Under the pieces are notes generated by a model that was given only the letters and a program-made list of their open reading frames with translations, searched no databases and had not been told where the DNA came from. Position numbers and translations under genes: made by a program. A DNA stretch of 64,000 nt, from the NCBI GenBank assembly GCA_030681515.1, contig JAUXSE010000017.1, positions 1 to 64,000 on the forward strand, given 5' to 3'. Positions 1 to 64,000 of the stretch are shown here, one piece after another; the stretch's first letter is position 1, and each line of letters begins with the position of its first letter. The DNA is from Geothrix sp. (GTDB lineage: Bacteria; Acidobacteriota; Holophagae; Holophagales; Holophagaceae).

Positions 1-111
1 GTGCCCCCAAAACCCGTGTAGGGAGGATGCCCGTTTCGGGGCAGCGCCTACGGACACAAACTGGTTGGGTCCTTACTGTGACTCACCAAGCAAGCGCCCG
101 CTCAAGTACAC
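1..111 (-). ncRNA. tracrRNA of the type II-C CRISPR system (3' end may lie outside the window)
   Basis: On the minus strand, positions 111-76 read nearly the same as the CRISPR repeat: GTGTACTTGAGCGGGCGCT, then a degenerate stretch, then CACAG. This is a 36-nt anti-repeat able to pair with a crRNA transcribed from the minus strand of the array. It is followed by TAAGGACC and, further on, GCGCTGCCCC. These resemble the TAAGGCC and GCTCTGCCCC parts of the Neisseria meningitidis tracrRNA as I remember it. A small TGCCC/GGGCA hairpin (28-43) and a GGGTTTT stretch near position 9 may mark the 3' end. The RNA would guide Cas9 by pairing with crRNA. The 3' limit is uncertain because the window starts here. 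Confidence 0.75.
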
Positions 112-115
112 GAGC

Positions 116-146
116 GTATGATTCCAGCAACCGTTGCAAACATCAA
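116..146 (-). promoter_or_regulatory. Candidate tracrRNA promoter
   Basis: On the minus strand a TTGATG (146-141) stands 19 bp before TCATAC (121-116). Initiation about 7 nt further on would start the RNA near 109, just at the anti-repeat. The match to a sigma70 promoter is weak and the spacer is long, so this is inference from position. If real, the promoter lies immediately upstream of the preferred cas9 start at 157 and would overlap the cas9 leader. Confidence 0.35.
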
Positions 147-156
147 GGGGTTTCCC

Positions 157-3100
157 ATGCCAGGTCCAGGCGAGATTGGAACCATTCTGGGATTGGATCT
201 GGGCACGGCATCGGTCGGATGGTGTGTCCTCGAAGCGGCCTGGGATCCCGGCACCAAGGGGTGGGTTCCTCACGCCATCCTGGGAATGGGCTCGCGCATT
301 TTCGACGCGGGGACCGAAGGCAGCGCTTCGGATATTGAGCGAGGCAAGGATGTCAGCCGAGGCGTAGCCCGACGACAGGCCCGGGGCCTGCGAAGGGGGT
401 TGGCCAGGCGGGCAGGCCGGATGCACGACCTGTTTCTCGCACTCGTGGGTGGGAGCCTGCTCCCGAAAGAAGGGGACCTCAGGCAACCGCTGTCCTTGAG
501 GATTTTCCAGACCCTCAAGGCGCTGGATGCCTCCCTGCTGGCGGCGGGGGAAGATCCGATTCGTCTCCCCTATGCGCTCCGGGCAAAGGCCCTGGCTGGG
601 CAACTCGAACCTTTTGCGCTGGGGCGGGCCCTCTATCACCTTGGCCAGCGCCGGGGATTCAAGAGCAATCGCAAGGCTGCCCGGAAAGAAGGCGAAGAAG
701 AAACAGGCAAGGTGCGAGGAGGCATCGAAACTCTGCGGCAACGCATGGCAAGCGAATCCGCTCCCACGCTGGGGAGGTTGTTCTCCAGACACAACCCCGA
801 GGATCATTCGGCTTCACCCAATCACAGAATCCGGGGGCGCTACACCTCCCGCGACATGATCGAGGCTGAGTTCGAGGCCATCTGGGCAGAACAGGCCAAC
901 CATCATCCCCAACTCTTGACGCCAGCGTTGAAAGCGAGGGTGCACAAGTGCATTTTCTTCCAGCGCCCCCTCAAGAGCGCGGAGGATCTGGTCGGTTGGT
1001 GCTCCCTGGAACAGGGCCGTTGGGTGAAGATCCGCAAAACCCACCGCAGGGATGGGCGGCCCCTTGACACTCCAACCTGGGTTCCGGTCTACAAGGCTCC
1101 TCGCCGCATGCCGTTGGCCCATCCTAAGGCCCAGCGGTTCCGCATCCTTCAGAAGGTCAACGACCTGAAAATTCTCTGGAATGACGGAACGACCGCGGAA
1201 CCAGACGCGGCCCAGCGGCAATGGCTCCTCGACGGACTTGATCAGGGAGACATGTCCTTCGTGGCGATGAAAGCCCAATGGGGGATTGGCCGCCGGGGGA
1301 AGCTGAATCTGGCTGAAGGCCCAGCCAAGGGGTTGCCTGGAAATCGGACCTTCGCCCGCATCGAAAAGGCGGCTCCCGGTTTCTGGGATCGGCTGGATGG
1401 GGAGCGGAGGGAGTCCTTGATCCGGGCCATGCGCCATGCTGAAGACTCCGTCCAGTTCGCCGCGTCCCTGCAAAGTGACTGGTTACTCGCCCCGGGCGAA
1501 GCCGCCAAGCTGGCAGATACATCCCTGGAGGAAGGCTACCTCTCCCTCTCGCGCCAGGCCGTGGAGAAATTGCTGCCCTGGTTGGAACGCGGCGTTCCTT
1601 ATTCCACCGCAGTCAAGCAGGTCTATGGCGAGGAGCCAGCGCAGAAACCGGTAGACAAACTTCCCCGTGTCATCGAAGCCTTCCCGGCGCTTCGCAATCC
1701 CATGGTGGCGCGAACCTTGACTGAGCTCCGCAAGGTGGTCCATGCAGTCATCCGTGCGTGGGGCAAGCCCGTCGCCATCCGCATCGAGCTGGCCCGGGAT
1801 CTCAAAAAAAGCCGCGATATCCGGGCCAGCATCTCAAAGAAGATCGCGGACCGGACCAAGAATCGCGACAAGGCGCGAGAGGCCATTCGCCCTCTGAAAT
1901 CAGATCCGAAAGGACGGGATATCGAGAAGTACCTGCTCTGGGAGGAGTGCGGCGGCCCCATGGCGCTGTGCCCGTACACCGGGAAGCCAATTACGCTTCA
2001 CGAACTGTTCCAGGAAAGCAGTCCGTGGGATGTCGAGCACATCATCCCCTTCAGCAAGTCCCTGGACGATTCCTTTGCCAACAAGACCCTTTGCTGGGCG
2101 GAACACAACCGGAATGTGAAACGGAACCGTGCGCCCATGGAAGCCTACGCCCCGGAGGCCATGGCCGATATGCTGGGCCGCGTCGAAAACTGGCCAGACG
2201 GGCCCGGGAAAACGGTGAAACTCCAGCGGTTCCGGCAGACGGAACTGGACGGGGATTTCATCTCCTCCCAATTGAACGACACGGCCCACGCCAGCCGTCT
2301 GGCCTGCCAGTACCTTGCCTTGCTGTACGGTGGGCTATGGGATGGAGAGGCCCGCCGCATCTACGCATCCAAAGGGCAGGTGACCGCCATGCTGCGGGGG
2401 CTTTGGGATCTCAACCCCTTGCTCGGCGGCCGCGAGAAGAATCGCCAGGATCATCGCCATCATGCACTGGACGCGCTGGTCATCGCCGTGACCAGCCCGG
2501 CGGCCCTCAAGGCCTTGTCGGACGCATCCCGCACGGGGTGGGAGTCACATCGCTCCCGCTTCGCCACCTTTGCCCTCCCCTGGGCAGATTTCGCGAGGGA
2601 CGCCTCGGCGGCGCTGGAGGCCATCACCATCAGCCGCCGTGTCCGCAGGAAACTGCAGGGGCGCATCCACAAGGACACGATCTACGGGGTGGACGGCGAC
2701 AGCCTGATCCAGCGGATTCGCGTGGAGGAGCTGAGCGCCAAGGACATAGTGAAGATCGTGGACCCCGAGATCCGGCGGCGAGTGGAGATCCGGTTGGAGG
2801 AACTTGGCAGTGCTGATCCCAAGAAGGCCTTCAAGGAGGCCAAGGACCACCCCTACATGCTGAGCAAGGATGGACGCCAGATCCCCATCCACCGGGTCCG
2901 GATCAAGGTATCCGGCACCGTCATGCCCGTGGGGCAGGGACATCGCCTGCGCCAGGTGGAATCCGACGCCAACCACCACATGACCATCCACGAGGCCCAG
3001 GACGCCAGGGGCCGGACCGTATGGAAAGCCGAGGTCGTGTCACAGTTCGAGGCCCTGCGCCGCCATGCGGCGAGTGAACCGGTGATCCGGCGAGGGGAGG

Positions 3101-3351
3101 GATTCGTCATGTCCCTGCGTTCGGGGGACACGGTGCAGTACTCAGAAAACGGTGTGCTGAAGGCTGCATGGATTCGCACGGTGCAGTCCAATTTCCAGAT
3201 CGGATTGGTTTCACATTTGGATGCAAGACTGAAAAAGGACCAAGCGAAAGACGGGGAGTATTTTATGGTCGCCCCTTCTCGTGCTCGTGAATTGGGCCTT
3301 CAGAAAACCCAAGTAAATCCACTAGGTCAAACCCGTATCTCCCGTGACTGA
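157..3351 (+). CDS. cas9: CRISPR-associated endonuclease Cas9, type II-C
   Basis: RNA-guided DNA endonuclease of 1064 aa, in the size range of compact II-C Cas9 proteins. RuvC-I is ILGLDLGTASVGW with D14. An arginine-rich bridge helix (GVARRQARGLRRGLARR) follows. RuvC-II is IRIELARD with E544. The HNH core is DVEHIIPFS with H628 and a downstream asparagine-rich segment. RuvC-III is HHALDAL with H769 and D772. All catalytic residues are present, so the protein should be active. The ATG at 157 is preferred because AAGGGG precedes it by 8 nt. An in-frame ATG at 118 has no convincing ribosome site and sits against the tracrRNA gene. The gene overlaps cas1 by 8 nt. The PAM cannot be read from sequence. 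Confidence 0.96.
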   Translation: MPGPGEIGTILGLDLGTASVGWCVLEAAWDPGTKGWVPHAILGMGSRIFDAGTEGSASDIERGKDVSRGVARRQARGLRRGLARRAGRMHDLFLALVGGSLLPKEGDLRQPLSLRIFQTLKALDASLLAAGEDPIRLPYALRAKALAGQLEPFALGRALYHLGQRRGFKSNRKAARKEGEEETGKVRGGIETLRQRMASESAPTLGRLFSRHNPEDHSASPNHRIRGRYTSRDMIEAEFEAIWAEQANHHPQLLTPALKARVHKCIFFQRPLKSAEDLVGWCSLEQGRWVKIRKTHRRDGRPLDTPTWVPVYKAPRRMPLAHPKAQRFRILQKVNDLKILWNDGTTAEPDAAQRQWLLDGLDQGDMSFVAMKAQWGIGRRGKLNLAEGPAKGLPGNRTFARIEKAAPGFWDRLDGERRESLIRAMRHAEDSVQFAASLQSDWLLAPGEAAKLADTSLEEGYLSLSRQAVEKLLPWLERGVPYSTAVKQVYGEEPAQKPVDKLPRVIEAFPALRNPMVARTLTELRKVVHAVIRAWGKPVAIRIELARDLKKSRDIRASISKKIADRTKNRDKAREAIRPLKSDPKGRDIEKYLLWEECGGPMALCPYTGKPITLHELFQESSPWDVEHIIPFSKSLDDSFANKTLCWAEHNRNVKRNRAPMEAYAPEAMADMLGRVENWPDGPGKTVKLQRFRQTELDGDFISSQLNDTAHASRLACQYLALLYGGLWDGEARRIYASKGQVTAMLRGLWDLNPLLGGREKNRQDHRHHALDALVIAVTSPAALKALSDASRTGWESHRSRFATFALPWADFARDASAALEAITISRRVRRKLQGRIHKDTIYGVDGDSLIQRIRVEELSAKDIVKIVDPEIRRRVEIRLEELGSADPKKAFKEAKDHPYMLSKDGRQIPIHRVRIKVSGTVMPVGQGHRLRQVESDANHHMTIHEAQDARGRTVWKAEVVSQFEALRRHAASEPVIRRGEGFVMSLRSGDTVQYSENGVLKAAWIRTVQSNFQIGLVSHLDARLKKDQAKDGEYFMVAPSRARELGLQKTQVNPLGQTRISRD

Positions 3352-4234
3352 CCGCGTCCTGGAAGTCGCCGATTCCCCCGCCCGGATCCATGTGGCGCTG
3401 GAATCGCTCCAGGTGGATCAACCCGGGCGGGAGCCGGTCCGGGTGCCACTGGAGGATCTGGCGGTGCTGGTGCTCTCCCACCCCCAGGCCCAGATCACCT
3501 CGGCTGCCCTGCAAGCCATCGCGATGGCGGGAGGCGCCGTGCTGGTCTGCGATGCCAAGCATCAGCCCGCGGGATTGCTGCTGCCGCTGCAAGGGCATTT
3601 CATCCAGGCCGAGCGCATGGCCCGGCAGGCCGCGGCGCCGCTTCCCCTGAAGAAACGGCTCTGGCAGCAGATCATCCAGGCCAAGGTGCTGGCCCAGGCG
3701 GGGCTGCTCCGGGCAGTGCGGGGCAGGGATGAAGGCCTCGGTATCTTGGCCCGGCAGGTCCGTTCCGGGGATGCCGGCAATCTGGAGGCCCAGGCCGCCC
3801 GGCGGTACTGGAAGGCCCTGTTCGGGGATCCGGGATTCAAGCGGGACCGGGAGGCGCCAGACGAGAACCGCTTCCTGAACTATGGGTACGCCGTGCTGCG
3901 GGCGCAGGTGGCCCGCAGCCTTTGCGCCAGCGGACTCCACCCGGCCCTGGGCCTCCAGCATCACAACCGCTATAGCGCCTTCCCCCTGGCCGATGACCTG
4001 ATGGAGCCCTACCGCCCCTTTGTGGATGCGGTGGCGGTGAAGTTGCTGGAGCACCACGGCGCCGAGGCCGACATGACCCGCGAGATCCGGGCGGAGTTGC
4101 TGGGAGTACTGCACGCCCGGGTGTTGCTGGGTGGCGAAAGCCTGCGTTTGTCCCACGCGGTACAGAAAAGCGCCCAGAGCCTCGCGGCGGCCCTCACGGG
4201 CAAGGCCCGGAAGCTCCAGTTCCCTGATCCATGA
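3344..4234 (+). CDS. cas1: CRISPR-associated endonuclease Cas1, type II
   Basis: Integrase subunit of the Cas1-Cas2 adaptation complex that inserts new spacers. It has 296 aa, usual for type II Cas1. The start is GTG, overlapping the cas9 stop by 8 nt. Visible family features are the N-terminal beta domain with LEDLAVLVLSHPQAQIT, then the alpha-helical catalytic domain with NLEAQAARRYW (metal-binding Glu), GLQHHNRYSAFPLADDL (metal-binding His) and DLMEPYRPFVD. It is followed by cas2 with a 4-nt ATGA overlap, so the three genes are translationally coupled. There is no cas4 or csn2, which fits subtype II-C. Confidence 0.95.
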   Translation: MTDRVLEVADSPARIHVALESLQVDQPGREPVRVPLEDLAVLVLSHPQAQITSAALQAIAMAGGAVLVCDAKHQPAGLLLPLQGHFIQAERMARQAAAPLPLKKRLWQQIIQAKVLAQAGLLRAVRGRDEGLGILARQVRSGDAGNLEAQAARRYWKALFGDPGFKRDREAPDENRFLNYGYAVLRAQVARSLCASGLHPALGLQHHNRYSAFPLADDLMEPYRPFVDAVAVKLLEHHGAEADMTREIRAELLGVLHARVLLGGESLRLSHAVQKSAQSLAAALTGKARKLQFPDP

Positions 4235-4563
4235 CCGACCTATCCGGATACCGCGCCATGTGGCTGCTGGCGATGTTCGACCTGCCCGTGGAAACCCCCG
4301 AACTGAAGCGGAGGTACGCCATCTTCAGGAAGGCCCTCCTGAAAGACGGCTTCATGATGTTGCAGTACTCGGTGTACGGCCGATTCTGTGAGAGTGAAGA
4401 CGCTGCCGAGGTCCACAGGAAGCGGGTCCGCCGCTGGGTGCCCGAGGAGGGAGAGGTCCGGGTGTTCGCCCTCACGGATCGCCAGTTCGCCAAGATGGAA
4501 GTCTTCCGGGGGAAACGCCGTGTTCCAGCCGAAGAAGTGCCCCCATTGCTGCAACTCATGTAG
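4231..4563 (+). CDS. cas2: CRISPR-associated protein Cas2
   Basis: Small ferredoxin-like structural subunit of the spacer-integration complex, 110 aa. The N-terminal strand MWLLAMFDLPVET carries the conserved Asp after a hydrophobic strand. It is followed by a helix rich in basic residues (LKRRYAIFRKALLKDG) and the MLQYSVYGR strand typical of Cas2. The ATG overlaps the cas1 stop (ATGA). A 10-bp hairpin follows 16 nt after the stop and separates the cas operon from the array. Confidence 0.94.
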   Translation: MTDLSGYRAMWLLAMFDLPVETPELKRRYAIFRKALLKDGFMMLQYSVYGRFCESEDAAEVHRKRVRRWVPEEGEVRVFALTDRQFAKMEVFRGKRRVPAEEVPPLLQLM

Positions 4564-4579
4564 GGCTCAACGCGAGAGA

Positions 4580-4611
4580 ACCCTCTCCCGATTCAAAAGT
4601 TGGGAGAGGGT
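4580..4611. terminator. Hairpin between cas2 and the CRISPR array
   Basis: ACCCTCTCCC (4580-4589) pairs perfectly with GGGAGAGGGT (4602-4611) around a 12-nt loop. No long U tract follows on either strand; the minus strand has only TTCTCT. It could end the cas mRNA reading rightwards and the pre-crRNA reading leftwards. Confidence 0.5.
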
Positions 4612-4613
4612 CC

Positions 4614-5107
4614 AGTGTACTTGAGCGGGCGCTCTTGGCGGGCCACAGCAAGGCCGGATGGCGGTTCTACTCTGACGCCAGTGTACTTGAGCGGGCGCTC
4701 TTGGCGGGCCACAGCGGTGACTTCCCGCCATCGGTGTTCGCTCCCAGTGTACTTGAGCGGGCGCTCTTGGCGGGCCACAGCCGTCGGATTCAGTGCCCGG
4801 CTTTCCTCTCGAGTGTACTTGAGCGGGCGCTCTTGGCGGGCCACAGCCCGAGGCTGGGGAACATCACCGAGGGCTGAAGTGTACTTGAGCGGGCGCTCTT
4901 GGCGGGCCACAGCATGAAACGGCGGAAGTTCTTGAGGGCAACCAGTGTTCTTGAGCGGGCGCTCTTGGCGGGCCACCGCGACTTCGATCTGGCCCAGCAC
5001 AGCCTCGAGTGTACTTGAGCGGGCGCTCTTGGCGGGCCACAGCACCGGGTCCTCTCGATGGTCACGCGGAAAGTGTACTTGAGCGGGCGCTCTTGGCGGG
5101 CCACAGC
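4614..5107 (-). CRISPR. Type II-C CRISPR array, 8 repeats and 7 spacers
   Basis: Repeats of 36 nt start at 4614, 4680, 4746, 4812, 4878, 4944, 5008 and 5072. In the crRNA sense they begin GCTGTGGCCCGCC and end CTCAAGTACACT. Repeat six (4944-4979) has two substitutions (TAC to TTC and ACAG to ACCG); the others are identical. Spacers one to five are 30 nt; the two at 4980 and 5044 are 28 nt. The anti-repeat of the tracrRNA sets the orientation: crRNA is read from the minus strand, towards cas2. The leader would then be to the right (5108 onward). The repeat 3' end TACACT resembles a -10 box at the place where Neisseria repeats have TACAAT. Confidence 0.97.
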
Positions 5108-5144
5108 ACACAAGGATGGGGCCTCTGTGTTCTATCTTTTCCTA

Positions 5145-5192
5145 ACGGGCGGCTGCGCCTGGGGCTGACCAGCCCCAGGCGCAGCCGCCCGT
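5145..5192. repeat. 22-bp perfect inverted repeat beside the array
   Basis: Positions 5145-5166 and 5171-5192 are perfectly complementary, with a GACC loop and no mismatch. The stem is very GC-rich. It lies 37 bp beyond the last repeat, on the presumed leader side. It has no U tract, so it may be a transcriptional insulator, a repeat-element hairpin or a structured RNA. Nothing coding overlaps it convincingly. Confidence 0.6.
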
Positions 5193-5245
5193 AGATTGAA
5201 ACTGGCGATTTGCGCTTTTTGCCGGGGAATCCATACTGGTTTCCG

Positions 5246-5327
5246 GGGCTGCTAGGGCAGAGAGGTGTGGCAGCTTGCGGAGTCATCCGCCAGTCGGTTC
5301 GGGGGTTCGAATCCCCTCCAGCAGCCC
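5246..5327 (+). other. tRNA-like sequence, not a canonical tRNA
   Basis: The ends GGGCTGCT and AGCAGCCC form an 8-bp acceptor-like stem. Near the 3' end, GGGGGTTCGAATCCCC is a textbook T arm. The middle does not fold as a tRNA: GCGGA-GTCA-TCCGC makes a stable stem with a 4-nt loop where a 7-nt anticodon loop is needed, and the D-arm region is poor. Two extra nucleotides lie between T stem and acceptor. It could be a decayed class II tRNA, an unusual tRNA-like RNA or a remnant attachment site. I could not assign an anticodon. Confidence 0.45.
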
Positions 5328-5352
5328 TCTTCATTCAAAGATCTGGCGGTGT

Positions 5353-5376
5353 CGCGCGGGCCCCGAAACCCGCGCG
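5353..5376. terminator. GC-rich hairpin after the tRNA-like sequence
   Basis: CGCGCGGG (5353-5360) pairs with CCCGCGCG (5369-5376) around CCCCGAAA. There is no U tract. It lies 26 nt after the tRNA-like sequence and could be its terminator. The rest of 5377-5611 shows no gene I can support. Confidence 0.35.
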
Positions 5377-5611
5377 TGGATTGAACGCGCTCGACGGCCT
5401 TCGGAACGGTTTGCGGGGACCACCTCGGCATCTTGCTTGATGGGATAGAGCGAGCCGATCGGAAGCCATCGTGTCCTACCTGCCTCCAGCGGCTCCCGTT
5501 GGAGGGCGCGTTGGGCTGGGCCCTGCCCTGGTCTCCCGGGGCTGAACGGTGCATGACACCGGTGGCAGGCGCCCTGGACGCCCTCCAGGAACCAGTTGAG
5601 CCACCGGTTCG

Positions 5612-6646
5612 CTACCGCCCCACGCTCCAGGCCATCTGGTTCCGGTAGTCCTTCACGAACTGTTTCTGCTCGGGGGAGTAGTTGCAGCCGCCGCCGGTGC
5701 TGGTGGGACCGATGGCCACGAGGCCGAGGTCTATGGTGGCGGGGAAGGTGGCCAGGATGCGGTCCACGGCCTTCTGCGCGGAGTAGCCCCGGGCCAGCAG
5801 ATCGTAGGCGGCCTTGGCGATCAGGCGCCGGATGATGTCCTCGCCGTTGCCGGTGCAGGCCACGGCCCCCTTCGGCCCGGCGTAGATGCCGGCGCCGAAC
5901 ATGGGCACATCGCCCACGCGGCCGTAGAAGGTGATGGTGGTGCCGCCGGTGCTGATGGTGGCGGCGAAGCGGCCCTTGGCGTCGCGGGTGACGCAGCCCA
6001 CGGTATCGGGGGAGCCCAGGGCCTCCTTCAGCGGGGTGGGGAAGTTCCAGCCCTGCTTCCAGTCGTAGCGTTTCCAGGCCTCGATCTGCCGCGGGTCGGA
6101 ACCCTGGAGGATGGCGTGGACGCGCTCGAACCGGGCGCGGTTTTCGGCGCAGGCGGGATCGTAGTCGGGGAAGCCCATGGCCCGGGCGAAGCGGGTGGCG
6201 CCTTCGCCCACGATGAGGAGGTGGGGGGTGTCCATGACCTTCCGCGCCACCCGCACGGGGTTCTTCACGCGCTCGATGGCGGCCACGGCGCCGAAGGCAC
6301 CCGTTTCGCCGTCCATGCAGGCGGCGTCCATCTGGATGGTCTTCCCGTCCAGGCGGATGTTGGCGCCGGTGCCCGCGTTGAAGCGGGGATCATCCTCCAG
6401 GACCACCACGCCCGCCAGGGCGGCGTCCAGGGCGGAGGCGCCGCCCCGGAGGGTTTCCAGCGCCTTCGCCGCCGCGCGGTCCGTGCCGTCCATGCGGGCG
6501 CGGGGGCTGCCGGCGCCGCCGTGGACGACCACCGCGGGGGGCGCGGCAGGGCGCGTGGCAGGGCGCGTGACGGGGGGCGCCGCGGCCAGGAGGGTGGCCA
6601 GGAGGGTGGCCAGGGCGGCGAAGAGCAGGGGGCTGAGGCGTCGCAT
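5612..6646 (-). CDS. Secreted isoaspartyl peptidase / L-asparaginase (Ntn hydrolase)
   Basis: Plant-type asparaginase family of 344 aa. These enzymes cleave isoaspartyl dipeptides or L-asparagine after self-processing into alpha and beta chains. An N-terminal signal peptide (LLFAALATLLATLLAAA) is followed by a Thr/Pro/Ala linker, so the enzyme acts outside the cytoplasm. Family motifs are VVVHGGAGS, FNAGTGANI and GSPDTVGCV. In the last, the Thr after Asp is the expected autocleavage site and nucleophile. GGTTITFYGRVGDVPMFGAG and CTGNGED follow as in the beta chain. It lies 13 nt downstream of moaA on the same strand and may be co-transcribed, although no functional link is obvious. Confidence 0.9.
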   Translation of the reverse strand: MRRLSPLLFAALATLLATLLAAAPPVTRPATRPAAPPAVVVHGGAGSPRARMDGTDRAAAKALETLRGGASALDAALAGVVVLEDDPRFNAGTGANIRLDGKTIQMDAACMDGETGAFGAVAAIERVKNPVRVARKVMDTPHLLIVGEGATRFARAMGFPDYDPACAENRARFERVHAILQGSDPRQIEAWKRYDWKQGWNFPTPLKEALGSPDTVGCVTRDAKGRFAATISTGGTTITFYGRVGDVPMFGAGIYAGPKGAVACTGNGEDIIRRLIAKAAYDLLARGYSAQKAVDRILATFPATIDLGLVAIGPTSTGGGCNYSPEQKQFVKDYRNQMAWSVGR

Positions 6647-6659
6647 GGGTGTCCTTGAA

Positions 6660-7664
6660 TCATCCGCCGATGTGGGACATCTCGACCCGGGGCAGGCCGG
6701 GGGTGTCGGCGCGCCTCAGTTCGGAGTAGCGGTCGGTCCGGCGCGTCCAGTGGGAGGCCAGGAGCGCGGCGATATCGGCGTCGCCGTGGCCGCTCCGGAG
6801 GAAACCCTTGAGATCCAGGCCCTCGCCCGCAAACAGGCAGGTGTAGAGATGGCCCTCGGCGGAGAGGCGCGCGCGGTCGCAGCTGCGGCAGAAGGGCGCG
6901 GTGACGGAGGAAATGAGCCCCACGTTGCCTTTGCCATCGCGGTAGCGCCACCCCTGGGCCACGGCGCCATCCGCGGTGGCGAGGGGCTCCAGCGGCCAGC
7001 GGGCGTGCAGGGCCGCGTGGATGTCGGCGGCGGGGATCACGGACGCCAGCCGCCAGCCGTTGGTGGTGCCCACGTCCATGAACTCGATGAAGCGCAGGGT
7101 GTGGCCCTGCTCCCGGGCGAAGGCGGCGAGATCGAGGATCTCGTCGTCGTTCACGCCGCGCTGGAGCACGCAGTTGAGCTTGAGGGGGCCGAATCCGGCG
7201 GCGCGGGCGGCGTCCAGGCCCGACAGGACCCGGGACAGGGGCAGATCGGTGTCGCTCAGCGCCTGGAAGCGGTCGGGGCGCAGGGTGTCGAGGCTCACGG
7301 TGAGGCGGCGCAGGCCCGCGGTCCGCAGCGCTGGCGCCAGATCCGGAAGCAGGACGCCGTTGGTGGTCAGGGCCAGGTCGTCCAGCCCGGGCACGGCGGA
7401 CAGCATCCGCACCAGGGTCGGAAGCTCCCGGCGCAGGAGGGGCTCACCCCCGGTGAGGCGGACCTTGGTGACGCCCAGCCCCGCGAAGATCCGGGCGAGG
7501 CGGGTGATCTCCTCGAAGCTGAGCAGGGCCGCCCGGGGCAGGAAAGGGTAGTCCGGTCCGAAGACTTCCTTGGGCATGCAATAGGTGCAACGGAAATTGC
7601 AGCGGTCGGTGACCGAGATGCGGAGGGCCCGGAGGGGGCGGCCGAGGGTGTCGAGTGGCTCCAT
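6660..7664 (-). CDS. moaA: GTP 3',8-cyclase MoaA (molybdenum cofactor)
   Basis: Radical SAM enzyme that converts GTP to 3',8-cyclo-GTP, the first step of molybdopterin synthesis. It has 334 aa, the normal length. The N-terminal cluster site is DRCNFRCTYCM with C22, C26 and C29, followed by the SAM-binding TGGEPLLRRE. The C-terminal second cluster is CRSCDRARLSAEGHLYTC. The protein ends in Gly-Gly, as functional MoaA proteins do. GAGAGGAT lies directly before the ATG. No other moa or mob genes are in the window. Confidence 0.96.
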   Translation of the reverse strand: MEPLDTLGRPLRALRISVTDRCNFRCTYCMPKEVFGPDYPFLPRAALLSFEEITRLARIFAGLGVTKVRLTGGEPLLRRELPTLVRMLSAVPGLDDLALTTNGVLLPDLAPALRTAGLRRLTVSLDTLRPDRFQALSDTDLPLSRVLSGLDAARAAGFGPLKLNCVLQRGVNDDEILDLAAFAREQGHTLRFIEFMDVGTTNGWRLASVIPAADIHAALHARWPLEPLATADGAVAQGWRYRDGKGNVGLISSVTAPFCRSCDRARLSAEGHLYTCLFAGEGLDLKGFLRSGHGDADIAALLASHWTRRTDRYSELRRADTPGLPRVEMSHIGG

Positions 7665-7725
7665 ATCCTCTCAGCATAAATTCGTTTCATGCGTCAGAAT
7701 GGATTGTTTGGATGGACCTGACATT

Positions 7726-9045
7726 ATGGGCTTTTTCGACCGATTCCGTTCCCGCGCCGAGGAGGCGCCCCTGCCAGGGCTGGCGGCCCTGCTGGAGGCC
7801 CGGGGTCTGCCGCCGGATCTGCCGGGGCTGGGGGCGTTGACCCCGGGGTTCGAGGCGCACCGCAAGGCCGGCGAGCGGGAAACCTGGGCTGATGCCGTGG
7901 CCGAGGTCCACGGCCAGGGGCTGCCCCTGCCGGAACCCTGGATGGACGCCCAGGACCACCTGTTGCCGGAATTGGTGCCGGCCTGGCGGGCCGAGCGCGA
8001 AGGCCGCTGGAGCCGCAGCTTCATGGAGGGCCTGAGCCAGCGCATCCGCGTGGGCGATAGGGTGATGCCCGCCGCCTGGCTGAAACTCTGGGACCAGTCC
8101 GCCGATGATGTGCTGGATCTGGCCCTGGATCACCTCCGGCACCGCAGCGGGGGGGCCTTCGAGCGGCTGCCTTCGGGGGCCTATCGAAGTCCGTGGCGTG
8201 ATGGCTTTGACGCCGCGCGGCTGCTGCTGCCCGAGGTGTGGCACGGGCTCTTCAAGGACCAGCATCCCTTCCTCGCCATCCCCGCCGCGGACACCCTGCT
8301 GGCCGTGCCCCAGATCCTGCTGCCCAAGCTCATGGACGAGGTGGGCCGCGTGATGCAGGCGGGTGGGCCGCTGCTTCAGCTGGCCGTGATGGAGCGCATC
8401 GGCGACAAGCTGATGACCGCCCGGATGCAGGATCCCCACCCCATGTCCGCGCCCCAGAAGGAACTGAAACACCTGGACCTCATCGAGGCCCTGCGGAACC
8501 AGGAACAGGATCTCGATCCCGCCCTGGGCCGCCCCGCCCGGGTGACCATGCTGAAGACCGGCCAGGGCAAGCCGCTCACGGTGGCCGCCTGGACCGCCGG
8601 GGCGCCGGTGCTGCTGCCGGAGGCCGATCTCATCGCGTTCGCCACCGAAAACGGCGAGGCCCTGGGCATCTATGCGCGCCAGACCCTGCCCCGGATCCAG
8701 GAGTTGAAGGGGGAGGGGGTGGCCATCTGGGGACCGCGCCGGGTGCGCTACGAGGGTTTCCCCACGGCCGAGCAGCTCTCCCGCCTCGAACGCTTCGCCA
8801 CCGCCGAGCAGATGAAGGCGCTTCAGGCTCCGGCAGGCGTCCGCCCGGCTTCAGGCCCAGGGGCCCCCGGCCCGCGCCCTGTGCCCGGCCCGCGCCCCGC
8901 GCCCGGCCCGCGCCCCGCCCCCGGCCCGCGCCCCGCACCCGGCCCGCGCCCCGCACCCGGCCCGGGGCAGTTCAGCACCCAGGATGTGCCCACCCTGCCG
9001 CGTCACCTCCATGGCGCGGGGCTGGGCGTGCAGGACAAGGACTGA
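7726..9045 (+). CDS. Uncharacterised protein with a Pro-Gly-Arg repeat tail
   Basis: A 439-aa cytoplasmic protein with no signal peptide or membrane segment. The body (about 1-360) is a mixed helical protein containing DQHPFLAIPAADTLLAVPQ. That faintly recalls DUF1444-type proteins, but I am not confident. A low-complexity tail (about 370-415) repeats PAPGPR five times, encoded by an 18-bp DNA repeat. The start MGFFDRF at 7726 is chosen because upstream residues look non-coding; an ATG at 7699 is also in frame. It is divergent from moaA and convergent with the oxygenase gene, with 5 nt between stops. Function unknown. Confidence 0.75.
   Translation: MGFFDRFRSRAEEAPLPGLAALLEARGLPPDLPGLGALTPGFEAHRKAGERETWADAVAEVHGQGLPLPEPWMDAQDHLLPELVPAWRAEREGRWSRSFMEGLSQRIRVGDRVMPAAWLKLWDQSADDVLDLALDHLRHRSGGAFERLPSGAYRSPWRDGFDAARLLLPEVWHGLFKDQHPFLAIPAADTLLAVPQILLPKLMDEVGRVMQAGGPLLQLAVMERIGDKLMTARMQDPHPMSAPQKELKHLDLIEALRNQEQDLDPALGRPARVTMLKTGQGKPLTVAAWTAGAPVLLPEADLIAFATENGEALGIYARQTLPRIQELKGEGVAIWGPRRVRYEGFPTAEQLSRLERFATAEQMKALQAPAGVRPASGPGAPGPRPVPGPRPAPGPRPAPGPRPAPGPRPAPGPGQFSTQDVPTLPRHLHGAGLGVQDKD
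8869..8966 (+). repeat. 18-bp tandem repeat inside the coding region
   Basis: Units beginning GGCCCGCGCCC start at 8869, 8887, 8905, 8923 and 8941, with a partial sixth at 8959. They encode the PAPGPR repeats of the tail. The copies differ by only one or two bases, so copy number is likely to vary between strains. Confidence 0.9.
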
Positions 9046-9050
9046 CGCGG

Positions 9051-10007
9051 CTAGATCAGCCCGATCTCCCGCAGGCGCTGCATCAGGAAGGCGTGGGCGG
9101 TGATGGGTGGGAAACGCCTGGTCTCGCCGGGTTCGAGCAGGGAGTCGGGGCAGTCGAGGACCACGTCCGGCCGCGGATGGCAGAAGAAGGGCATGGAGTA
9201 GCGCACGGCCTCGGGGTCGTCGGCGTTGACCACGCGATGGGTGGTGCTGGGGATCTTCAGGTTCACATGGCGGCTCAGCATGTCGCCTGCGTCCGCCACG
9301 ATCTCGCCCGCCAGGCCATCCACAGCGCGCCAGGTCCCGTCCCGGTCCAGCAGTTGGAGCCCTGAATCCGTGGCGGCGGGCAGCAGGGTGATGAGGTTGA
9401 TGTCCTCGTGGGCGGAGCTGCGCACGCCGCCCGGAATAGAGCGGTCGCGCAGGGCCGGGTAGTGGATGATGCGCAGGATGGAATTGCCATCGCGGATCAT
9501 GTCCGCGAGGCTGCGTTCGGGCAGGCCCAGGTAGAGGGCCAGGGCCTCGAGCAGGGTCCCCGCGCAATCCTCCAGGGCCCGGTAGAGGGTGAGCGTGTGG
9601 GCCTTGAAGGCGGGGACCTCGGCTTCGGGCCAGAGGTTGTCGCCATAGACCGCCTGGAGGGGATGGCCCGCGGGCAGCTCCTGGCCCACATGCCAGAACT
9701 CCTTGAGATCCCCCACGGGATTATCCTTGGCATGCTCGCTGCCGAAGCTCGTGAAGCCCCGGGCACCGCCGGTATCCGGCACCCGGTAGCGCAGCTTGAC
9801 GTCCTCGCTCAGGGCGAAGAAGGCCTTGGCCGCTTCGTAGGCGCCATCCACATCGGCCTGGCGGACCCGGTGCCCGGCCACTTTCACGAAGCCCGTGTGA
9901 CGGAAGCTGTCCCCCAGCACCCGGATGAAGTCGGCGCGATCCCTGGGGCCGCCCTCGCGGAACTGGGACAGGTGGACGGTTTGGACCTGGAAGGCGGGAC
10001 TGGCCAT
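9051..10007 (-). CDS. 2-oxoglutarate/Fe(II)-dependent oxygenase, isopenicillin N synthase-like
   Basis: Non-haem iron oxygenase of 318 aa. The N-terminal DIOX_N region has DSFRHTGFVKVAGH. The iron site is HxD in SSAHEDINLITLL plus the distal His in STTHRVVN. The 2-oxoglutarate Arg is in RYSMPFFCHP. The family hydroxylates or desaturates small molecules; the substrate cannot be told. The ATG at 10007 is preferred because GGAG precedes it at 5 nt; a GTG at 10013 is also in frame. It stands alone, convergent with the upstream unknown gene. Confidence 0.88.
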   Translation of the reverse strand: MASPAFQVQTVHLSQFREGGPRDRADFIRVLGDSFRHTGFVKVAGHRVRQADVDGAYEAAKAFFALSEDVKLRYRVPDTGGARGFTSFGSEHAKDNPVGDLKEFWHVGQELPAGHPLQAVYGDNLWPEAEVPAFKAHTLTLYRALEDCAGTLLEALALYLGLPERSLADMIRDGNSILRIIHYPALRDRSIPGGVRSSAHEDINLITLLPAATDSGLQLLDRDGTWRAVDGLAGEIVADAGDMLSRHVNLKIPSTTHRVVNADDPEAVRYSMPFFCHPRPDVVLDCPDSLLEPGETRRFPPITAHAFLMQRLREIGLI

Positions 10008-10082
10008 GGGCACTCCGGGCTGGAGCGGCCATGATAGCTGACGCGACAGGTATTTCGGCCGTCCATGCCCCGGTGGCGGGAG

Positions 10083-10117
10083 AAAAAACGGCGGCGGACC
10101 CGGGGGACCGCCGCCGT
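10083..10117 (-). terminator. Rho-independent terminator of recA
   Basis: On the minus strand ACGGCGGCGG pairs with CCGCCGCCGT (10 bp, 10117-10088) and is followed by TTTTTT. It lies 74 nt after the recA stop. Confidence 0.85.
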
Positions 10118-10190
10118 CTGCCGACCCCTTCCAAGGGCGCGCAGGGGGATGGGCTGTGGACGGGATGCCCGCCGGATTCCGGCGTGGAGA

Positions 10191-11249
<1,059 letters not shown>

Positions 11250-11349
11250 GGGGTCCTCCGGAAGGGGTGCTTTCCAGGATGGGGCAAAAAGCGAAAAAAA
11301 CAAGAAATCTTTTTTAAACTCCGCCCCTGGCCTGCCGAAGAGGGGAAGC

Positions 11350-13755
<2,406 letters not shown>

Positions 13756-13756
13756 G

Positions 13757-14941
13757 ATGGCCAGGTCCGCCGCCCTTCTCGAAGATGCCACGGGCATCCG
13801 CATGGCGCTCCAGCGGCTGTGCGTGGTTGGGGCCCGCCTGGAGGTGGCCTTCAAGTCGCAGCGCTCGGCCTATCCCATCCTCACCGAGGACGGCGAGAAG
13901 CTGGCCTTCCGCATGCCCTTCGACGACATTGATGCCTGGGGGCTGAAAGCCGGCGAGAACCTGGCCCTCAAGCTCAAGGACCGGGGCCTGGAGTACGACT
14001 GCGTGGTGGCCCACGCGGGGCAGGAGGTCATCGAGGGCGTCGAGGCCTGCCTGGCGGGCATCCCCCGGGTGATGCGCCGCTCGGACATGCAAAGGCTCGC
14101 GGATTTCATCCCCGACCGCCCCCCCGCGCAGGCCCATGCCGCCACCTTCACCAACACGCGCAACGCCCTCATTGACGGCACGGTGCAGAGTTTCGGCGAG
14201 GAGGGCCTGGAACTGGTCCTGCGCAACACAAAGCAGGACATCCGGGAACTGCTGCGCATGGGCGAGGAGTCCCTCCTGGATGTCCCCCTGGAAGACAACC
14301 TGCGGCTGCGCGCGCCCACCACCGTCGCCTACTTCGGCGAGAATCTCGTGGGTTTGCGCTTCACCCGGCAGGCCGATGCCCAGCTGCTGGACCAGTACCG
14401 CGCCTGGGTCCAGGATCAGCAGCAACGCCAGGCCCAGGAGGACAGGGAGGGTTTTTCTCCGCGGGGCTTCCAGGAGGCCACCACGCGCATCGTCCGGGCG
14501 GCCACCCTGCCCACGGTGAAGGTCCTGGTGGACCGGGATCCCATGATCCTGCTGATCACCGAGCACGAGGCGTTCGCCCGCCGGCTGGGCGAGGCCCTCA
14601 GCCGCAAATTCGGAATGGCCATGCTCGATCACATCAAGGGCCCCGTGAAGGCGCGGCTCCAGGGGATTGAAGGAGGCGGGGAGGGCTGGGGCCGGGCGCG
14701 CCTGATCGTGATCCACAACCAGCTCCGCCTGGTGAGCCCCCTCGAACTCTGCCGCCAGCTCGTGGATCAGGAGGGGTGCCCGGTGCCGGTGATCCTCGCG
14801 GGGACCGAGGAGGCCGAGGCCAAGAAGCGGCACCACGCCATGACCGCGGGCGCCGTGGACTACATGGCCGTGGAGCCCTTCAGGATCCTCAGCATCCTGC
14901 GGAAGCTGGACGACACCCTGCGGCTCTTCGGGGGGAACTGA
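13757..14941 (+). CDS. PilZ-like / receiver-like signalling protein
   Basis: A 394-aa cytoplasmic protein starting one base after the hybrid kinase stop, so it is probably its partner or output. The N-terminal part (about 10-220) has the layout of YcgR-type flagellar-brake proteins: a strand-rich domain, then MRRSDMQR and VQSFGEEGLEL, which roughly match the RxxxR and (D/N)xSxxG c-di-GMP signature but are imperfect. The C-terminal part (about 255-390) folds like a receiver: VKVLVDRDPMILLITEH, LIVIHNQLRL and an AGAVDYMAVEPF end. The usual phospho-Asp is not obvious. c-di-GMP binding is therefore inference. Confidence 0.6.
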   Translation: MARSAALLEDATGIRMALQRLCVVGARLEVAFKSQRSAYPILTEDGEKLAFRMPFDDIDAWGLKAGENLALKLKDRGLEYDCVVAHAGQEVIEGVEACLAGIPRVMRRSDMQRLADFIPDRPPAQAHAATFTNTRNALIDGTVQSFGEEGLELVLRNTKQDIRELLRMGEESLLDVPLEDNLRLRAPTTVAYFGENLVGLRFTRQADAQLLDQYRAWVQDQQQRQAQEDREGFSPRGFQEATTRIVRAATLPTVKVLVDRDPMILLITEHEAFARRLGEALSRKFGMAMLDHIKGPVKARLQGIEGGGEGWGRARLIVIHNQLRLVSPLELCRQLVDQEGCPVPVILAGTEEAEAKKRHHAMTAGAVDYMAVEPFRILSILRKLDDTLRLFGGN

Positions 14942-15365
14942 ACAGCGCGATTCAGGAACTTGCTGTGATTAAAAAAAAGCAGGAACGCAGAGGACACAGA
15001 GGGCCACAGAGGACACAGAGAACTGCCGCGGAGAGGTCCCACCCCAAGCGCGGGCCAATCTTCAGCATCCTTGCTGGTCACAGAAGACACGGAATTTCAC
15101 GGAAGACACGGAAGGGGCCGTGGCCCTCGCCGCGCGGGCCCGCCGAAGGCGGCTTCCGGCATGGCCGGAAGTGATCCCGGGGGCGCCGGGATCGCGTCCA
15201 AAAAGCGCGACTCCGGCGCCCCCGGGATGCAGCCCCGTGCTATCGGAGCGGACGCCCCTGCTTGTTTCCGTGCCTTCCCGCTTTCTTCTGTGGCTTCCGC
15301 GACCAGCGCTTTTCTCTGTGTCCTCTGTGTTCCGCTTTTTAATTCCTTGAATGCCGAGTTGGGGC
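14942..15365. repeat. Intergenic inverted-repeat element (CACAGAG type)
   Basis: A 424-bp gap without a supportable gene. Its left part (14968-15020) contains GAACGCAGAGGACACAGAG and further CACAGAGG words. Its right end (15310-15345) carries the inverse, CTCTGTGTCCTCTGTGTTCC followed by GCTTTTT. Together they make imperfect terminal inverted repeats of about 30 bp. The core contains GGGCCCGCCGAAGGCGG. The same words recur at 16.5-16.9 kb, and the core also recurs at 23.2 kb, so this is a dispersed repeat family. It may also terminate the convergent flanking genes. Confidence 0.7.
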
Positions 15366-16493
15366 TCACTTCAACCGGACCTCCCGTCCGCGCCAATGGT
15401 TCACGCCGCGCAGGCGGTCCCCCAGGGCCCAGGCCGTGCCCGTGGCGAAGACCAGGGCGTTCAGGGGCCACAGGGCCCAGAGCAGATCCATGGGCCGGCC
15501 GCTCATGCGCTGCTGCACGTCGCCCGCCAGCGCCGGCACCAGCAGCCAGAGCAGGAGGGCCAGCCCCGGATGGCCGGCGAAGGACAGCCACAGGGGCGCG
15601 AGGCCGGCCGCGAGGGCTGCGGGCAGGGCCAGCGGCAGCACCCACCAGATGGGCATGGCCGCGGCATTCTTCCGCATGGCCCGCACCAGCTCGCCCAGGC
15701 CGTGGTACATCCGCAGGTGCAGCTCCGGTCCGCCCCGCGCCACGCGGTTGACGAAGCCCGCGGCCTTCACGCGGCGGGCCAGCATCATGTCGTCAATGGC
15801 CTCCAGGGGGGCCGCGGCGTGGCCGCCCACCGCGTCGTAGGCGGCCCGGCGCACCAGCGTGAACGCGCCCACGCCGCAGAAGGCCGGATGGCGGGGGTTG
15901 GGCACCTGGTGGGGCGGCACCAGCAGGAGGAAGGCCGAGGCCGCCAGGGGGAGGATCGCGCGTTCGGCGGGGCCCACGGCGTCCACGGCGGGCAGCAGGG
16001 CCAGGATGTCCGTGGGCTGGGTCACGGTGAAGGCCAGGGCCCGGCGCAGCAGATCCGGCGAGGCCTGGACGTCGCCGTCGGCGAAGAGCAGCCACTCCGC
16101 GCCCACGGCCTCGGGCTGCCGCGAGGCCAGGTTCAGCGCATGGTTCTTCCCCAGCCAGCCGGGCGGGAGGTGGTCGTTGCGGAGCACCCGCAGGCGCTCC
16201 GGGCGGGCGGCTTCCCGGGCCCGGAGGATTTCCGTGCTGCCGTCCGTGGAGCCGTCATCCACCACGAGGATCCGCAGGGCCGGATACTCCTGGGCCAGCC
16301 ATGAATCGAGCGCGGCGGGCAGTTCCCTGGCCTCGTCCCGCACGGGGATGCAGAGGCACACGAATGGGGGATCCAGCGGCGAGGGGGAATCCTCCGGCAG
16401 CGCCGGAAGCCGTGCCCAGTGGCGGCGGAGAATGACCAGCGCGACGAGGACCGCGCCCACTGAACCCCAGGATGCCGCTTCCAGCCAGACCAT
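15366..16493 (-). CDS. Membrane-associated glycosyltransferase, family 2
   Basis: A 375-aa GT2 enzyme. An N-terminal membrane segment (about 8-24) is followed by a GT-A domain with CIPVRDEARELP, VVDDGSTDGS, LLFADGDVQ (the DxD-type site) and a late acceptor motif EAIDDMMLARRVKAAG. C-terminal hydrophobic segments (about 285-365) anchor it, and the protein ends in NHWRGREVRLK. That arrangement resembles hopanoid- or carotenoid-associated transferases such as HpnB/CrtQ, but no neighbouring gene supports a particular lipid. The acceptor is unknown. Confidence 0.82.
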   Translation of the reverse strand: MVWLEAASWGSVGAVLVALVILRRHWARLPALPEDSPSPLDPPFVCLCIPVRDEARELPAALDSWLAQEYPALRILVVDDGSTDGSTEILRAREAARPERLRVLRNDHLPPGWLGKNHALNLASRQPEAVGAEWLLFADGDVQASPDLLRRALAFTVTQPTDILALLPAVDAVGPAERAILPLAASAFLLLVPPHQVPNPRHPAFCGVGAFTLVRRAAYDAVGGHAAAPLEAIDDMMLARRVKAAGFVNRVARGGPELHLRMYHGLGELVRAMRKNAAAMPIWWVLPLALPAALAAGLAPLWLSFAGHPGLALLLWLLVPALAGDVQQRMSGRPMDLLWALWPLNALVFATGTAWALGDRLRGVNHWRGREVRLK

Positions 16494-16984
16494 GCGTCAG
16501 CATTCCACAGTGGAAGGAGGGGCGTTCGGGTCATTGCTTCCAGTTCTTCTGTGGCCAGCGCTTTTTTTGTGTCCCCTTGGGCGCTATGTGCCCTCTGCGT
16601 TCCGCTTTCCTGATTTTCGGCTTGGCTCAGCTTGAAAGGATCACCACGAAGGACGCGAATACGCCCTGCGGGCGCAGGAAGACCACGAAGAGGTTCTGTC
16701 CCCACCTCGGTCATCCCTTTGGGGTCGGCGGCCAGGGCCGCTTTCGGGGGGCTGCCCTGGCCGCCGACGCCAAAGCAGGTCGCGCCACCGCGACCTGGGG
16801 CCAAAGGCCCGGATGGCCCGCGGACAGCTGCTGCGGCCGGCCTTCGTGGCCTTGGTTTTTCTCCATTCGTGACCTTCGTGGAGATCTTGAAGGCCACTCA
16901 TCAGGCTGAGGAATGCCGAGAATCGGGTCCGCTTTTTATCCCCAGGGATTCCAAGATGAACCATTCTTCTTCAAGAGGTGATGA
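16494..16984. repeat. Intergenic inverted-repeat elements (CACAGAG and CACGAAG types)
   Basis: A 491-bp gap with no gene I can support. The left part (16545-16610) repeats words from the right end of the 15.3-kb element (TTCTGTGGC, CAGCGCTTTT, TGTGTCC, GTTCCGCTTT). From about 16630 to 16895 lies a second element with imperfect terminal inverted repeats: GATCACCACGAAGGACGCG at the left, and the inverse of GATCTCCACGAAGGTCACG at the right. The core holds a long GC hairpin, GGCCAGGGC...GCCCTGGCC, around 16730-16780. A ribosome site for the antiporter gene closes the region. Confidence 0.65.
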
Positions 16985-18217
16985 GTGCCGCTGGCCTTCC
17001 TGATGCAAGACCCCCTGGCGGGCACCCTGATGCTGCTGGCGCTGCTGTGGCTGTCGGCGAAACTGGGCGGCGAACTGGCGGTGCGCCTGAAGCTGCCCGC
17101 CGTCACCGGCGAGCTGGCGGTGGGCGTCGCGCTCACGGCCCTGCACCAGGCCTGGCCCCTGTTCCCGGATGTGGCCGCCTCGCCCGGGGCGGAGCTGCTG
17201 GGGGGCCTCGGCGTGGTGGTGTTGATGTTCGCCGTGGGCCTGGAATCCACGGTGCCGCAGATGCTGAAGGTGGGGGTGGCCTCCCTGCGGGTGGCCTTCA
17301 TTGGCGTGGTGGTGCCCATGGCCGCGGGACTGGCGGGGGCTTGGCTGCTGCTGCCCAAGGACGCGCCCTTCGTGCTGGATCTCTTCATCGGCGCCTGTCT
17401 CTGCGCCACCAGCATCGGGATATCGGCCCAGGTGCTGCGGGAGAAGGGCGCGTCTGATTCGCTGGAGGGCCGCATCATCGTGGGCGCCGCCGTGGTGGAC
17501 GATGTGCTGGGCCTGCTGGTGCTGGTGGCCGTGTCCGGCATGGTGGGCGCGGCCGCGGGCGGATCCCTGGGGCCCGAACTGGCCAGGACCCTGGGCCTGG
17601 CCCTCGGCTTCCTAGCCGTGGCGCTCACCCTGGGCCGCCTGGCCACGCCCCACCTCTTCCAGCTGGCCAGCCGGTTCCGGGGCGAGCAGGTGCTGCTGCC
17701 CCTGAGCCTCGGCTTCGCCTTCCTGCTGGCCTGGCTGGGGAGCCTGGCGGGCCTGGCCTCCATCGTGGGGGCCTATGCCGCGGGCCTCATCCTGGAACCC
17801 GCCCACATCGAGGATCTGGAACACCGCGAGCGGCACACCCTGGAGGAGCTGGTGCATCCCCTGGTGACGGTGCTGTCGCCCCTCTTTTTCGTGCTCATGG
17901 GCGCCAAGGTGGATCCCTCCGCCCTCTTCAAGCCCGCCACCCTGGGCTTCGCCGCGCTGCTGGCCGTGCTGGGCGTGGCCGGGAAGTACGTCGCCGGCTA
18001 CGGCGGCGGCAAGGGCATCCGCGCCGCCGTGGTGGGGTGGGGCATGGTGCCCCGGGGCGAAGTGGGACTCATCTTCGTGGCGGCCGGCGCCCAGCTGCAC
18101 CTGAATGGCGCACCACTGCTGAGTGCTGATGTGAAGGCCGGCATCATCGGCGCCCTGCTGCTCACCACCATCGCCGGGCCCGTGGGACTGGGGTGGGTGC
18201 TGCGGAAGAGCGCATAA
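16985..18217 (+). CDS. Cation:proton antiporter, CPA2 / KefB type
   Basis: A 410-aa polytopic membrane protein with about 12 hydrophobic segments. It would exchange Na+ or K+ for H+. Family features are KLPAVTGELAVGV near the first helices, LMFAVGLEST, and the ion-binding region GAAVVDDVLGLLVLV with paired Asp in the membrane. GWGMVPRGEVGLIF follows near the C terminus. There is no C-terminal TrkA-N domain. The start is GTG at 16985, with GAGGTG 6 nt upstream; an ATG at 17003 is possible. Monocistronic, convergent with the trehalose operon. Confidence 0.9.
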   Translation: MPLAFLMQDPLAGTLMLLALLWLSAKLGGELAVRLKLPAVTGELAVGVALTALHQAWPLFPDVAASPGAELLGGLGVVVLMFAVGLESTVPQMLKVGVASLRVAFIGVVVPMAAGLAGAWLLLPKDAPFVLDLFIGACLCATSIGISAQVLREKGASDSLEGRIIVGAAVVDDVLGLLVLVAVSGMVGAAAGGSLGPELARTLGLALGFLAVALTLGRLATPHLFQLASRFRGEQVLLPLSLGFAFLLAWLGSLAGLASIVGAYAAGLILEPAHIEDLEHRERHTLEELVHPLVTVLSPLFFVLMGAKVDPSALFKPATLGFAALLAVLGVAGKYVAGYGGGKGIRAAVVGWGMVPRGEVGLIFVAAGAQLHLNGAPLLSADVKAGIIGALLLTTIAGPVGLGWVLRKSA

Positions 18218-18251
18218 GGTGCCGGATGAGAACCTCTAATTGGTTTGGCCC

Positions 18252-20030
18252 TCAGAAGGCTTGGTCCCAGCGTATGGATAACCGTATCGCGGCATTGATC
18301 AATCCCACCATGCTGTAGGTCTGCGGGAAGTTTCCCCACAGTTCGCCACTCTCGGGATCGATGTGTTCCGCCAGCAAGCCGTGGCGATTGCGGCGGGCGA
18401 GCAACTTTTGGAAGAGGGCGCCCGCCTCCTCACGGCGTTCCAGCGCAGCCAAGGCATTGATGTACCAGAAGGTGCATAGGATGAATGCATTCTCCGGTTC
18501 GCCAAAGTCGTCCTTCTCTGTGTAGCGGAATACGAAGTCGCCGCGGCGCAGATCCTTCTCGACGGCGTTGACGGTAGCGGAAAAACGCGGGTCGCCCCGA
18601 TCGAGGAAGCCCACCTCGACCAGAAGCAAAAGGCTGGCATCCATCGTCTCGCCCTCGAAGGTGGACACGAAAGTGCCGCGCGAATGGTTCCAGGCGCGTC
18701 GGCTGATGGTGGCGTGAACGTGTTGTGCCTGTTCCACCCAGTAGCTGGCGCGTTCGGGCAGTCCCAATTGACGGGCGATCTTGGCCAGGCGATCACAGGC
18801 CGCCCAGCACATGACGGCGGAGAAGGTATGCACGCGTGCACTGCCGCGAAGCTCCCAGAGTCCTGCGTCCGGCTGGTCATGACAGCGTATGGCCTGTTGG
18901 CCTAGCCCTTCCAGGCGATGAAACAAGGCTTCGTCGCCGCGTCTGGTCAGGCGCTGGTCGAAGAAAATGTGGGTCGCCGCCAGGATGGCCGAACCATAGA
19001 CATCATGCTGCACCTGGCGGTAGGCAAGGTTGCCGGTGCGCACCGGCCCCATGCCGCGATAGCCTGCCAGGGCCGGGGCCTCCTGTTCGTGCAACTCCGC
19101 ACGACCATCAATTCCGTAAACGGGTTGCAGGGGCCCACCCACGGCATCGGTGGCAAGATTGATGATGTAGGCGAGATAGCGCTCCATGGTGCGAGTTGCA
19201 CCCAGGCGGTTCAGTGCGTTGACCACAAAATAGCTGTCGCGCAGCCAACAGAAGCGATAGTCCCAGTTGCGGCTGCTACCCGCCGCCTCGGGAATCGAGG
19301 TGGTCATGGCGGCGATGATGGCCCCCGTATCGTCATACGCGTTCAGCTTGAGCGTGATGGCGGCGCGAATCACCGCATCTTGCCACTCGAAGGGAATGCC
19401 AAGGTTGCGAACCCACTCTCGCCAGTACTGCGTGGTTTCCTCGAGAAAGCGGCGTCCAACCTCGCCTGTGGCCTCGTTGACGGTTTCGTCAGGGCCCAAC
19501 AGCAGCGTAATGGTGTCCTCGATAAAAAAGGATGTTTCCTGCATGATTGCTGTCAGAGAGGCATCGGTGGTTAAGCGCAGCGTGAGCGCTGGCGCCACAT
19601 AGCGGATGTGGTTGCTGCCCCAGGTCATGCCTGGCCGGCTCGCCCCTTCATCGCAGGCAGGGCGCAGACGCAGGATCAAACGAGGGCTGCCACCCAGGCG
19701 CCGGATACGGCGCACCAGCATCATGGGCCGGAATGTTCGCCCATGCAGATGAAATCGTGGCGCGAAGTCCATCACTTCAATGGCGCCGCCCTGCCGATCG
19801 TAAAGACGGGTCACCAGGATCGCTGTGTTTTCGAGGTAGTGCTGCTCGGTGCGTTCGCAATCTGCGAGATCAACCCCGAAATACCCGTAGTCATCGCTGT
19901 CCATGAGGAGGGCGCAAAACATCGGATCGCTATCGAAGCGGGGGAAGCAACCCCAGGTAATACGGGCGTGTTCATCAATCAGTGCGCCGATGGTGCAATT
20001 GCCGATCAATGCCAGATCAAGGTTTTTCAT
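18252..20030 (-). CDS. Glycoside hydrolase family 15 (glucoamylase/trehalase-like)
   Basis: A 592-aa enzyme with the GH15 catalytic barrel and no signal peptide. The N-terminal MKNLDLALIGNCTIGALID is typical of bacterial cytosolic GH15 proteins. NWDYRFCWLRDSYF is the substrate-site signature. A late segment with EKDDFGEPENAFILCTFWY carries the second acidic cluster. The family includes trehalases and glucoamylases; position after otsA and otsB suggests it acts on trehalose or a linked glucan. The ATG overlaps the otsB stop by 4 nt. GC content is visibly lower than in surrounding genes, as in the other two genes of the operon. Confidence 0.88.
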   Translation of the reverse strand: MKNLDLALIGNCTIGALIDEHARITWGCFPRFDSDPMFCALLMDSDDYGYFGVDLADCERTEQHYLENTAILVTRLYDRQGGAIEVMDFAPRFHLHGRTFRPMMLVRRIRRLGGSPRLILRLRPACDEGASRPGMTWGSNHIRYVAPALTLRLTTDASLTAIMQETSFFIEDTITLLLGPDETVNEATGEVGRRFLEETTQYWREWVRNLGIPFEWQDAVIRAAITLKLNAYDDTGAIIAAMTTSIPEAAGSSRNWDYRFCWLRDSYFVVNALNRLGATRTMERYLAYIINLATDAVGGPLQPVYGIDGRAELHEQEAPALAGYRGMGPVRTGNLAYRQVQHDVYGSAILAATHIFFDQRLTRRGDEALFHRLEGLGQQAIRCHDQPDAGLWELRGSARVHTFSAVMCWAACDRLAKIARQLGLPERASYWVEQAQHVHATISRRAWNHSRGTFVSTFEGETMDASLLLLVEVGFLDRGDPRFSATVNAVEKDLRRGDFVFRYTEKDDFGEPENAFILCTFWYINALAALERREEAGALFQKLLARRNRHGLLAEHIDPESGELWGNFPQTYSMVGLINAAIRLSIRWDQAF

Positions 20031-20776
20031 GGCATACCTTTCAGGGCATTACCCAGCCAACGGTGCACCGCTGCCACATCCGGCAAGCGAAAGCGTGCGC
20101 AACTGGATCCCTTGCCGACCTTGATCGAAATCCCATCCAGCTTGTTGACCTCGGCAAAGCCATGCTCGTCATTTAGGTCATCACCAATGAATACTGGACG
20201 CCGTCCCTTAAATGGCGGCTCTGATAGGTATTCGGCCACCGCCGTGCCCTTATCGATGCCAGCCGGCTTGATTTCCACAACGCGCTTGCCTCGCTGCAGT
20301 TCCAGGTCTGGGCCTGCGGAACGAGCCAAAGCACCCATGAGCCGATGCGCATAGGCGGCGAGTTGGGGGGCCTGCCGATAGTGCAATGCGAGCGTCAGCC
20401 CCTTGTCTTCCAGCAAAAGGCCGGGATGACGAGCTAGCACGGATGCCAGGGCTTCCTTGATCGTGAACTTGGCGGCAGGGGGGGCGGCGTGAATCCATAG
20501 GCGCCCAGCAGCATCGCGCCGTTCGAGGCCCTGCTGCCCGGCCATGGGCAGACGCAGTGGGCGAAGGTGTTGTTCCAGGTCCGATAACGAGCGGCCAGTG
20601 ACCAGTGCCACAGACCCGTCACTCGCCCGATGTAGAAGCGCGATCAGGTCGAGCAATGCGGTATCGACTCGGATGGCGTCCGGCATGTCGGCGATGTCGA
20701 TCAGGGTTCCGTCCACATCAAGGAAATAAGCCCAGTCAACACAGGCTACCGGCGGAAGAGCCCTGCGCATCCTCAC
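20027..20776 (-). CDS. otsB: Trehalose-6-phosphate phosphatase OtsB
   Basis: HAD-family phosphatase of 249 aa that removes phosphate from trehalose 6-phosphate. The nucleophile motif is FLDVDGTLIDI. LVTGRSLSDLE is motif II, and FIGDDLNDEHGF is the metal-binding motif IV. The start is GTG at 20776, overlapping the otsA stop (GTGA); an ATG at 20770 is also in frame. It sits between otsA and GH15 with 4-nt overlaps on both sides, so translation of the three genes is coupled. Confidence 0.93.
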   Translation of the reverse strand: MRMRRALPPVACVDWAYFLDVDGTLIDIADMPDAIRVDTALLDLIALLHRASDGSVALVTGRSLSDLEQHLRPLRLPMAGQQGLERRDAAGRLWIHAAPPAAKFTIKEALASVLARHPGLLLEDKGLTLALHYRQAPQLAAYAHRLMGALARSAGPDLELQRGKRVVEIKPAGIDKGTAVAEYLSEPPFKGRRPVFIGDDLNDEHGFAEVNKLDGISIKVGKGSSCARFRLPDVAAVHRWLGNALKGMP

Positions 20777-23004
20777 ATCCCCCCGCGCTCCGCCTTTTCG
20801 AGCAGCCGACCACGCCGACGCATCGCGGCGGCATCAAGCAACATGCGACCGGCCCAGCGGAACACATTAAACTCCGCCACCAGTCCGCGCATCAGGCGCA
20901 TCCGGTCGCGCTGTTCGGCTGAAGGCATCGTGAGAGCCAGGTGCATGGCGGCTGCGCACTGGTCGGCATCGTAGGGGTTGACGATCAATGCCTCGGGCAA
21001 TTCCCGGGCGGCACCTGTGAACTCGGACAAAATGAGGACGCCGCGTTCGTCGTCGCGAGCCGCGACAAACTCCTTGGCCACCAGGTTCATGCCATCGTGC
21101 AAGCTGCTCACAAAACAAAGATCGGCAGCACGGAAATACTCATACACTGCCTGCGGTTCGTGGTGCTCGATCCTAAGCACGATTGGAGGTGGCCCTTGGC
21201 GTTCGTAGCGGCCATTGATGCGCGTGGCCATGGCCCGTACCTGTGTCTCATGATGCTGATATTCGTCAATACCTGAGCGTGTTGGAGCGGCGACCTGGAC
21301 GAAAGTGAAGTGCCCGACCCAGTCCGGATTCAGTTCCAGCAGACGCTCAATGGCGCGGAACCGTTCCATGATGCCTTTGGTATAGTCCAGGCGGTCAACA
21401 CCGACGCCGAGCTTGTGTTCAGGCGGGAGGTCATTCAGTTTGCGGATGCTGCTGCGACAGTCCGGCACGGTCCGTTGCAGTAGCTCGGCTTCCGGCGGCC
21501 AGGCGATGGAAATCGGGTAGCGCCTTACGGCTGTAACCTTGCCCCCGAAGGAAACAGTGAATGATTCCCGATCTACCCGCGCCTCGATAAAACGGTCAAC
21601 GGTATCGACGAAATTATTGCAGTGAAACTGGGTATGAAAGCCCATGATGCTGCTACCCAGCATCCCCGCCAATATTTCGTTCCGCCAGGGGCAGATGGCA
21701 AAGGACTCTGGATTGGGCCACGGTATGTGCCAGAAGGTGATGATGGTGGCATCAGGAAGCTCTTCACGGATCATCTTCGGTAGCAGGGCGAAGTGATAGT
21801 CCTGGACCAGGACGATGGGGGCCTTTGTTTTGGCCTCATTCACCACGACTTCGGCAAACTTGCGATTAACTGCCAGGTATTGGGCCCAGTCGCTTGATCG
21901 AAAGGTCGGCCGCACATGGGCGATATGGCACAGCGGCCACATTCCCTCGTTGGCAAAACCGTAGTAGTAGCCAGCCTCCTCCTCCGAACTCAGCCAGACC
22001 CGCCGGAGTTGATAGGTCGGCCTTTCCGGTGGCACCTGGATGCAGTCGTTCTTGTCGACAACCTCGCGATCGGCCGAACCACTGCCGTGAGCGATCCAGG
22101 TGCCAGAACAGGCCCGCATGACCGGTTCGAGTGCGGTGACCAATCCGCTGGCTGGTCGCGAAACCTCAATCCTCTCGCCATGACGCTGGTGGATATAAGG
22201 TTCGCGGTTGGAAACGATAATCACATCTTCGCCACTCAATTCAGAATGAAGGATGGTGCGCAGGGCTTCGGGTGTCCAGGTGATCTGGGATTCATCCCGG
22301 GCTCGGCTCTCTGCCTGCAGATCCTGGATCAGCCGCTGCAGATCGCGGGCAATCGGCCTGAACTCGGGGAGGGGAGCAAGCGCCCCTCCCGACGGCTTTC
22401 GCAGCAGACCTTCGCCCCGCAGCAGAGAACTCACGCCGGCCATCCACCCGCGCCATGAAAGCTGGGCAATAACCACTGTGAGGAGCGAAACGACGGCGGC
22501 AAGCGCCAGGAAGAAATAAAACACATAGCGCTTGGTCTCCTCCGTGCGCCGGGTGATGAAGCTCATGTCATGCACCAGGACCAACCGGCCGCCAGGCATT
22601 GCCTCGCTGGCCATAGGCCGTACCGACACATGCAAGGGCCCATGAGCGCTCGCCAGCAAGTGTCCCCGAGGTTGTTGCCATCGGTCGAGATCGGCACAAC
22701 GGATCTCTGCTGGAAGTGAGCGGCTAGCCAATACATGGCCTGTGGAGGAAGCACAGTAACCGAGTGCGTAGAGACGCTCATCCTGGGTGATGCGATTGAA
22801 GAACTCCTCGGTTTTGGCCTTTTCCCCCGCAGCGAGCTGCTCCAGCAGAGGCCCCTGGATGGTGTTGGCGATCAGCGTCGAACGGCTGTCCAGATCGCGT
22901 ACGAACCAGCGCACGGTCAATTGATCAACGAACGGTGTGATCCCATAGGCGATGCCCGCCAGGACCAGTATCAGAGGCAAGATGAAGCGTAAGGACAACC
23001 TCAT
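20773..23004 (-). CDS. otsA: Membrane-anchored trehalose-6-phosphate synthase with extracytoplasmic sensor-like region
   Basis: A 743-aa fusion. The C-terminal GT20 part (about 255-735) makes trehalose 6-phosphate from UDP-glucose and glucose 6-phosphate. It has [47 protein letters not shown] and the late [15 protein letters not shown]. The N terminus is not part of ordinary OtsA: a membrane helix (5-27), an extracytoplasmic domain of about 140 residues, a second helix (168-190) and a linker. That is the layout of a sensor-kinase input region. It suggests synthesis controlled by an external or periplasmic signal. AAAGGGGGA precedes the ATG. GC is lower than in neighbouring operons. Confidence 0.92.
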
Positions 23005-23304
23005 GCGATCCCCCTTTCATGCATGGTGATCTCTAATCTATCCTCAAAGCGCAGGATAGGCCAAGCCACATGAGCCAGCTTGGCGTTCTCATTTTCAAAT
23101 CCGCAATACTAACCTCCAACTTCTTGTTTTCTCGCGAAGAAGTGGCCTTATGGATGCGTGGAAGTCCTTGAAAAGAAAACCGCCAAGGCGCCAAGACGCC
23201 AAGGGGGCCCGACCCATCATCAGGAGCCGAGGGCCCGCCAAAGGCGGACTGGCGGTGAATCACTTCTTTGGTTGCGGCCCCGGCCGCGTTGAGATCATCC
23301 GTGG
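23005..23304. other. Intergenic region with CCAAGACG-type repeat and trehalose operon promoter region
   Basis: A 300-bp gap. The half nearest otsA (23005-23160) is A/T-richer and should hold its promoter; no clear -35/-10 pair was fixed. The other half has AACCGCCAAGGCGCCAAGACG at about 23170-23200 and GGGCCCGCCAAAGGCGG at about 23231. The latter nearly repeats the core of the 15.1-kb element. No gene seen. Confidence 0.55.
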
Positions 23305-24135
23305 CTACCCAGCTTCAAGGGTGCCTCCGGAGAGTCCCTGAAGTCGCTGCCTGAGCCAACGGGCCGTATCCAGGTAGCTGGGGCCATCGTGGATGATGTT
23401 CCGTCCCTTGGTGATGTCGGAGGCAATGATGCGCGGGCCCCAGGTCCAGCCGCGCTCGGCGATCAGGGCCGCGCCGTCCACGGGGAATTCGGGCTCCTGG
23501 AAGAACAGGATCACCTCGGGTTCCAGCGCGGCCACGGCATCCAGATCGGGCACGGGATAGGCCTCTGAAGCCACGGCTGGAACCGGAACGCCACCCGCCA
23601 GTTCGATCAGATCGTGGATGAAGGAGAGGCCGCCGATGCCCCGCAGGTGACGGCCGCACCACATCTCGATGAAGACCTTGGGGCGATGGGTCGCTGGGGT
23701 GGCGATCAGATGGGCGAAGCCCGCCTCCATGCGGGAACAGAGGGCCCGCGCCTCGGCCACGCGGTGCATGAGGCCGCCGAGGATGATCTGGTTCTCCAGG
23801 ATGCCGAAGCGGCTGGCGGGCAGGGGCAGGGCATGGACGGGCAGGCCCGCGGCCGCCATGCGCTTCCCGAAGGCGGCCTGGATGCCGGAGGTCACCAGGA
23901 TGAGGTCGGGTCCCAGGGCGCGGAGAGAGGTGATATCGGCCTTCAGGTAGTCGCCCACGATGGGGGCGGCCAGGTTCTCCACATACCGTTCGCAGTAGGG
24001 GGTGACGCCGACCACCGAATCGCCGCAGCCCAGCGCGAACAGGGTTTCCGTGGCGCTGGATACGAAACTGATCACGCGGCGGGGGGATGAGGTGAGGTCC
24101 AGCTTCGTTCCGTAGACCGGACAGGTCACTCGCAT
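23305..24135 (-). CDS. ABC-type corrinoid/metal-binding protein lacking a signal peptide
   Basis: A 276-aa helical-backbone receptor of the BtuF/FhuD fold: RRVISFVSSATETLFALGCG, then LRALGPDLILVTSG, and a C-terminal lobe with LDAVAALEPEVILFF. It begins MRVTCPVYGTKLDL with no signal peptide or lipobox, so it seems cytoplasmic. Its start lies 10 nt inside the end of the ATPase gene, and it closes the B12 uptake operon. The operon already has a secreted BtuF. This second protein may therefore bind corrinoid inside the cell, or the annotation of its location is incomplete. Confidence 0.8.
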   Translation of the reverse strand: MRVTCPVYGTKLDLTSSPRRVISFVSSATETLFALGCGDSVVGVTPYCERYVENLAAPIVGDYLKADITSLRALGPDLILVTSGIQAAFGKRMAAAGLPVHALPLPASRFGILENQIILGGLMHRVAEARALCSRMEAGFAHLIATPATHRPKVFIEMWCGRHLRGIGGLSFIHDLIELAGGVPVPAVASEAYPVPDLDAVAALEPEVILFFQEPEFPVDGAALIAERGWTWGPRIIASDITKGRNIIHDGPSYLDTARWLRQRLQGLSGGTLEAG

Positions 24136-24848
24136 GGCAGCTCCGGCACGAGCGATTCCACGAAGGTCGCTTCCACGCGGAACACCGCGCGGATGAGGGC
24201 GGCGGTGAGCACTTCGTGGGGTTTCCCATTGCCCACCAGGCGGCCCCGGTCCAGCACCAGCACGCGGTCGAAGCGGTAGGCGGCGCGCAGATCGTGGAGG
24301 CTCACCAGCACGGTGCCGCCGGCCTCGGCCAGGTGCCGGGCCAGGCGCAGGACTTCCAGCGCGTGGCGCACATCCAGTTGGGCCACGGGCTCGTCCCAGA
24401 GCTGGATGGGGGCCTGGGTGGCGAGGGCCCGGGCCAGCCCGACGCGGTGGCGCTCGCCCCCGGATAGGCGCGTGGCCGGCCGGTCTGCGAGGTGGATGAG
24501 GTCCAGCTCCGCCAGGGCCTCCGCCACGCCGGAAAGATCGTCGCCCCAGGCGTACCGGCCCTGGGCCACCACTTCGCGGACGGGGAAGGCGAACTCGAAA
24601 TGCGCCTCCTGGCTCACCCAGGCCAACCGGCGGCCCCGTTCTGCGACGGGGATCCGCGACAGCAGTTGTCCATTCCACTGGACGATCCCCTCGGCGGGAA
24701 GCAGCCCCGCCAGGGCCTGGATCAGCGTGGATTTCCCCGCCCCGTTGGGTCCCACCACCGCCACCAGTTCGCCCGGCCCCAACTCCAGCGACACGGCCTC
24801 CAGGCGGCCCGGCACCGAAAGGGCGGAAGCGTGAAGGGCGGCCCTCAT
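24126..24848 (-). CDS. btuD: ABC transporter ATPase, vitamin B12 / iron-siderophore type
   Basis: A 240-aa ATPase energising uptake through the adjacent permease. Walker A is GPNGAGKST. The signature is LSGGERHRVGLARAL. Walker B is IQLWDEPVAQLD, and the switch His follows in VLVSLHDLRAAY. The length is normal for BtuD/FecE. The gene follows the permease by 55 nt and overlaps the next gene. The assignment to B12 rests on the cobalamin riboswitch in front of the operon. Confidence 0.9.
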   Translation of the reverse strand: MRAALHASALSVPGRLEAVSLELGPGELVAVVGPNGAGKSTLIQALAGLLPAEGIVQWNGQLLSRIPVAERGRRLAWVSQEAHFEFAFPVREVVAQGRYAWGDDLSGVAEALAELDLIHLADRPATRLSGGERHRVGLARALATQAPIQLWDEPVAQLDVRHALEVLRLARHLAEAGGTVLVSLHDLRAAYRFDRVLVLDRGRLVGNGKPHEVLTAALIRAVFRVEATFVESLVPELPCE

Positions 24849-24903
24849 GGCGCGACCTCTCGGCTTCTATTGAAGCCAGAAGCCAGAAGCCTGAAGCCCC
24901 CCG

Positions 24904-25890
24904 TCATCTTGGCCTCCGCAGCAGCCACAGGAAGAAGGGCCCGCCCACGAGAGCGGTGACCACGCCCAGGCGCAGGCCCAGGGGGAAGGTCCGGGTGACG
25001 AGGTCGCAGGCCAGCAGGAAGGTGGCGCCGCCCAGCATGGAGTAGGGCAGCAGGCGCCGGTGATCGGGGCCGAAGGCCAGGCGCAGCACGTGCGGCACCA
25101 CCAGCCCCACGAAACCGACGATGCCCGCCACGGCGGTGGCCAGGGCCGTGAGGATGGTGGAGAGCACGATGAGCTGGCGGCGCAGGCGCCGCACGTCCAC
25201 GCCGAGGCTCTGGGCGCTTTGTTCCCCCAGGCTCAGCAGGTCCATGGCGCGGCCCAGGGGCAACAGGAGCAGGCAAGCGGCGAGGATCGCCGGGACACCC
25301 ATCCACACGTGTTCCCAGCTGCGGCTTTCCAGGCCGCCCATGAGCCAGAAGAGGATCTGGGCGTTCACCTCGAAGTGGCCCGCGGTGGTGGTGAGCAGGA
25401 AGCTGGTGCCTGCGCCCAGCAGCGCGTTGAGGGCCACGCCCGAGAGCAGCAGGCGCTCGGTGCCCGCGCCGCGCTGGGCGAGCATCAGCACCGCGCCGGT
25501 GGCGGCAAAGGCGCCGAGGATGGACGCCACGGGCAGGGCCCACATCGTGGCTGCGGCGAAACCCGTGGCCGGTGCCAGGGCCAGCACGGCCACGGCGCCC
25601 AGGGCGCCGCCGCTGCTCACGCCCAGCAGGCCGGGACTGGCCAGGGGATTGCGGAAGAAGGCCTGCATCACCACCCCGCTGGCGCCCAGGGCCGCGCCCA
25701 CGGCCAGGCCCACCAGGGCCCGGGGCAGGCGGAAGTCCCGCACCACGATGCGGGCGATCTCGTCGTCGCCGCCCGTGAGAGCCCCGATCACCTGGCCGAA
25801 ACTCAGCCGCAGTTCCCCGAAGGCCAGCGAGGCCAGGAAGGTCAGGGCCAGCAGCGCCAACAAAATGGGAACGGCAACGCGAGGCCTCAT
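24904..25890 (-). CDS. btuC: ABC transporter permease, FecCD/BtuC family
   Basis: A 328-aa inner-membrane permease with about ten hydrophobic segments. Family motifs are DFRLPRALVGLAVGAALGAS, then MQAFFRNPLASPGLLGVSSG and the cytoplasmic coupling region around GIVGFVGLVVPHVLR. It forms the channel for the substrate delivered by BtuF. The start MRPRVAVPILL at 25890 is preferred to a TTG at 25920. It is separated from btuF by a repeat-containing gap. Confidence 0.92.
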   Translation of the reverse strand: MRPRVAVPILLALLALTFLASLAFGELRLSFGQVIGALTGGDDEIARIVVRDFRLPRALVGLAVGAALGASGVVMQAFFRNPLASPGLLGVSSGGALGAVAVLALAPATGFAAATMWALPVASILGAFAATGAVLMLAQRGAGTERLLLSGVALNALLGAGTSFLLTTTAGHFEVNAQILFWLMGGLESRSWEHVWMGVPAILAACLLLLPLGRAMDLLSLGEQSAQSLGVDVRRLRRQLIVLSTILTALATAVAGIVGFVGLVVPHVLRLAFGPDHRRLLPYSMLGGATFLLACDLVTRTFPLGLRLGVVTALVGGPFFLWLLRRPR

Positions 25891-26084
25891 GGCTTCGACC
25901 ACAAAGGAACGGAAGAACAATTAGCCACAAAGGGCACAAAGAACACAAAAAAGAAAAAGGGCCCCAAAGGCTCGACCCTGGCCGCGAACCCCCTTGTGCC
26001 CTTTGTGTTCTTTGTGGCCATTTCATTTCTCTTTTTGGTCAGTGGTTTTTTTGCGGTTTCTTCTTTTTCGGGTAGATGTGCCAC
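25891..26084. repeat. Intergenic inverted repeat (CACAAAG type) inside the B12 operon
   Basis: GCCACAAAGGGCACAAAGAA (about 25923-25942) and the inverse CCCTTTGTGTTCTTTGTGGC (about 26002-26021) form a hairpin-capable inverted repeat around a GGGGCCC-type core. AC-rich and T-rich stretches continue to 26085. The element lies between btuF and btuC, so it could attenuate or stabilise the transcript. It is related in design to the repeats at 15, 16.7 and 23.2 kb. Confidence 0.65.
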
Positions 26085-26957
26085 TTAGCGAAAGCGCTCC
26101 GGGTGCAGGGCCCGGGCCAGGGCCTCGTAGGCGGCGATGCGGTGGTGCGAGAGGCTGGCCATCATGGGGCCGGGGATCACCACCAGGCGCCCGGCCTTGA
26201 AGGCGGGCAGAAGGCGGTAGTGGGGGATGGCGGCGAGCTGGGCCCGGACGCCCTGGTCGCCCGAGGCGATGAGGGCTTCGGCGTTCCAGACCAGCAGCTT
26301 TTCGGAGGGGGTGGGCGCATGGCCCTTCAGGCCGGCTTCGGCGGCCACGTTCAGGGCCCCCGCATGGTCGCAGAGATCCTGGAAGGTGGTGTCGGCGCCG
26401 GAGGTGAAGGGATAGATCCCGGCGCTGAGCACGCGCACGGGCTTCACGCCCTTCAGCCTCGCGGCCAGGGCCTCGACGCGGCTCCGGCACTGAGTGATGA
26501 GGGCTTCGGCGCGGGCCTCGTGGCCCAGTTCGCGGCCCAGGATCCGCAGGCTGGCGTAGACATCCTCTAGCGTGTCGAAGCGGTCCAGCACCACCAGCCG
26601 GACCCCGGCCCGCCGGAGCAGGGCCAGGGTTTCGGGGCGGGTGAAGCTGGCGGCCAGCACCAGATCGGGGCGGAAGCGCAGCACGCTTTCCGCATCGCTG
26701 TCCTTGATGGCCGGGAACCGCTTCGCCTCCACGGCCACCGGGCTGAACCGCGCATCGTGGCTGATGTGGCTCAGCGCCGCGATCTGGCCCGGATCCGCCA
26801 GGGCCAGCAGCAGCTCGTCCGTCCCCACCGCCTGGCTCACCACGCGCTGGGGCGGCGCCGCCGCGAAAGGAAGCGACATCATCAAAAGAATGGCGAGAAG
26901 ACGGATCAAGGGACGATGGCTCCGATGGGGCGAGACGGTGGAAATGAGGTTAGGCAT
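26085..26957 (-). CDS. btuF: Periplasmic vitamin B12 / metal-chelate binding protein BtuF-like
   Basis: A 290-aa binding protein with a signal peptide (LIRLLAILLMMSLPFAAA). The two-lobed receptor fold shows VVSQAVGTDELLLAL, then VLRFRPDLVLAASFTRPET and a C-terminal lobe with LPAFKAGRLVVIPGP. It delivers substrate to the BtuC-BtuD transporter. The MPNLIST start at 26957 is preferred; an ATG at 26966 is possible. It follows the btuB-like receptor by about 20 nt. Confidence 0.88.
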   Translation of the reverse strand: MPNLISTVSPHRSHRPLIRLLAILLMMSLPFAAAPPQRVVSQAVGTDELLLALADPGQIAALSHISHDARFSPVAVEAKRFPAIKDSDAESVLRFRPDLVLAASFTRPETLALLRRAGVRLVVLDRFDTLEDVYASLRILGRELGHEARAEALITQCRSRVEALAARLKGVKPVRVLSAGIYPFTSGADTTFQDLCDHAGALNVAAEAGLKGHAPTPSEKLLVWNAEALIASGDQGVRAQLAAIPHYRLLPAFKAGRLVVIPGPMMASLSHHRIAAYEALARALHPERFR

Positions 26958-26978
26958 CTTTCTCACCGTCGAGGGGCT

Positions 26979-29006
26979 TTACCACCTCCAGGTCACACCC
27001 AGGCTCCAGCGGGGTCCGGGCGCGGGGAAGCCGTAGACCAGGCTGGCGTCCCCGTCCTGATCGTAGCGGCCGCTGAGCCAGTCCTGGACGGTCTGGTTCC
27101 CCTGGAGCAGGTGCTCGCCGCGCAGGGCCAGCACGAGCCCCTTCATGGGCTCATGGGAGAGGCCCGCGCTCAGATTCCGGTAGGGCTTGCCCGTGGAGAT
27201 CACCTGGTAGGTGGTGTCGTGGATGTCGTAGCGGGCGCCGATGCGGTCGAGGCGGACATCGGCCCGCCAGGTCTTCGACTGGAGGAAGGCCGCGAGGGAG
27301 CCCGTGAAGAAGGGGTGCCGCACGATGGCCGTGTTCCGCTGGCCGAAGCGGTCGGCCTCCGTGTTGTGGTCGAGGTCGCGGGTCTCCTGGCTGCGCAGGA
27401 TGAGATCCCAGCCGTAGGCCACGTCGGCGCCGCCGCGCCAGCCCAGGGCGCCCTCCAGGCTCTGGGCGCGAATATCGCCCTGGTTCTCGTAGTGCGATGT
27501 GAAGAGGGCCGGCCACGCGAAGCTGGTGTCATAGATGTAGGCCAGCAGGTCGGAAACGCGGGTGCGCTGGGCTTCCAGGCGGTACTCCCAGTGGCCCGCG
27601 AACTGGCCCGTGGCGCCGATCTGATAGGTGCGGCTGCGCTCCGGCAGGATGCCGTAGGTCCTGCCATCCTGGCTTTCGGCCTGGGCGTTCAGCGTGAACT
27701 CCGTGGTGCTGGGGATCCTGAAGCCCCGGCCGGCGCTGGCATAGAGACGCACTTCCGGCGCCAGCACCCAGTTGATCCCCGTGCGCCAGGTGGTGGCTTC
27801 GGCGCTGCCGGCCCGGCTGCGGAGGCCGGAATCGTAGCGGGTCAGGTCGCGATGGCCGGCGTCGCGGCGTAGGCCCGCCACCCAGTCGAGGCCCTCGGCG
27901 ATCGTCCAGCGGGATTCCACCGCGGCCGCCAGATCCCGGCCCTCGCCGCGATAGCGCACGGCGGCGTAGGTGGAGGGGTCGTAGTAGTTCATGGCGTGGC
28001 TGGTGTCTTCGCGGCCTTCGAGCCGGCCCGAAAGCCGAAACGTGTTCGAGGGCGTCCAGTGCAGGGTGAGCTGATCCTCCACCCGGCGGAAGGCGCGGTC
28101 CGTCTGCTGCCGCAGGGGACCGGCGGGATCACCGGTGCTGCCGGACAGGGCCTGCAGGGTGTTCTCCAGCACCAGGGTCGGGGCCAGGGTCCAGCGCAGG
28201 CTGGCGCCCCAGCTTTCCTGGCGGGCGCGGGTTTCACGGCCCGGTTCGTAGCTGCGTCCGAACCCGGGCCAGGCCAGGGTGGTGAAGGGCACGGAGGCGG
28301 TCTGCCCGCTGTTGCGGTAGAAGCCCGTGAGCTCCACCGCGCCGAGTCTGGTGCCCAGGCGCAGGAAGCCGCCCGCCTGGCGGAAGGCGTCATCGGGGAA
28401 ACCGCTTTCCTGCTTCTGGGCTTCGGCGCCCGCGGCGATCCAGCCCCGGGCACTGGACAACTGCACCTGGGCGGAGCCGCCGAGCAGGCCATCGGTGCCG
28501 GCCTTCAGGCCGGTCTGTCCGTGAAAGCCGTCGGCGCCGCGGCCCAGGCTGGTGAGCGCGATGACGCCGCCGATGGCATCGCTGCCATAGAGCACGGAGG
28601 TGGGCCCCAGCACCAGTTCCACCCTGGCGATGCCCACGAGGCTGAGGGCGCCCAGATCGGGGCTGGGGGCCGTGGGGTCGTTGAGGCGCAGACCGTCCAG
28701 CAGCACCACGACATTGCGGCTCAGGGTGCCGTTGAGGAAGGCCGAGGCGGTCTTGCCGGGGCCGCCGCTGGCCATCACGGCGCCGGGCTGGAGGACTTCC
28801 AGCAGCTCCGCCAGCGTGCGGCTGCCCAGGCGGGCCAGTTCGTCGGCTTCCACGATGCGCACCGGGGCCGGGGTGCGGGTGACCTCCACCGGCTGGGCCT
28901 CGGCGCTGATGGTGACCGTGGCCTCGGGGGGCCTGCGGTCAGCCTCCGCGGCCACGGACAGGACGGACACGGCCGCCAGGGAGAAGAGAACTCGGGATGA
29001 ACCCAT
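26979..29006 (-). CDS. btuB: TonB-dependent outer-membrane receptor, BtuB-like
   Basis: A 675-aa receptor importing corrinoids across the outer membrane. It has a signal peptide (MGSSRVLFSLAAVSVLSVAA) and a plug domain beginning with a TonB-box-like ATVTISA. The plug continues with PVRIVEADELARLGSRTLAE and VLYGSDAIGGVIAL. A 22-strand-type barrel rich in aromatic strand ends follows and ends with SLGVTWRW, the usual terminal aromatic. GGAGG lies 4 nt before the ATG at 29006; an overlapping ATG at 29009 and one at 29021 exist. A cobalamin riboswitch immediately upstream assigns the substrate. Confidence 0.93.
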   Translation of the reverse strand: MGSSRVLFSLAAVSVLSVAAEADRRPPEATVTISAEAQPVEVTRTPAPVRIVEADELARLGSRTLAELLEVLQPGAVMASGGPGKTASAFLNGTLSRNVVVLLDGLRLNDPTAPSPDLGALSLVGIARVELVLGPTSVLYGSDAIGGVIALTSLGRGADGFHGQTGLKAGTDGLLGGSAQVQLSSARGWIAAGAEAQKQESGFPDDAFRQAGGFLRLGTRLGAVELTGFYRNSGQTASVPFTTLAWPGFGRSYEPGRETRARQESWGASLRWTLAPTLVLENTLQALSGSTGDPAGPLRQQTDRAFRRVEDQLTLHWTPSNTFRLSGRLEGREDTSHAMNYYDPSTYAAVRYRGEGRDLAAAVESRWTIAEGLDWVAGLRRDAGHRDLTRYDSGLRSRAGSAEATTWRTGINWVLAPEVRLYASAGRGFRIPSTTEFTLNAQAESQDGRTYGILPERSRTYQIGATGQFAGHWEYRLEAQRTRVSDLLAYIYDTSFAWPALFTSHYENQGDIRAQSLEGALGWRGGADVAYGWDLILRSQETRDLDHNTEADRFGQRNTAIVRHPFFTGSLAAFLQSKTWRADVRLDRIGARYDIHDTTYQVISTGKPYRNLSAGLSHEPMKGLVLALRGEHLLQGNQTVQDWLSGRYDQDGDASLVYGFPAPGPRWSLGVTWRW

Positions 29007-29084
29007 CATGCCTCCACGCATGACGTCGCGGCGGCAGGGCGTGTTCCCATGAAGATGGGGACCATGGCCCGGCCCGTACCCACG

Positions 29085-29275
29085 ACGGGGGGTGAAGTGG
29101 TGGACCGGTCTCCGGACTCGCACGCGACAGGAACCTTCCGGCGCCCTCCGAGCCTTCCCGGGACGATTCCCAGTGACTCGGACTTGAGGTCTCACGCGGA
29201 TTCCCGGGTGGGAGCGCGTGGTGCATACCGTTGCGGGGCAGCGCAGGACTCTCACCTGCTTCCCGAACATCCAAC
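29085..29275 (-). promoter_or_regulatory. Cobalamin riboswitch controlling btuB operon
   Basis: On the minus strand GGGAAGCAGGTGAGAGTCCT (from 29265) is followed by GCGCTGCCCCGCAACGGTA, the conserved core of B12 riboswitches. Further down, GAGTCCGGAGACCGGTCC near 29120-29100 is the B12 box. It lies about 80 nt before the btuB start. Binding of adenosyl- or methylcobalamin should reduce expression of the uptake operon. Confidence 0.92.
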
Positions 29276-29337
29276 ACGAAATGTCAGAACCTCAAGGGAA
29301 GCACGGCGCGGGGAAGCGGTGCAAGTACAATGGCCCC

Positions 29338-30213
29338 ATGCGAGCACCCATCGGCATCATCGGCGGCAGTGGCCTCTACCGGATGGAGGGCCTGGCCCTC
29401 GACCGGGCGGTGGCGGTGGACACGCCCTTCGGGACGCCCTCGGGCCCCGTGCATCTGGGCACCCTGGAGGGCGCCCCCGTGGCCTTCCTGGCCCGGCACG
29501 GCGAAGGCCATCGCTTCACGCCCAGCGAGGTGAACTACCGGGCCAATGTCTGGGCGCTCAAGTCCCTGGGCGTCGAGCGGCTGATCTGCGTATCCGCCGT
29601 GGGCAGCCTGCAGGCCCGCCACCGGCCCGGCGAGCTGCGGCTGGTGAGCCAGTTCATTGACAAGACGAAGCACCGGAAGGACACGTATTTTGGCGAAGGG
29701 CTGGTGGCCCACGTGAGCTTCGCGGAGCCCACCTGCGCCCATGTGACGGAGACCCTGCAGGCCTCGGGCCGCGCCCTGGCCCTGCCCATCGAAGGCGAGT
29801 CCGTCTACGTGTGCATGGAGGGCCCCGCCTTTTCCACCCGGGCCGAAAGCCGCCTGCACCAGGGCTGGGGCGCGGATCTCATCGGCATGACCCAGGTGAC
29901 CGAGGCCCGCCTCGCCCGCGAAGCCGAGCTTTGCTACGCCTGCATCGCCCTGGTGACGGACTACGATGCCTGGCGCGAGGAGGAGGCGGGCGTGGATGCC
30001 GCATCGGTGCTGGAGGTCATGCACGCCAACGTGGACAAGGCCCAGGCCCTGCTGCGGGCCGTGGTGCCGAGGCTCTCCACCGCGCCGCGCCCCTGCGCCT
30101 GCGGGACGTCCCTGAAAGCCGCGCTGTTCACCGCCCCCGAGGCCGTCCCGTCCGAGGCCCGCCAGCGGCTGGACCTGCTGGTGGCGAAGTACGGCTACGG
30201 CGTGGCGCGCTGA
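29338..30213 (+). CDS. mtnP: S-methyl-5'-thioadenosine phosphorylase
   Basis: A 291-aa purine-nucleoside phosphorylase of the MTAP family. It splits methylthioadenosine to adenine and methylthioribose 1-phosphate in methionine salvage. Motifs are IGIIGGSGLYRM (phosphate site), FLARHGEGHRFTPSEVNYRA, VSAVGSL and ESVYVCMEGPAFSTRAESR. A variant acting on methylthioinosine cannot be excluded. The ATG at 29338 gives the normal MTAP N terminus. The ribosome site is poor, and upstream in-frame ATGs (for example 29281) exist. The next gene overlaps its stop (TGATG). Confidence 0.92.
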   Translation: MRAPIGIIGGSGLYRMEGLALDRAVAVDTPFGTPSGPVHLGTLEGAPVAFLARHGEGHRFTPSEVNYRANVWALKSLGVERLICVSAVGSLQARHRPGELRLVSQFIDKTKHRKDTYFGEGLVAHVSFAEPTCAHVTETLQASGRALALPIEGESVYVCMEGPAFSTRAESRLHQGWGADLIGMTQVTEARLAREAELCYACIALVTDYDAWREEEAGVDAASVLEVMHANVDKAQALLRAVVPRLSTAPRPCACGTSLKAALFTAPEAVPSEARQRLDLLVAKYGYGVAR

Positions 30214-30701
30214 TGGCCGTCGCCGCCCCCAGCCCCAAGCTCCAGGCCCTGCTGAAGGATTTCCAGCAGATCGCCAGCATGTCCGGCTACCTGAACCATT
30301 CCTTCGACCCGCCCCAGCTGCGGCTGTTCTTCACCCTCTATGGCCGCGTGATGGTGGCCTCGCCGGAACAGGGGATGGCCCTCACGCCCCAGCTGCAGGC
30401 CTGGTGCGAGGCCGTGGCCAACCGGCTGCGCGAAGGCAGTTCCGGCACCATCATGCAGCCCCAGGTGCAGGTCAGCGCCCCCCAGACCATGCCCGATGGC
30501 CGCGACTACCTGGTGGCCACCCTCACCTTCAACACCAAGGTCACCGAGACCTCGTACCTCCGCATCCGCACCGCCATCCTCGCCGCCTACCAGGACGCCG
30601 TGAAGATGCGGGAAGTGGGGTTCAGCGTGGAGGGGATACCTGAATCACCGATCCGAGAGAACGGGCATCTCCTGCCAGATCAAGCTGGAGAGGAACAGTG
30701 A
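30213..30701 (+). CDS. Unknown protein coupled to MTA phosphorylase
   Basis: A 162-aa protein whose ATG overlaps the mtnP stop codon, so translation is coupled. It has no signal peptide or membrane segment. Visible parts are a helical N terminus (LQALLKDFQQIASMSGYL) and a strand pair near GRDYLVATLTFNTKVTETSY. I do not recognise the family. High-GC codon use like mtnP shows it belongs to the chromosome rather than to the lower-GC restriction operon that follows. Confidence 0.7.
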   Translation: MAVAAPSPKLQALLKDFQQIASMSGYLNHSFDPPQLRLFFTLYGRVMVASPEQGMALTPQLQAWCEAVANRLREGSSGTIMQPQVQVSAPQTMPDGRDYLVATLTFNTKVTETSYLRIRTAILAAYQDAVKMREVGFSVEGIPESPIRENGHLLPDQAGEEQ

Positions 30702-30769
30702 TGCACGGGGATGGGGGTTGATATCCACTCGATCCGCTACAATCGCTTGGACACGAACGAGGGCCGACC

Positions 30770-31828
30770 ATGCGAGAACCGTTTTGCACAGGCCATCCGT
30801 CGGACGGTGCGTACGCGGAGCATCGCGCCCAGACTATCCCGTTCGTCAGCGACCACGCCTACACGCCGCTTATGTCCATCGCCGTTCCAAAGCCGCTCGC
30901 GGGTGTGCCGCATCCAATCCCGTACCAGGGCAGCAAGCGACAGCTGGCCCACTACATCGTGAGCCTTTTCCCCGTAGGGACCAAACGCCTGGTCGAACCG
31001 TTCGCGGGTTCCGCAGCGGTCTCGCTCGCGGCCGGCCACATGAAGCGCGTGGGGCATTGGACGATCAACGATCTGCACCGCCCCCTCATGGATCTCTGGA
31101 CTGAGATCGTTCGCAACCCGGACGAGATCAGTGACAAGTACGAGAGCCTCTGGAAAGCCCAGCTCGGTGACGAGCGGGCCTACTATGACCGCGTGAGGGA
31201 TCGCTTCAACGCACACCACCATCCCGAGGATTTCCTGTATCTCTTGGCCCGATGCGTGAAGGCCGCAGTACGTTACAACACGCGAGGCGAGTTCAACAAC
31301 AGCCCCGATAATCGGCGGCTGGGGGCCGTTCCTGACACGATGCGGCGCCACATCATGGGGGCCTCCGCGCTGCTCAAGGGCAAATCGTCGCTTCTGTCGG
31401 TGGACTACCGCGAAGTCCTGGGATCCGCCAAGCCTGGCGATCTGGTCTACATGGACCCGCCGTACCAAGGTGTCGTGGATACTCAAAACCACCGCTATCG
31501 GCACGGTGTTTCTTTTGACGACTTCGTGGCCGCGCTCGATGGTCTGCGCCGAAAGGGCATCGCGTTCATCGTGAGCTACGATGGGCGCACCGGCACAAAG
31601 CGGTATGGCCGCTCCCTCCCGGCCTCCCTCGGATTGACTCATGTCGAGATTCCGGCGGGACGCTCCACGCAAGCCACCCTGCTAGGACGCGACGACAGCA
31701 CATTCGAGTCTCTCTATCTTTCCCCTGAGATCAATGTTGGCGAGGCGCGGATTTTGGTGAGGCGTTTGATTTCCCTTTCCACCATTTCTGATGCCACAAT
31801 GAAACCGTGCCTCACGCTCTCGAATTAA
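30770..31828 (+). CDS. DNA adenine methyltransferase, D12/Dam class
   Basis: A 352-aa N6-adenine methyltransferase of the alpha (D12) class. It has PIPYQGSKRQLAHYI, the SAM-binding VEPFAGSAAVSL and the catalytic VYMDPPYQGV. GAGGG stands 7 nt before the ATG, and a TACAAT -10-like box lies at 30738-30743. The first 40 residues precede the usual D12 start and may be an extension. It opens a three-gene restriction-modification operon. The next gene starts 22 nt before its stop. Base composition is lower in GC than mtnP, most strongly in the later genes. Confidence 0.92.
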   Translation: MREPFCTGHPSDGAYAEHRAQTIPFVSDHAYTPLMSIAVPKPLAGVPHPIPYQGSKRQLAHYIVSLFPVGTKRLVEPFAGSAAVSLAAGHMKRVGHWTINDLHRPLMDLWTEIVRNPDEISDKYESLWKAQLGDERAYYDRVRDRFNAHHHPEDFLYLLARCVKAAVRYNTRGEFNNSPDNRRLGAVPDTMRRHIMGASALLKGKSSLLSVDYREVLGSAKPGDLVYMDPPYQGVVDTQNHRYRHGVSFDDFVAALDGLRRKGIAFIVSYDGRTGTKRYGRSLPASLGLTHVEIPAGRSTQATLLGRDDSTFESLYLSPEINVGEARILVRRLISLSTISDATMKPCLTLSN

Positions 31829-32340
31829 AATATGGCCTGACGGCCCAGGAACTGCTCGATGCGATCGACAAGCGATTCCGCCTGAAGGTGGCGCTGGAAG
31901 GTGCTGTTGCAGAAGTTCATTTTGAAAGGAAACTTCGCATCGCAAGCAGAGAGGGCTGGTTGACCAGCTATGAAGGCCATGACGTAGATGGGATGCATGA
32001 TTTCACCGTCGTAACGCTATCTGGGATGGCTATTCGAGTTGAAGTCAAGACGATCCGTAACGGCATGAAGCCCCAGGTTGAGCTACAAAAGACGCGTGCA
32101 GCCAAAGGCGATCCCAGTAGCCGTTACTACGACCGCGACCATTTCGATGTTGTCGCCGTTTGTGTTGGCCGCTCCACTGGAGATTGGAGTCAATTCCGAT
32201 ATGCCTTGGTGCGGGCACTTCCGAGCCATCGGAATCACCCAAACAAACTTCAGATCATGCACCCGATTCCAGAGGGGGAGGAGACTCAACCTCGATGGTT
32301 CTCGCGTTTTCAGGATCTCATTGATGCATATTCACTCTGA
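31807..32340 (+). CDS. Putative type II restriction endonuclease, PD-(D/E)XK-like
   Basis: A 177-aa protein between two DNA methyltransferase genes. The segment [20 protein letters not shown] carries Asp, then after a strand Glu-Val-Lys, which fits a PD-(D/E)XK nuclease core. [16 protein letters not shown] is a following strand and turn. The start is GTG at 31807, inside the end of the first methyltransferase gene; no closer in-frame ATG was found. The nuclease role is inferred from context and this motif. Length is short but within the range of small type II enzymes. Confidence 0.62.
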
Positions 32341-33253
32341 ACCAATCTATTCGACGGAATTCGGGGCGCTATTCTGCGACGATGGCTTAAAGTTCATGAA
32401 GAACTTGGCGGATGACTCGGTTGATTTGGTACTCACAAGTCCGCCCTATGCCCTTCATTTTAAGAAAGAATATGGAAATGCCAATCAGGAGGACTACCTT
32501 GCTTGGTTTCTTCCTTTCGCCCATGAAATAAAACGGATCATGAAACCATCGGGTTCCTTTATTTTAAATCTTGGAGGCACATGGCAACCTGGATCACCTG
32601 TTCGTAGCTTGTATCATTTTCGTGTGTTACTGGCTCTTTCTGACGAAGTTGGATTCGATTTAGCCCAAGAATTCTTCTGGTTCAACCCTGCAAAATTGCC
32701 AGCGCCCGCTGAGTGGGTGAATGTTCGTCGCATACGGGTGAAAGATAGTGTTGAATATATCTTTTGGCTTGTTAAAGACCCCATGGCAAAGGCAGACAAC
32801 CGGAAAGTGCTGCAACCGTATAGCGATGACATGAAACGCCTGATCAAACGTGGTGTGAAGCAGGCCATCCGCCCCAGTGGCCATGTGATCAATGGCAGCT
32901 TTGCGACTGATCAAGGCGGTTCAATTCCGCCGAATCTTATTCAATGTGGTAATAACGAATCAAACAGTGCCTATATTAAGAACAGTAAAATTGCAGGGAA
33001 TAAAATTCATCCCGCTCGTTTTCCTTCCGAGTTACCTAGATTCTTCATAGAGTTTCTGACGAATCCAGGGGATTTGGTGCTCGACCCATTTGCAGGTAGC
33101 AACACTACTGGATACGTGGCCGAGGGTCTAAAGCGAAGGTGGTTGGCAGTGGAGCTTAGAAACGACTACGCCCAGGAAAGCCGATTGCGGTTTGAGGGTC
33201 TTCCGGAAGAAATCGCCGTGGCCCAGGGCCAACAGTTCCTTCCATTTGATTAA
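32324..33253 (+). CDS. DNA methyltransferase, N4-cytosine/N6-adenine (beta class)
   Basis: A 309-aa methyltransferase with catalytic motif [12 protein letters not shown] first and the SAM motif [17 protein letters not shown] late, the order of beta-class enzymes. TSPPY is most common in N4-cytosine enzymes, but N6-adenine members such as DpnA also exist. The ATG at 32324 overlaps the nuclease gene by 17 nt. The DNA is markedly A/T-richer than the rest of the window, which points to acquisition. With the D12 enzyme it gives two methylases for one nuclease, as in DpnII-type or asymmetric-site systems. Confidence 0.9.
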
Positions 33254-33288
33254 AATCTCGCAATTGTTCCTCCATCACGCCTTCCGGC

Positions 33289-34854
33289 TCACGGTTCGGC
33301 CGGGGCATCCACCTCGCCGGCGGCCTCGGCAGAGGCCAGCTCGGGCAGTGCGCCGCCCGTGACGGAAGTCGGCAGTTTCTTGGACACCTGCACGCCGAGA
33401 TCCACGAACTTATCAACAGTCTTCACGAGGCTGCCCTTTCCATCCTTGAGGGTGTCGAAGGCGTCTTTGTAGGTCTGTTGAGAGGTTTCGATCTGACCCC
33501 CCAGCTTTTCCATTTTCACGATGAAGACGCGCAGCTTGTCATAGACGCGGCTGGCCTGTTCGGCGAGCAGCTGGGTGGATTGGTTCTGGCGCTGGAGGCT
33601 CCACAGGTTTGAAACGACCCGCAGCACGGGGAACAGCGTGGTGGCCGTGACGAGGACGATCCGCCGATCGTAGGCCTCCTGGAAGAGGAGGGGGGAATGC
33701 GCCGCCGCCGCGAGGTAGGCGGGCTCGATGGCGATGAAGAGGAAGGTGAAATCCGGGGAGTCCATGTGCAGGAGCTCCGGGTACTTCTTTCCGCTCAGGG
33801 ACCGGATGTGATTCCGCAGCGCCGCCACGTGGGCCGCGAGGAAGGGCTGGCCTTCCTCCGGGCTTTCGGCGGCGACGTAGGCCGCATAGTCCACCAGGGA
33901 GACCTTGCTATCAATGATGATGTGCTTGCCTTCCGGGAGGTTCACGACGAAGTCGGGCCGCAGGTTGTTGCCCCCATCGTCCTTGAAATTCTGTTCGCGG
34001 CCGTACTCGATGCCCTTCCGGAGCCCGGCCTGCTCCAGCAGCAGCTCCACTTTCTGCTCGCCCCAGTTCCCCTGGATCTTCTTGTCACCCTTCAGGGCCC
34101 GGGTGAGGTTGGAGGCTTCTTTGGTGATCTGCTGGTTCAGTTCGCGCAAGCGATCGAGTTCACCCTTGAGGCTGGTGTGTCCCTGCACATTCTCCATGTG
34201 CACCTGGTCCACCCGGCGGCGGAAGGTGTCCAGCTGCTCCTTGAACGGCGCGAGCAGATGGGTGAGCCCCTCCTTGCTTTGGGCGTCGAAGGCCAGGTGC
34301 TTGTCCTCGAAGATCTGGTTGGCCAGGTTCACGAATTCCTGGCGGAAAGCCTGGCGGCTGGCCTCAAGCTGTTGCCGCTCCTTGGCAAGGGCTTGCTGAT
34401 CCTTGGCGGCGGAGGTTTCCAATTTGACTACGCGGCCTTGGGCCTCTGACAGTTCCTTCTGCAGTTCCTTCTGAAGGCCTGCGAAGTCTTCTTCGCGCGC
34501 CTTGTGGGTTTCCTGAAGCGCTTCGAAGGTCTTATTCACTTGCCCTGCCTCGCCGATCTTGCCGGCCTGAATCCTGAGCAATTCCTGAGCTTTCCCTATT
34601 TCATCGCGAAGATCGACCCTTTCCTGGTGCAGGGCTTTCAGTTGCTCGTCCCGCTCTTCAACTTTCGTCTGGGCCTCCCGATGGGCCAGGGCAAGCGGGG
34701 TCTGAATCCCCCGTTGCGCCTCCTCGGCCATCCGGCGCTCCTCCGCCAGGGCGGTGGCGGCCTCGGCTCGGCCCATCGTCCGGCCCACCCAAAGCCCAAG
34801 CAGGGTGAACAGCAGGAGCAGGAGTCCAGAGAATGCGAGGAGGGTGGGGCTCAT
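33289..34854 (-). CDS. rmuC: DNA recombination protein RmuC
   Basis: A 521-aa protein. An N-terminal membrane helix (about 4-25) is followed by a long coiled coil (about 40-210) rich in Glu, Gln and Lys. The RmuC domain (about 220-460) has GDKKIQGNWGEQKVELLLE and HIIIDSKVSLVDY, the latter fitting a PD-(D/E)XK-type core. RmuC limits recombination at inverted repeats and probably cleaves DNA structures. Convergent with the restriction operon, 35 nt between stops. Confidence 0.93.
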   Translation of the reverse strand: MSPTLLAFSGLLLLLFTLLGLWVGRTMGRAEAATALAEERRMAEEAQRGIQTPLALAHREAQTKVEERDEQLKALHQERVDLRDEIGKAQELLRIQAGKIGEAGQVNKTFEALQETHKAREEDFAGLQKELQKELSEAQGRVVKLETSAAKDQQALAKERQQLEASRQAFRQEFVNLANQIFEDKHLAFDAQSKEGLTHLLAPFKEQLDTFRRRVDQVHMENVQGHTSLKGELDRLRELNQQITKEASNLTRALKGDKKIQGNWGEQKVELLLEQAGLRKGIEYGREQNFKDDGGNNLRPDFVVNLPEGKHIIIDSKVSLVDYAAYVAAESPEEGQPFLAAHVAALRNHIRSLSGKKYPELLHMDSPDFTFLFIAIEPAYLAAAAHSPLLFQEAYDRRIVLVTATTLFPVLRVVSNLWSLQRQNQSTQLLAEQASRVYDKLRVFIVKMEKLGGQIETSQQTYKDAFDTLKDGKGSLVKTVDKFVDLGVQVSKKLPTSVTGGALPELASAEAAGEVDAPAEP

Positions 34855-34952
34855 CGGTGGGCGCCTTCCAGGGATGGGTTTGAAAGGTCGTTGGATCTAC
34901 CTCGACAGTAGAAGGGTACCCCCATCGGGTTGGGCGGCGGCATGGTCTATGC

Positions 34953-35852
34953 CTAGGCCCAGGCCTCGGGCACCCTTGCTTCGCCCGCCGGAACCCGGTT
35001 CCAGTGGAAGGATCCGATGAGGTCCGACACCGCACAGGCCTCGGGCCGTGGCAGACAGCCCAGGCTCCAACCCAGCCAGCCAAGGATGTCCTCCGGAATG
35101 ATTCCGCGGGCCTCCAGGGCCTCCAGGCCCAGGGCCCCGGCGCGCTTGCCCAGGCGGCTTCCATCGGGCGCCGCCACCATGCCGAGGTGTGCGTAGGCGG
35201 GGCGCGGAAGGCCCAGGGCTTCCTGGAGGCGGATCTGGGTGGCGGTCACGGGGCGCAGATCGGTGCCGCGCACGACTTCGGTCACGCCCTGGGCGCCATC
35301 ATCCACCACCACGGCCAGGTGGTAGGCGAAGCAGCCGTCCCTTCGGAAGAGCAGGGGGTCGCCCGTGAGGGCCGCGGGGTCGTCTCGCTGCGGCCCGATC
35401 AGGCGGTCCTCCCAGGCCACGGCGCCTTCGGGCAGTCGCAACCGCAGGGCGCGGTCGAAACCCTCCCAGGCCCGGCCTCTGCAGCGGCCCGGGTAGGGAC
35501 GAAGGCCATCCTCGGCGTGGGGGGCCGAGGCCAGCAGCTGCAGATCCTTGCGGGTGCAGGCGCAGGGATACAGCCGACCCGCGCCGTGCAGCGCCGCCAG
35601 GGCCTCGCGGTAGAGGGCGCCGCGATCCGATTGCCACAGCACGGGCCCGTCGGATTCCAGGCCCAGGGCCGCCAGATCCCGCAGTTGCGCCTCGCCCAGG
35701 TCGCGGCGGCAGCGGGGGCCATCCACATCCTCCATGCGGATGATCCAGCGCCCACCCGCCCCGCGCGCCGATAGCCACGATGCCAGCGCCGTGCGGAGGT
35801 TCCCCAGATGGAGAACGCCGGTGGGCGAAGGCGCGAAGCGGCCGAGGGTCAT
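34953..35852 (-). CDS. gluQ: Glutamyl-Q tRNA(Asp) synthetase
   Basis: A 299-aa paralogue of the GluRS catalytic core that attaches Glu to queuosine in tRNA(Asp). It has the class I HIGH-like RFAPSPTGVLHLGNLRTAL, a zinc-type CACTRKD site with a later PYPGRCRG, and a KMSKS-like SRLGKR. The anticodon-binding domain is absent, as expected. Its ATG is only 17 bp from the divergent methyltransferase start, so promoters must overlap coding DNA. Confidence 0.93.
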   Translation of the reverse strand: MTLGRFAPSPTGVLHLGNLRTALASWLSARGAGGRWIIRMEDVDGPRCRRDLGEAQLRDLAALGLESDGPVLWQSDRGALYREALAALHGAGRLYPCACTRKDLQLLASAPHAEDGLRPYPGRCRGRAWEGFDRALRLRLPEGAVAWEDRLIGPQRDDPAALTGDPLLFRRDGCFAYHLAVVVDDGAQGVTEVVRGTDLRPVTATQIRLQEALGLPRPAYAHLGMVAAPDGSRLGKRAGALGLEALEARGIIPEDILGWLGWSLGCLPRPEACAVSDLIGSFHWNRVPAGEARVPEAWA

Positions 35853-35869
35853 CCGACTAGGATAAGGGG

Positions 35870-36616
35870 ATGTCCATCCGTACCTGGCCCCCGGTCCTCC
35901 TCGCCCTGCTGGCGCAGGCCCTGGCCTTCGTCGTGCTGGTGGCGCTGGCGCGGCTGGGGCTGCGGTTCCCGGCGTGGGTCTGGGTACTGGTGCAGGCTGT
36001 GTTGGCGGTCTTCCTCTCCCGGTGGATGGCGCTGGGCCCTCGCTGGATCCTCATGCAGGCGGCCCTGCCGTTCCTGGTGCGGGCCCTGTGGGGAGCGCCC
36101 ATTCCAGCCTGGATCTACCTGGCCCTCTTCATCGCCCTGGCCCTGGTCTTCGGCGGGGGGCTGTTCACCCGCGTCCCCCTCTACCACGCCAGCCGCGATG
36201 CCTGGGAGAAGCTGGCGGCCCTGCTGCCCGATCAGGCAGGCCTCCGTTTCGTGGACCTGGGCTGCGGGTTCGGCGGCCCGGTGGCACAGCTCGCCAAGGC
36301 CAGGCCTGACGGCGTCTTCGTCGGGGTGGAAGCCTCGCCCTTCACCTGGCTGGTGGCCTGGCTGCGCTGCCTGCCCCAGCCCAACGCGCACATCCGCCTG
36401 GGCAGCTTCTGGCGCACGGATCTCGCCGGCTTCGACGCGGTCTACGCCTTCCTGTCCCCCGTGCCCATGCCCGCCTTGTGGGCCAAGGCCCGCCGGGAAA
36501 TGAAACCCGGCAGCCGCTTCATCAGCCACAGCTTCGGGGTGCCTGGAGAAATACCCCACCGCGCGGTCCCCGTGAAGGGACGGGAGGGGGCGCGGTTGCT
36601 GGTGTGGGATCTGTAG
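35870..36616 (+). CDS. Membrane-linked SAM-dependent methyltransferase
   Basis: A 248-aa protein with three to four hydrophobic segments (about 8-100), then a class I methyltransferase domain. Motif I is FVDLGCGFGGPVAQLAKA, and VFVGVEASPFTWLVAW follows as motif II. Substrate unknown; the fold and membrane part suggest a lipid or membrane-bound substrate. A 10-bp hairpin begins at its stop codon. Confidence 0.78.
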   Translation: MSIRTWPPVLLALLAQALAFVVLVALARLGLRFPAWVWVLVQAVLAVFLSRWMALGPRWILMQAALPFLVRALWGAPIPAWIYLALFIALALVFGGGLFTRVPLYHASRDAWEKLAALLPDQAGLRFVDLGCGFGGPVAQLAKARPDGVFVGVEASPFTWLVAWLRCLPQPNAHIRLGSFWRTDLAGFDAVYAFLSPVPMPALWAKARREMKPGSRFISHSFGVPGEIPHRAVPVKGREGARLLVWDL

Positions 36617-36652
36617 CTATCGGCTATCAGCTATCAGCTCTCAGCCGATAGC
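36616..36652. terminator. Hairpin with ATCAGCT repeats between convergent genes
   Basis: GCTATCGGCT (36616-36625) pairs with AGCCGATAGC (36643-36652). The loop contains tandem ATCAGCT words. It lies between the stops of the methyltransferase gene and the deoxyhypusine-synthase-like gene and may act on both strands, without a U tract. Confidence 0.45.
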
Positions 36653-36657
36653 CAAAC

Positions 36658-37650
36658 CTACCAACCCAGCAGATACGCGAAGATCAACGGGGCCACGATG
36701 GTGGCGTCGCTTTCGACGATGAACTTGGGGGTGTCCACGCCCAGCTTGCCCCAGGTGATCTTTTCGTTGGGCACGGCGCCGGAGTACGAACCGTAGCTGG
36801 TGGTGCTGTCGCTGATCTGGCAGAAGTAGCCCCAGAGGGGCACTTCGGTCCGTTCCAGGTCCTGGTGGAGCATGGGCACCACGCAGATGGGGAAGTCGCC
36901 GGCGATGCCGCCGCCGATCTGGAACATGCCCAGGGTCGAGGTCTTCGTGACCTCCTGGTAGTGCTGGGCCAGCCAGGTCATGTACTCGATGCCGGTGCGC
37001 ACGGTGTGGACGTTCTTCACCTCGCCGCGGATGACGGCGGCGGCGTACATGTTGCCCAGGGTGCTGTCCTCCCAGCCCGGCACCACGATGGGCACGTTCT
37101 TTTCGAGGGCGGCCAGCATCCAGGAATGGCTGGGATCAATCTGGTACGAGGGTTTCAGGGCGCCGGACTTCAGCACCTGCTGGAAGAACTCGTGGGGGAA
37201 GTAGTGCTCGCCGGCCTGGTCGGCCCGGGTCCAGACATCCAGCATGGCCTTTTCCATGCGGCGCATGGCCTCCATTTCGGGGATACAGGTATCGGTCACC
37301 CGGTTCATGTGGCGATGGAGCAGGTCCGCCTCGTCCTGGGGCGTGAGATCCCGGTAGTGGGGCACGCGCTCGTAGAAGTCGTGGGCCACCAGGTTGAAGA
37401 TGTCCTCCTCCAGATTGGCGCCGGTGCAGACGATGAGATGCACCTTGTCCTGGCGGATCATCTCGGCGAAGGAGAGGCCCAGCTCGGCGGTGCTCATGGC
37501 CCCGGCCAGGGTGACCATCATCTTCCCGCCCCGTTCCAGGTAGACCCGGTAGCCCTCGGCGGCATCCACCAGGGCCGCGGCGTTGAAATGCCGGAAATGA
37601 TGCTTCACATAGCTGCCCACGGGGCCGAGCACAGGGGTGGCAGGGGCCAT
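36658..37650 (-). CDS. Deoxyhypusine synthase-like protein
   Basis: A 330-aa NAD-dependent enzyme of the deoxyhypusine synthase family, which transfers the aminobutyl group of spermidine. NAD-site segments are GGKMMVTLAGAMSTAELG and HLIVCTGANLEEDIFNL. NEKITWGKLGVD contains the Lys equivalent to the catalytic lysine of the human enzyme. Bacteria lack eIF5A, so the acceptor is unknown; related bacterial enzymes make homospermidine. The ATG at 37650 has GGAGGA 6 nt upstream. Divergent from motA. Confidence 0.88.
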   Translation of the reverse strand: MAPATPVLGPVGSYVKHHFRHFNAAALVDAAEGYRVYLERGGKMMVTLAGAMSTAELGLSFAEMIRQDKVHLIVCTGANLEEDIFNLVAHDFYERVPHYRDLTPQDEADLLHRHMNRVTDTCIPEMEAMRRMEKAMLDVWTRADQAGEHYFPHEFFQQVLKSGALKPSYQIDPSHSWMLAALEKNVPIVVPGWEDSTLGNMYAAAVIRGEVKNVHTVRTGIEYMTWLAQHYQEVTKTSTLGMFQIGGGIAGDFPICVVPMLHQDLERTEVPLWGYFCQISDSTTSYGSYSGAVPNEKITWGKLGVDTPKFIVESDATIVAPLIFAYLLGW

Positions 37651-37753
37651 AAATCCTCCGAATCCTTTCATTGTGACAGCGGGTCCGTCCGGCACCGAGT
37701 CCAGAATTCAGCCTCTGCCCTTCCTGGCCGATGACATCGGCAGGAGCTGCAGC

Positions 37754-38620
37754 ATGTTCTTCATCGTTGGATTGGTGGTGGTCTTCGTCTCGGTCATCGG
37801 GGGTTACCTGATGGAGGGTGGAAGCATCGCCACACTTCTGCATCCGCTGCCCGCGGAGGGGCTCATCATCTTCGGCGCGGGCCTCGGGGCCTTCCTGGCC
37901 GCCAATCCCCCGAACCTCATCAAACGGGTGGTGGCCGACCTCGCCAAGCCCATCAAGGGCAGCCCCTACACCAAGGCCGTGTACATGGAAGTCCTCATGA
38001 TGCAGTACGAGGTCTATGTGAACATCAAGAAGGGGGGCCTGCTGGCCCTGGAGCAGGACATCAACGACCCGCACAACTCCTCGATCTTCAAGAAGTATCC
38101 CACCGTCACGGGCAACCATCACGCCATGGACTTCTTCTGCGACTCCATGAAGCTGCTCATCAACGGCAGCGCCAAGATGGACGAGATTGACATGGTCATG
38201 GACGCGGATCTGGAGGTCCACCACGCGGAGAACGCCGCCCCGGGCATCGCCATGGGCAACCTGGCGGACGCCTTCCCCGCCTTCGGCATCGTGGCCTGCG
38301 TCATGGGCGTGGTCATCACCATGGGCTTCCTGGATCAGCCCCCCAACATCATCGGCGGGAAGGTCGGCGCGGCCCTGGTGGGCACCTTCCTCGGCATCCT
38401 GCTGGCCTACGGCGTGTTCCAGCCCCTGGCCAAGAACATTGATGCCGTGAACGCGGTTGAGGCCTACTACTTCAGCTGCATCCGCTCCGGCCTCACGAGC
38501 TTCGGCAACGGCGCCGCCCCCATCACCGCCGTGGAGTTCGCCCGGCGCAACATCCCCTCCACCGAGCGGCCGGGTTCCGGCGAGCTGGAGGAAGTGGTGC
38601 GGCAGATCAAGCCGAGGTGA
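37754..38620 (+). CDS. motA: Flagellar motor stator protein MotA
   Basis: A 288-aa stator subunit with four membrane segments (about 2-20, 30-50, 170-190 and 205-225). The cytoplasmic loop carries PLPAEGLIIFGAGLGAF and DADLEVHHAEN. The motif PAFGIVACVMGVVITM is typical of MotA before helix 3. AGGAG precedes the ATG. GCCGATGA at 37727-37734 resembles a sigma28 -10 element, but a -35 is not clear. motB follows after 4 nt. Confidence 0.95.
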   Translation: MFFIVGLVVVFVSVIGGYLMEGGSIATLLHPLPAEGLIIFGAGLGAFLAANPPNLIKRVVADLAKPIKGSPYTKAVYMEVLMMQYEVYVNIKKGGLLALEQDINDPHNSSIFKKYPTVTGNHHAMDFFCDSMKLLINGSAKMDEIDMVMDADLEVHHAENAAPGIAMGNLADAFPAFGIVACVMGVVITMGFLDQPPNIIGGKVGAALVGTFLGILLAYGVFQPLAKNIDAVNAVEAYYFSCIRSGLTSFGNGAAPITAVEFARRNIPSTERPGSGELEEVVRQIKPR

Positions 38621-38624
38621 CGGG

Positions 38625-39614
38625 ATGGCCGAGCAGCAGCATCCCGAAATCAAGATCAAGTTCATCAAGAAGAAGGGCGGCCACGCCGGGGCTCACGGTG
38701 GCGCCTGGAAGGTGGCCTATGCCGATCTGGTGACGGCCATGATGGCCTTCTTCCTCCTGATGTGGCTCCTCAACAGCGCCGACAAGAACACCAAGGCCGG
38801 CATCGCCGGGATGTTCCAGGATGCCAATTTCTTCAACAGCGAGCGGGGCAAGGAGATCCTCACCAACCATGGCAAGGGAATCCTGCCCGGCGGGCGGGGC
38901 ATGGCGCCCGGCCCGGACGGCGATGGCGGCACCGACACGGCCTCAGAGAACCCGGGCGCCGCGGCCGAGGAGGAAAAGAAGGCCATGGAGGCGACGGCGG
39001 AAGCCATCGAGAAGGCCTTCCAGGAGGATGAGCTGCTCCAGGCCTTCCAGGATCAGATCAGCATGGACTTCACGGACGAGGGCCTGCGCATCCAGATCCA
39101 GGACAAGGCCGCCCAGGTGCTCTTCGATTCCGGCAGCGCCACCCTCAAGAGCTACACCCTGTCCATCCTCAAGGAGATCGCCAAGGAGCTGGGCAAGCTG
39201 CCGAACCGGGTGGTGATCGGTGGCCACACGGATGCCTCCCAGTACGCCAACAAGGCCTACACGAACTGGGAACTGAGCGCCGAGCGCGCCAACGCGGCCC
39301 GCCGGGTGATGGAAAGCGCCGCCGGGGGACTCCGTCCTGGGCAAGTCCGCCGGGTGACGGGCTACGCCGACACCATTCCCCTCGAAGGCAAGGAACCCAA
39401 GGATCCCCAGAACCGCCGCATCTCCATCGTGGTGGTATCCGCCGCCTCGGAGGCCGCCGAAAGCAAGCATCAGAAGGCCCATCCGCCGCGAGAGAAGGAT
39501 AAGGCCCCTAAGCCCAAGGCCAGTACGGATGGGAAGGCCGCCAACGCCCACGGCGCCACCCCGGAGCCAGCGGACAGCATAAAAGAAGCGCCCGGAGGTA
39601 CGGGCGCTTCGTGA
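38625..39614 (+). CDS. motB: Flagellar motor stator protein MotB
   Basis: A 329-aa stator subunit. The basic N terminus and WKVAYADLVTAMMAFFLLMW contain the proton-binding Asp in the single membrane helix. The OmpA-like peptidoglycan domain (about 155-270) has VLFDSGSATLKS and VVIGGHTDASQ, then NWELSAERANAARRVM. A Lys/Ala-rich tail follows. GAGGTGA lies 5 nt before the ATG. The gene 3' end is a 10-bp hairpin. No other flagellar genes lie nearby. Confidence 0.95.
   Translation: MAEQQHPEIKIKFIKKKGGHAGAHGGAWKVAYADLVTAMMAFFLLMWLLNSADKNTKAGIAGMFQDANFFNSERGKEILTNHGKGILPGGRGMAPGPDGDGGTDTASENPGAAAEEEKKAMEATAEAIEKAFQEDELLQAFQDQISMDFTDEGLRIQIQDKAAQVLFDSGSATLKSYTLSILKEIAKELGKLPNRVVIGGHTDASQYANKAYTNWELSAERANAARRVMESAAGGLRPGQVRRVTGYADTIPLEGKEPKDPQNRRISIVVVSAASEAAESKHQKAHPPREKDKAPKPKASTDGKAANAHGATPEPADSIKEAPGGTGAS
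39585..39610 (+). terminator. Hairpin overlapping the motB 3' end
   Basis: GAAGCGCCCG (39585-39594) pairs perfectly with CGGGCGCTTC (39601-39610). The motB stop is at 39612. There is no U tract; it may still end or protect the motAB mRNA. Confidence 0.45.
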
Positions 39615-39752
39615 GGGTAGTTTGGCGGGGTTTCGAGTGGTGGGGCGTTTGAGCGGGAATCCCGAGAATGGGACTGGTGTCATGGGGTGGGATGATTGGT
39701 GGCGGGAAGCCCTTGCGGGCACCTCGCCTGCGAGTCTAGCACCAAAGCCAGG

Positions 39753-40463
39753 TCACCGGGCCGTGGCGGGCAGCTCGAAGAGATCCGCGTCCACGCCACC
39801 CTTCGTCCAGCCGCTGAAGACGAGTCCCACCTTCGCTCCGCCGGGCTCGATCAGGTCCATCCAGGAGAGCACCGGTTGGCCCAGCACCTGTACCGGCGGT
39901 CCGAATACGGCGGTCCGCGCCAGCTTGCCCGAGGCGAGGTGGAACTCCGCCTTCACGGGCAGCATCCGGTCCTTCTCCACCCACAGCCGCACGGTCCGGG
40001 CGCTGAGCGTGGGCGTCCGCGCCGCCAGCTCCAGGCGCCAGCAGGGATGCCCGTCGAGGGCATCCTCGTTCAGTTCCTGGACCGTGTAGTCCTTCCGGAA
40101 CCGGGTGCGCGCCACATCACCGCCCGCGGCGGGCCCCAGCATCCGCTGCTGGGGCGTGATCTTCAGGGGGCGCCTGGATCCCGGCAACAGCAGCCACATC
40201 TGATCGCCGAGCATCAACACGGCGCGGCCCTTCTCCTTGTCGCCGAGGCCATCCAGCCGGGCATCGCCGTCCTCCCGGGCGGACACCCTCCATCGCTGGG
40301 AGGTCTTCGCATCCTTCACGGTGAGCTCCACGCTGAAGGCAGGCCAGGGATGGCGCAGGCGGTCCACCCGGGCCAGGATCTCCTCGCCGCTCTGGGCCAG
40401 GGCCGGAAGGGCGGCGAACAGCAGGATCGCGGGAGGCCCCATGCCTTGCATGAGCCTGGGCAT
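39753..40463 (-). CDS. Outer-membrane lipoprotein-sorting (LolA-like) protein
   Basis: A 236-aa exported protein with a signal peptide (ILLFAALPALAQ). A half-barrel of alternating strands follows, with LWLLLPGSRRPLKITP-like segments and WRLELAARTPTLSARTVRLW, typical of the LolA/LolB-like fold. The substrate could be a lipoprotein or lipid. Its ATG overlaps the stop of the cupin gene by one base, so it is translated with the mannose genes. Confidence 0.72.
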   Translation of the reverse strand: MPRLMQGMGPPAILLFAALPALAQSGEEILARVDRLRHPWPAFSVELTVKDAKTSQRWRVSAREDGDARLDGLGDKEKGRAVLMLGDQMWLLLPGSRRPLKITPQQRMLGPAAGGDVARTRFRKDYTVQELNEDALDGHPCWRLELAARTPTLSARTVRLWVEKDRMLPVKAEFHLASGKLARTAVFGPPVQVLGQPVLSWMDLIEPGGAKVGLVFSGWTKGGVDADLFELPATAR

Positions 40464-40822
40464 CAGCTGCGCCCGTAGTCGTCCTGCAACCGTTCGATGT
40501 CCGCCTCGTCGAAGACGCCCAGGCTGACTTCGAGCACCCGCACGGGGTGCGCCGCCGCCGCATCACAGCGCAGCCGGTGGGTGCTCCCCAGGGGCAGCCA
40601 GACCTCCTCGCCCACGGCGGGACGGAGCTCCTCGCCATCGCGGTCCACCACCACCCCCGGATCCAGGGCCACCCACAGCTCCCCGCGGTGGCTGTGGCGC
40701 TGGAGGCTCAGCTTCTGGCCGGGGTTGCAGGTGAGGATCTTCACCGTGCAGGGCGTGTTCAGGGCGTACTGATCGAAGGAGCCCCAGGGCTTCTCCACGT
40801 GAAGGGTCGTTGGTCGTTCCAT
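40463..40822 (-). CDS. Cupin, mannose-6-phosphate isomerase C-terminal type
   Basis: A 119-aa single-cupin protein that matches the isomerase half of bifunctional ManC proteins. It opens with EKPWGSFDQYAL. The metal-binding cupin motif is LSLQRHSHRGELWVAL, followed by PLGSTHRLRC. It should interconvert fructose 6-phosphate and mannose 6-phosphate, feeding the adjacent guanylyltransferase. A good AAGGAGAGAGAC ribosome site precedes it. It is a free-standing half of what is often one fused gene. Confidence 0.85.
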   Translation of the reverse strand: MERPTTLHVEKPWGSFDQYALNTPCTVKILTCNPGQKLSLQRHSHRGELWVALDPGVVVDRDGEELRPAVGEEVWLPLGSTHRLRCDAAAAHPVRVLEVSLGVFDEADIERLQDDYGRS

Positions 40823-40839
40823 GTCTCTCTCCTTCGGTC

Positions 40840-41913
40840 TTACAACAGATCTTCGCGCCCATCGGCCTTGAGGCGCTCGACGATCTGCTTGACGGTCTGG
40901 GCGCGGTCGCGGCGGCAGATCAGCAGGGCATCGTCGGCATCCACGACGATGAGATCGTCCACGCCGCTGGCGGCGATGAGCCGCCTGCCGCCGAAGAAGG
41001 CGCAGTTCCGCGTGTCCAGCAGCAGGGTTTCGCCCTGGCTGACGTTGCCTTCGGAATCCGTCTCCTGGAACTCGATGGCGGCGGGCCAGGAGCCCACGTC
41101 CGACCAGCGGAAGCGCGTGGGCACCACGGCGACGGTTTCCGCCTTCTCCAGGAGGGCCACGTCAATGGCCACCTTGGGCAGCTGGCGATAGGCGGCGTGC
41201 AGGGCGGCCGGGTCCGCGCCGGCCTGCATCCAGGCGTCGAGCGGCGCGAGCACCTCGGGCGCGTGGTTCTGAAGGCCTTCGCGGAAATCCGCCAGGGTCC
41301 ACACGAACATGCCGGCGTTCCAGAAGTGACGCCCGGATTCCAGGTACTGCACGGCCACTTCCACGGGCGGTTTCTCGCGGAAGGCCTTCACCTTGAGCAC
41401 GGGGCCGTGGCCTTCGGCTTCGATGTAGCCATAGCCGGTCTCGGGATAGGTGGGCCGGATGCCGAAGGTCACCAGCTCCCGCTCCCAGGCGGCGTGCTTC
41501 ACCGCGGTATCCAGATCCTCCAGGAAGATCTCCCGGTCGCCGATCCAGTGGTCCGCCGATAGCACGGCCATGACGCCGTGAGGGAATTTCTTCTCGATCT
41601 CGACCAGAGCCAGGGCCAGGCAGGGCGCGGTGTTGCGGCCCTCGGGCTCGACGATCACGTTCTCGGGCGGAAGTTCCGGCAGCATGTTCCGGGTCTCGGC
41701 GGCCAGATCCTCCGTGGTCACCACGAAGATGTGGTCCGGGCTCACATGCCCATCGAGACGCCGCACCGTCTGGTGGAGCAGGGTCTCCGTGCCGACGATG
41801 GCCAGGAACTGTTTCGGCCGGGCGTTGCGGCTCCGCGGCCAGAATCGCGTGCCCCGGCCTCCGGCCATAACGACGGCGACTAAGGACTGCTGACTGCCCG
41901 TGTCCGACATCAT
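40840..41913 (-). CDS. manC: Mannose-1-phosphate guanylyltransferase
   Basis: A 357-aa nucleotidyltransferase making GDP-mannose. The pyrophosphorylase signature is VVMAGGRGTRFWPRSR with PKQFL. ENVIVEPEGRNTAPC and AVLSADHWI are family motifs, and FVWTLADFREGL belongs to the distal part. It lacks the C-terminal isomerase domain, which is the separate next gene. The two ATGs at 41913 and 41910 stand in the first copy of a 107-bp tandem repeat, so the first 15 codons are nearly repeated upstream. Confidence 0.93.
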   Translation of the reverse strand: MMSDTGSQQSLVAVVMAGGRGTRFWPRSRNARPKQFLAIVGTETLLHQTVRRLDGHVSPDHIFVVTTEDLAAETRNMLPELPPENVIVEPEGRNTAPCLALALVEIEKKFPHGVMAVLSADHWIGDREIFLEDLDTAVKHAAWERELVTFGIRPTYPETGYGYIEAEGHGPVLKVKAFREKPPVEVAVQYLESGRHFWNAGMFVWTLADFREGLQNHAPEVLAPLDAWMQAGADPAALHAAYRQLPKVAIDVALLEKAETVAVVPTRFRWSDVGSWPAAIEFQETDSEGNVSQGETLLLDTRNCAFFGGRRLIAASGVDDLIVVDADDALLICRRDRAQTVKQIVERLKADGREDLL

Positions 41914-42020
41914 GCCCCCATCCGTGATGCCCAGGGGCGAGAGGTCTCGCGTATCGCCGCAGGCGATACCGAGAAAACGACGGCCACTACGGGACGAGTA
42001 CCGCGGGTATCCGACATCAT
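41910..42020 (-). CDS. Mini-ORF (36 aa) upstream of manC, second repeat copy
   Basis: A 36-codon frame starting ATGATGTCGGA, nearly as manC does. It ends with TGA overlapping the manC ATGATG. It arises from the 107-bp repeat. It could be a coupled upstream ORF or only a by-product of duplication. No independent evidence of translation. Confidence 0.3.
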   Translation of the reverse strand: MMSDTRGTRPVVAVVFSVSPAAIRETSRPWASRMGA

Positions 42021-42127
42021 GCCTCCATCCGTGATGCCCAGGGGCGAGAGGTCTCGCGTATCGCCGCAGGCGATACCGAGAAAATGACCGCGACTAAGGA
42101 CTGCTGACTACCCGTGTCCGGCATCAT
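42017..42127 (-). CDS. Mini-ORF (36 aa) upstream of manC, third repeat copy
   Basis: A second 36-codon frame. Its first residues MMPDTGSQQSLVAV match the manC N terminus except for Pro in place of Ser. Its TGA overlaps the ATGATG of the next copy, making a chain of coupled starts leading to manC. Function unproven. Confidence 0.3.
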   Translation of the reverse strand: MMPDTGSQQSLVAVIFSVSPAAIRETSRPWASRMEA

Positions 42128-42191
42128 GCCTCCATCCGTACCGCCTTCAAGGGAACCACGCTCCGGCGGATTCCCACAACCCAGGGGGTGC

Positions 42192-43160
42192 CTACCGGGC
42201 CAGAATCGCGATCAACCGGCCCAGATCCCCCGGCGGCACCGGCTGGGGTTCGAGGATTCGCGATAAGGGCTGGGCCACCAGGGCTCCCGCGACCTCGCCA
42301 AGGTAGAAACCGCTTTCGCCGCAGTCCAGTCGGCGCACGGCCTCCGCGCCCCACCGGCTGCCCCAGATGCGGTCCATGGCCGAGGGACTGCCTCCGCGCT
42401 GGATGTGACCCAGCACCACCACCCGCAGATCCAGCGCGTGGTCCCGCTTCAGGCGTTCCCCCACGGCCATGGCCCGGCCGACAGTATCGCCCTCGGCCAC
42501 CACGACGATGGAACTGCGCTTGCCCCGCAGCCAGTTGGCATTCAACCGGGTGACCAGGGCCTCGTAGCTGTCGTCCGGGGACTCGGGATAGAGCACCGCT
42601 TCCGCTCCGCAGGCGAGGGCCGTATGGACCGCGAGCATCCCTGAACTGCGGCCCATGACCTCCACCAGGAAGAGCCGTCCGTGGCTGGAGGCCGTGTCCC
42701 GGATGCGGTCAATGGCCTCCACCGCCGTGTTGAGGGCGGTATCGAATCCCAGGGTCCGCTCCGTGCCTGAAAGGTCGTTGTCTATGGTGCCGGGGATGCC
42801 CGCGCAGGCCACGCCATGCTCGCGCTGGAACGTTTCCGCGGCCCTGAAACTGCCATCGCCTCCGATGACGACCAGGGCCTCGATGCCGGCTTCCCGCAGC
42901 TTCCCCGCGGCCCGGGCCCGAGGCTCAGCCTCGTAGAATTCCGCGCAACGCGCCGTGTGCAGCATGGTGCCGCCCCGCTGAAGGATATTGGCGCAGGCCC
43001 GGCTGGGCAGCGGCGCCATGTCCCCCACCAGCAGTCCCTGGTAGCCGCGATAGATGCCCCAGACTTCATGGCCCAGGGCGTCGGCCTGGCGGACCACCGC
43101 GCGAATGGCCGCGTTCATGCCGGGGGCATCGCCGCCGGAGGTGAGGACGCCGAGCCTCAT
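42192..43160 (-). CDS. pfkA: 6-phosphofructokinase, ATP type
   Basis: A 322-aa glycolytic enzyme converting fructose 6-phosphate to the 1,6-bisphosphate. The N-terminal ATP site is VLTSGGDAPGMNAAIRA. VIGGDGSFRAA has the Gly typical of ATP-using enzymes; PPi enzymes usually have Asp there. GIPGTIDNDLSGTERTLGFD is the catalytic loop with the base Asp, and VEVMGRSSGMLA follows. ATGA overlap with the upstream small gene. Confidence 0.95.
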   Translation of the reverse strand: MRLGVLTSGGDAPGMNAAIRAVVRQADALGHEVWGIYRGYQGLLVGDMAPLPSRACANILQRGGTMLHTARCAEFYEAEPRARAAGKLREAGIEALVVIGGDGSFRAAETFQREHGVACAGIPGTIDNDLSGTERTLGFDTALNTAVEAIDRIRDTASSHGRLFLVEVMGRSSGMLAVHTALACGAEAVLYPESPDDSYEALVTRLNANWLRGKRSSIVVVAEGDTVGRAMAVGERLKRDHALDLRVVVLGHIQRGGSPSAMDRIWGSRWGAEAVRRLDCGESGFYLGEVAGALVAQPLSRILEPQPVPPGDLGRLIAILAR

Positions 43161-43468
43161 TTGCCCTTCCCCTTGGCCTGAGTCCTGGATCGGGCGGCGG
43201 GGCTCTGGCTTTTCTTCGCGCCGGATTTCCGCTTCTTGATCCTGCTCTTGGCCCTGCGCGCCTTGCGAAGATCCTTCACGTGGGCCTCGGGGGGGGGCAG
43301 GGGCGGAGGCTCGATGATGCCGCGGGGCACCGGGGGCAGGTCGCCTTCGGAGATGCCCTGGGCCGAGGCCCGCTGGGCGCGGGCGCGCAGGACCGGGTCC
43401 TCCTGAGGCTGGGCTGAAGCCACCAGGCCAAGAGCCAGGCTGCTGATGAACAGGACGCGACGGGGCAT
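43157..43468 (-). CDS. Small exported basic protein
   Basis: A 103-aa protein with a signal peptide (VLFISSLALGLVASAQ), a Pro-rich middle (PRGIIEPPPLPPPE) and a Lys/Arg-rich tail (RRAKSRIKKRKSGAKK). GGAGGA lies before the ATG at 43468. It is coupled to pfkA by a 4-nt overlap. Family unknown; the basic tail may bind an acidic partner or cell-wall polymer. Confidence 0.65.
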   Translation of the reverse strand: MPRRVLFISSLALGLVASAQPQEDPVLRARAQRASAQGISEGDLPPVPRGIIEPPPLPPPEAHVKDLRKARRAKSRIKKRKSGAKKSQSPAARSRTQAKGKGK

Positions 43469-43487
43469 GATTCCTCCGAAGCTCCGA

Positions 43488-44033
43488 TTATCCCCCATCC
43501 TGGAGCGATCCGCCTTCGGCCTTCTTCGCCGCCTTCTCCTTCACGGCCTTGGCGAAGAATTCCGCCACCACGGAATCCGCGTCTGCCTTGGTCACATCGG
43601 CCAGTTGCGGCTCCCGGTGGAGGATGTCCCGTCCGGAGGGTGCCACCTTCGGGGCCTGGTCCTCACTGGGCTGCAGGCGCGTGAGCACGTAGTGGGACAC
43701 CTCGATGAGGCTTCGGCCCACGCGTTCCAGCTTCTGCCGCACCACGTCCTGGTACTGGTAGAGGTCGAAGGCGCCCTGGATGTTGTAGGCCCCGTTGTCC
43801 GCGTGGAACCCGATCTCCTCCAGCTTGGCGATGAGGGTCTCCAACTCGGGCGAAGGCGGCACCAGGTTCCGGAATATGTCCTGGCACTCCTTCGCGAGAT
43901 TCTGGATCTCCTCGAAACTGTGCTGAACGACCTCGATCTGGCCGAGCACCCGTTCCGCCCCCCCCTCCTGCTCCAGGGCGATCTGCATGAGCTGGTCTGG
44001 AATGGCCTGGTCTTCCTGGGGCTTGTCCGGCAT
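43488..44033 (-). CDS. cheZ: CheZ-like chemotaxis phosphatase
   Basis: A 181-aa helical protein with a long hairpin of helices. The segment YQYQDVVRQKLERVG contains the DxxxQ motif that CheZ-type phosphatases use to dephosphorylate CheY-P. The C terminus (AVKEKAAKKAEGG) is basic and Ala-rich. CheZ is more familiar from Proteobacteria, so the call rests on the motif and helical layout. It is near, but not linked to, motAB. GGAG lies 7 nt before the ATG. Divergent from thiC. Confidence 0.7.
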   Translation of the reverse strand: MPDKPQEDQAIPDQLMQIALEQEGGAERVLGQIEVVQHSFEEIQNLAKECQDIFRNLVPPSPELETLIAKLEEIGFHADNGAYNIQGAFDLYQYQDVVRQKLERVGRSLIEVSHYVLTRLQPSEDQAPKVAPSGRDILHREPQLADVTKADADSVVAEFFAKAVKEKAAKKAEGGSLQDGG

Positions 44034-44109
44034 GGGAGGGCTCCGTGGACCCTGTATCGGCGACCCGCCGGCAATCTTTGAATTCGTCGCCCCCGCCCCC
44101 TCGCGATAA

Positions 44110-46035
<1,926 letters not shown>

Positions 46036-46049
46036 GCCTTGCCCTTCCA

Positions 46050-46080
46050 CGCAGAATCCCGCCAACGGCGGGATTCTGCG
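46050..46080. terminator. Bidirectional hairpin between thiC and the FKBP gene
   Basis: CGCAGAATCCCGCC pairs perfectly with GGCGGGATTCTGCG around AAC, between convergent stops. There is no clear U tract on either strand. Confidence 0.6.
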
Positions 46081-46094
46081 CAGGAGACAGCGGA

Positions 46095-46580
46095 CTACTG
46101 AACGGCGATCAACTCCACCTCGAAGATCAGCTCTGCGTTTGGCGGGATGTCCGCGCCAGCCCCGCGGGCACCGTAGCCCAGATGCCCAGGGATGATCAGG
46201 GTGCGCTTGCCGCCCACTTTCATGCTCATCAGCCCCTCGTCCCACCCCTTGATGACGCGACCCACGCCGATGGGGATGGCCAGGGGTTGCCCGCGGTCCA
46301 CGGAGCTATCGAACTTCTTGCCCTTCTCGCCCTTCTCGGACAGCCAACCGGTGTAGTGGACCCTGCAACTCTGGCCCTTCAAGGGCGAGGCGCCGGTGCC
46401 GAGCTGCGTATCCAGATACTTCAAGCCTGATTCAGTGGTGATCATCGGGGGTGCCTTCTTGACGGGGGCCTTCTTGGCCTTCTTGGGGGTAGGTTTCGGC
46501 GCTCCCGCCACCGGTGCCTGGGCCGTGAGGGCCGTCGCCAGGACGAAGAGCAGCGTGCTTTTACGGGTGAGTTTGAGCAT
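46095..46580 (-). CDS. FKBP-type peptidyl-prolyl isomerase, exported
   Basis: A 161-aa isomerase. A signal peptide (LLFVLATALTAQAPVAG) is followed by a Lys/Pro/Ala linker. The FKBP domain (about 50-160) has VHYTGWLSEKGEKGKKFDSS, then VIKGWDEGLMSMKVGGKRT, and ends in IPPNAELIFEVELIAV. The FK506-pocket residues Tyr, Phe-Asp and Trp are present. It helps fold exported proteins. The ATG at 46580 is chosen. Confidence 0.93.
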   Translation of the reverse strand: MLKLTRKSTLLFVLATALTAQAPVAGAPKPTPKKAKKAPVKKAPPMITTESGLKYLDTQLGTGASPLKGQSCRVHYTGWLSEKGEKGKKFDSSVDRGQPLAIPIGVGRVIKGWDEGLMSMKVGGKRTLIIPGHLGYGARGAGADIPPNAELIFEVELIAVQ

Positions 46581-46781
46581 CAAGCGTTCTCCAGAGAATC
46601 CAACCCGGTTGCGTGGTCGCGGACCACAACACCGGCAGGCTCAGGACCCATTCTACTTTTTCGCCGCTCCTGATTTTCGAATTTTCCGGGATGCCTGATG
46701 GCCCCGAACACGGCTCACCGCGGTCTCTGGTGTTTGGAACACGTACAAAGCCCAGGAACTGTTGATCTCCAAGGTTTCGTT

Positions 46782-46829
46782 CTGGCTCCGGAGGAGGGAT
46801 TTGAACCCCCGACCTAGTGATTGACAGTC
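46782..46829 (-). repeat. Left attachment repeat (tRNA-Asn 3' remnant)
   Basis: Identical to 57395-57442 except for one base (G at 46823, A at 57436). On the minus strand it covers part of the anticodon arm, the T arm GGGGGTTCAAATCCC and the acceptor CTCCGGA. The adjoining sequence has no 5' tRNA half, so this is an att remnant, not a functional tRNA. Confidence 0.88.
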
Positions 46830-46877
46830 CAGAATGACTACGCGCTGGAACATAGTAGCAGCGCATGTTTCAGGTGA

Positions 46878-47093
46878 TCAGCCAATTCGCTTGTGAGGAT
46901 ATTGTACGAGGTGGCCGCCTCTCGGATCAGGGGGGTCCATGGAGAAATGGATACGCTCGTAGGCTTCCACCAGGGCCACCAACACCTCCAAACGATCACC
47001 CTCGGGCGTTCCCGCCGTAGCGGTCATCAGTGTTTTGATCTCCAGCAGGGTGGCGCGGTGATCGGCTTCTGTGAGGATGGGTTTGGTCTCCAT
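46878..47093 (-). pseudogene. Truncated HigA/Xre-type antitoxin N terminus
   Basis: A 71-aa frame with EADHRATLLEIKTLMTATAG and GTPEGDRLEVLVALVEAYER, ending IHFSMDPPDP. This is the usual N terminus of HigA-like antitoxins as I know them. The expected helix-turn-helix domain is missing: the frame runs into GGHLVQYPHKRIG and stops near the island edge. AAGGAGG precedes the ATG. No toxin gene accompanies it. Confidence 0.6.
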
Positions 47094-47122
47094 ATGGCCT
47101 CCTTAACAGTTTACCGAGTAGC

Positions 47123-47182
47123 AATTGGGCTCAATTGGGTGCCATTTTGGGGTAATGGGTGTTATTGGGTGTAAGATTGGAC
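47123..47182. promoter_or_regulatory. Phased TTGGG repeats upstream of fic
   Basis: Six G-runs preceded by A/T (ATTGGG, TTTTGGGG, AATGGG) start at about 47127, 47137, 47149, 47157, 47167 and 47179, roughly one helical turn apart. They fill the gap between the divergent antitoxin remnant and fic. A regulator binding one face of DNA is a reasonable inference. A similar pair lies before hsdM. Confidence 0.45.
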
Positions 47183-47184
47183 CC

Positions 47185-48234
47185 ATGATCCGATCCGACT
47201 CCATCCAGATCACCCCAGAGATCCTGGGGCTGATCACCCAGATTGATGAATTCAAGGGGGCTTGGCGAGCGTTGGGCACGCTGGCACCGGATCGTCTCTC
47301 GGCTCTGAGACGGGTGGCAACGATTGAAAGCATCGGCTCCTCCACCCGGATCGAAGGCAGCAAGCTGTCCGATCGCGAGGTGGAGCGCCTGCTGTCGAAC
47401 CTCCAGATCAAGAGTTTCGCCACCCGGGACGAGCAGGAGGTGGCTGGCTACGCCGAGGTGATGGATCTGGTGTTCTCCTCCTGGCCGGAGATCAGTCTCA
47501 CCGAGAACCACATCAAGCAGCTACACCGCGATCTGCTGGTCTACAGCGAGAAGGATGAGCGGCATCGCGGCAACTACAAGACCGCACCCAATAGCGTGGT
47601 GGCCTTCGATGAGAACCGCATTCAGGTCGGCATCGTGTTCGAGACAGCCACACCCTTCGACACGCCTCGCCTGATGACCGAGTTGGTGACCTGGATCCAG
47701 GAAGAGCGCCAAAACGGACACCTGCACCCGCTGCTGCTCATCGGTTTGTGGGTGGTCGTCTTTCTGGAGATCCACCCCTTTCAGGACGGCAATGGGCGGC
47801 TCAGCCGTGTACTCACCACCCTGCTGCTCCTCCAGGCTGGCTACGCGTATGTACCCTATGCCTCGCTTGAGAGCGTGATCGAGCAGAACAAGGAAGCCTA
47901 CTACCTGGCCCTCCGGCAGACCCAGGGGACCATCCGCACCGAAGCACCGGACTGGCAACCTTGGCTGCTGTTCTTCCTGCGGTCGCTGGCCGAGCAGGTG
48001 CGGCGTCTGAACCAGAAGGTCGAGCGGGAAAAGCTGGTCCTGGCGGTGCTCCCTGAGCTGTCGCTGCAAATTGAGGAGTTCGCCCGTGAGCATGGCCGGA
48101 TCACCATGGCCAACGCCATCCGGTTGACGGGCACCAGCCGAAACACACTGAAGCAGCACTTCCGCGCCCTGGTCGAGCAGGGGCACCTCAAGCAGCACGG
48201 CAGTGGCCGAGGTGCGTGGTACGGGCTGCCGTAA
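47185..48234 (+). CDS. Fic family protein with inhibitory helix and winged helix
   Basis: A 349-aa protein. Fic enzymes transfer AMP or similar groups to target proteins. The core motif is HPFQDGNGRLSR. The N-terminal SIGSSTRIEGSK matches the (S/T)xxxE(G/N) inhibitory helix, so it is of the self-inhibited type. The C terminus (about 285-349) is a winged helix with ITMANAIRLTGTSRNTLKQH, suggesting DNA binding and perhaps autoregulation. The start MIRSDSIQITPEI at 47185 is preferred; an in-frame ATG at 47125 would read through the phased repeats. Convergent with hsdM. Confidence 0.92.
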   Translation: MIRSDSIQITPEILGLITQIDEFKGAWRALGTLAPDRLSALRRVATIESIGSSTRIEGSKLSDREVERLLSNLQIKSFATRDEQEVAGYAEVMDLVFSSWPEISLTENHIKQLHRDLLVYSEKDERHRGNYKTAPNSVVAFDENRIQVGIVFETATPFDTPRLMTELVTWIQEERQNGHLHPLLLIGLWVVVFLEIHPFQDGNGRLSRVLTTLLLLQAGYAYVPYASLESVIEQNKEAYYLALRQTQGTIRTEAPDWQPWLLFFLRSLAEQVRRLNQKVEREKLVLAVLPELSLQIEEFAREHGRITMANAIRLTGTSRNTLKQHFRALVEQGHLKQHGSGRGAWYGLP

Positions 48235-48269
48235 TCACCCTGAGAGCAAGCCCTGAAGCCATGACCGAA

Positions 48270-49739
48270 TCACTCCTTGGCCAAGGCCTCCTCGACACTG
48301 GTGAACGCATCCAGGGCGGCTTGGAGGTCCTCGACAATCTCGCGGGCCAGGACGTCAGGCGCGGGGAGGTTCTCGCTGGCCTCGAGGTCCTCGTCCTTGA
48401 TCCAGAACAGGTCCAGGTTGGCCTTGTCGCGAGCCAGCAGCGCGTCCCGGTCAAACACTCGGAACCGATCGGTCTCCTTGCGCTTCCGGCGATCCTTGGC
48501 CTTGTAGCAGGCGATGAAGTCCTTCAGGTGGTCCGTCCCGAGGGGATTCTCTTTCAGGGTGAAGTGGAAATTCGTCCTGAGGTCGTAGATCCACAGCTTC
48601 TCGGTCCACGGTTTGGCCGCGCCGGGCTTCCGGTCGAAGAACAGCACATTCGCCTTCACGCCCTGGGCGTAGAAGATCCCGGTGGGCAGGCGCAGCAGGG
48701 TGTGGACATCACACTCGTGGAGGAGCTTCCGCCGGATGGTCTCCCCGGCACCGCCCTCGAACAGCACGTTGTCCGGCACCACCACGGCGGCACGGCCGCT
48801 GCCCGGCTTGAGCATGGACCGCACATGCTGCAGGAAGTTCAGCTGCTTGTTGCTGGTGGTGGTCCAGAAATCGTTGCGCTCGTAGGTCTGGCTCTCCTTC
48901 CCGGCCTTGCCGTCCTCGCCTACCACGGTGATGCTGCTCTTCTTGCCGAAGGGCGGATTGGTGAGGACCATGTCCACCAGCTCGGAGGGAGGCGAGGCCA
49001 GGGAGTCCCGGCCACCCTCGATGAGGCTGTCCTCGCCGCCGATGCCATGCAGGTGCATGTTCATGGCACATAACCGGGCGACCTCCGTGGTGATGTCCGC
49101 GCCCTTGAGCGCCTTCTCCTTCAGGTGCCTCGCCTGGTCCGGTGTCATGGGCCCCTGGGCGGCCATGTGGTCGTGGGCTGCGATGAGGAAGCCGCCAGTG
49201 CCACAGGCCGGGTCGGCCACCACCATCCCGCGGTCGGGGTTCATGACCTCGACGACAGCCTTGATGAGGGGCCGCGGCGTGAAGTACTGGCCGGCGCCGC
49301 TCTTCACATCCCTGGCGTTGCGCTCCAGCAGGCCCTCGTAGATTTCACCCTTCACATCCACGTCGAGGCCGCTCCAGGTCTCCGCGTCGATCAGCATCAC
49401 CAGGCGCTTGAGCTTGGCCGGGTCCTGCAGCTTGTTCTGGGCCTTGCGGAAGATGGTGCCCAGGAGGCCCGGCTTCCGCCCCAACTCGATCAGGATCTTC
49501 CGGTAATGGTTCTCCAGGTCGTCCCCATCCAGGCGCAGAAGACTGGGCCAGGCCAGGATCTTGGGAATCCGCTCCATCCCCTTCCGGCCCAGGGCCTCGT
49601 CCAGACCCTCTCGTTCTTGGGCCATCTTCAGGAACAGCAGGTAAGTCAGCTGTTCCACGTAGTCGCCATAGCTCACCCCGTCATCCCGAAGGACCGTGGC
49701 GAAGTTCCAGACTTTTTGGACGAGGGCTTGGGCGTTCAT
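48270..49739 (-). CDS. hsdM: Type I restriction system methyltransferase HsdM
   Basis: A 489-aa N6-adenine methyltransferase. The N-terminal helical domain includes VLRDDGVSYGDYVEQLTYLL. The SAM motif is VVADPACGTGGFLIAAHD, and the catalytic motif is MVLTNPPFGKKS. With HsdS it would methylate the recognition site. The start MNAQALVQKVWN at 49739 matches the family; an ATG at 49760 adds seven residues. It is the last gene of the operon, separated from the AlbA-type gene by a 197-nt A/T-rich gap that could hold its own promoter. Confidence 0.94.
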   Translation of the reverse strand: MNAQALVQKVWNFATVLRDDGVSYGDYVEQLTYLLFLKMAQEREGLDEALGRKGMERIPKILAWPSLLRLDGDDLENHYRKILIELGRKPGLLGTIFRKAQNKLQDPAKLKRLVMLIDAETWSGLDVDVKGEIYEGLLERNARDVKSGAGQYFTPRPLIKAVVEVMNPDRGMVVADPACGTGGFLIAAHDHMAAQGPMTPDQARHLKEKALKGADITTEVARLCAMNMHLHGIGGEDSLIEGGRDSLASPPSELVDMVLTNPPFGKKSSITVVGEDGKAGKESQTYERNDFWTTTSNKQLNFLQHVRSMLKPGSGRAAVVVPDNVLFEGGAGETIRRKLLHECDVHTLLRLPTGIFYAQGVKANVLFFDRKPGAAKPWTEKLWIYDLRTNFHFTLKENPLGTDHLKDFIACYKAKDRRKRKETDRFRVFDRDALLARDKANLDLFWIKDEDLEASENLPAPDVLAREIVEDLQAALDAFTSVEEALAKE

Positions 49740-49789
49740 GGGGGCTTTCGGCGGAGGCATGGAAATGAAGTAGATATGTATAGATTTAT

Positions 49790-49812
49790 TTAATTGGGCT
49801 TATTGGTTAACC
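49790..49812 (-). promoter_or_regulatory. ATTGGG pair upstream of hsdM
   Basis: TAATTGGGCTTATTGGTTAA repeats ATTGG at about 9-10 bp spacing and closely resembles the CAATTGGGCTCAATTGGG upstream of fic. It lies in the A/T-rich gap just before hsdM. A shared operator is inference. The rest of 49761-49936 shows no gene. Confidence 0.4.
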
Positions 49813-49936
49813 AGAGTTTGTTTTCTTTTCGCTTTGGATATGAAAGGCCCTCTCCGGCGAACTGCACCCTAGAAACAGCAGTCGAGGTAAACCGTTAGGG
49901 TTCATCTGGTTGGGGAATGGGTTTGGATTCATTTCC

Positions 49937-51409
49937 TTAGAGCCAAGCAAACAGGTCCCAAGCTGTCTGGGGACCGGGCTTCCGGTACCGACGGTGCTGT
50001 TTGGCTGCCGCCAGGTCGACGACCTCCAAAAGCCTCGCCTCAACCCAGGCTTTGAGCATCTTGGAGACACCGAGGGTGTCCTTGGTCTGGAGAATCTCTC
50101 TCACCTCCGCATTGCCGAGGTCATCATGCTTGTCGAGGTAGTCCGAGACTTGGTCCCAGACCGAAGGTCGTGATTCATTCAGCAGGGCCACCTCGACAGA
50201 TTCCCACTCGGCGCCTTTCGGCAGCAGGAAGAGGGGTGGATAAAGTTCTGCCTGCCGCATGAGGGATTTCATCATGGGAATTCCCTCTCCCGCATCCTGG
50301 TTCGGAGGGGCCGGGAATTCGCGGAGGTGGTTCACCAGGCTCGGATTGCGAGGCATGGAGCGGACCAGTCCCAGATCCTGCACCCTCAAGCGATGGGGCA
50401 ACCCACCGGGGCTCTCCACCTCGATCCGGTCCGAGAAGATGCGGATCTGGATGTCCAGGGGGATGCTGTAATCGCGGTGGATGACGGCGTTTGTGATGGC
50501 TTCCTGGATGGCCCGCCGGGGATAACGCTGGATCATCTCGAAGCCCATGGGGCTCACCTGGACGCCGGTAGCCAACTCCTCCTCCACGGCTTTGAGCGCT
50601 TCCCGGATCTGACGCACAGCCGGACCGCCGATGGTTCGGGGGGGTTTCACCAGGTTCGTAGTGGCCCCCACATGCTTGATGGCCTCTCCCTGATAGTGGA
50701 ACAGGCGGATCGCGCACTTCTCCCCAAGCAGTTCGGAGGGGAATTCTGCGAAGAGCAGCACCGCCAAGCGGGTGGGTTTCCATGCACCATTCACCTGTTT
50801 GAGAAGGCCGAGGTGCTTGGTGGCCTCCTCGATGGGGCGGGTGAGGCCGCGCTGATTGCGGTAGTCCTGCCACCAGATCGTGTCCAGCAGCTCAACAGAA
50901 ACATCCACGGGTAGATCAAGTGCGCTGACGACCCCCAGGCGGAAGCGGCGCTCCGTCGCCTCGTGGGCGGTCATGCGCCGGTTGCTTCGTTCCAGGCGCT
51001 CCCAAGTGCCGTCAGCCTCAATGGAGTGGAGGTCGAGACTCGGCCGGACCTCGATGGCAACCAATGACCCAGGCTCCCCGTTCCGCAACAGGCAAGGGAT
51101 CGTATGGAAGACGGGCTCAGGCATCAGATCGCCCGCCATGGGGGGCTGCACCCTGGCGCGCACGAGACGGAGGAGCTCGTCTACGGCATCTGGATGTTCT
51201 TCAACACCGTAAAGCCGATCTTGACCCTGGGCCTTCTTGATGTCCTCCATACCGAGCACGAGCACACCGCCCTGCGTATTAGCGAAGGCTGTCAGGGTCT
51301 GGATGCATTTCATGAACTCCATCCCCTTGACCACTCGCTTGAATTCGAGGGTCTTCGTCTCGTCAAGGGGGAGCCAAGACAGCACCCGGGGGTTCTGGGG
51401 TGTGTTCAT
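49937..51409 (-). CDS. AlbA/Schlafen-type ATP-binding protein in the type I RM operon
   Basis: A 490-aa protein. The N-terminal AlbA_2 domain (about 10-140) has LDETKTLEFKRVV and FANTQGGVLVLGMED. A C-terminal part has AIQEAITNAVIHRDYSIPLD and IFSDRIEVESPGGLP, the HATPase_c_4-type signature. A short DNA-binding-like C terminus follows. Such proteins are annotated as transcriptional regulators or ATP-dependent helicase-like factors and are found inside some type I RM loci. It overlaps hsdS by 4 nt. Confidence 0.85.
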   Translation of the reverse strand: MNTPQNPRVLSWLPLDETKTLEFKRVVKGMEFMKCIQTLTAFANTQGGVLVLGMEDIKKAQGQDRLYGVEEHPDAVDELLRLVRARVQPPMAGDLMPEPVFHTIPCLLRNGEPGSLVAIEVRPSLDLHSIEADGTWERLERSNRRMTAHEATERRFRLGVVSALDLPVDVSVELLDTIWWQDYRNQRGLTRPIEEATKHLGLLKQVNGAWKPTRLAVLLFAEFPSELLGEKCAIRLFHYQGEAIKHVGATTNLVKPPRTIGGPAVRQIREALKAVEEELATGVQVSPMGFEMIQRYPRRAIQEAITNAVIHRDYSIPLDIQIRIFSDRIEVESPGGLPHRLRVQDLGLVRSMPRNPSLVNHLREFPAPPNQDAGEGIPMMKSLMRQAELYPPLFLLPKGAEWESVEVALLNESRPSVWDQVSDYLDKHDDLGNAEVREILQTKDTLGVSKMLKAWVEARLLEVVDLAAAKQHRRYRKPGPQTAWDLFAWL

Positions 51410-52766
51410 GCCTTCACCTGCTTTCTGGGCCGCCCGCGGCGGCGGCGGGGATGGGGCGTGGGGGTCGCGGCCTTCGGGGGACGGCCCCGGCGACGCGGGG
51501 TAGAGACATCGGTGGCGGCGGCCCGCATCCGCGCCAGCAGGGCCTCGGCAGGCTCGTCGTTGGGATCCTGCGGCACCAGCTCGCCCCGGAAGGCGCGTTC
51601 GAGGATGGATTGGCGCAGGCGCTCGGCGCGGCGGAGGCTGGTGTGGAGGGTGGCTGCCAAGGCGTCTGCGGCCGAGAGACGGCGGTCGAGTTCGGCGAGG
51701 ATTGCCTGTTGTTCTTCTATCGGTGGCAGCGGAACTGCCAAGCTGCTCAAGGTCTCTAGGTTGATATTTTTTTGGGCAGTGGCTGGGGCATAGCTTTCGA
51801 GGCGTTCTTTCTCGCTTCGAATGAATGCCTCAAAGAACCTGACTTCCAGAGAAGAATGTGGAATAAAGCCCACAACGCTATCAGGGAAACACGCTTCAAA
51901 TTGAAGCACACCAGTTTCTGCGATGTTCGCTGCGATGGTGATGCAGAGAGTCCCTCGCGGCCACAAGCGACTCTGGGCGAAACCTGCTTCACTGTATGTC
52001 TGTTCGAATTGCCTGATAGACCCGAGGGACTTCCTGATCTCCCCTGTTTGGATGAAAGGGTAAGGTCCCCCGTACAGATGCTTGGCATCTCTAGGGCGAT
52101 GTCTCGACTTACCGCGAGCTAACTCCCCAATCTCAGGCAAGCGGCACCATGTCCATTTTGCAGGAATTGTTGGGAGTTCCAAACCCGCGTCTCGATTTGC
52201 TTGAGCCTGCCTGCCCACCCGAATTTTTAAGCCCTCGCGATCAGCAAGGACCTTGGAAAGTAGTTCCTCGGCATGTTCAGCAGCCTGGGCCAGTTGTCCC
52301 CGCCACTCCCGCGTTAGCTCGCCGGTTACTGCAGCATGGAGGAGGGCCTGGCGGTAGCGGGTGAGGCGGCGCTGGGCGCGGCGTAGGGCGGCCACACCGG
52401 CATCCAGCTCGCTGAACAGCTCCTCCAGCTTGGCCACAATGCGGCGCTGCTCGGACATCGGCGGGAGTGGGAGTCGATACGCCTTCAAGAAGCCGACAGG
52501 AACACGTAACTGCCCCGCAGTACCAGTCATTTTCTCCTGAGCTTCGCGCCTCAACGAACGCCGGAGGAGAAATTGTGCAAGGTAGTTTCCATCCAGCGAA
52601 TCTCCAGTTCGAATCACGATGAACTCGGTAGACCCAAATGCAAATCCATTCCTTAGCCCATGAAGTCGTGCGATCTTCCCGTTTTCCATGCATGGGGTGA
52701 TTTTTGCGAAAACGAGATCCCCATCTCGCATGGCGGTGTATCCCTTCCGGACCTCGGAGAGCAATC
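51406..52766 (-). pseudogene. hsdS: hsdS, 3' part (specificity subunit split by IS630)
   Basis: Encodes the last 453 residues of HsdS. It has the rest of the first target-recognition domain (DLVFAKITPCMENGK), the central conserved helix (PLPPMSEQRRIVAKLEELF), a second recognition domain and the distal helix (PLPPIEEQQAILAELDRRL). The C-terminal tail carries two AT-hook-like motifs, RRRGRPPK and RRRRGRPRK. The 5' part lies across the IS element. A chance ATG in the IS inverted repeat (52773) is in frame and might start a shortened protein. Overlaps the AlbA-type gene by 4 nt. Confidence 0.9.
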
Positions 52767-52779
52767 TAAACATAGCGTC

Positions 52780-53436
52780 CTAATTCATGCCGCATAATCG
52801 CCGAAGGATGATGTTGGGCTTGTGCCAACCAGCGAAGCATTCCTCAACGGTTTCGATGAGCATTGCCAAAGTGGGGAAGTGGCAGTTATGGGTGGCCAGC
52901 CTGCGGGTCAGTTTCCAGACCCGCTCGATCGGGGCGAGTTGGGGGCTGTAGGGCGGAAGGAACACGAGAGTCAGCGCTTTCCTGTATTTTGCGAGAAACG
53001 GAGCCAGCAATTTCGCGTGGTGGTACCGAGCATTGTCCAGGATGATGACCATCCGTTTCCCATGGGTCCGATGCCGGAGCAGCTTGGCAAGGAAGTCCTG
53101 GAAGGTCTGGGCATCGAACACTTCGTTCATCGCATGGACAAACTTTCCCGTGTTCAGGCTTACTGCCCCGAAGCAGGCCATCGACTTCCGCGTGGGCGCG
53201 TGTTCCAGAATCGGATCCTTGACCTCAGGAGGGACCCACATCCGGGTGCGGGTCCCGTGCTGCTGGAAGTGGCACTCGTCAAGGCTCCAGAGTTCGATGC
53301 CCTCAAGCCTTTTCAGACGGCGGAGTTTTTTTAAAGGCCGCGACGCGGCCAGGATCGCTTTGGGCCACCTGAGGCCGGGGCTTGCGGAGCCGGAAGCCCA
53401 TCTGGTTGAACACCCGTTGGCATTGGCGGACACCAA
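52780..53436 (-). CDS. IS630 transposase, DDE catalytic part (frame B)
   Basis: The frame of the catalytic domain. ELWSLDECHFQQHGTR gives the first Asp. RMVIILDNARYHHAK gives the second Asp, and YSPQLAPIERVWK gives the Glu. From these the element should be a DDE transposase cutting at TA. The frame begins without a clear own start; residues before KKLRRLKRLEG overlap frame A, so it is probably expressed by a shift at an A7 run (53326-53332 on the minus strand). The last residues lie in the right inverted repeat. Confidence 0.88.
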   Translation of the reverse strand: MVSANANGCSTRWASGSASPGLRWPKAILAASRPLKKLRRLKRLEGIELWSLDECHFQQHGTRTRMWVPPEVKDPILEHAPTRKSMACFGAVSLNTGKFVHAMNEVFDAQTFQDFLAKLLRHRTHGKRMVIILDNARYHHAKLLAPFLAKYRKALTLVFLPPYSPQLAPIERVWKLTRRLATHNCHFPTLAMLIETVEECFAGWHKPNIILRRLCGMN

Positions 53437-53818
53437 TGGATACCCGGTAATGGTGCTTCAAATGCTCGGACAGCAACTTCCCATCCCATAGGTTCTGGTT
53501 GTGCCCGAAGTCCCGGGGGTTGCGGCGCAGATCCCGTTCAAGCCGCGTCCACTGGCGTTCATCAAGGGATCTGGGGCGGCCAGGCCGCTCACCATCTCGC
53601 AGCCCATCGAACCCACCGTCTTCGAACCGCTTTACCCAGCGCTGGACCGTTCGTGGATCCTCGCCAAAGAGCAGCGCCACCTCACGGCAGCTCTGCCCAT
53701 TGGCTACCAACAGAACTCCGTGGAGCCGATGGTCGTACCTCGATTCGTCGGACCGCTCGATCTCCTGCCGGATCGCGATGCTCATCACTTCCGGATTCTC
53801 GATCTCCAACTTCCGCAT
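53303..53818 (-). CDS. IS630 transposase, helix-turn-helix part (frame A)
   Basis: The DNA-binding half, about 171 aa, with the helix-turn-helix pair NGQSCREVALLFGEDPRTVQ and RQCQRVFNQMGFRLRKPRPQ. It starts at ATG 53818; a GTG at 53830 is in frame. It ends soon after FKKTPPSEKA, where TTTAAAAAAAC permits a switch to frame B. A joined protein of about 330-345 aa is the usual IS630 size. Confidence 0.88.
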   Translation of the reverse strand: MRKLEIENPEVMSIAIRQEIERSDESRYDHRLHGVLLVANGQSCREVALLFGEDPRTVQRWVKRFEDGGFDGLRDGERPGRPRSLDERQWTRLERDLRRNPRDFGHNQNLWDGKLLSEHLKHHYRVSIGVRQCQRVFNQMGFRLRKPRPQVAQSDPGRVAAFKKTPPSEKA

Positions 53819-53887
53819 GGCCACCCCCACGGATCCTGTCCTTGAGTGTAGTCTGTTTATGCGGCATTATTAAAGACGCTATGTTTA

Positions 53888-54066
53888 ACTTCTTTGAGGT
53901 CGATCACCCCATCTCCAGCACCAACGGCTTTCATAGGAAGGAAAGACACCGCCATATCTTCCGAGCGACCTTGCGTAGGCGAAAACCCTGGGTTGAACTG
54001 AGCTAATTCACCCAATTCATGAAGAGACCAAGTCCCTGGTAGTTCCTCGCGCATCACTTCTTTCAT
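53888..54066 (-). pseudogene. hsdS: hsdS, 5' part
   Basis: The first 60 codons of HsdS, ending GDGVIDLKEV at the IS border. WSLHELGELAQFNPGF is the typical opening of a type I recognition domain. The ATG overlaps the hsdR stop (ATGA). In the present sequence the frame reads on into the IS end (KHSVFNNAA) and stops at 69 aa. Joined to the 3' part at VRLLSEV it gives an HsdS of about 513 aa. Confidence 0.9.
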
Positions 54067-56894
54067 GCCACCAGTACCTCATTCAGCTCATTCAGAATGG
54101 CACGCAGGTCCTTTCCAAAGAGCTGCACGGCCTTGGCGGGGCCGCCCTTCTGGGTGAAGGGCATCTGGTCCAGGTCGTCCACGCTGACGGCGCTGGCGGC
54201 CTGGATGCGCTCCTTGAAGAGGGTGAGCCACTCGATCTGGGCGGGGGTGAAGGGCTGGGCGCCCTGCTGCCGGGTGGCCAGCCAAGCCTGGAAGCGGCGC
54301 TCGGCCTCGTCCCGGAAGGGCTCCAGCTCGGGCCTGTCACCCATGGCAAAGCGGACGAGGGAGATGAGGTCGGTGATCAGTCGTTGGCTGCCGGCGCCCT
54401 TCACGCGGCCGACCTCCAGGCGGGCATAGGCGCTCCAGAGCAGGTCCGGGGCCAGGGGTGGGTTCCCGCGGCCCATGGTCTCCGCCAGCTCCTTCACGGC
54501 CTGGAAGGTGAGGTGACGGTCCCGGTGGCGGTGCTGGTAGAGCACCTGCAGAGCCAGTAGCTCGTCCTGGCGCTCCTCCATGAAGGTGCGGAAGCTCTGG
54601 ATGAGGCCCTTGGCCTTCTCCTCGTCGAAGCCGGCATAGAGGACCTGGTCTCGGGTGACATGGTCGATGACCTGCTCGGTCTCCCGTGTGAGGGTGATCA
54701 GCCGCTCCCGCAGGGCGGGGCGCAGGAAGGGCCTGGCGGCCTCCTCGCTCATGGCCTGGCGCACGGCCTGGAACTGGGCCTCCGTGGGCTCGGCGCCCAG
54801 GGCCAGGCTGAACTGACGCTGGGCGCGGTCGGTGATCTTGTCGGGGTCGCAGGCGTCCAGAAGGCGGTTGGCCATGGCCTTCAGGCCGGGGCCCTGGCCG
54901 TTCTCCGCGCTCACGGGGGGAACCTGGGCGGCCTGCTCGGGAGAGGCCCGCCGGTCCAGCCGGGCGAGGCGGCCCGCCAGGGTGGCCAGGGTGTCCGTGG
55001 AGCGGTCGCCCTGGGCCACGCGCAGCAGCAGCTTGTCCAGGGGCACGGTGGGTTCCCGCTCCAGGGGCCGGGTGTCGGTCTTGTCGGTCTCGGTGACGCC
55101 CACAGCATCCACCAGCACGAATCGGTCCTTGGCGGGGGCATCCGGGGTGACGCTGTGCAGTTCGTCGGGGCTGAGGACGCGGGTGGCCCGTCCCTTCATC
55201 TGCTCGTAGTAGAGCTGGCTGCGCACATCCCGCATGAAGAGCAGGCACTCCAGGGGCCTCACATCGGTGCCCGTGGCGATCATGTCCACGGTGACGGCCA
55301 TGCGGGGGTAGAAGCTGTTGCGGAATTCAGAGAGGAGTGTGTCCGGATCCTCCCCGGAGAGCTTGGAGCGGTAGGTGATCTTCTTGCAGAAGGCATCGCC
55401 CTCCCCGAAGACCTCCCGGGCCATGAGAACGATGTCCTCGGCGTGGTTGTCATCCTTGGCAAAGATGAGGGTCTTGGGCACCAGGGTCCGCCCTGGGAAC
55501 ATCTCCGTGAAGAGCCGCTCCTTGAAGGTGGCCAACACCGTGCGGATCTGATCCTTGGCCACGACGGAGCGGTCCAGCGCGGGGGCCTCGTAGGGCAGGT
55601 CGTCCTGGAGCTGCTCCCATCGCTTCTGGCGGGTGAGGCGGTCCCTGCGGTCCACCACAGTGCCGGCCTGGACCGTGGCGCCCTTCTCGGTGATGGCGGT
55701 GCGGATCCGGTAGATTTCGTAGCCCACATTGACGCCATCCACCACGGCCCGCTCGTGGGGGTACTCGCTCACGAGGTTTTGGTTGAAGAAGCCAAAGGTG
55801 TGGGCGCTGGGCGTGGCGGTCAGTCCCAACAGGAAGGCGTCGAAGTATTCGAGCACCTGGCGCCATAGGTTGTAGATCGAGCGGTGGCACTCGTCCACGA
55901 TCACAAGATCGAAGGCGTCAATGGGGATGGCCGGGTTGAAGGCCACATCCCGGGGCTGCTGGTTGCGGACATCGGCTTCGAAGCCGCTGTGTTCCTCGGC
56001 CTCGTCGTCCGGGCCTTCCGCCTCTCCCCGCAGACTAGCGTAGAGGCGCTGGATGGTGGTGATGACCACCTTGGCCGCCGGGTCCAGAGCGCCGTGGGTA
56101 AGGTGCTGAACGGGGTAAAGCTCCGTGAACTTGCGGCCATCGCCGGGGACGACGAACTGCTCGAACTCGTTCTTGGCCTGGCGCCCCAGGTTGCGGCGGT
56201 CCACCAGGAAGAGGATCTTCCGGGCCTTGGCGAACTTCGCCAACCGGTAGCAGAGCTGGACGGCGGTGTAGGTCTTCCCGCTGCCCGTGGCCATCTGAAG
56301 CAGGGCCCGGGGGTGGTTCAGCTTGAGGCTGCGCTCGGCCCCATGAATGGCCTCGATCTGGCAGGCGCGGAGGCCCGCGAGGTCCAGGGCGGGCAGGTGC
56401 TGGAGGCGCTCCCGGAAGGTGGTGGGCTCCAGCAGCAGCTCCCGCAGTCCCTGGGGCGTATGAAAGGTGAAGATGCTCCGGGACCGGTGGTTGGGATCCC
56501 GGGTGTCGCCGAAGTAGGTTTCAACCCCGGTGCTCTCGTAGAGAAAGGGGGGCTCTGGGAACCAGCACTGGAGGTGATCTGGCAGGTTGGCCTGGTATCG
56601 GGCGGCCTGGTCGGCCACGCCGCTGAGGGTGGTGCCCTCGGGCTTGGCCTCGATGATCCCGGCGACCTTGCCCTCGATGAACAGGACATAGTCCGCGGGC
56701 CCGGTCCTGCCCTGGAATTCCCGCACAGCCACGCCCTGAGCGGCGCCGAGGTCGATCTGTCTGGAGTTCTGGATGACCCATCCCGCCGCTCGGAGCTGCG
56801 CGTCGATGTTCTCTCGGGCCAGTCCTTCAGGGGTCATGGTCGTGTTGCCCAGGGTGCCGCTCGCAAATGCGTGGGGAGATTCACCATTGTGCAT
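54063..56894 (-). CDS. hsdR: Type I restriction endonuclease subunit HsdR
   Basis: A 943-aa motor and nuclease subunit. The N-terminal nuclease core is GPADYVLFIEGK followed by GIIEAK (Asp, Glu-x-Lys). Helicase motifs are LLQMATGSGKTYT (Walker A), VIVDECHRSIYN (DEAH-type), LGLTATPSA and QMKGRATR. The C-terminal helical domain contacts HsdM. GGAG precedes the ATG at 56894; ATG 56837 (MTPEGLAREN) also gives a family-like N terminus. The subunit is intact although its HsdS is broken, so cleavage should not occur. Confidence 0.94.
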   Translation of the reverse strand: MHNGESPHAFASGTLGNTTMTPEGLARENIDAQLRAAGWVIQNSRQIDLGAAQGVAVREFQGRTGPADYVLFIEGKVAGIIEAKPEGTTLSGVADQAARYQANLPDHLQCWFPEPPFLYESTGVETYFGDTRDPNHRSRSIFTFHTPQGLRELLLEPTTFRERLQHLPALDLAGLRACQIEAIHGAERSLKLNHPRALLQMATGSGKTYTAVQLCYRLAKFAKARKILFLVDRRNLGRQAKNEFEQFVVPGDGRKFTELYPVQHLTHGALDPAAKVVITTIQRLYASLRGEAEGPDDEAEEHSGFEADVRNQQPRDVAFNPAIPIDAFDLVIVDECHRSIYNLWRQVLEYFDAFLLGLTATPSAHTFGFFNQNLVSEYPHERAVVDGVNVGYEIYRIRTAITEKGATVQAGTVVDRRDRLTRQKRWEQLQDDLPYEAPALDRSVVAKDQIRTVLATFKERLFTEMFPGRTLVPKTLIFAKDDNHAEDIVLMAREVFGEGDAFCKKITYRSKLSGEDPDTLLSEFRNSFYPRMAVTVDMIATGTDVRPLECLLFMRDVRSQLYYEQMKGRATRVLSPDELHSVTPDAPAKDRFVLVDAVGVTETDKTDTRPLEREPTVPLDKLLLRVAQGDRSTDTLATLAGRLARLDRRASPEQAAQVPPVSAENGQGPGLKAMANRLLDACDPDKITDRAQRQFSLALGAEPTEAQFQAVRQAMSEEAARPFLRPALRERLITLTRETEQVIDHVTRDQVLYAGFDEEKAKGLIQSFRTFMEERQDELLALQVLYQHRHRDRHLTFQAVKELAETMGRGNPPLAPDLLWSAYARLEVGRVKGAGSQRLITDLISLVRFAMGDRPELEPFRDEAERRFQAWLATRQQGAQPFTPAQIEWLTLFKERIQAASAVSVDDLDQMPFTQKGGPAKAVQLFGKDLRAILNELNEVLVA

Positions 56895-57022
56895 GGAGCT
56901 CCAGTGATTAGCGACAAGGGCATCCTGTCCTGATCCCCTCACCCAGGGGATCTGTTTCACGCAGACAGTGGCACACCTTCGGTTGCCGATTGTGTTCGAG
57001 TGGGACAACAGTGTGACAACGA

Positions 57023-57051
57023 CAAAAACGGCCACCGATTGAGGTGGCCGT
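57023..57051 (-). terminator. Rho-independent terminator, leftward
   Basis: ACGGCCACC and GGTGGCCGT pair perfectly (9 bp) around a 6-nt loop. On the minus strand TTTTT follows. It faces transcription from the tRNA-Asn side and lies before the hsdR start region. Confidence 0.8.
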
Positions 57052-57063
57052 AAGTGCTTTGTT

Positions 57064-57352
57064 TATGGCTCCGGAGGGAGGCTCCGACTCCGCGATCGAG
57101 CGCAGCGAGGAGTGGGAGGAACGTGCAGCGCACGGTCCGTGAGGCGGAGGATTTGAACCCGTTGCCGGCGACCACTCGCGCTTGTCTCCGCTCCGGCAGC
57201 GCTTTTGTGCTGCCTCCACGGCGCGTTCACGCCGCACATCCTGTGCGGCGCCCTCACGGGTCATCGCGCTTCGCGCGACGGTGGGCCTCCGCTCCTGCTT
57301 CGGCCTCGTGGGCCGGCTGCCTCTCGGGGGTTCAAACCATCTTTCTCTGTAA
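57064..57352. repeat. Repeat-rich stretch between hsdR and tRNA-Asn
   Basis: No gene seen. It contains GGCTCCGGAGGGAGGCTCCG near 57066, a short echo of the tRNA acceptor end. GGCGGAGGATTTGAACCCG near 57140 recalls a T arm. GCAGCGAGGAGTGGGAGG near 57105 resembles DNA inside the prenyl-synthase gene at 63.55 kb. Several GC hairpins fill 57200-57320. The region looks assembled from decayed tRNA and repeat fragments at the island edge. Confidence 0.55.
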
Positions 57353-57398
57353 CCAGCACAAAAATGGGGTCCCAAAAGGGACCCCATTTTTGTGCTGG
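57353..57398. terminator. 21-bp perfect hairpin at the tRNA-Asn 3' end
   Basis: Positions 57353-57373 and 57378-57398 are fully complementary, with an AAAA (TTTT on the minus strand) loop. The stem contains TTTTT after a GC block on both strands, so it can terminate in both directions. It overlaps the CCA end of tRNA-Asn. Confidence 0.75.
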
Positions 57399-57471
57399 CT
57401 CCGGAGGAGGGATTTGAACCCCCGACCTAGTGATTAACAGTCACCCGCTCTGACCCCTGAGCTACTCCGGA
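57396..57471 (-). tRNA. tRNA-Asn(GTT)
   Basis: A full cloverleaf of 76 nt with encoded CCA. The acceptor is TCCGGAG/CTCCGGA, and the D arm is GCTCAGGGGTCAGAGC. The anticodon loop CTGTTAA has GTT, and the T arm is GGGGGTTCAAATCCCTC. It is the target of the genomic island on its 3' side. The 48-bp right attachment repeat spans 57395-57442. Confidence 0.95.
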
Positions 57472-57754
57472 AAGGGCGAAGATCCATTCTACCGGAGGCG
57501 GGCGCGGATTCAAGCGGGAGGCTGCGGGGCCTGTGTCCCGGTCAGGCCCACCACCCTAGTGGTGCCCGTCCGAAATACTCGTAACAAACGAATGCAAGTG
57601 GGCACCACTGGGCAGGGGTCTGGGGGCATGGCAGTGCCCCCAGGGGGGTGACAGCCAGGACACGCATCGCGTGCCCTGGCGCCAGAGGGGCTATGCCCCG
57701 ATGGAAGTGCACACCGCCGACACGCATTGGTACATGTTCCTCTGGCGGGGTGCA
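57472..57754. other. Intergenic region between tRNA-Asn and mglA
   Basis: A 283-bp gap. It holds a GTGGTGCCC/GGGCACCAC inverted pair (about 57557-57625) and a GGGGGCA...TGCCCCC hairpin (about 57630-57652). The tRNA promoter should be here on the minus strand; its elements are not clear. No gene seen. Confidence 0.5.
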
Positions 57755-58339
57755 CTAGCTTCGCTGGAGATCCATCAGGATCTGGCGGGCGGCGGCCTTG
57801 AGGGTGTCAATGACGCCGGTGCCCTGGTTGGCCACCGCTTCGATCATGGGTTCGCCGCGGAAGCGCAGCAGGCGTTCCATCTCGGGCAGGGCCGCGGCGG
57901 AGGGCATGTCCCGCTTGTTCAACTGGAGGACGTAGGGGATCGAGCGGATGTCGAAGCCGTTCTCCTTCAAATTCGTGGCCAGGTTCGCGATGGATTCGAT
58001 GTTCGCCTCCATGCGGGCCCGCTGGCTGTCGGCCACGAAGATGATGCCGTCGCAGCCCCGGAGGATGAGCTTGCGGCTGGCATCGTAGAAGACCTGGCCC
58101 GGCACGGTGTAGAGGTGGAAGCGGACCTTGAATCCCTTGACCATGCCCATGTCGAGGGGCAGGAAGTCGAAGAAGAGGGTGCGGTCCGTTTCGGTGGCGA
58201 GGCTGACCAGCTTGCCCCGCTTCTCTGGATTGGCCTGCTCGTAGATCCACTGGATGTTCGTCGTCTTCCCGCAGAGGCCGGGACCGTAGTAGACGATTTT
58301 GCAGTTGATCTCGCGCGACGCGTAGTTGATGAAGGTCAT
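57755..58339 (-). CDS. mglA: Gliding/polarity small GTPase MglA
   Basis: A 194-aa Ras-like GTPase that sets cell polarity with MglB. P-loop is VYYGPGLCGKTTN. The switch regions include TLFFDFLPLDMG and VPGQVFYDASRK. The guanine-specific LNKRDMP is present. AGGGG lies 7 nt before the ATG. It follows mglB by 15 nt on the same strand, as in Myxococcus-type pairs. Confidence 0.96.
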   Translation of the reverse strand: MTFINYASREINCKIVYYGPGLCGKTTNIQWIYEQANPEKRGKLVSLATETDRTLFFDFLPLDMGMVKGFKVRFHLYTVPGQVFYDASRKLILRGCDGIIFVADSQRARMEANIESIANLATNLKENGFDIRSIPYVLQLNKRDMPSAAALPEMERLLRFRGEPMIEAVANQGTGVIDTLKAAARQILMDLQRS

Positions 58340-58354
58340 TTCGCGCCCCTGGGC

Positions 58355-58852
58355 TTAATCGCCAAAGAGGCGGTCAATATCTTCGTCCGTGATCTCCGAG
58401 AAGGGGCTTTCAAAGCGGCTGCCACCGTCCGATTCCTTCTGCGCGCGCTGCTCCACCTGCTCGAAGATCTCCTGAAGGTCCTTGCTGGCCTTCTTTACCC
58501 GCAGGCGCACCAGCGCCAGGCTGGAGTTCTGGTCGAAGATCACCACCAGGATGCCGCGCTTGCCCACGATGGAGATGTGCAGGTTGTCCTTTTCCCCCTC
58601 ATGGAAGAGCAGGCTGAACTCCTTCTCGCCGATGAGCTTGGCCAATCCGTCCGTGGCGGCCACGTTGCCGGCGGTCAGTGAGGCGAGGCTGGTGGCGTCA
58701 ATGCTCTTCACGTCCCCCGCGGCGGAGATCTGCTGGCCGTTCTTGTCCACCAGGAACACCACCTTGGCGGAAGCATCCTTCTGAAGGCGGCCGATGATCT
58801 CCTGGAGGAGTTTGTACTCCTCCTCGAACATGATGAGATCAAGCTTGGCCAC
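58355..58852 (-). CDS. mglB: MglB, roadblock/LC7 GTPase-activating protein
   Basis: A 165-aa roadblock-domain protein that stimulates MglA GTP hydrolysis. It has EEYKLLQEIIGRLQKD, KVVFLVDKNGQQISAAGDV and HISIVGKRGILVVIFDQNSS, the usual MglB layout. An acidic C-terminal tail (SEITDEDIDRLFGD) follows. A GTG at 58852 with GGAGG upstream is preferred; an ATG at 58831 would start at MFEEEYK. Confidence 0.93.
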   Translation of the reverse strand: MAKLDLIMFEEEYKLLQEIIGRLQKDASAKVVFLVDKNGQQISAAGDVKSIDATSLASLTAGNVAATDGLAKLIGEKEFSLLFHEGEKDNLHISIVGKRGILVVIFDQNSSLALVRLRVKKASKDLQEIFEQVEQRAQKESDGGSRFESPFSEITDEDIDRLFGD

Positions 58853-58895
58853 AACGACCTCCAGTGGGACTGCTTTTGGGAGGATACCGCACTTT

Positions 58896-59732
58896 TCAGT
58901 AGGCTCCGGAACCGGCGCCCCCCTGGACCACGGCCACGGAGGCGGAAAGGCCGAGGCGCGTCGCGCCGGCCATGACCATCTGGAGCGCCGCCTCATAGGT
59001 GCGGATGCCACCCGAGGCTTTGACGCCCAGACTGTGGCCCACCGTGCGGCGCATGAGGGCCACATCGGCTCCCGTGGCGCCCCCGGTCGAGAACCCGGTG
59101 GAAGTCTTCACGAAGTCGAGTCCGGCCTCCATCGCGAGCTCGCATGCGCGGACCTTCCCGGCCTCGCTGAGCAGGCAGGTCTCCAGGATCACCTTCAGAA
59201 CCACCGGGGCGGGGACCGCGGCCCGCACCGCCATGAAATCCTCCATGACGGTTTCCCAGTCACCAGCCTTGGCAGCGCCGATGGCCAGGACCATGTCTAT
59301 TTCCTGGGCGCCATCCCGCAGCGCGGATTCAGCTTCGAAGGCTTTGGCCCGGAGCGCCGAAGCGCCCAGGGGGAATCCCACCACCGTGCAGGTCCGGACG
59401 GGGCCGCCCTGGAGCAGGGAGGCCGCCAGGGGAACCCACATGGGATTCACGCACACCGAGGCGAACCCGTGCGTCAGGGCCTCCGCGCACAGGGCCTCCA
59501 CCTGCGATCCCGTGGCCTCGGCCTTCAGGAGCGTATGGTCAATCAGCGGCGACAGATCCCAGGGGCCATGGGGAAGGCCGATGTGTTCAAGGACGCGGTG
59601 ATGGAGGCCGGAGGCATCGCGTATCAGGCCATGACCCTGTGTACAACCGAGCAACTGGGATGTTCCCGGTTTCAGCAGGCGGGGTGCGCGGGCGCGGATT
59701 TCGGCGGTGAGTTCGAGCAGGGGATCCATCAT
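58896..59732 (-). CDS. deoC: Deoxyribose-phosphate aldolase
   Basis: A 278-aa aldolase cleaving deoxyribose 5-phosphate to glyceraldehyde 3-phosphate and acetaldehyde. Motifs are IDHTLLKAEAT, CTVVGFPLGA, VLKVILETCLL with the Schiff-base Lys, FVKTSTGFSTGGAT and VKASGGIRT. An N-terminal extension of about 60 residues precedes the barrel. The gene ends 44 nt before the mglB start and may be co-transcribed. Confidence 0.95.
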   Translation of the reverse strand: MMDPLLELTAEIRARAPRLLKPGTSQLLGCTQGHGLIRDASGLHHRVLEHIGLPHGPWDLSPLIDHTLLKAEATGSQVEALCAEALTHGFASVCVNPMWVPLAASLLQGGPVRTCTVVGFPLGASALRAKAFEAESALRDGAQEIDMVLAIGAAKAGDWETVMEDFMAVRAAVPAPVVLKVILETCLLSEAGKVRACELAMEAGLDFVKTSTGFSTGGATGADVALMRRTVGHSLGVKASGGIRTYEAALQMVMAGATRLGLSASVAVVQGGAGSGAY

Positions 59733-59776
59733 GAGTCCATCATGGCCGGGTGTTCTGCCACCGGAAAGGCGGATGC

Positions 59777-59804
59777 GAAAAAGCGGGCCGAAGCCCGCTT
59801 TTTC
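59777..59804. terminator. Bidirectional terminator
   Basis: GAAAAAGCGGGC pairs with GCCCGCTTTTTC around CGAA, giving a U tract on both strands. It separates deoC from the Lys/Ala/Glu-rich gene. Confidence 0.85.
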
Positions 59805-59823
59805 CTGAACCAGGTGAAGCGAT

Positions 59824-60348
59824 TTACTTCTTGGCTTCGGCCTTCTTCTCGGCCTTCTTCTCAGCCTTCTTCTCGGCCTTCTTCTCGGCCTTCTTCTCTT
59901 CGACGGTCAGGGCCTTCTTGGCCTCGGCGGCGGGAGCATCGGCCTTCTTGGCAGCCTTCTTGGCCTTCTTCGCGGCCTTGGGGGCATCAGCCTTCTTCTC
60001 TTCGGCGGTCAGGGCCTTCTTGGCCTCGGCGGCGGGAGCATCAGCCTTCTTGGCAGCCTTCTTGACCTTCTTGGCGGCCTTGGGGGCGTCGGCCTTCTTC
60101 TCTTCGACGGTCAGAGCCTTCTTGGCCTCGGCCTTCTTCTCTTCCTTCTTGGCCTCGACCTTCTTCTCGTCCTTCTTGGCTTCAGCCTTCTTCTCTTCGA
60201 CGGTCAGGGCCTTCTTGGCCTCGGCCTTCTTCTCTTCCTTCTTGGCCTCGACCTTTTCGACCTTCTTCGTCTCAGGCTTCTTGGCCTCTTCGGCGAAGGC
60301 GGGGCTGATCAGAGCGGCGGCAACGAGCAGCGCGGCAAGCTTCTTCAT
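59824..60348 (-). CDS. Exported Lys/Ala/Glu-rich repeat protein
   Basis: A 174-aa protein with a signal peptide (KKLAALLVAAALISPAFA). The rest is low-complexity: repeats of AEAKKALTVEEKKA, ADAPKAAKKVKKAAKKADAP and a final run of KKAE units. It should be highly charged and helical or disordered. It may be a periplasmic spacer or nucleic-acid-like binder; function unknown. GGGAG precedes the ATG by 9 nt. The repetitive DNA makes length variation likely. Confidence 0.8.
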   Translation of the reverse strand: MKKLAALLVAAALISPAFAEEAKKPETKKVEKVEAKKEEKKAEAKKALTVEEKKAEAKKDEKKVEAKKEEKKAEAKKALTVEEKKADAPKAAKKVKKAAKKADAPAAEAKKALTAEEKKADAPKAAKKAKKAAKKADAPAAEAKKALTVEEKKAEKKAEKKAEKKAEKKAEAKK

Positions 60349-60530
60349 GGGTGTTACTCCCTAGGGTTGATCCGGCACGGCCGGAAGTGCAGGCCTTGAA
60401 GCAGGCTTTACGCCATATTCCAAACGCAGTGAACAATTGATTTACAATATTTGCTTTGAACAAAATGACGTGGCATTCTGCAACCTGTAGCAGGCTGCGA
60501 CGATTCGCGCCTCCCACGGGCCGGGGCCAG

Positions 60531-61901
60531 CTATTCGCCGTCGTGGAGACCGTAGCGCTTGAGCTTCCGGTAGAGGGTGGTCCGATCCACGCCCAGAATT
60601 TCCGCGATGCGCTGCTTCTCCTTGTGGCGCCCCACCAGCACCTGGATGTAGCGCCGCTCCAGTTCATCCAGCGAGGGCCAGTCCTCGATCAGGGCCGGGA
60701 CCTCCGCGTCTGGCTCCGGGCGCCGGAGGGCCTTCTTGAGCACATCCGCCTGGATCTTGGCCGGCAGATCGTCCACGGAGATCTCGTGGCCCCGGCTCAA
60801 CTGAGTCAGGTTCTCCACGGCGTTGCTCAATTCGCGGACATTGCCCGGCCACGAATAGGCTTCGAGAACCCGCCGGGCCTCCGGGTGCACCTGGTAGATC
60901 TGCTCATCCTTCCGCCCGGATTCGGACAGGAAATGGTCCAACAGCGCGGCGATGTCTTCCCGCCGCTCCCGGAGGGGGGGCACGGCGAGTTCGACCACGC
61001 CGAGACGGTAGTAGAGATCCTCCCGGAAGGCCCCCGCCTTGACCATCACCTGGAGGTCGCGGTTGGTGGCGGCGATCACCCGGGCATCCACCTTGATGGT
61101 CTTGTTGCCGCCCACCCGGCGGATTTCCTGCTCCTGAAGCACCCGCAGCAGCCTTACCTGGAAGCTCGGGCTCGTTTCGCCGATCTCATCTAAAAAGATC
61201 GTGCCGCCCGAAGCCTCCTCGAAAAGGCCGGGTTTTTCGGCGATGGCGCCGGTGAAGGATCCCTTCACGTGGCCGAAGAGTTCGGATTCCAGCAGCGTTT
61301 CCGTCAGCGCGCCGCAGTTCACCGCCACGAAGGCGCGGTCCCGCCGTTCGCTGGACAGATGGATGCTGCGGGCCACCAGTTCCTTGCCCGTGCCGCTCTC
61401 GCCGGTGATGAGGACCGTCGCCCGGCTGTTCTGGAGGCTCGCGATGGTCTTGTAGACCGCCATCATCTTCGGGCTGGACCCGATCATCAGGCTGCGCTTC
61501 CCCTTGGGCGACGTGGCCTTTTCTGTCCCATGGCCGCTGGATTGGCGCCGGGCCAGGGCGCGGGCCACCAGGGCCTTCAGCTCCTCGTTGTTCCAGGGTT
61601 TGCTGAGGAAGTCGAAGGCGCCTTCGCGCACGGCCTCGATGGCCGTCTCCAGCGTGCCGAACCCGGACAGCAGGATGGTGTCCACCCCCAGCGGCTTGGC
61701 CTCTTTCAGCAGGTCCAGACCATCCTTCTTGGCCTCCAGATTGATGTCGGACAGCAACAAATCGAACGGCTCCTTGTGCAGCAGCTCGATGGCCCTGTCG
61801 GGATGGGTGGCCTTGACCACCTCCAGCCCCATCGTGCCCAGAAGCTCCTCCAGGAACTCGCAGGTCTCCTTGCTATCGTCCACCACGAGCACGCGGGCCA
61901 T
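60531..61901 (-). CDS. Sigma54-dependent response regulator (NtrC family)
   Basis: A 456-aa regulator. Receiver (1-120): [29 protein letters not shown] (phospho-Asp) and [13 protein letters not shown]+ domain (about 145-380): [15 protein letters not shown], the sigma54-contact loop GSFTGA and TIFLDEIGE. The Fis-type C terminus ends in [17 protein letters not shown]. It activates RpoN promoters; target genes and partner kinase are not adjacent. The ATG at 61901 is used. Confidence 0.94.
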
Positions 61902-61994
61902 GGCCACCCCCAACCATGAAGGTATCCCAAAGTGCCCTGGCCCTGGCGCCGGTCAGGGGGTATCCTCTGAAAATCCAATCCACGGAGAATTCCC

Positions 61995-62711
61995 ATGCGC
62001 GTCTTTATGCCGTCAGCCCTCATGGCACTTCTTTCCGCCGTCAGCATCCTGGCCGCGGATCTCACCATCACCAGCCAGGTCACAGGGAAGGGCGCCCTGG
62101 CCAAGAGCGGATCCCAGGTGCAGTACCTCAGCGCCTCCCGGATGCGCGTCAACTCCACCGGATCGAAGACGGACAGCCTGGTGGACTACGGGCAGGGAGT
62201 CATCTACAGCATTGACCACGGGAAGAAGGTCGTCACCCGGATGACCTTCAAGGATATGCAGGAGGCCATGCAGTCCCTGGAGGAGCAGATGGCAGGCATG
62301 CCCGAGATGGTGACGAAAATGATGTTCGGCGACGTGTCCGAAGTGAAGGTCGAACAACTCGGGGCCGACACGGTGCTGGGCCGCCCCTGCAAGAAAGTGC
62401 GCATCACGCTCGGCAAGATGGTCCAGGAACTCAGCGTGGATCCATCCCTCCAGTTCCCGGTCAAGGACTACGCGAAAGCCATGTCCATGCTGAACCGCGC
62501 CCCTGGCCAGATGGGCACCCTCCTCATGCGGGTGAACCAGGAAACCGCCAAGCTCAAGGGTGTGGCCCTGCGCACCCACGTCAGCGGCCTCATGGGCATG
62601 GATGTGACCACCGAAGCCACGGCCGTATCCACCGCGCCCATCCCCGAATCCACCTGGGCGCTGCCCGCCGGCTACACGATGAAGGACGGCGGCAAGGAGT
62701 TGAAAAGGTAA
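61995..62711 (+). CDS. Exported protein, DUF4412-like
   Basis: A 238-aa protein with a signal peptide (ALMALLSAVSILAADL). The body has strand-turn features such as YSIDHGKKVVTRMTFKDM, with VLGRPCKKVRITLGKM later. This resembles DUF4412 proteins whose role is unknown. GGAG lies 8 nt before the ATG. Divergent from the NtrC-type gene. Confidence 0.65.
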   Translation: MRVFMPSALMALLSAVSILAADLTITSQVTGKGALAKSGSQVQYLSASRMRVNSTGSKTDSLVDYGQGVIYSIDHGKKVVTRMTFKDMQEAMQSLEEQMAGMPEMVTKMMFGDVSEVKVEQLGADTVLGRPCKKVRITLGKMVQELSVDPSLQFPVKDYAKAMSMLNRAPGQMGTLLMRVNQETAKLKGVALRTHVSGLMGMDVTTEATAVSTAPIPESTWALPAGYTMKDGGKELKR

Positions 62712-62772
62712 TTTCGCGGCAATGGCTTAGACTGGATGGGGCCCTTCGCGGGCCCCTTCCTTCGGATCCCCC

Positions 62773-63012
62773 ATGAGCGCCCAACCCTCCTTTGATGATG
62801 GCCTCGACCGCCTGGAGGCCCTGGTGCAGCAGCTGGAATCCGGCAGCCTCAGCCTGGAGGAGGCCCTTGCCCGCTTCGAAGAGGGCGTGCAGCTGAGCCA
62901 GGCCCTTCAGAAACAGCTCGCGGAAGCCCAGCGCAAAGTCGAGGTGCTCAAGGCCGGTCTGGGCGGCGAGTACCGGGCGGAGCCGCTGGACGATGCCAGG
63001 GAAGGCCGGTGA
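62773..63012 (+). CDS. xseB: Exodeoxyribonuclease VII small subunit
   Basis: A 79-aa helical hairpin subunit of exonuclease VII. FDDGLDRLEALVQQLESG and SLEEALARFEEGVQL are the family signature. The stop overlaps the GTG of the prenyl synthase gene, a common xseB-ispA arrangement. The large subunit gene is not in the window. Confidence 0.95.
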   Translation: MSAQPSFDDGLDRLEALVQQLESGSLSLEEALARFEEGVQLSQALQKQLAEAQRKVEVLKAGLGGEYRAEPLDDAREGR

Positions 63013-64000
63013 GCGGGGCCGCCACGCAGGTCCAGGGCGACCTCGACCGGCTTCTGCCGATGCTGGACACCGCGCTGGCCCGGTCTTTCCGGAACGGCGA
63101 AGCCGCCCGCCTGGGAGAGGCCGCGAGATACAGCCTGGAGGCTGGCGGCAAGCGGGTGCGCCCCGTACTCTGCCTGTTGGCCTGCGAGGCCGTGGGAGGT
63201 TCGGCGGAGATGGCCCTTCCCGGGGCCCTCGCCCTGGAGTACGTCCACACCTATTCGCTCATCCACGACGACCTTCCCGCCATGGACGACGACGACCTCC
63301 GCCGGGGGCGGCCCACGAACCACAAGGTCTTCGGCGAAGGCCACGCCATCCTGGCTGGTGATGCCCTGCTGACCGAAGCCTTCGGCGTATTGGCCTCCGC
63401 GGACCTGGAGCCCGCGAGGAGGGCCGAGGCGCTGACGCTGCTGGCGGAAGGCGCCGGCTGGCGCGGCATGGCCGGCGGACAGGCTCTGGACCTGGAGGCC
63501 GAAGCACGAGCGAAGGCCCACCGGCTCGCGAAGCGAGACGGCCCGAAGGGCGAGGCCCAGGGAGGCTCCGCCTCCACGAGAGCAGCGAGTGGGAAGGCGC
63601 TCCAAGAGGAGCGCCTGTCAGGCGGAGGGCCGAGTGAGGGTGAGCAGCTCGACGCCTACGACCTGGACCACCTCCGCCTCATCCACCGGCTGAAGACCGG
63701 CGCGCTGCTGCGCGCCTCCCTGGAGATCGGCGCCGTGCTGGGCGGCGCGGCCTCGGCGGAACGGGCCGCCCTCCGGGCCTACGGCGAGGCCATCGGCCTG
63801 GCCTTCCAGATCCAGGACGATATCCTCGACGCCACCGCCACGGACGCGGATCTGGGCAAGCGGGCCGGAAAGGACGCGGGCAGGGGTAAGATCACCTACC
63901 CTTCCCTTCTGGGCCTGGAAGGCGCCCGCAGGGCCCTGGACGAAGCCACCGAGACCGCCATATGCCAACTAGCCTCCCTATCCAACCGGAATTCCTTGGC
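63009..64000 (+). CDS. ispA: Polyprenyl (farnesyl/geranyl) diphosphate synthase, 3' end outside window
   Basis: GTG at 63009 overlaps the xseB stop; the frame is open to the window end (330 codons seen). It condenses isoprenyl diphosphates for isoprenoid synthesis. GGKRVRPVLCLLACEAVG is the substrate region. SLIHDDLPAMDDDDLRRG is the first Asp-rich motif (DDxxD). IQDDILD is the second. Between GQALDLEAE and LDAYDLDHLRLIHRLKTGA lies an insertion of about 45 residues, rich in Gly, Ser, Lys and Glu, not expected in this family. Its DNA resembles a repeat elsewhere in the window. Confidence 0.9.
   Translation, partial: MSGAATQVQGDLDRLLPMLDTALARSFRNGEAARLGEAARYSLEAGGKRVRPVLCLLACEAVGGSAEMALPGALALEYVHTYSLIHDDLPAMDDDDLRRGRPTNHKVFGEGHAILAGDALLTEAFGVLASADLEPARRAEALTLLAEGAGWRGMAGGQALDLEAEARAKAHRLAKRDGPKGEAQGGSASTRAASGKALQEERLSGGGPSEGEQLDAYDLDHLRLIHRLKTGALLRASLEIGAVLGGAASAERAALRAYGEAIGLAFQIQDDILDATATDADLGKRAGKDAGRGKITYPSLLGLEGARRALDEATETAICQLASLSNRNSL
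63505..63648 (+). repeat. In-frame repeat-like insertion in the prenyl synthase gene
   Basis: This segment encodes the extra 45 residues. It contains GGGAGGCTCCGCCTCC, GCAGCGAGTGGGAAGG and GGCGGAGG, in the same order as similar words at 57075-57145. It keeps the reading frame. A hairpin GGCTCGCGAAGCGAG lies near 63522. Likely a palindromic element that inserts in coding DNA. Confidence 0.5.

Follow-up and report, generated by a model that had tools for sequence, protein, structure and literature searches.

Does the tracrRNA gene at the left edge of this locus lie inside cas9, as an earlier note on this DNA had it by calling the gene nested at the 5' end of cas9, or does it stand upstream, and from which of two in-frame ATG codons does cas9 start? 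The locus opens the window, by which we mean the whole 64,000-nucleotide stretch of Geothrix sp. DNA analyzed here, whose position 1 is the first base of contig C3. In the reading that we favor, with a probability of about 0.93, window positions 1-160 would hold the 5' part of a type II-C tracrRNA gene transcribed leftward from about G111. Its -10/-35 promoter would occupy the cas9 5' leader (118-146), the -35 box overlapping the cas9 Shine-Dalgarno site, and cas9 would be translated from ATG157. The tracrRNA would then pair with crRNAs that the array (4614-5107) yields from its minus strand, and would load Cas9.

Table 1. Positions of the genes, RNA elements and predicted signals at the locus, in window coordinates
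Feature	Position	Strand	Basis or remark
tracrRNA gene, 5' part	1..111	-	predicted +1 G111; covariance-model match, contig overlap
Second hairpin GUAGGCGCUGCCCC...GGGCAUCCUCCCUAC	18..51	-	fold
Nexus hairpin GGACCCAACCAGUUUGUGUCC (GGAC...GUCC)	52..72	-	fold and compensatory pair in relatives
Anti-repeat	76..111	-	local alignment, shuffles, duplex folding
Candidate cas9 -10 box TATGAT	117..122	+	reciprocal to tracrRNA -10; hypothetical +1 A129; sequence and geometry
Predicted tracrRNA -10 box AATCAT	118..123	-	position conserved over 17/20 anti-repeats
Predicted tracrRNA -35 box TTGATG	141..146	-	17-nt spacer to -10
cas9 Shine-Dalgarno AAGGGG	145..150	+	overlaps tracrRNA -35 box
cas9 (type II-C)	157..3351	+	TIGR01865, 562.8 bits; most likely start ATG157
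cas1 (Neisseria-type)	3344..4234	+	TIGR03639, E 3e-78
cas2	4231..4563	+	TIGR01573
CRISPR array	4614..5107	- (crRNA strand)	8 repeats of 36 nt, 7 spacers of 28-30 nt

The window CRISPR system is an ordinary type II-C CRISPR-Cas9. Besides TIGR01865, its Cas9 matches the HNH_4 and RuvC_III profiles, has the RuvC and HNH domains of a II-C-like enzyme, and finds its nearest solved structures among Cas9 chains (~1082 aa). The three genes cas9, cas1 and cas2 form an operon lacking csn2 and cas4, as there is no room for either between the end of cas2 and the array. Judged from its pairing with the tracrRNA, the crRNA strand of the array is probably the minus strand, opposite to the cas operon. A search of viral contigs returned no relative of the window Cas9, and the spacers found no target in the tracrRNA/cas9 leader or the rest of the 64-kb window, the best matches reaching 21/28 or fewer. 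Just past the array lies a perfect 23-bp inverted repeat with a 2-nt loop (5145-5192), followed at 5244-5332 by a tRNA-like fold with a 9-bp acceptor-like stem, a GGTTCGAATCC arm and a loop containing TCA, which neither ARAGORN nor Rfam recognized and which had no full match in 76 other genomes of the family. A single sequence at 5351-5385, GTCGCGC...GCGCGTGGATTGAA, occurs once in the genome and presumably resembles a type I-C CRISPR repeat.

Window positions 1-117 recur exactly as the last 117 bases of a second contig, C14, a match that we read as an assembly overlap; C14 would therefore extend the locus to the left. The probable continuity of C14 and C3 rests on this overlap together with synteny in one relative of the same genus (G025), in which a homolog of the C14 gene, judged as such by eye from translations, adjoins moaA. 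The ORF upstream of the locus on C14 matched no Pfam family. Between that homolog and moaA the same relative carries a lone copy of the window CRISPR repeat, identical at 36/36 positions (L076 1500-1535; G025:C82, near 27979), the genes on its two sides being homologs of those flanking the CRISPR locus of the window. Searches of this 72%-complete genome found neither cas9 nor tracrRNA, and the site resembles a locus that has been emptied down to a solo repeat.

The earlier note had proposed a 36-nt anti-repeat on the minus strand (111-76), and the alignments bear it out. This segment is the best reverse-complement match to the array repeat, with an alignment score of 45 against 23 for the runner-up in the locus and 25 elsewhere in the window; 300 shuffled repeats gave a mean of 22.1 (sd 2.2, maximum 37). 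Its first 19 nt (111-93) match the plus-strand reading of the array repeat without a difference and are therefore complementary to the crRNA repeat. The duplex between repeat and tracrRNA is predicted at -64.3 kcal/mol, with almost complete pairing around an internal bulge, and among 11 repeats the anti-repeat pairs most strongly with its own. A better anti-repeat elsewhere in the genome had been named as what would overturn the proposal. BLASTN, pattern and covariance-model searches of the whole genome returned no anti-repeat besides the array and the C14 match, which we dismiss as a second copy because it is the contig overlap.

Downstream of the anti-repeat, the predicted transcript, which runs leftward from G111 and is 135 nt long, forms three hairpins: the nexus, a second one and the terminator. 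The last of these, GGGCACCGGAAACGGUGCCC, lies mostly on C14, where about 24 further nucleotides (L020 5127-5150, C14 being L020) complete the 3' end and supply most of the terminator stem; both the 3' end and the terminator lie beyond window base 1 and had been missed. We built a covariance model from four tracrRNAs, those of the window and three Holophagaceae relatives. It matches the minus strand of window 1-111, where the match is cut at its 3' end, and gives a full-length match at L020 5127-5261 (minus, 145.9 bits). The model recovers all four of its members and also picks up, though weakly, tracrRNAs of several other Acidobacteriota, and it has further weak matches in other genomes of the family. 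Two of the latter were set aside, one in G011 as a look-alike terminator hairpin and one in G025 as the lone repeat; the others scored 19-21 bits. A search of the Rfam library returned no tracrRNA match.

The tracrRNA body folds better than 199/200 shuffles, and in the four-sequence alignment, few sequences as these are, its structure outscores slid controls. Four column pairs carry pairing-preserving changes on both sides, in stems that include the nexus and the terminator; in the second hairpin the inner stem is kept in 4/4 sequences and the outer stem less so. The Neisseria-like nexus proposed to follow the anti-repeat thus stands, as a hairpin that folds and that shows compensatory changes across the three relatives, and we take it to resemble the nexus of the Nme tracrRNA. 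The terminator T-tract is poor in the window genome (TCTTCGCTTT) and good in the relatives. Together, and at the level of sequence, these comparisons confirm the minus strand of window 1-111 as a genuine, if predicted, tracrRNA gene of a type II-C system. Taken by itself, the tracrRNA (window 111-50, minus) is predicted to fold the anti-repeat onto the nexus (columns 11-18 with 55-62 of alignment A1); one pair of this fold changes from GC to AU in two relatives, a change that crRNA pairing and the nexus explain as well.

The position of the gene relative to cas9 depends on the cas9 start. AAGGGG ends six bases upstream of ATG157, and the predicted duplex with the anti-Shine-Dalgarno sequence reaches -7.4 kcal/mol for ATG157 vs -1.8 for ATG118. 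The relative L058 has GTG in place of ATG157, with a stronger Shine-Dalgarno sequence (-11.5). Between the two candidate starts (118-156), the comparison with L058 gives 5/3/3 substitutions by codon position against 188/117/564 in cas9 (Fisher p 0.02); the segment has no third-position bias and no coding signature. A longer cas9, leaderless or weakly initiated at ATG118 and with the tracrRNA promoter inside its coding sequence, could appeal to the frame being open from 118 and to the conservation of ATG118 in L058. However, ATG118 is the complement of the tracrRNA -10 box (ATGATT on the plus strand), which accounts for its conservation, and it lacks a Shine-Dalgarno sequence, the codons that follow it lack coding bias, and L045 has an in-frame stop between anti-repeat and start, all of which leaves the longer protein very improbable. 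The most likely start is ATG157, as the earlier note had preferred. With that start the tracrRNA would lie wholly upstream of cas9, with only its promoter in the leader, and the description of the gene as nested within cas9 is to be given up.

For comparison, we drew on cas9 relatives gathered from 77 genomes of the family, 396 genomes of the phylum and plasmids. In 12/12 Acidobacteriota loci with an array, the window included, the best anti-repeat lies upstream of cas9 in reverse-complement orientation, and five plasmid loci (Pseudomonadota, Bdellovibrionota) have it in the same place and orientation; in all of these the crRNA strand is opposite to cas. Two plasmids carry unusual annotations: in Azospirillum (L060) cas9 is annotated as two overlapping ORFs, and in Novosphingobium (L064) cas1 is annotated as a short fragment only.

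Sigma-70-like sites were scored in the 75 nt upstream of each of 20 anti-repeats, drawn from 19 loci of Acidobacteriota and plasmids of two other phyla, with an approximate weight matrix typed from general knowledge. In 17 of the 20 the -10 of the best site ends 5-7 nt before the anti-repeat, a regularity with a naive binomial p of 4e-17, which is overstated since the loci are related. In the window this site falls at -35 146-141 and -10 123-118, within the region (116-146) where the promoter had been predicted. The window's own site is weak (AATCAT, 6.9 bits), and a consensus scan demanding 9/12 matches did not detect it; the putative promoter, slight by itself, is well supported through its conservation. 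In most loci 44-54 nt (median 50) separate the anti-repeat from the cas9 start, which leaves the cas9 leader filled by the tracrRNA promoter. The -35 box of that promoter frequently abuts the cas9 Shine-Dalgarno sequence or shares bases with it (as in CGTCAAGGAG in L053 and CATCAAGGGG in the window). The overlap of promoter and leader is well supported, the window promoter being confined to 45-50 bases ahead of the cas9 start, and the earlier note was right in setting the two units back to back in some 50 bp. A literature search, with the original II-C reports outside its reach, found no description of this fixed geometry. At one locus (L055, G285) two tandem tracrRNA-like genes stand upstream of a single cas9, their anti-repeats ending at 5547 and 5920, each with a well-placed promoter.

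For cas9 itself, a scan of the window's plus strand from -250 to +45 yielded no promoter clearly above shuffled sequence, and the competition between the two transcripts that the earlier note had suggested is for that reason conjectural. The outcome of the scan is one reason to consider, tentatively, that cas9 is transcribed from within the tracrRNA gene or from a point upstream of it, which would give the cas9 mRNA a leader antisense to the tracrRNA. The best site in the window, CGGACA-17-TACTGT, does lie inside the tracrRNA gene, its -10 ending 33 nt before the end of the anti-repeat; C14 carries a same-strand ORF a short way upstream, and on the plus strand the tracrRNA terminator lacks a T-run. 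Against this, such sites score no better than shuffles, and their position is not conserved.

Another possibility, on the unlikely side, refines our preferred reading as to the cas9 promoter: cas9 and tracrRNA would share a symmetric -10 element (117-123) from which polymerase could leave either way, with mutually exclusive initiations at G111 and A129. TATGAT (117-122) and AATCAT (123-118) have their -11A and -7T reciprocally paired, the predicted cas9 +1 is an A, and the start sites would lie exactly 18 bp from each other, the commonest start-site spacing of bacterial bidirectional promoters (PMC10268837). The geometry is compatible with the 7-25 bp between divergent start sites by which such promoters are defined. 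Positions 112-126 are identical in a relative of 77% identity, in which 132-156 are 60% identical, and in G076/L046 the reciprocal plus-strand box is a perfect TATAAT. TATGAT is itself conserved in L058, and as a full promoter it scores no better than chance. On the other side, the reciprocal box scores well in only 9/20 anti-repeats, the plus-strand -35 is poor (GCGCCC), no plus-strand site clearly beats shuffles, and any TANNNT box is partly symmetric. The idea of a shared -10, with an 18-bp distance between the two starts, is a testable hypothesis. The fuller version, in which both units would fire from one symmetric -10, the -35 and ribosome-binding site would overlap, and mutual exclusion at the DNA would couple the two, we hold to be rather unlikely.

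Less probable still is a cas9 promoter built on a -10 box common to the anti-repeat and the CRISPR repeat, whose 3' end in the array reads TACACT. Averaged over the loci, the best plus-strand -10 score peaks there (3.2 bits), TACACT/TACAAT is intact in L045-L053, and the arrangement would parallel the repeat-borne promoters that drive crRNAs in Neisseria-type arrays (cited for II-C arrays in PMC10281378). The window and L058, however, have TACACG, missing the key last T, and pairing with the crRNA would conserve the position anyway.

Whichever cas9 promoter applies, the favored reading of a tracrRNA gene upstream of ATG157 draws its anti-repeat, folded body, promoter position and short cas9 from sequence and comparison, while transcription of the tracrRNA and its loading onto Cas9 we infer. 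We likewise infer an influence of the two transcription units on each other, because the leader is too short for two separate promoters. Our analysis adds to the earlier note the fixed promoter position in the compared systems, the overlap of -35 and Shine-Dalgarno sequence, an explanation of ATG118 and the shared-promoter hypothesis. The cas9 start and the tracrRNA, which anyone expressing the window Cas9 needs, are settled here as far as sequence can settle them, in a little-studied clade. More generally, the place of the tracrRNA promoter in the cas9 leader hardly varies across most of the II-C systems compared, and as a rule the promoter adjoins or covers the Shine-Dalgarno site (TCAAGGAG-like motif). 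Should this overlap couple tracrRNA and cas9, it would provide a simple built-in control of the dose of Cas9 relative to its RNA, in a system lacking the self-repression known from tracr-L.

In Streptococcus pyogenes (type II-A), a long tracrRNA acts as a single guide that represses Pcas (PMC11417352), and the window would be similar in that the tracrRNA locus may bear on cas9 expression. A tracr-L self-guide in the window was considered and rejected, as the upstream 120 nt pair with the anti-repeat no better than shuffles do (-23.9 vs a mean of -29.3). Bacterial bidirectional promoters (PMC10268837) share with the window the reciprocal -10 boxes and the 18-bp spacing of its hypothetical starts, a likeness in geometry only, as the cas9 start site is predicted. 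A further comparison is the metagenomic II-C system EH CRISPR-Cas9 (PMC10281378), whose tracrRNA is also predicted upstream of cas9, with a promoter and a terminator and in the same direction as the array; the activity of EH Cas9 was tested experimentally, whereas the window system is a prediction. The II-C systems of Neisseria meningitidis and Pasteurella multocida, like the window, have a cas9-cas1-cas2 operon preceded by a reverse-strand tracrRNA, and their array is transcribed opposite to cas, as the window array probably is. The window differs from them in that no scaRNA-like extra repeat was found near its locus, in its host phylum (Acidobacteriota, Holophagaceae) and in its repeat sequence. 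Published maps already show this layout in Neisseria and Pasteurella (PMC3936727, PMC6199352), so it was known before, and the window locus belongs to this Neisseria-type II-C arrangement.
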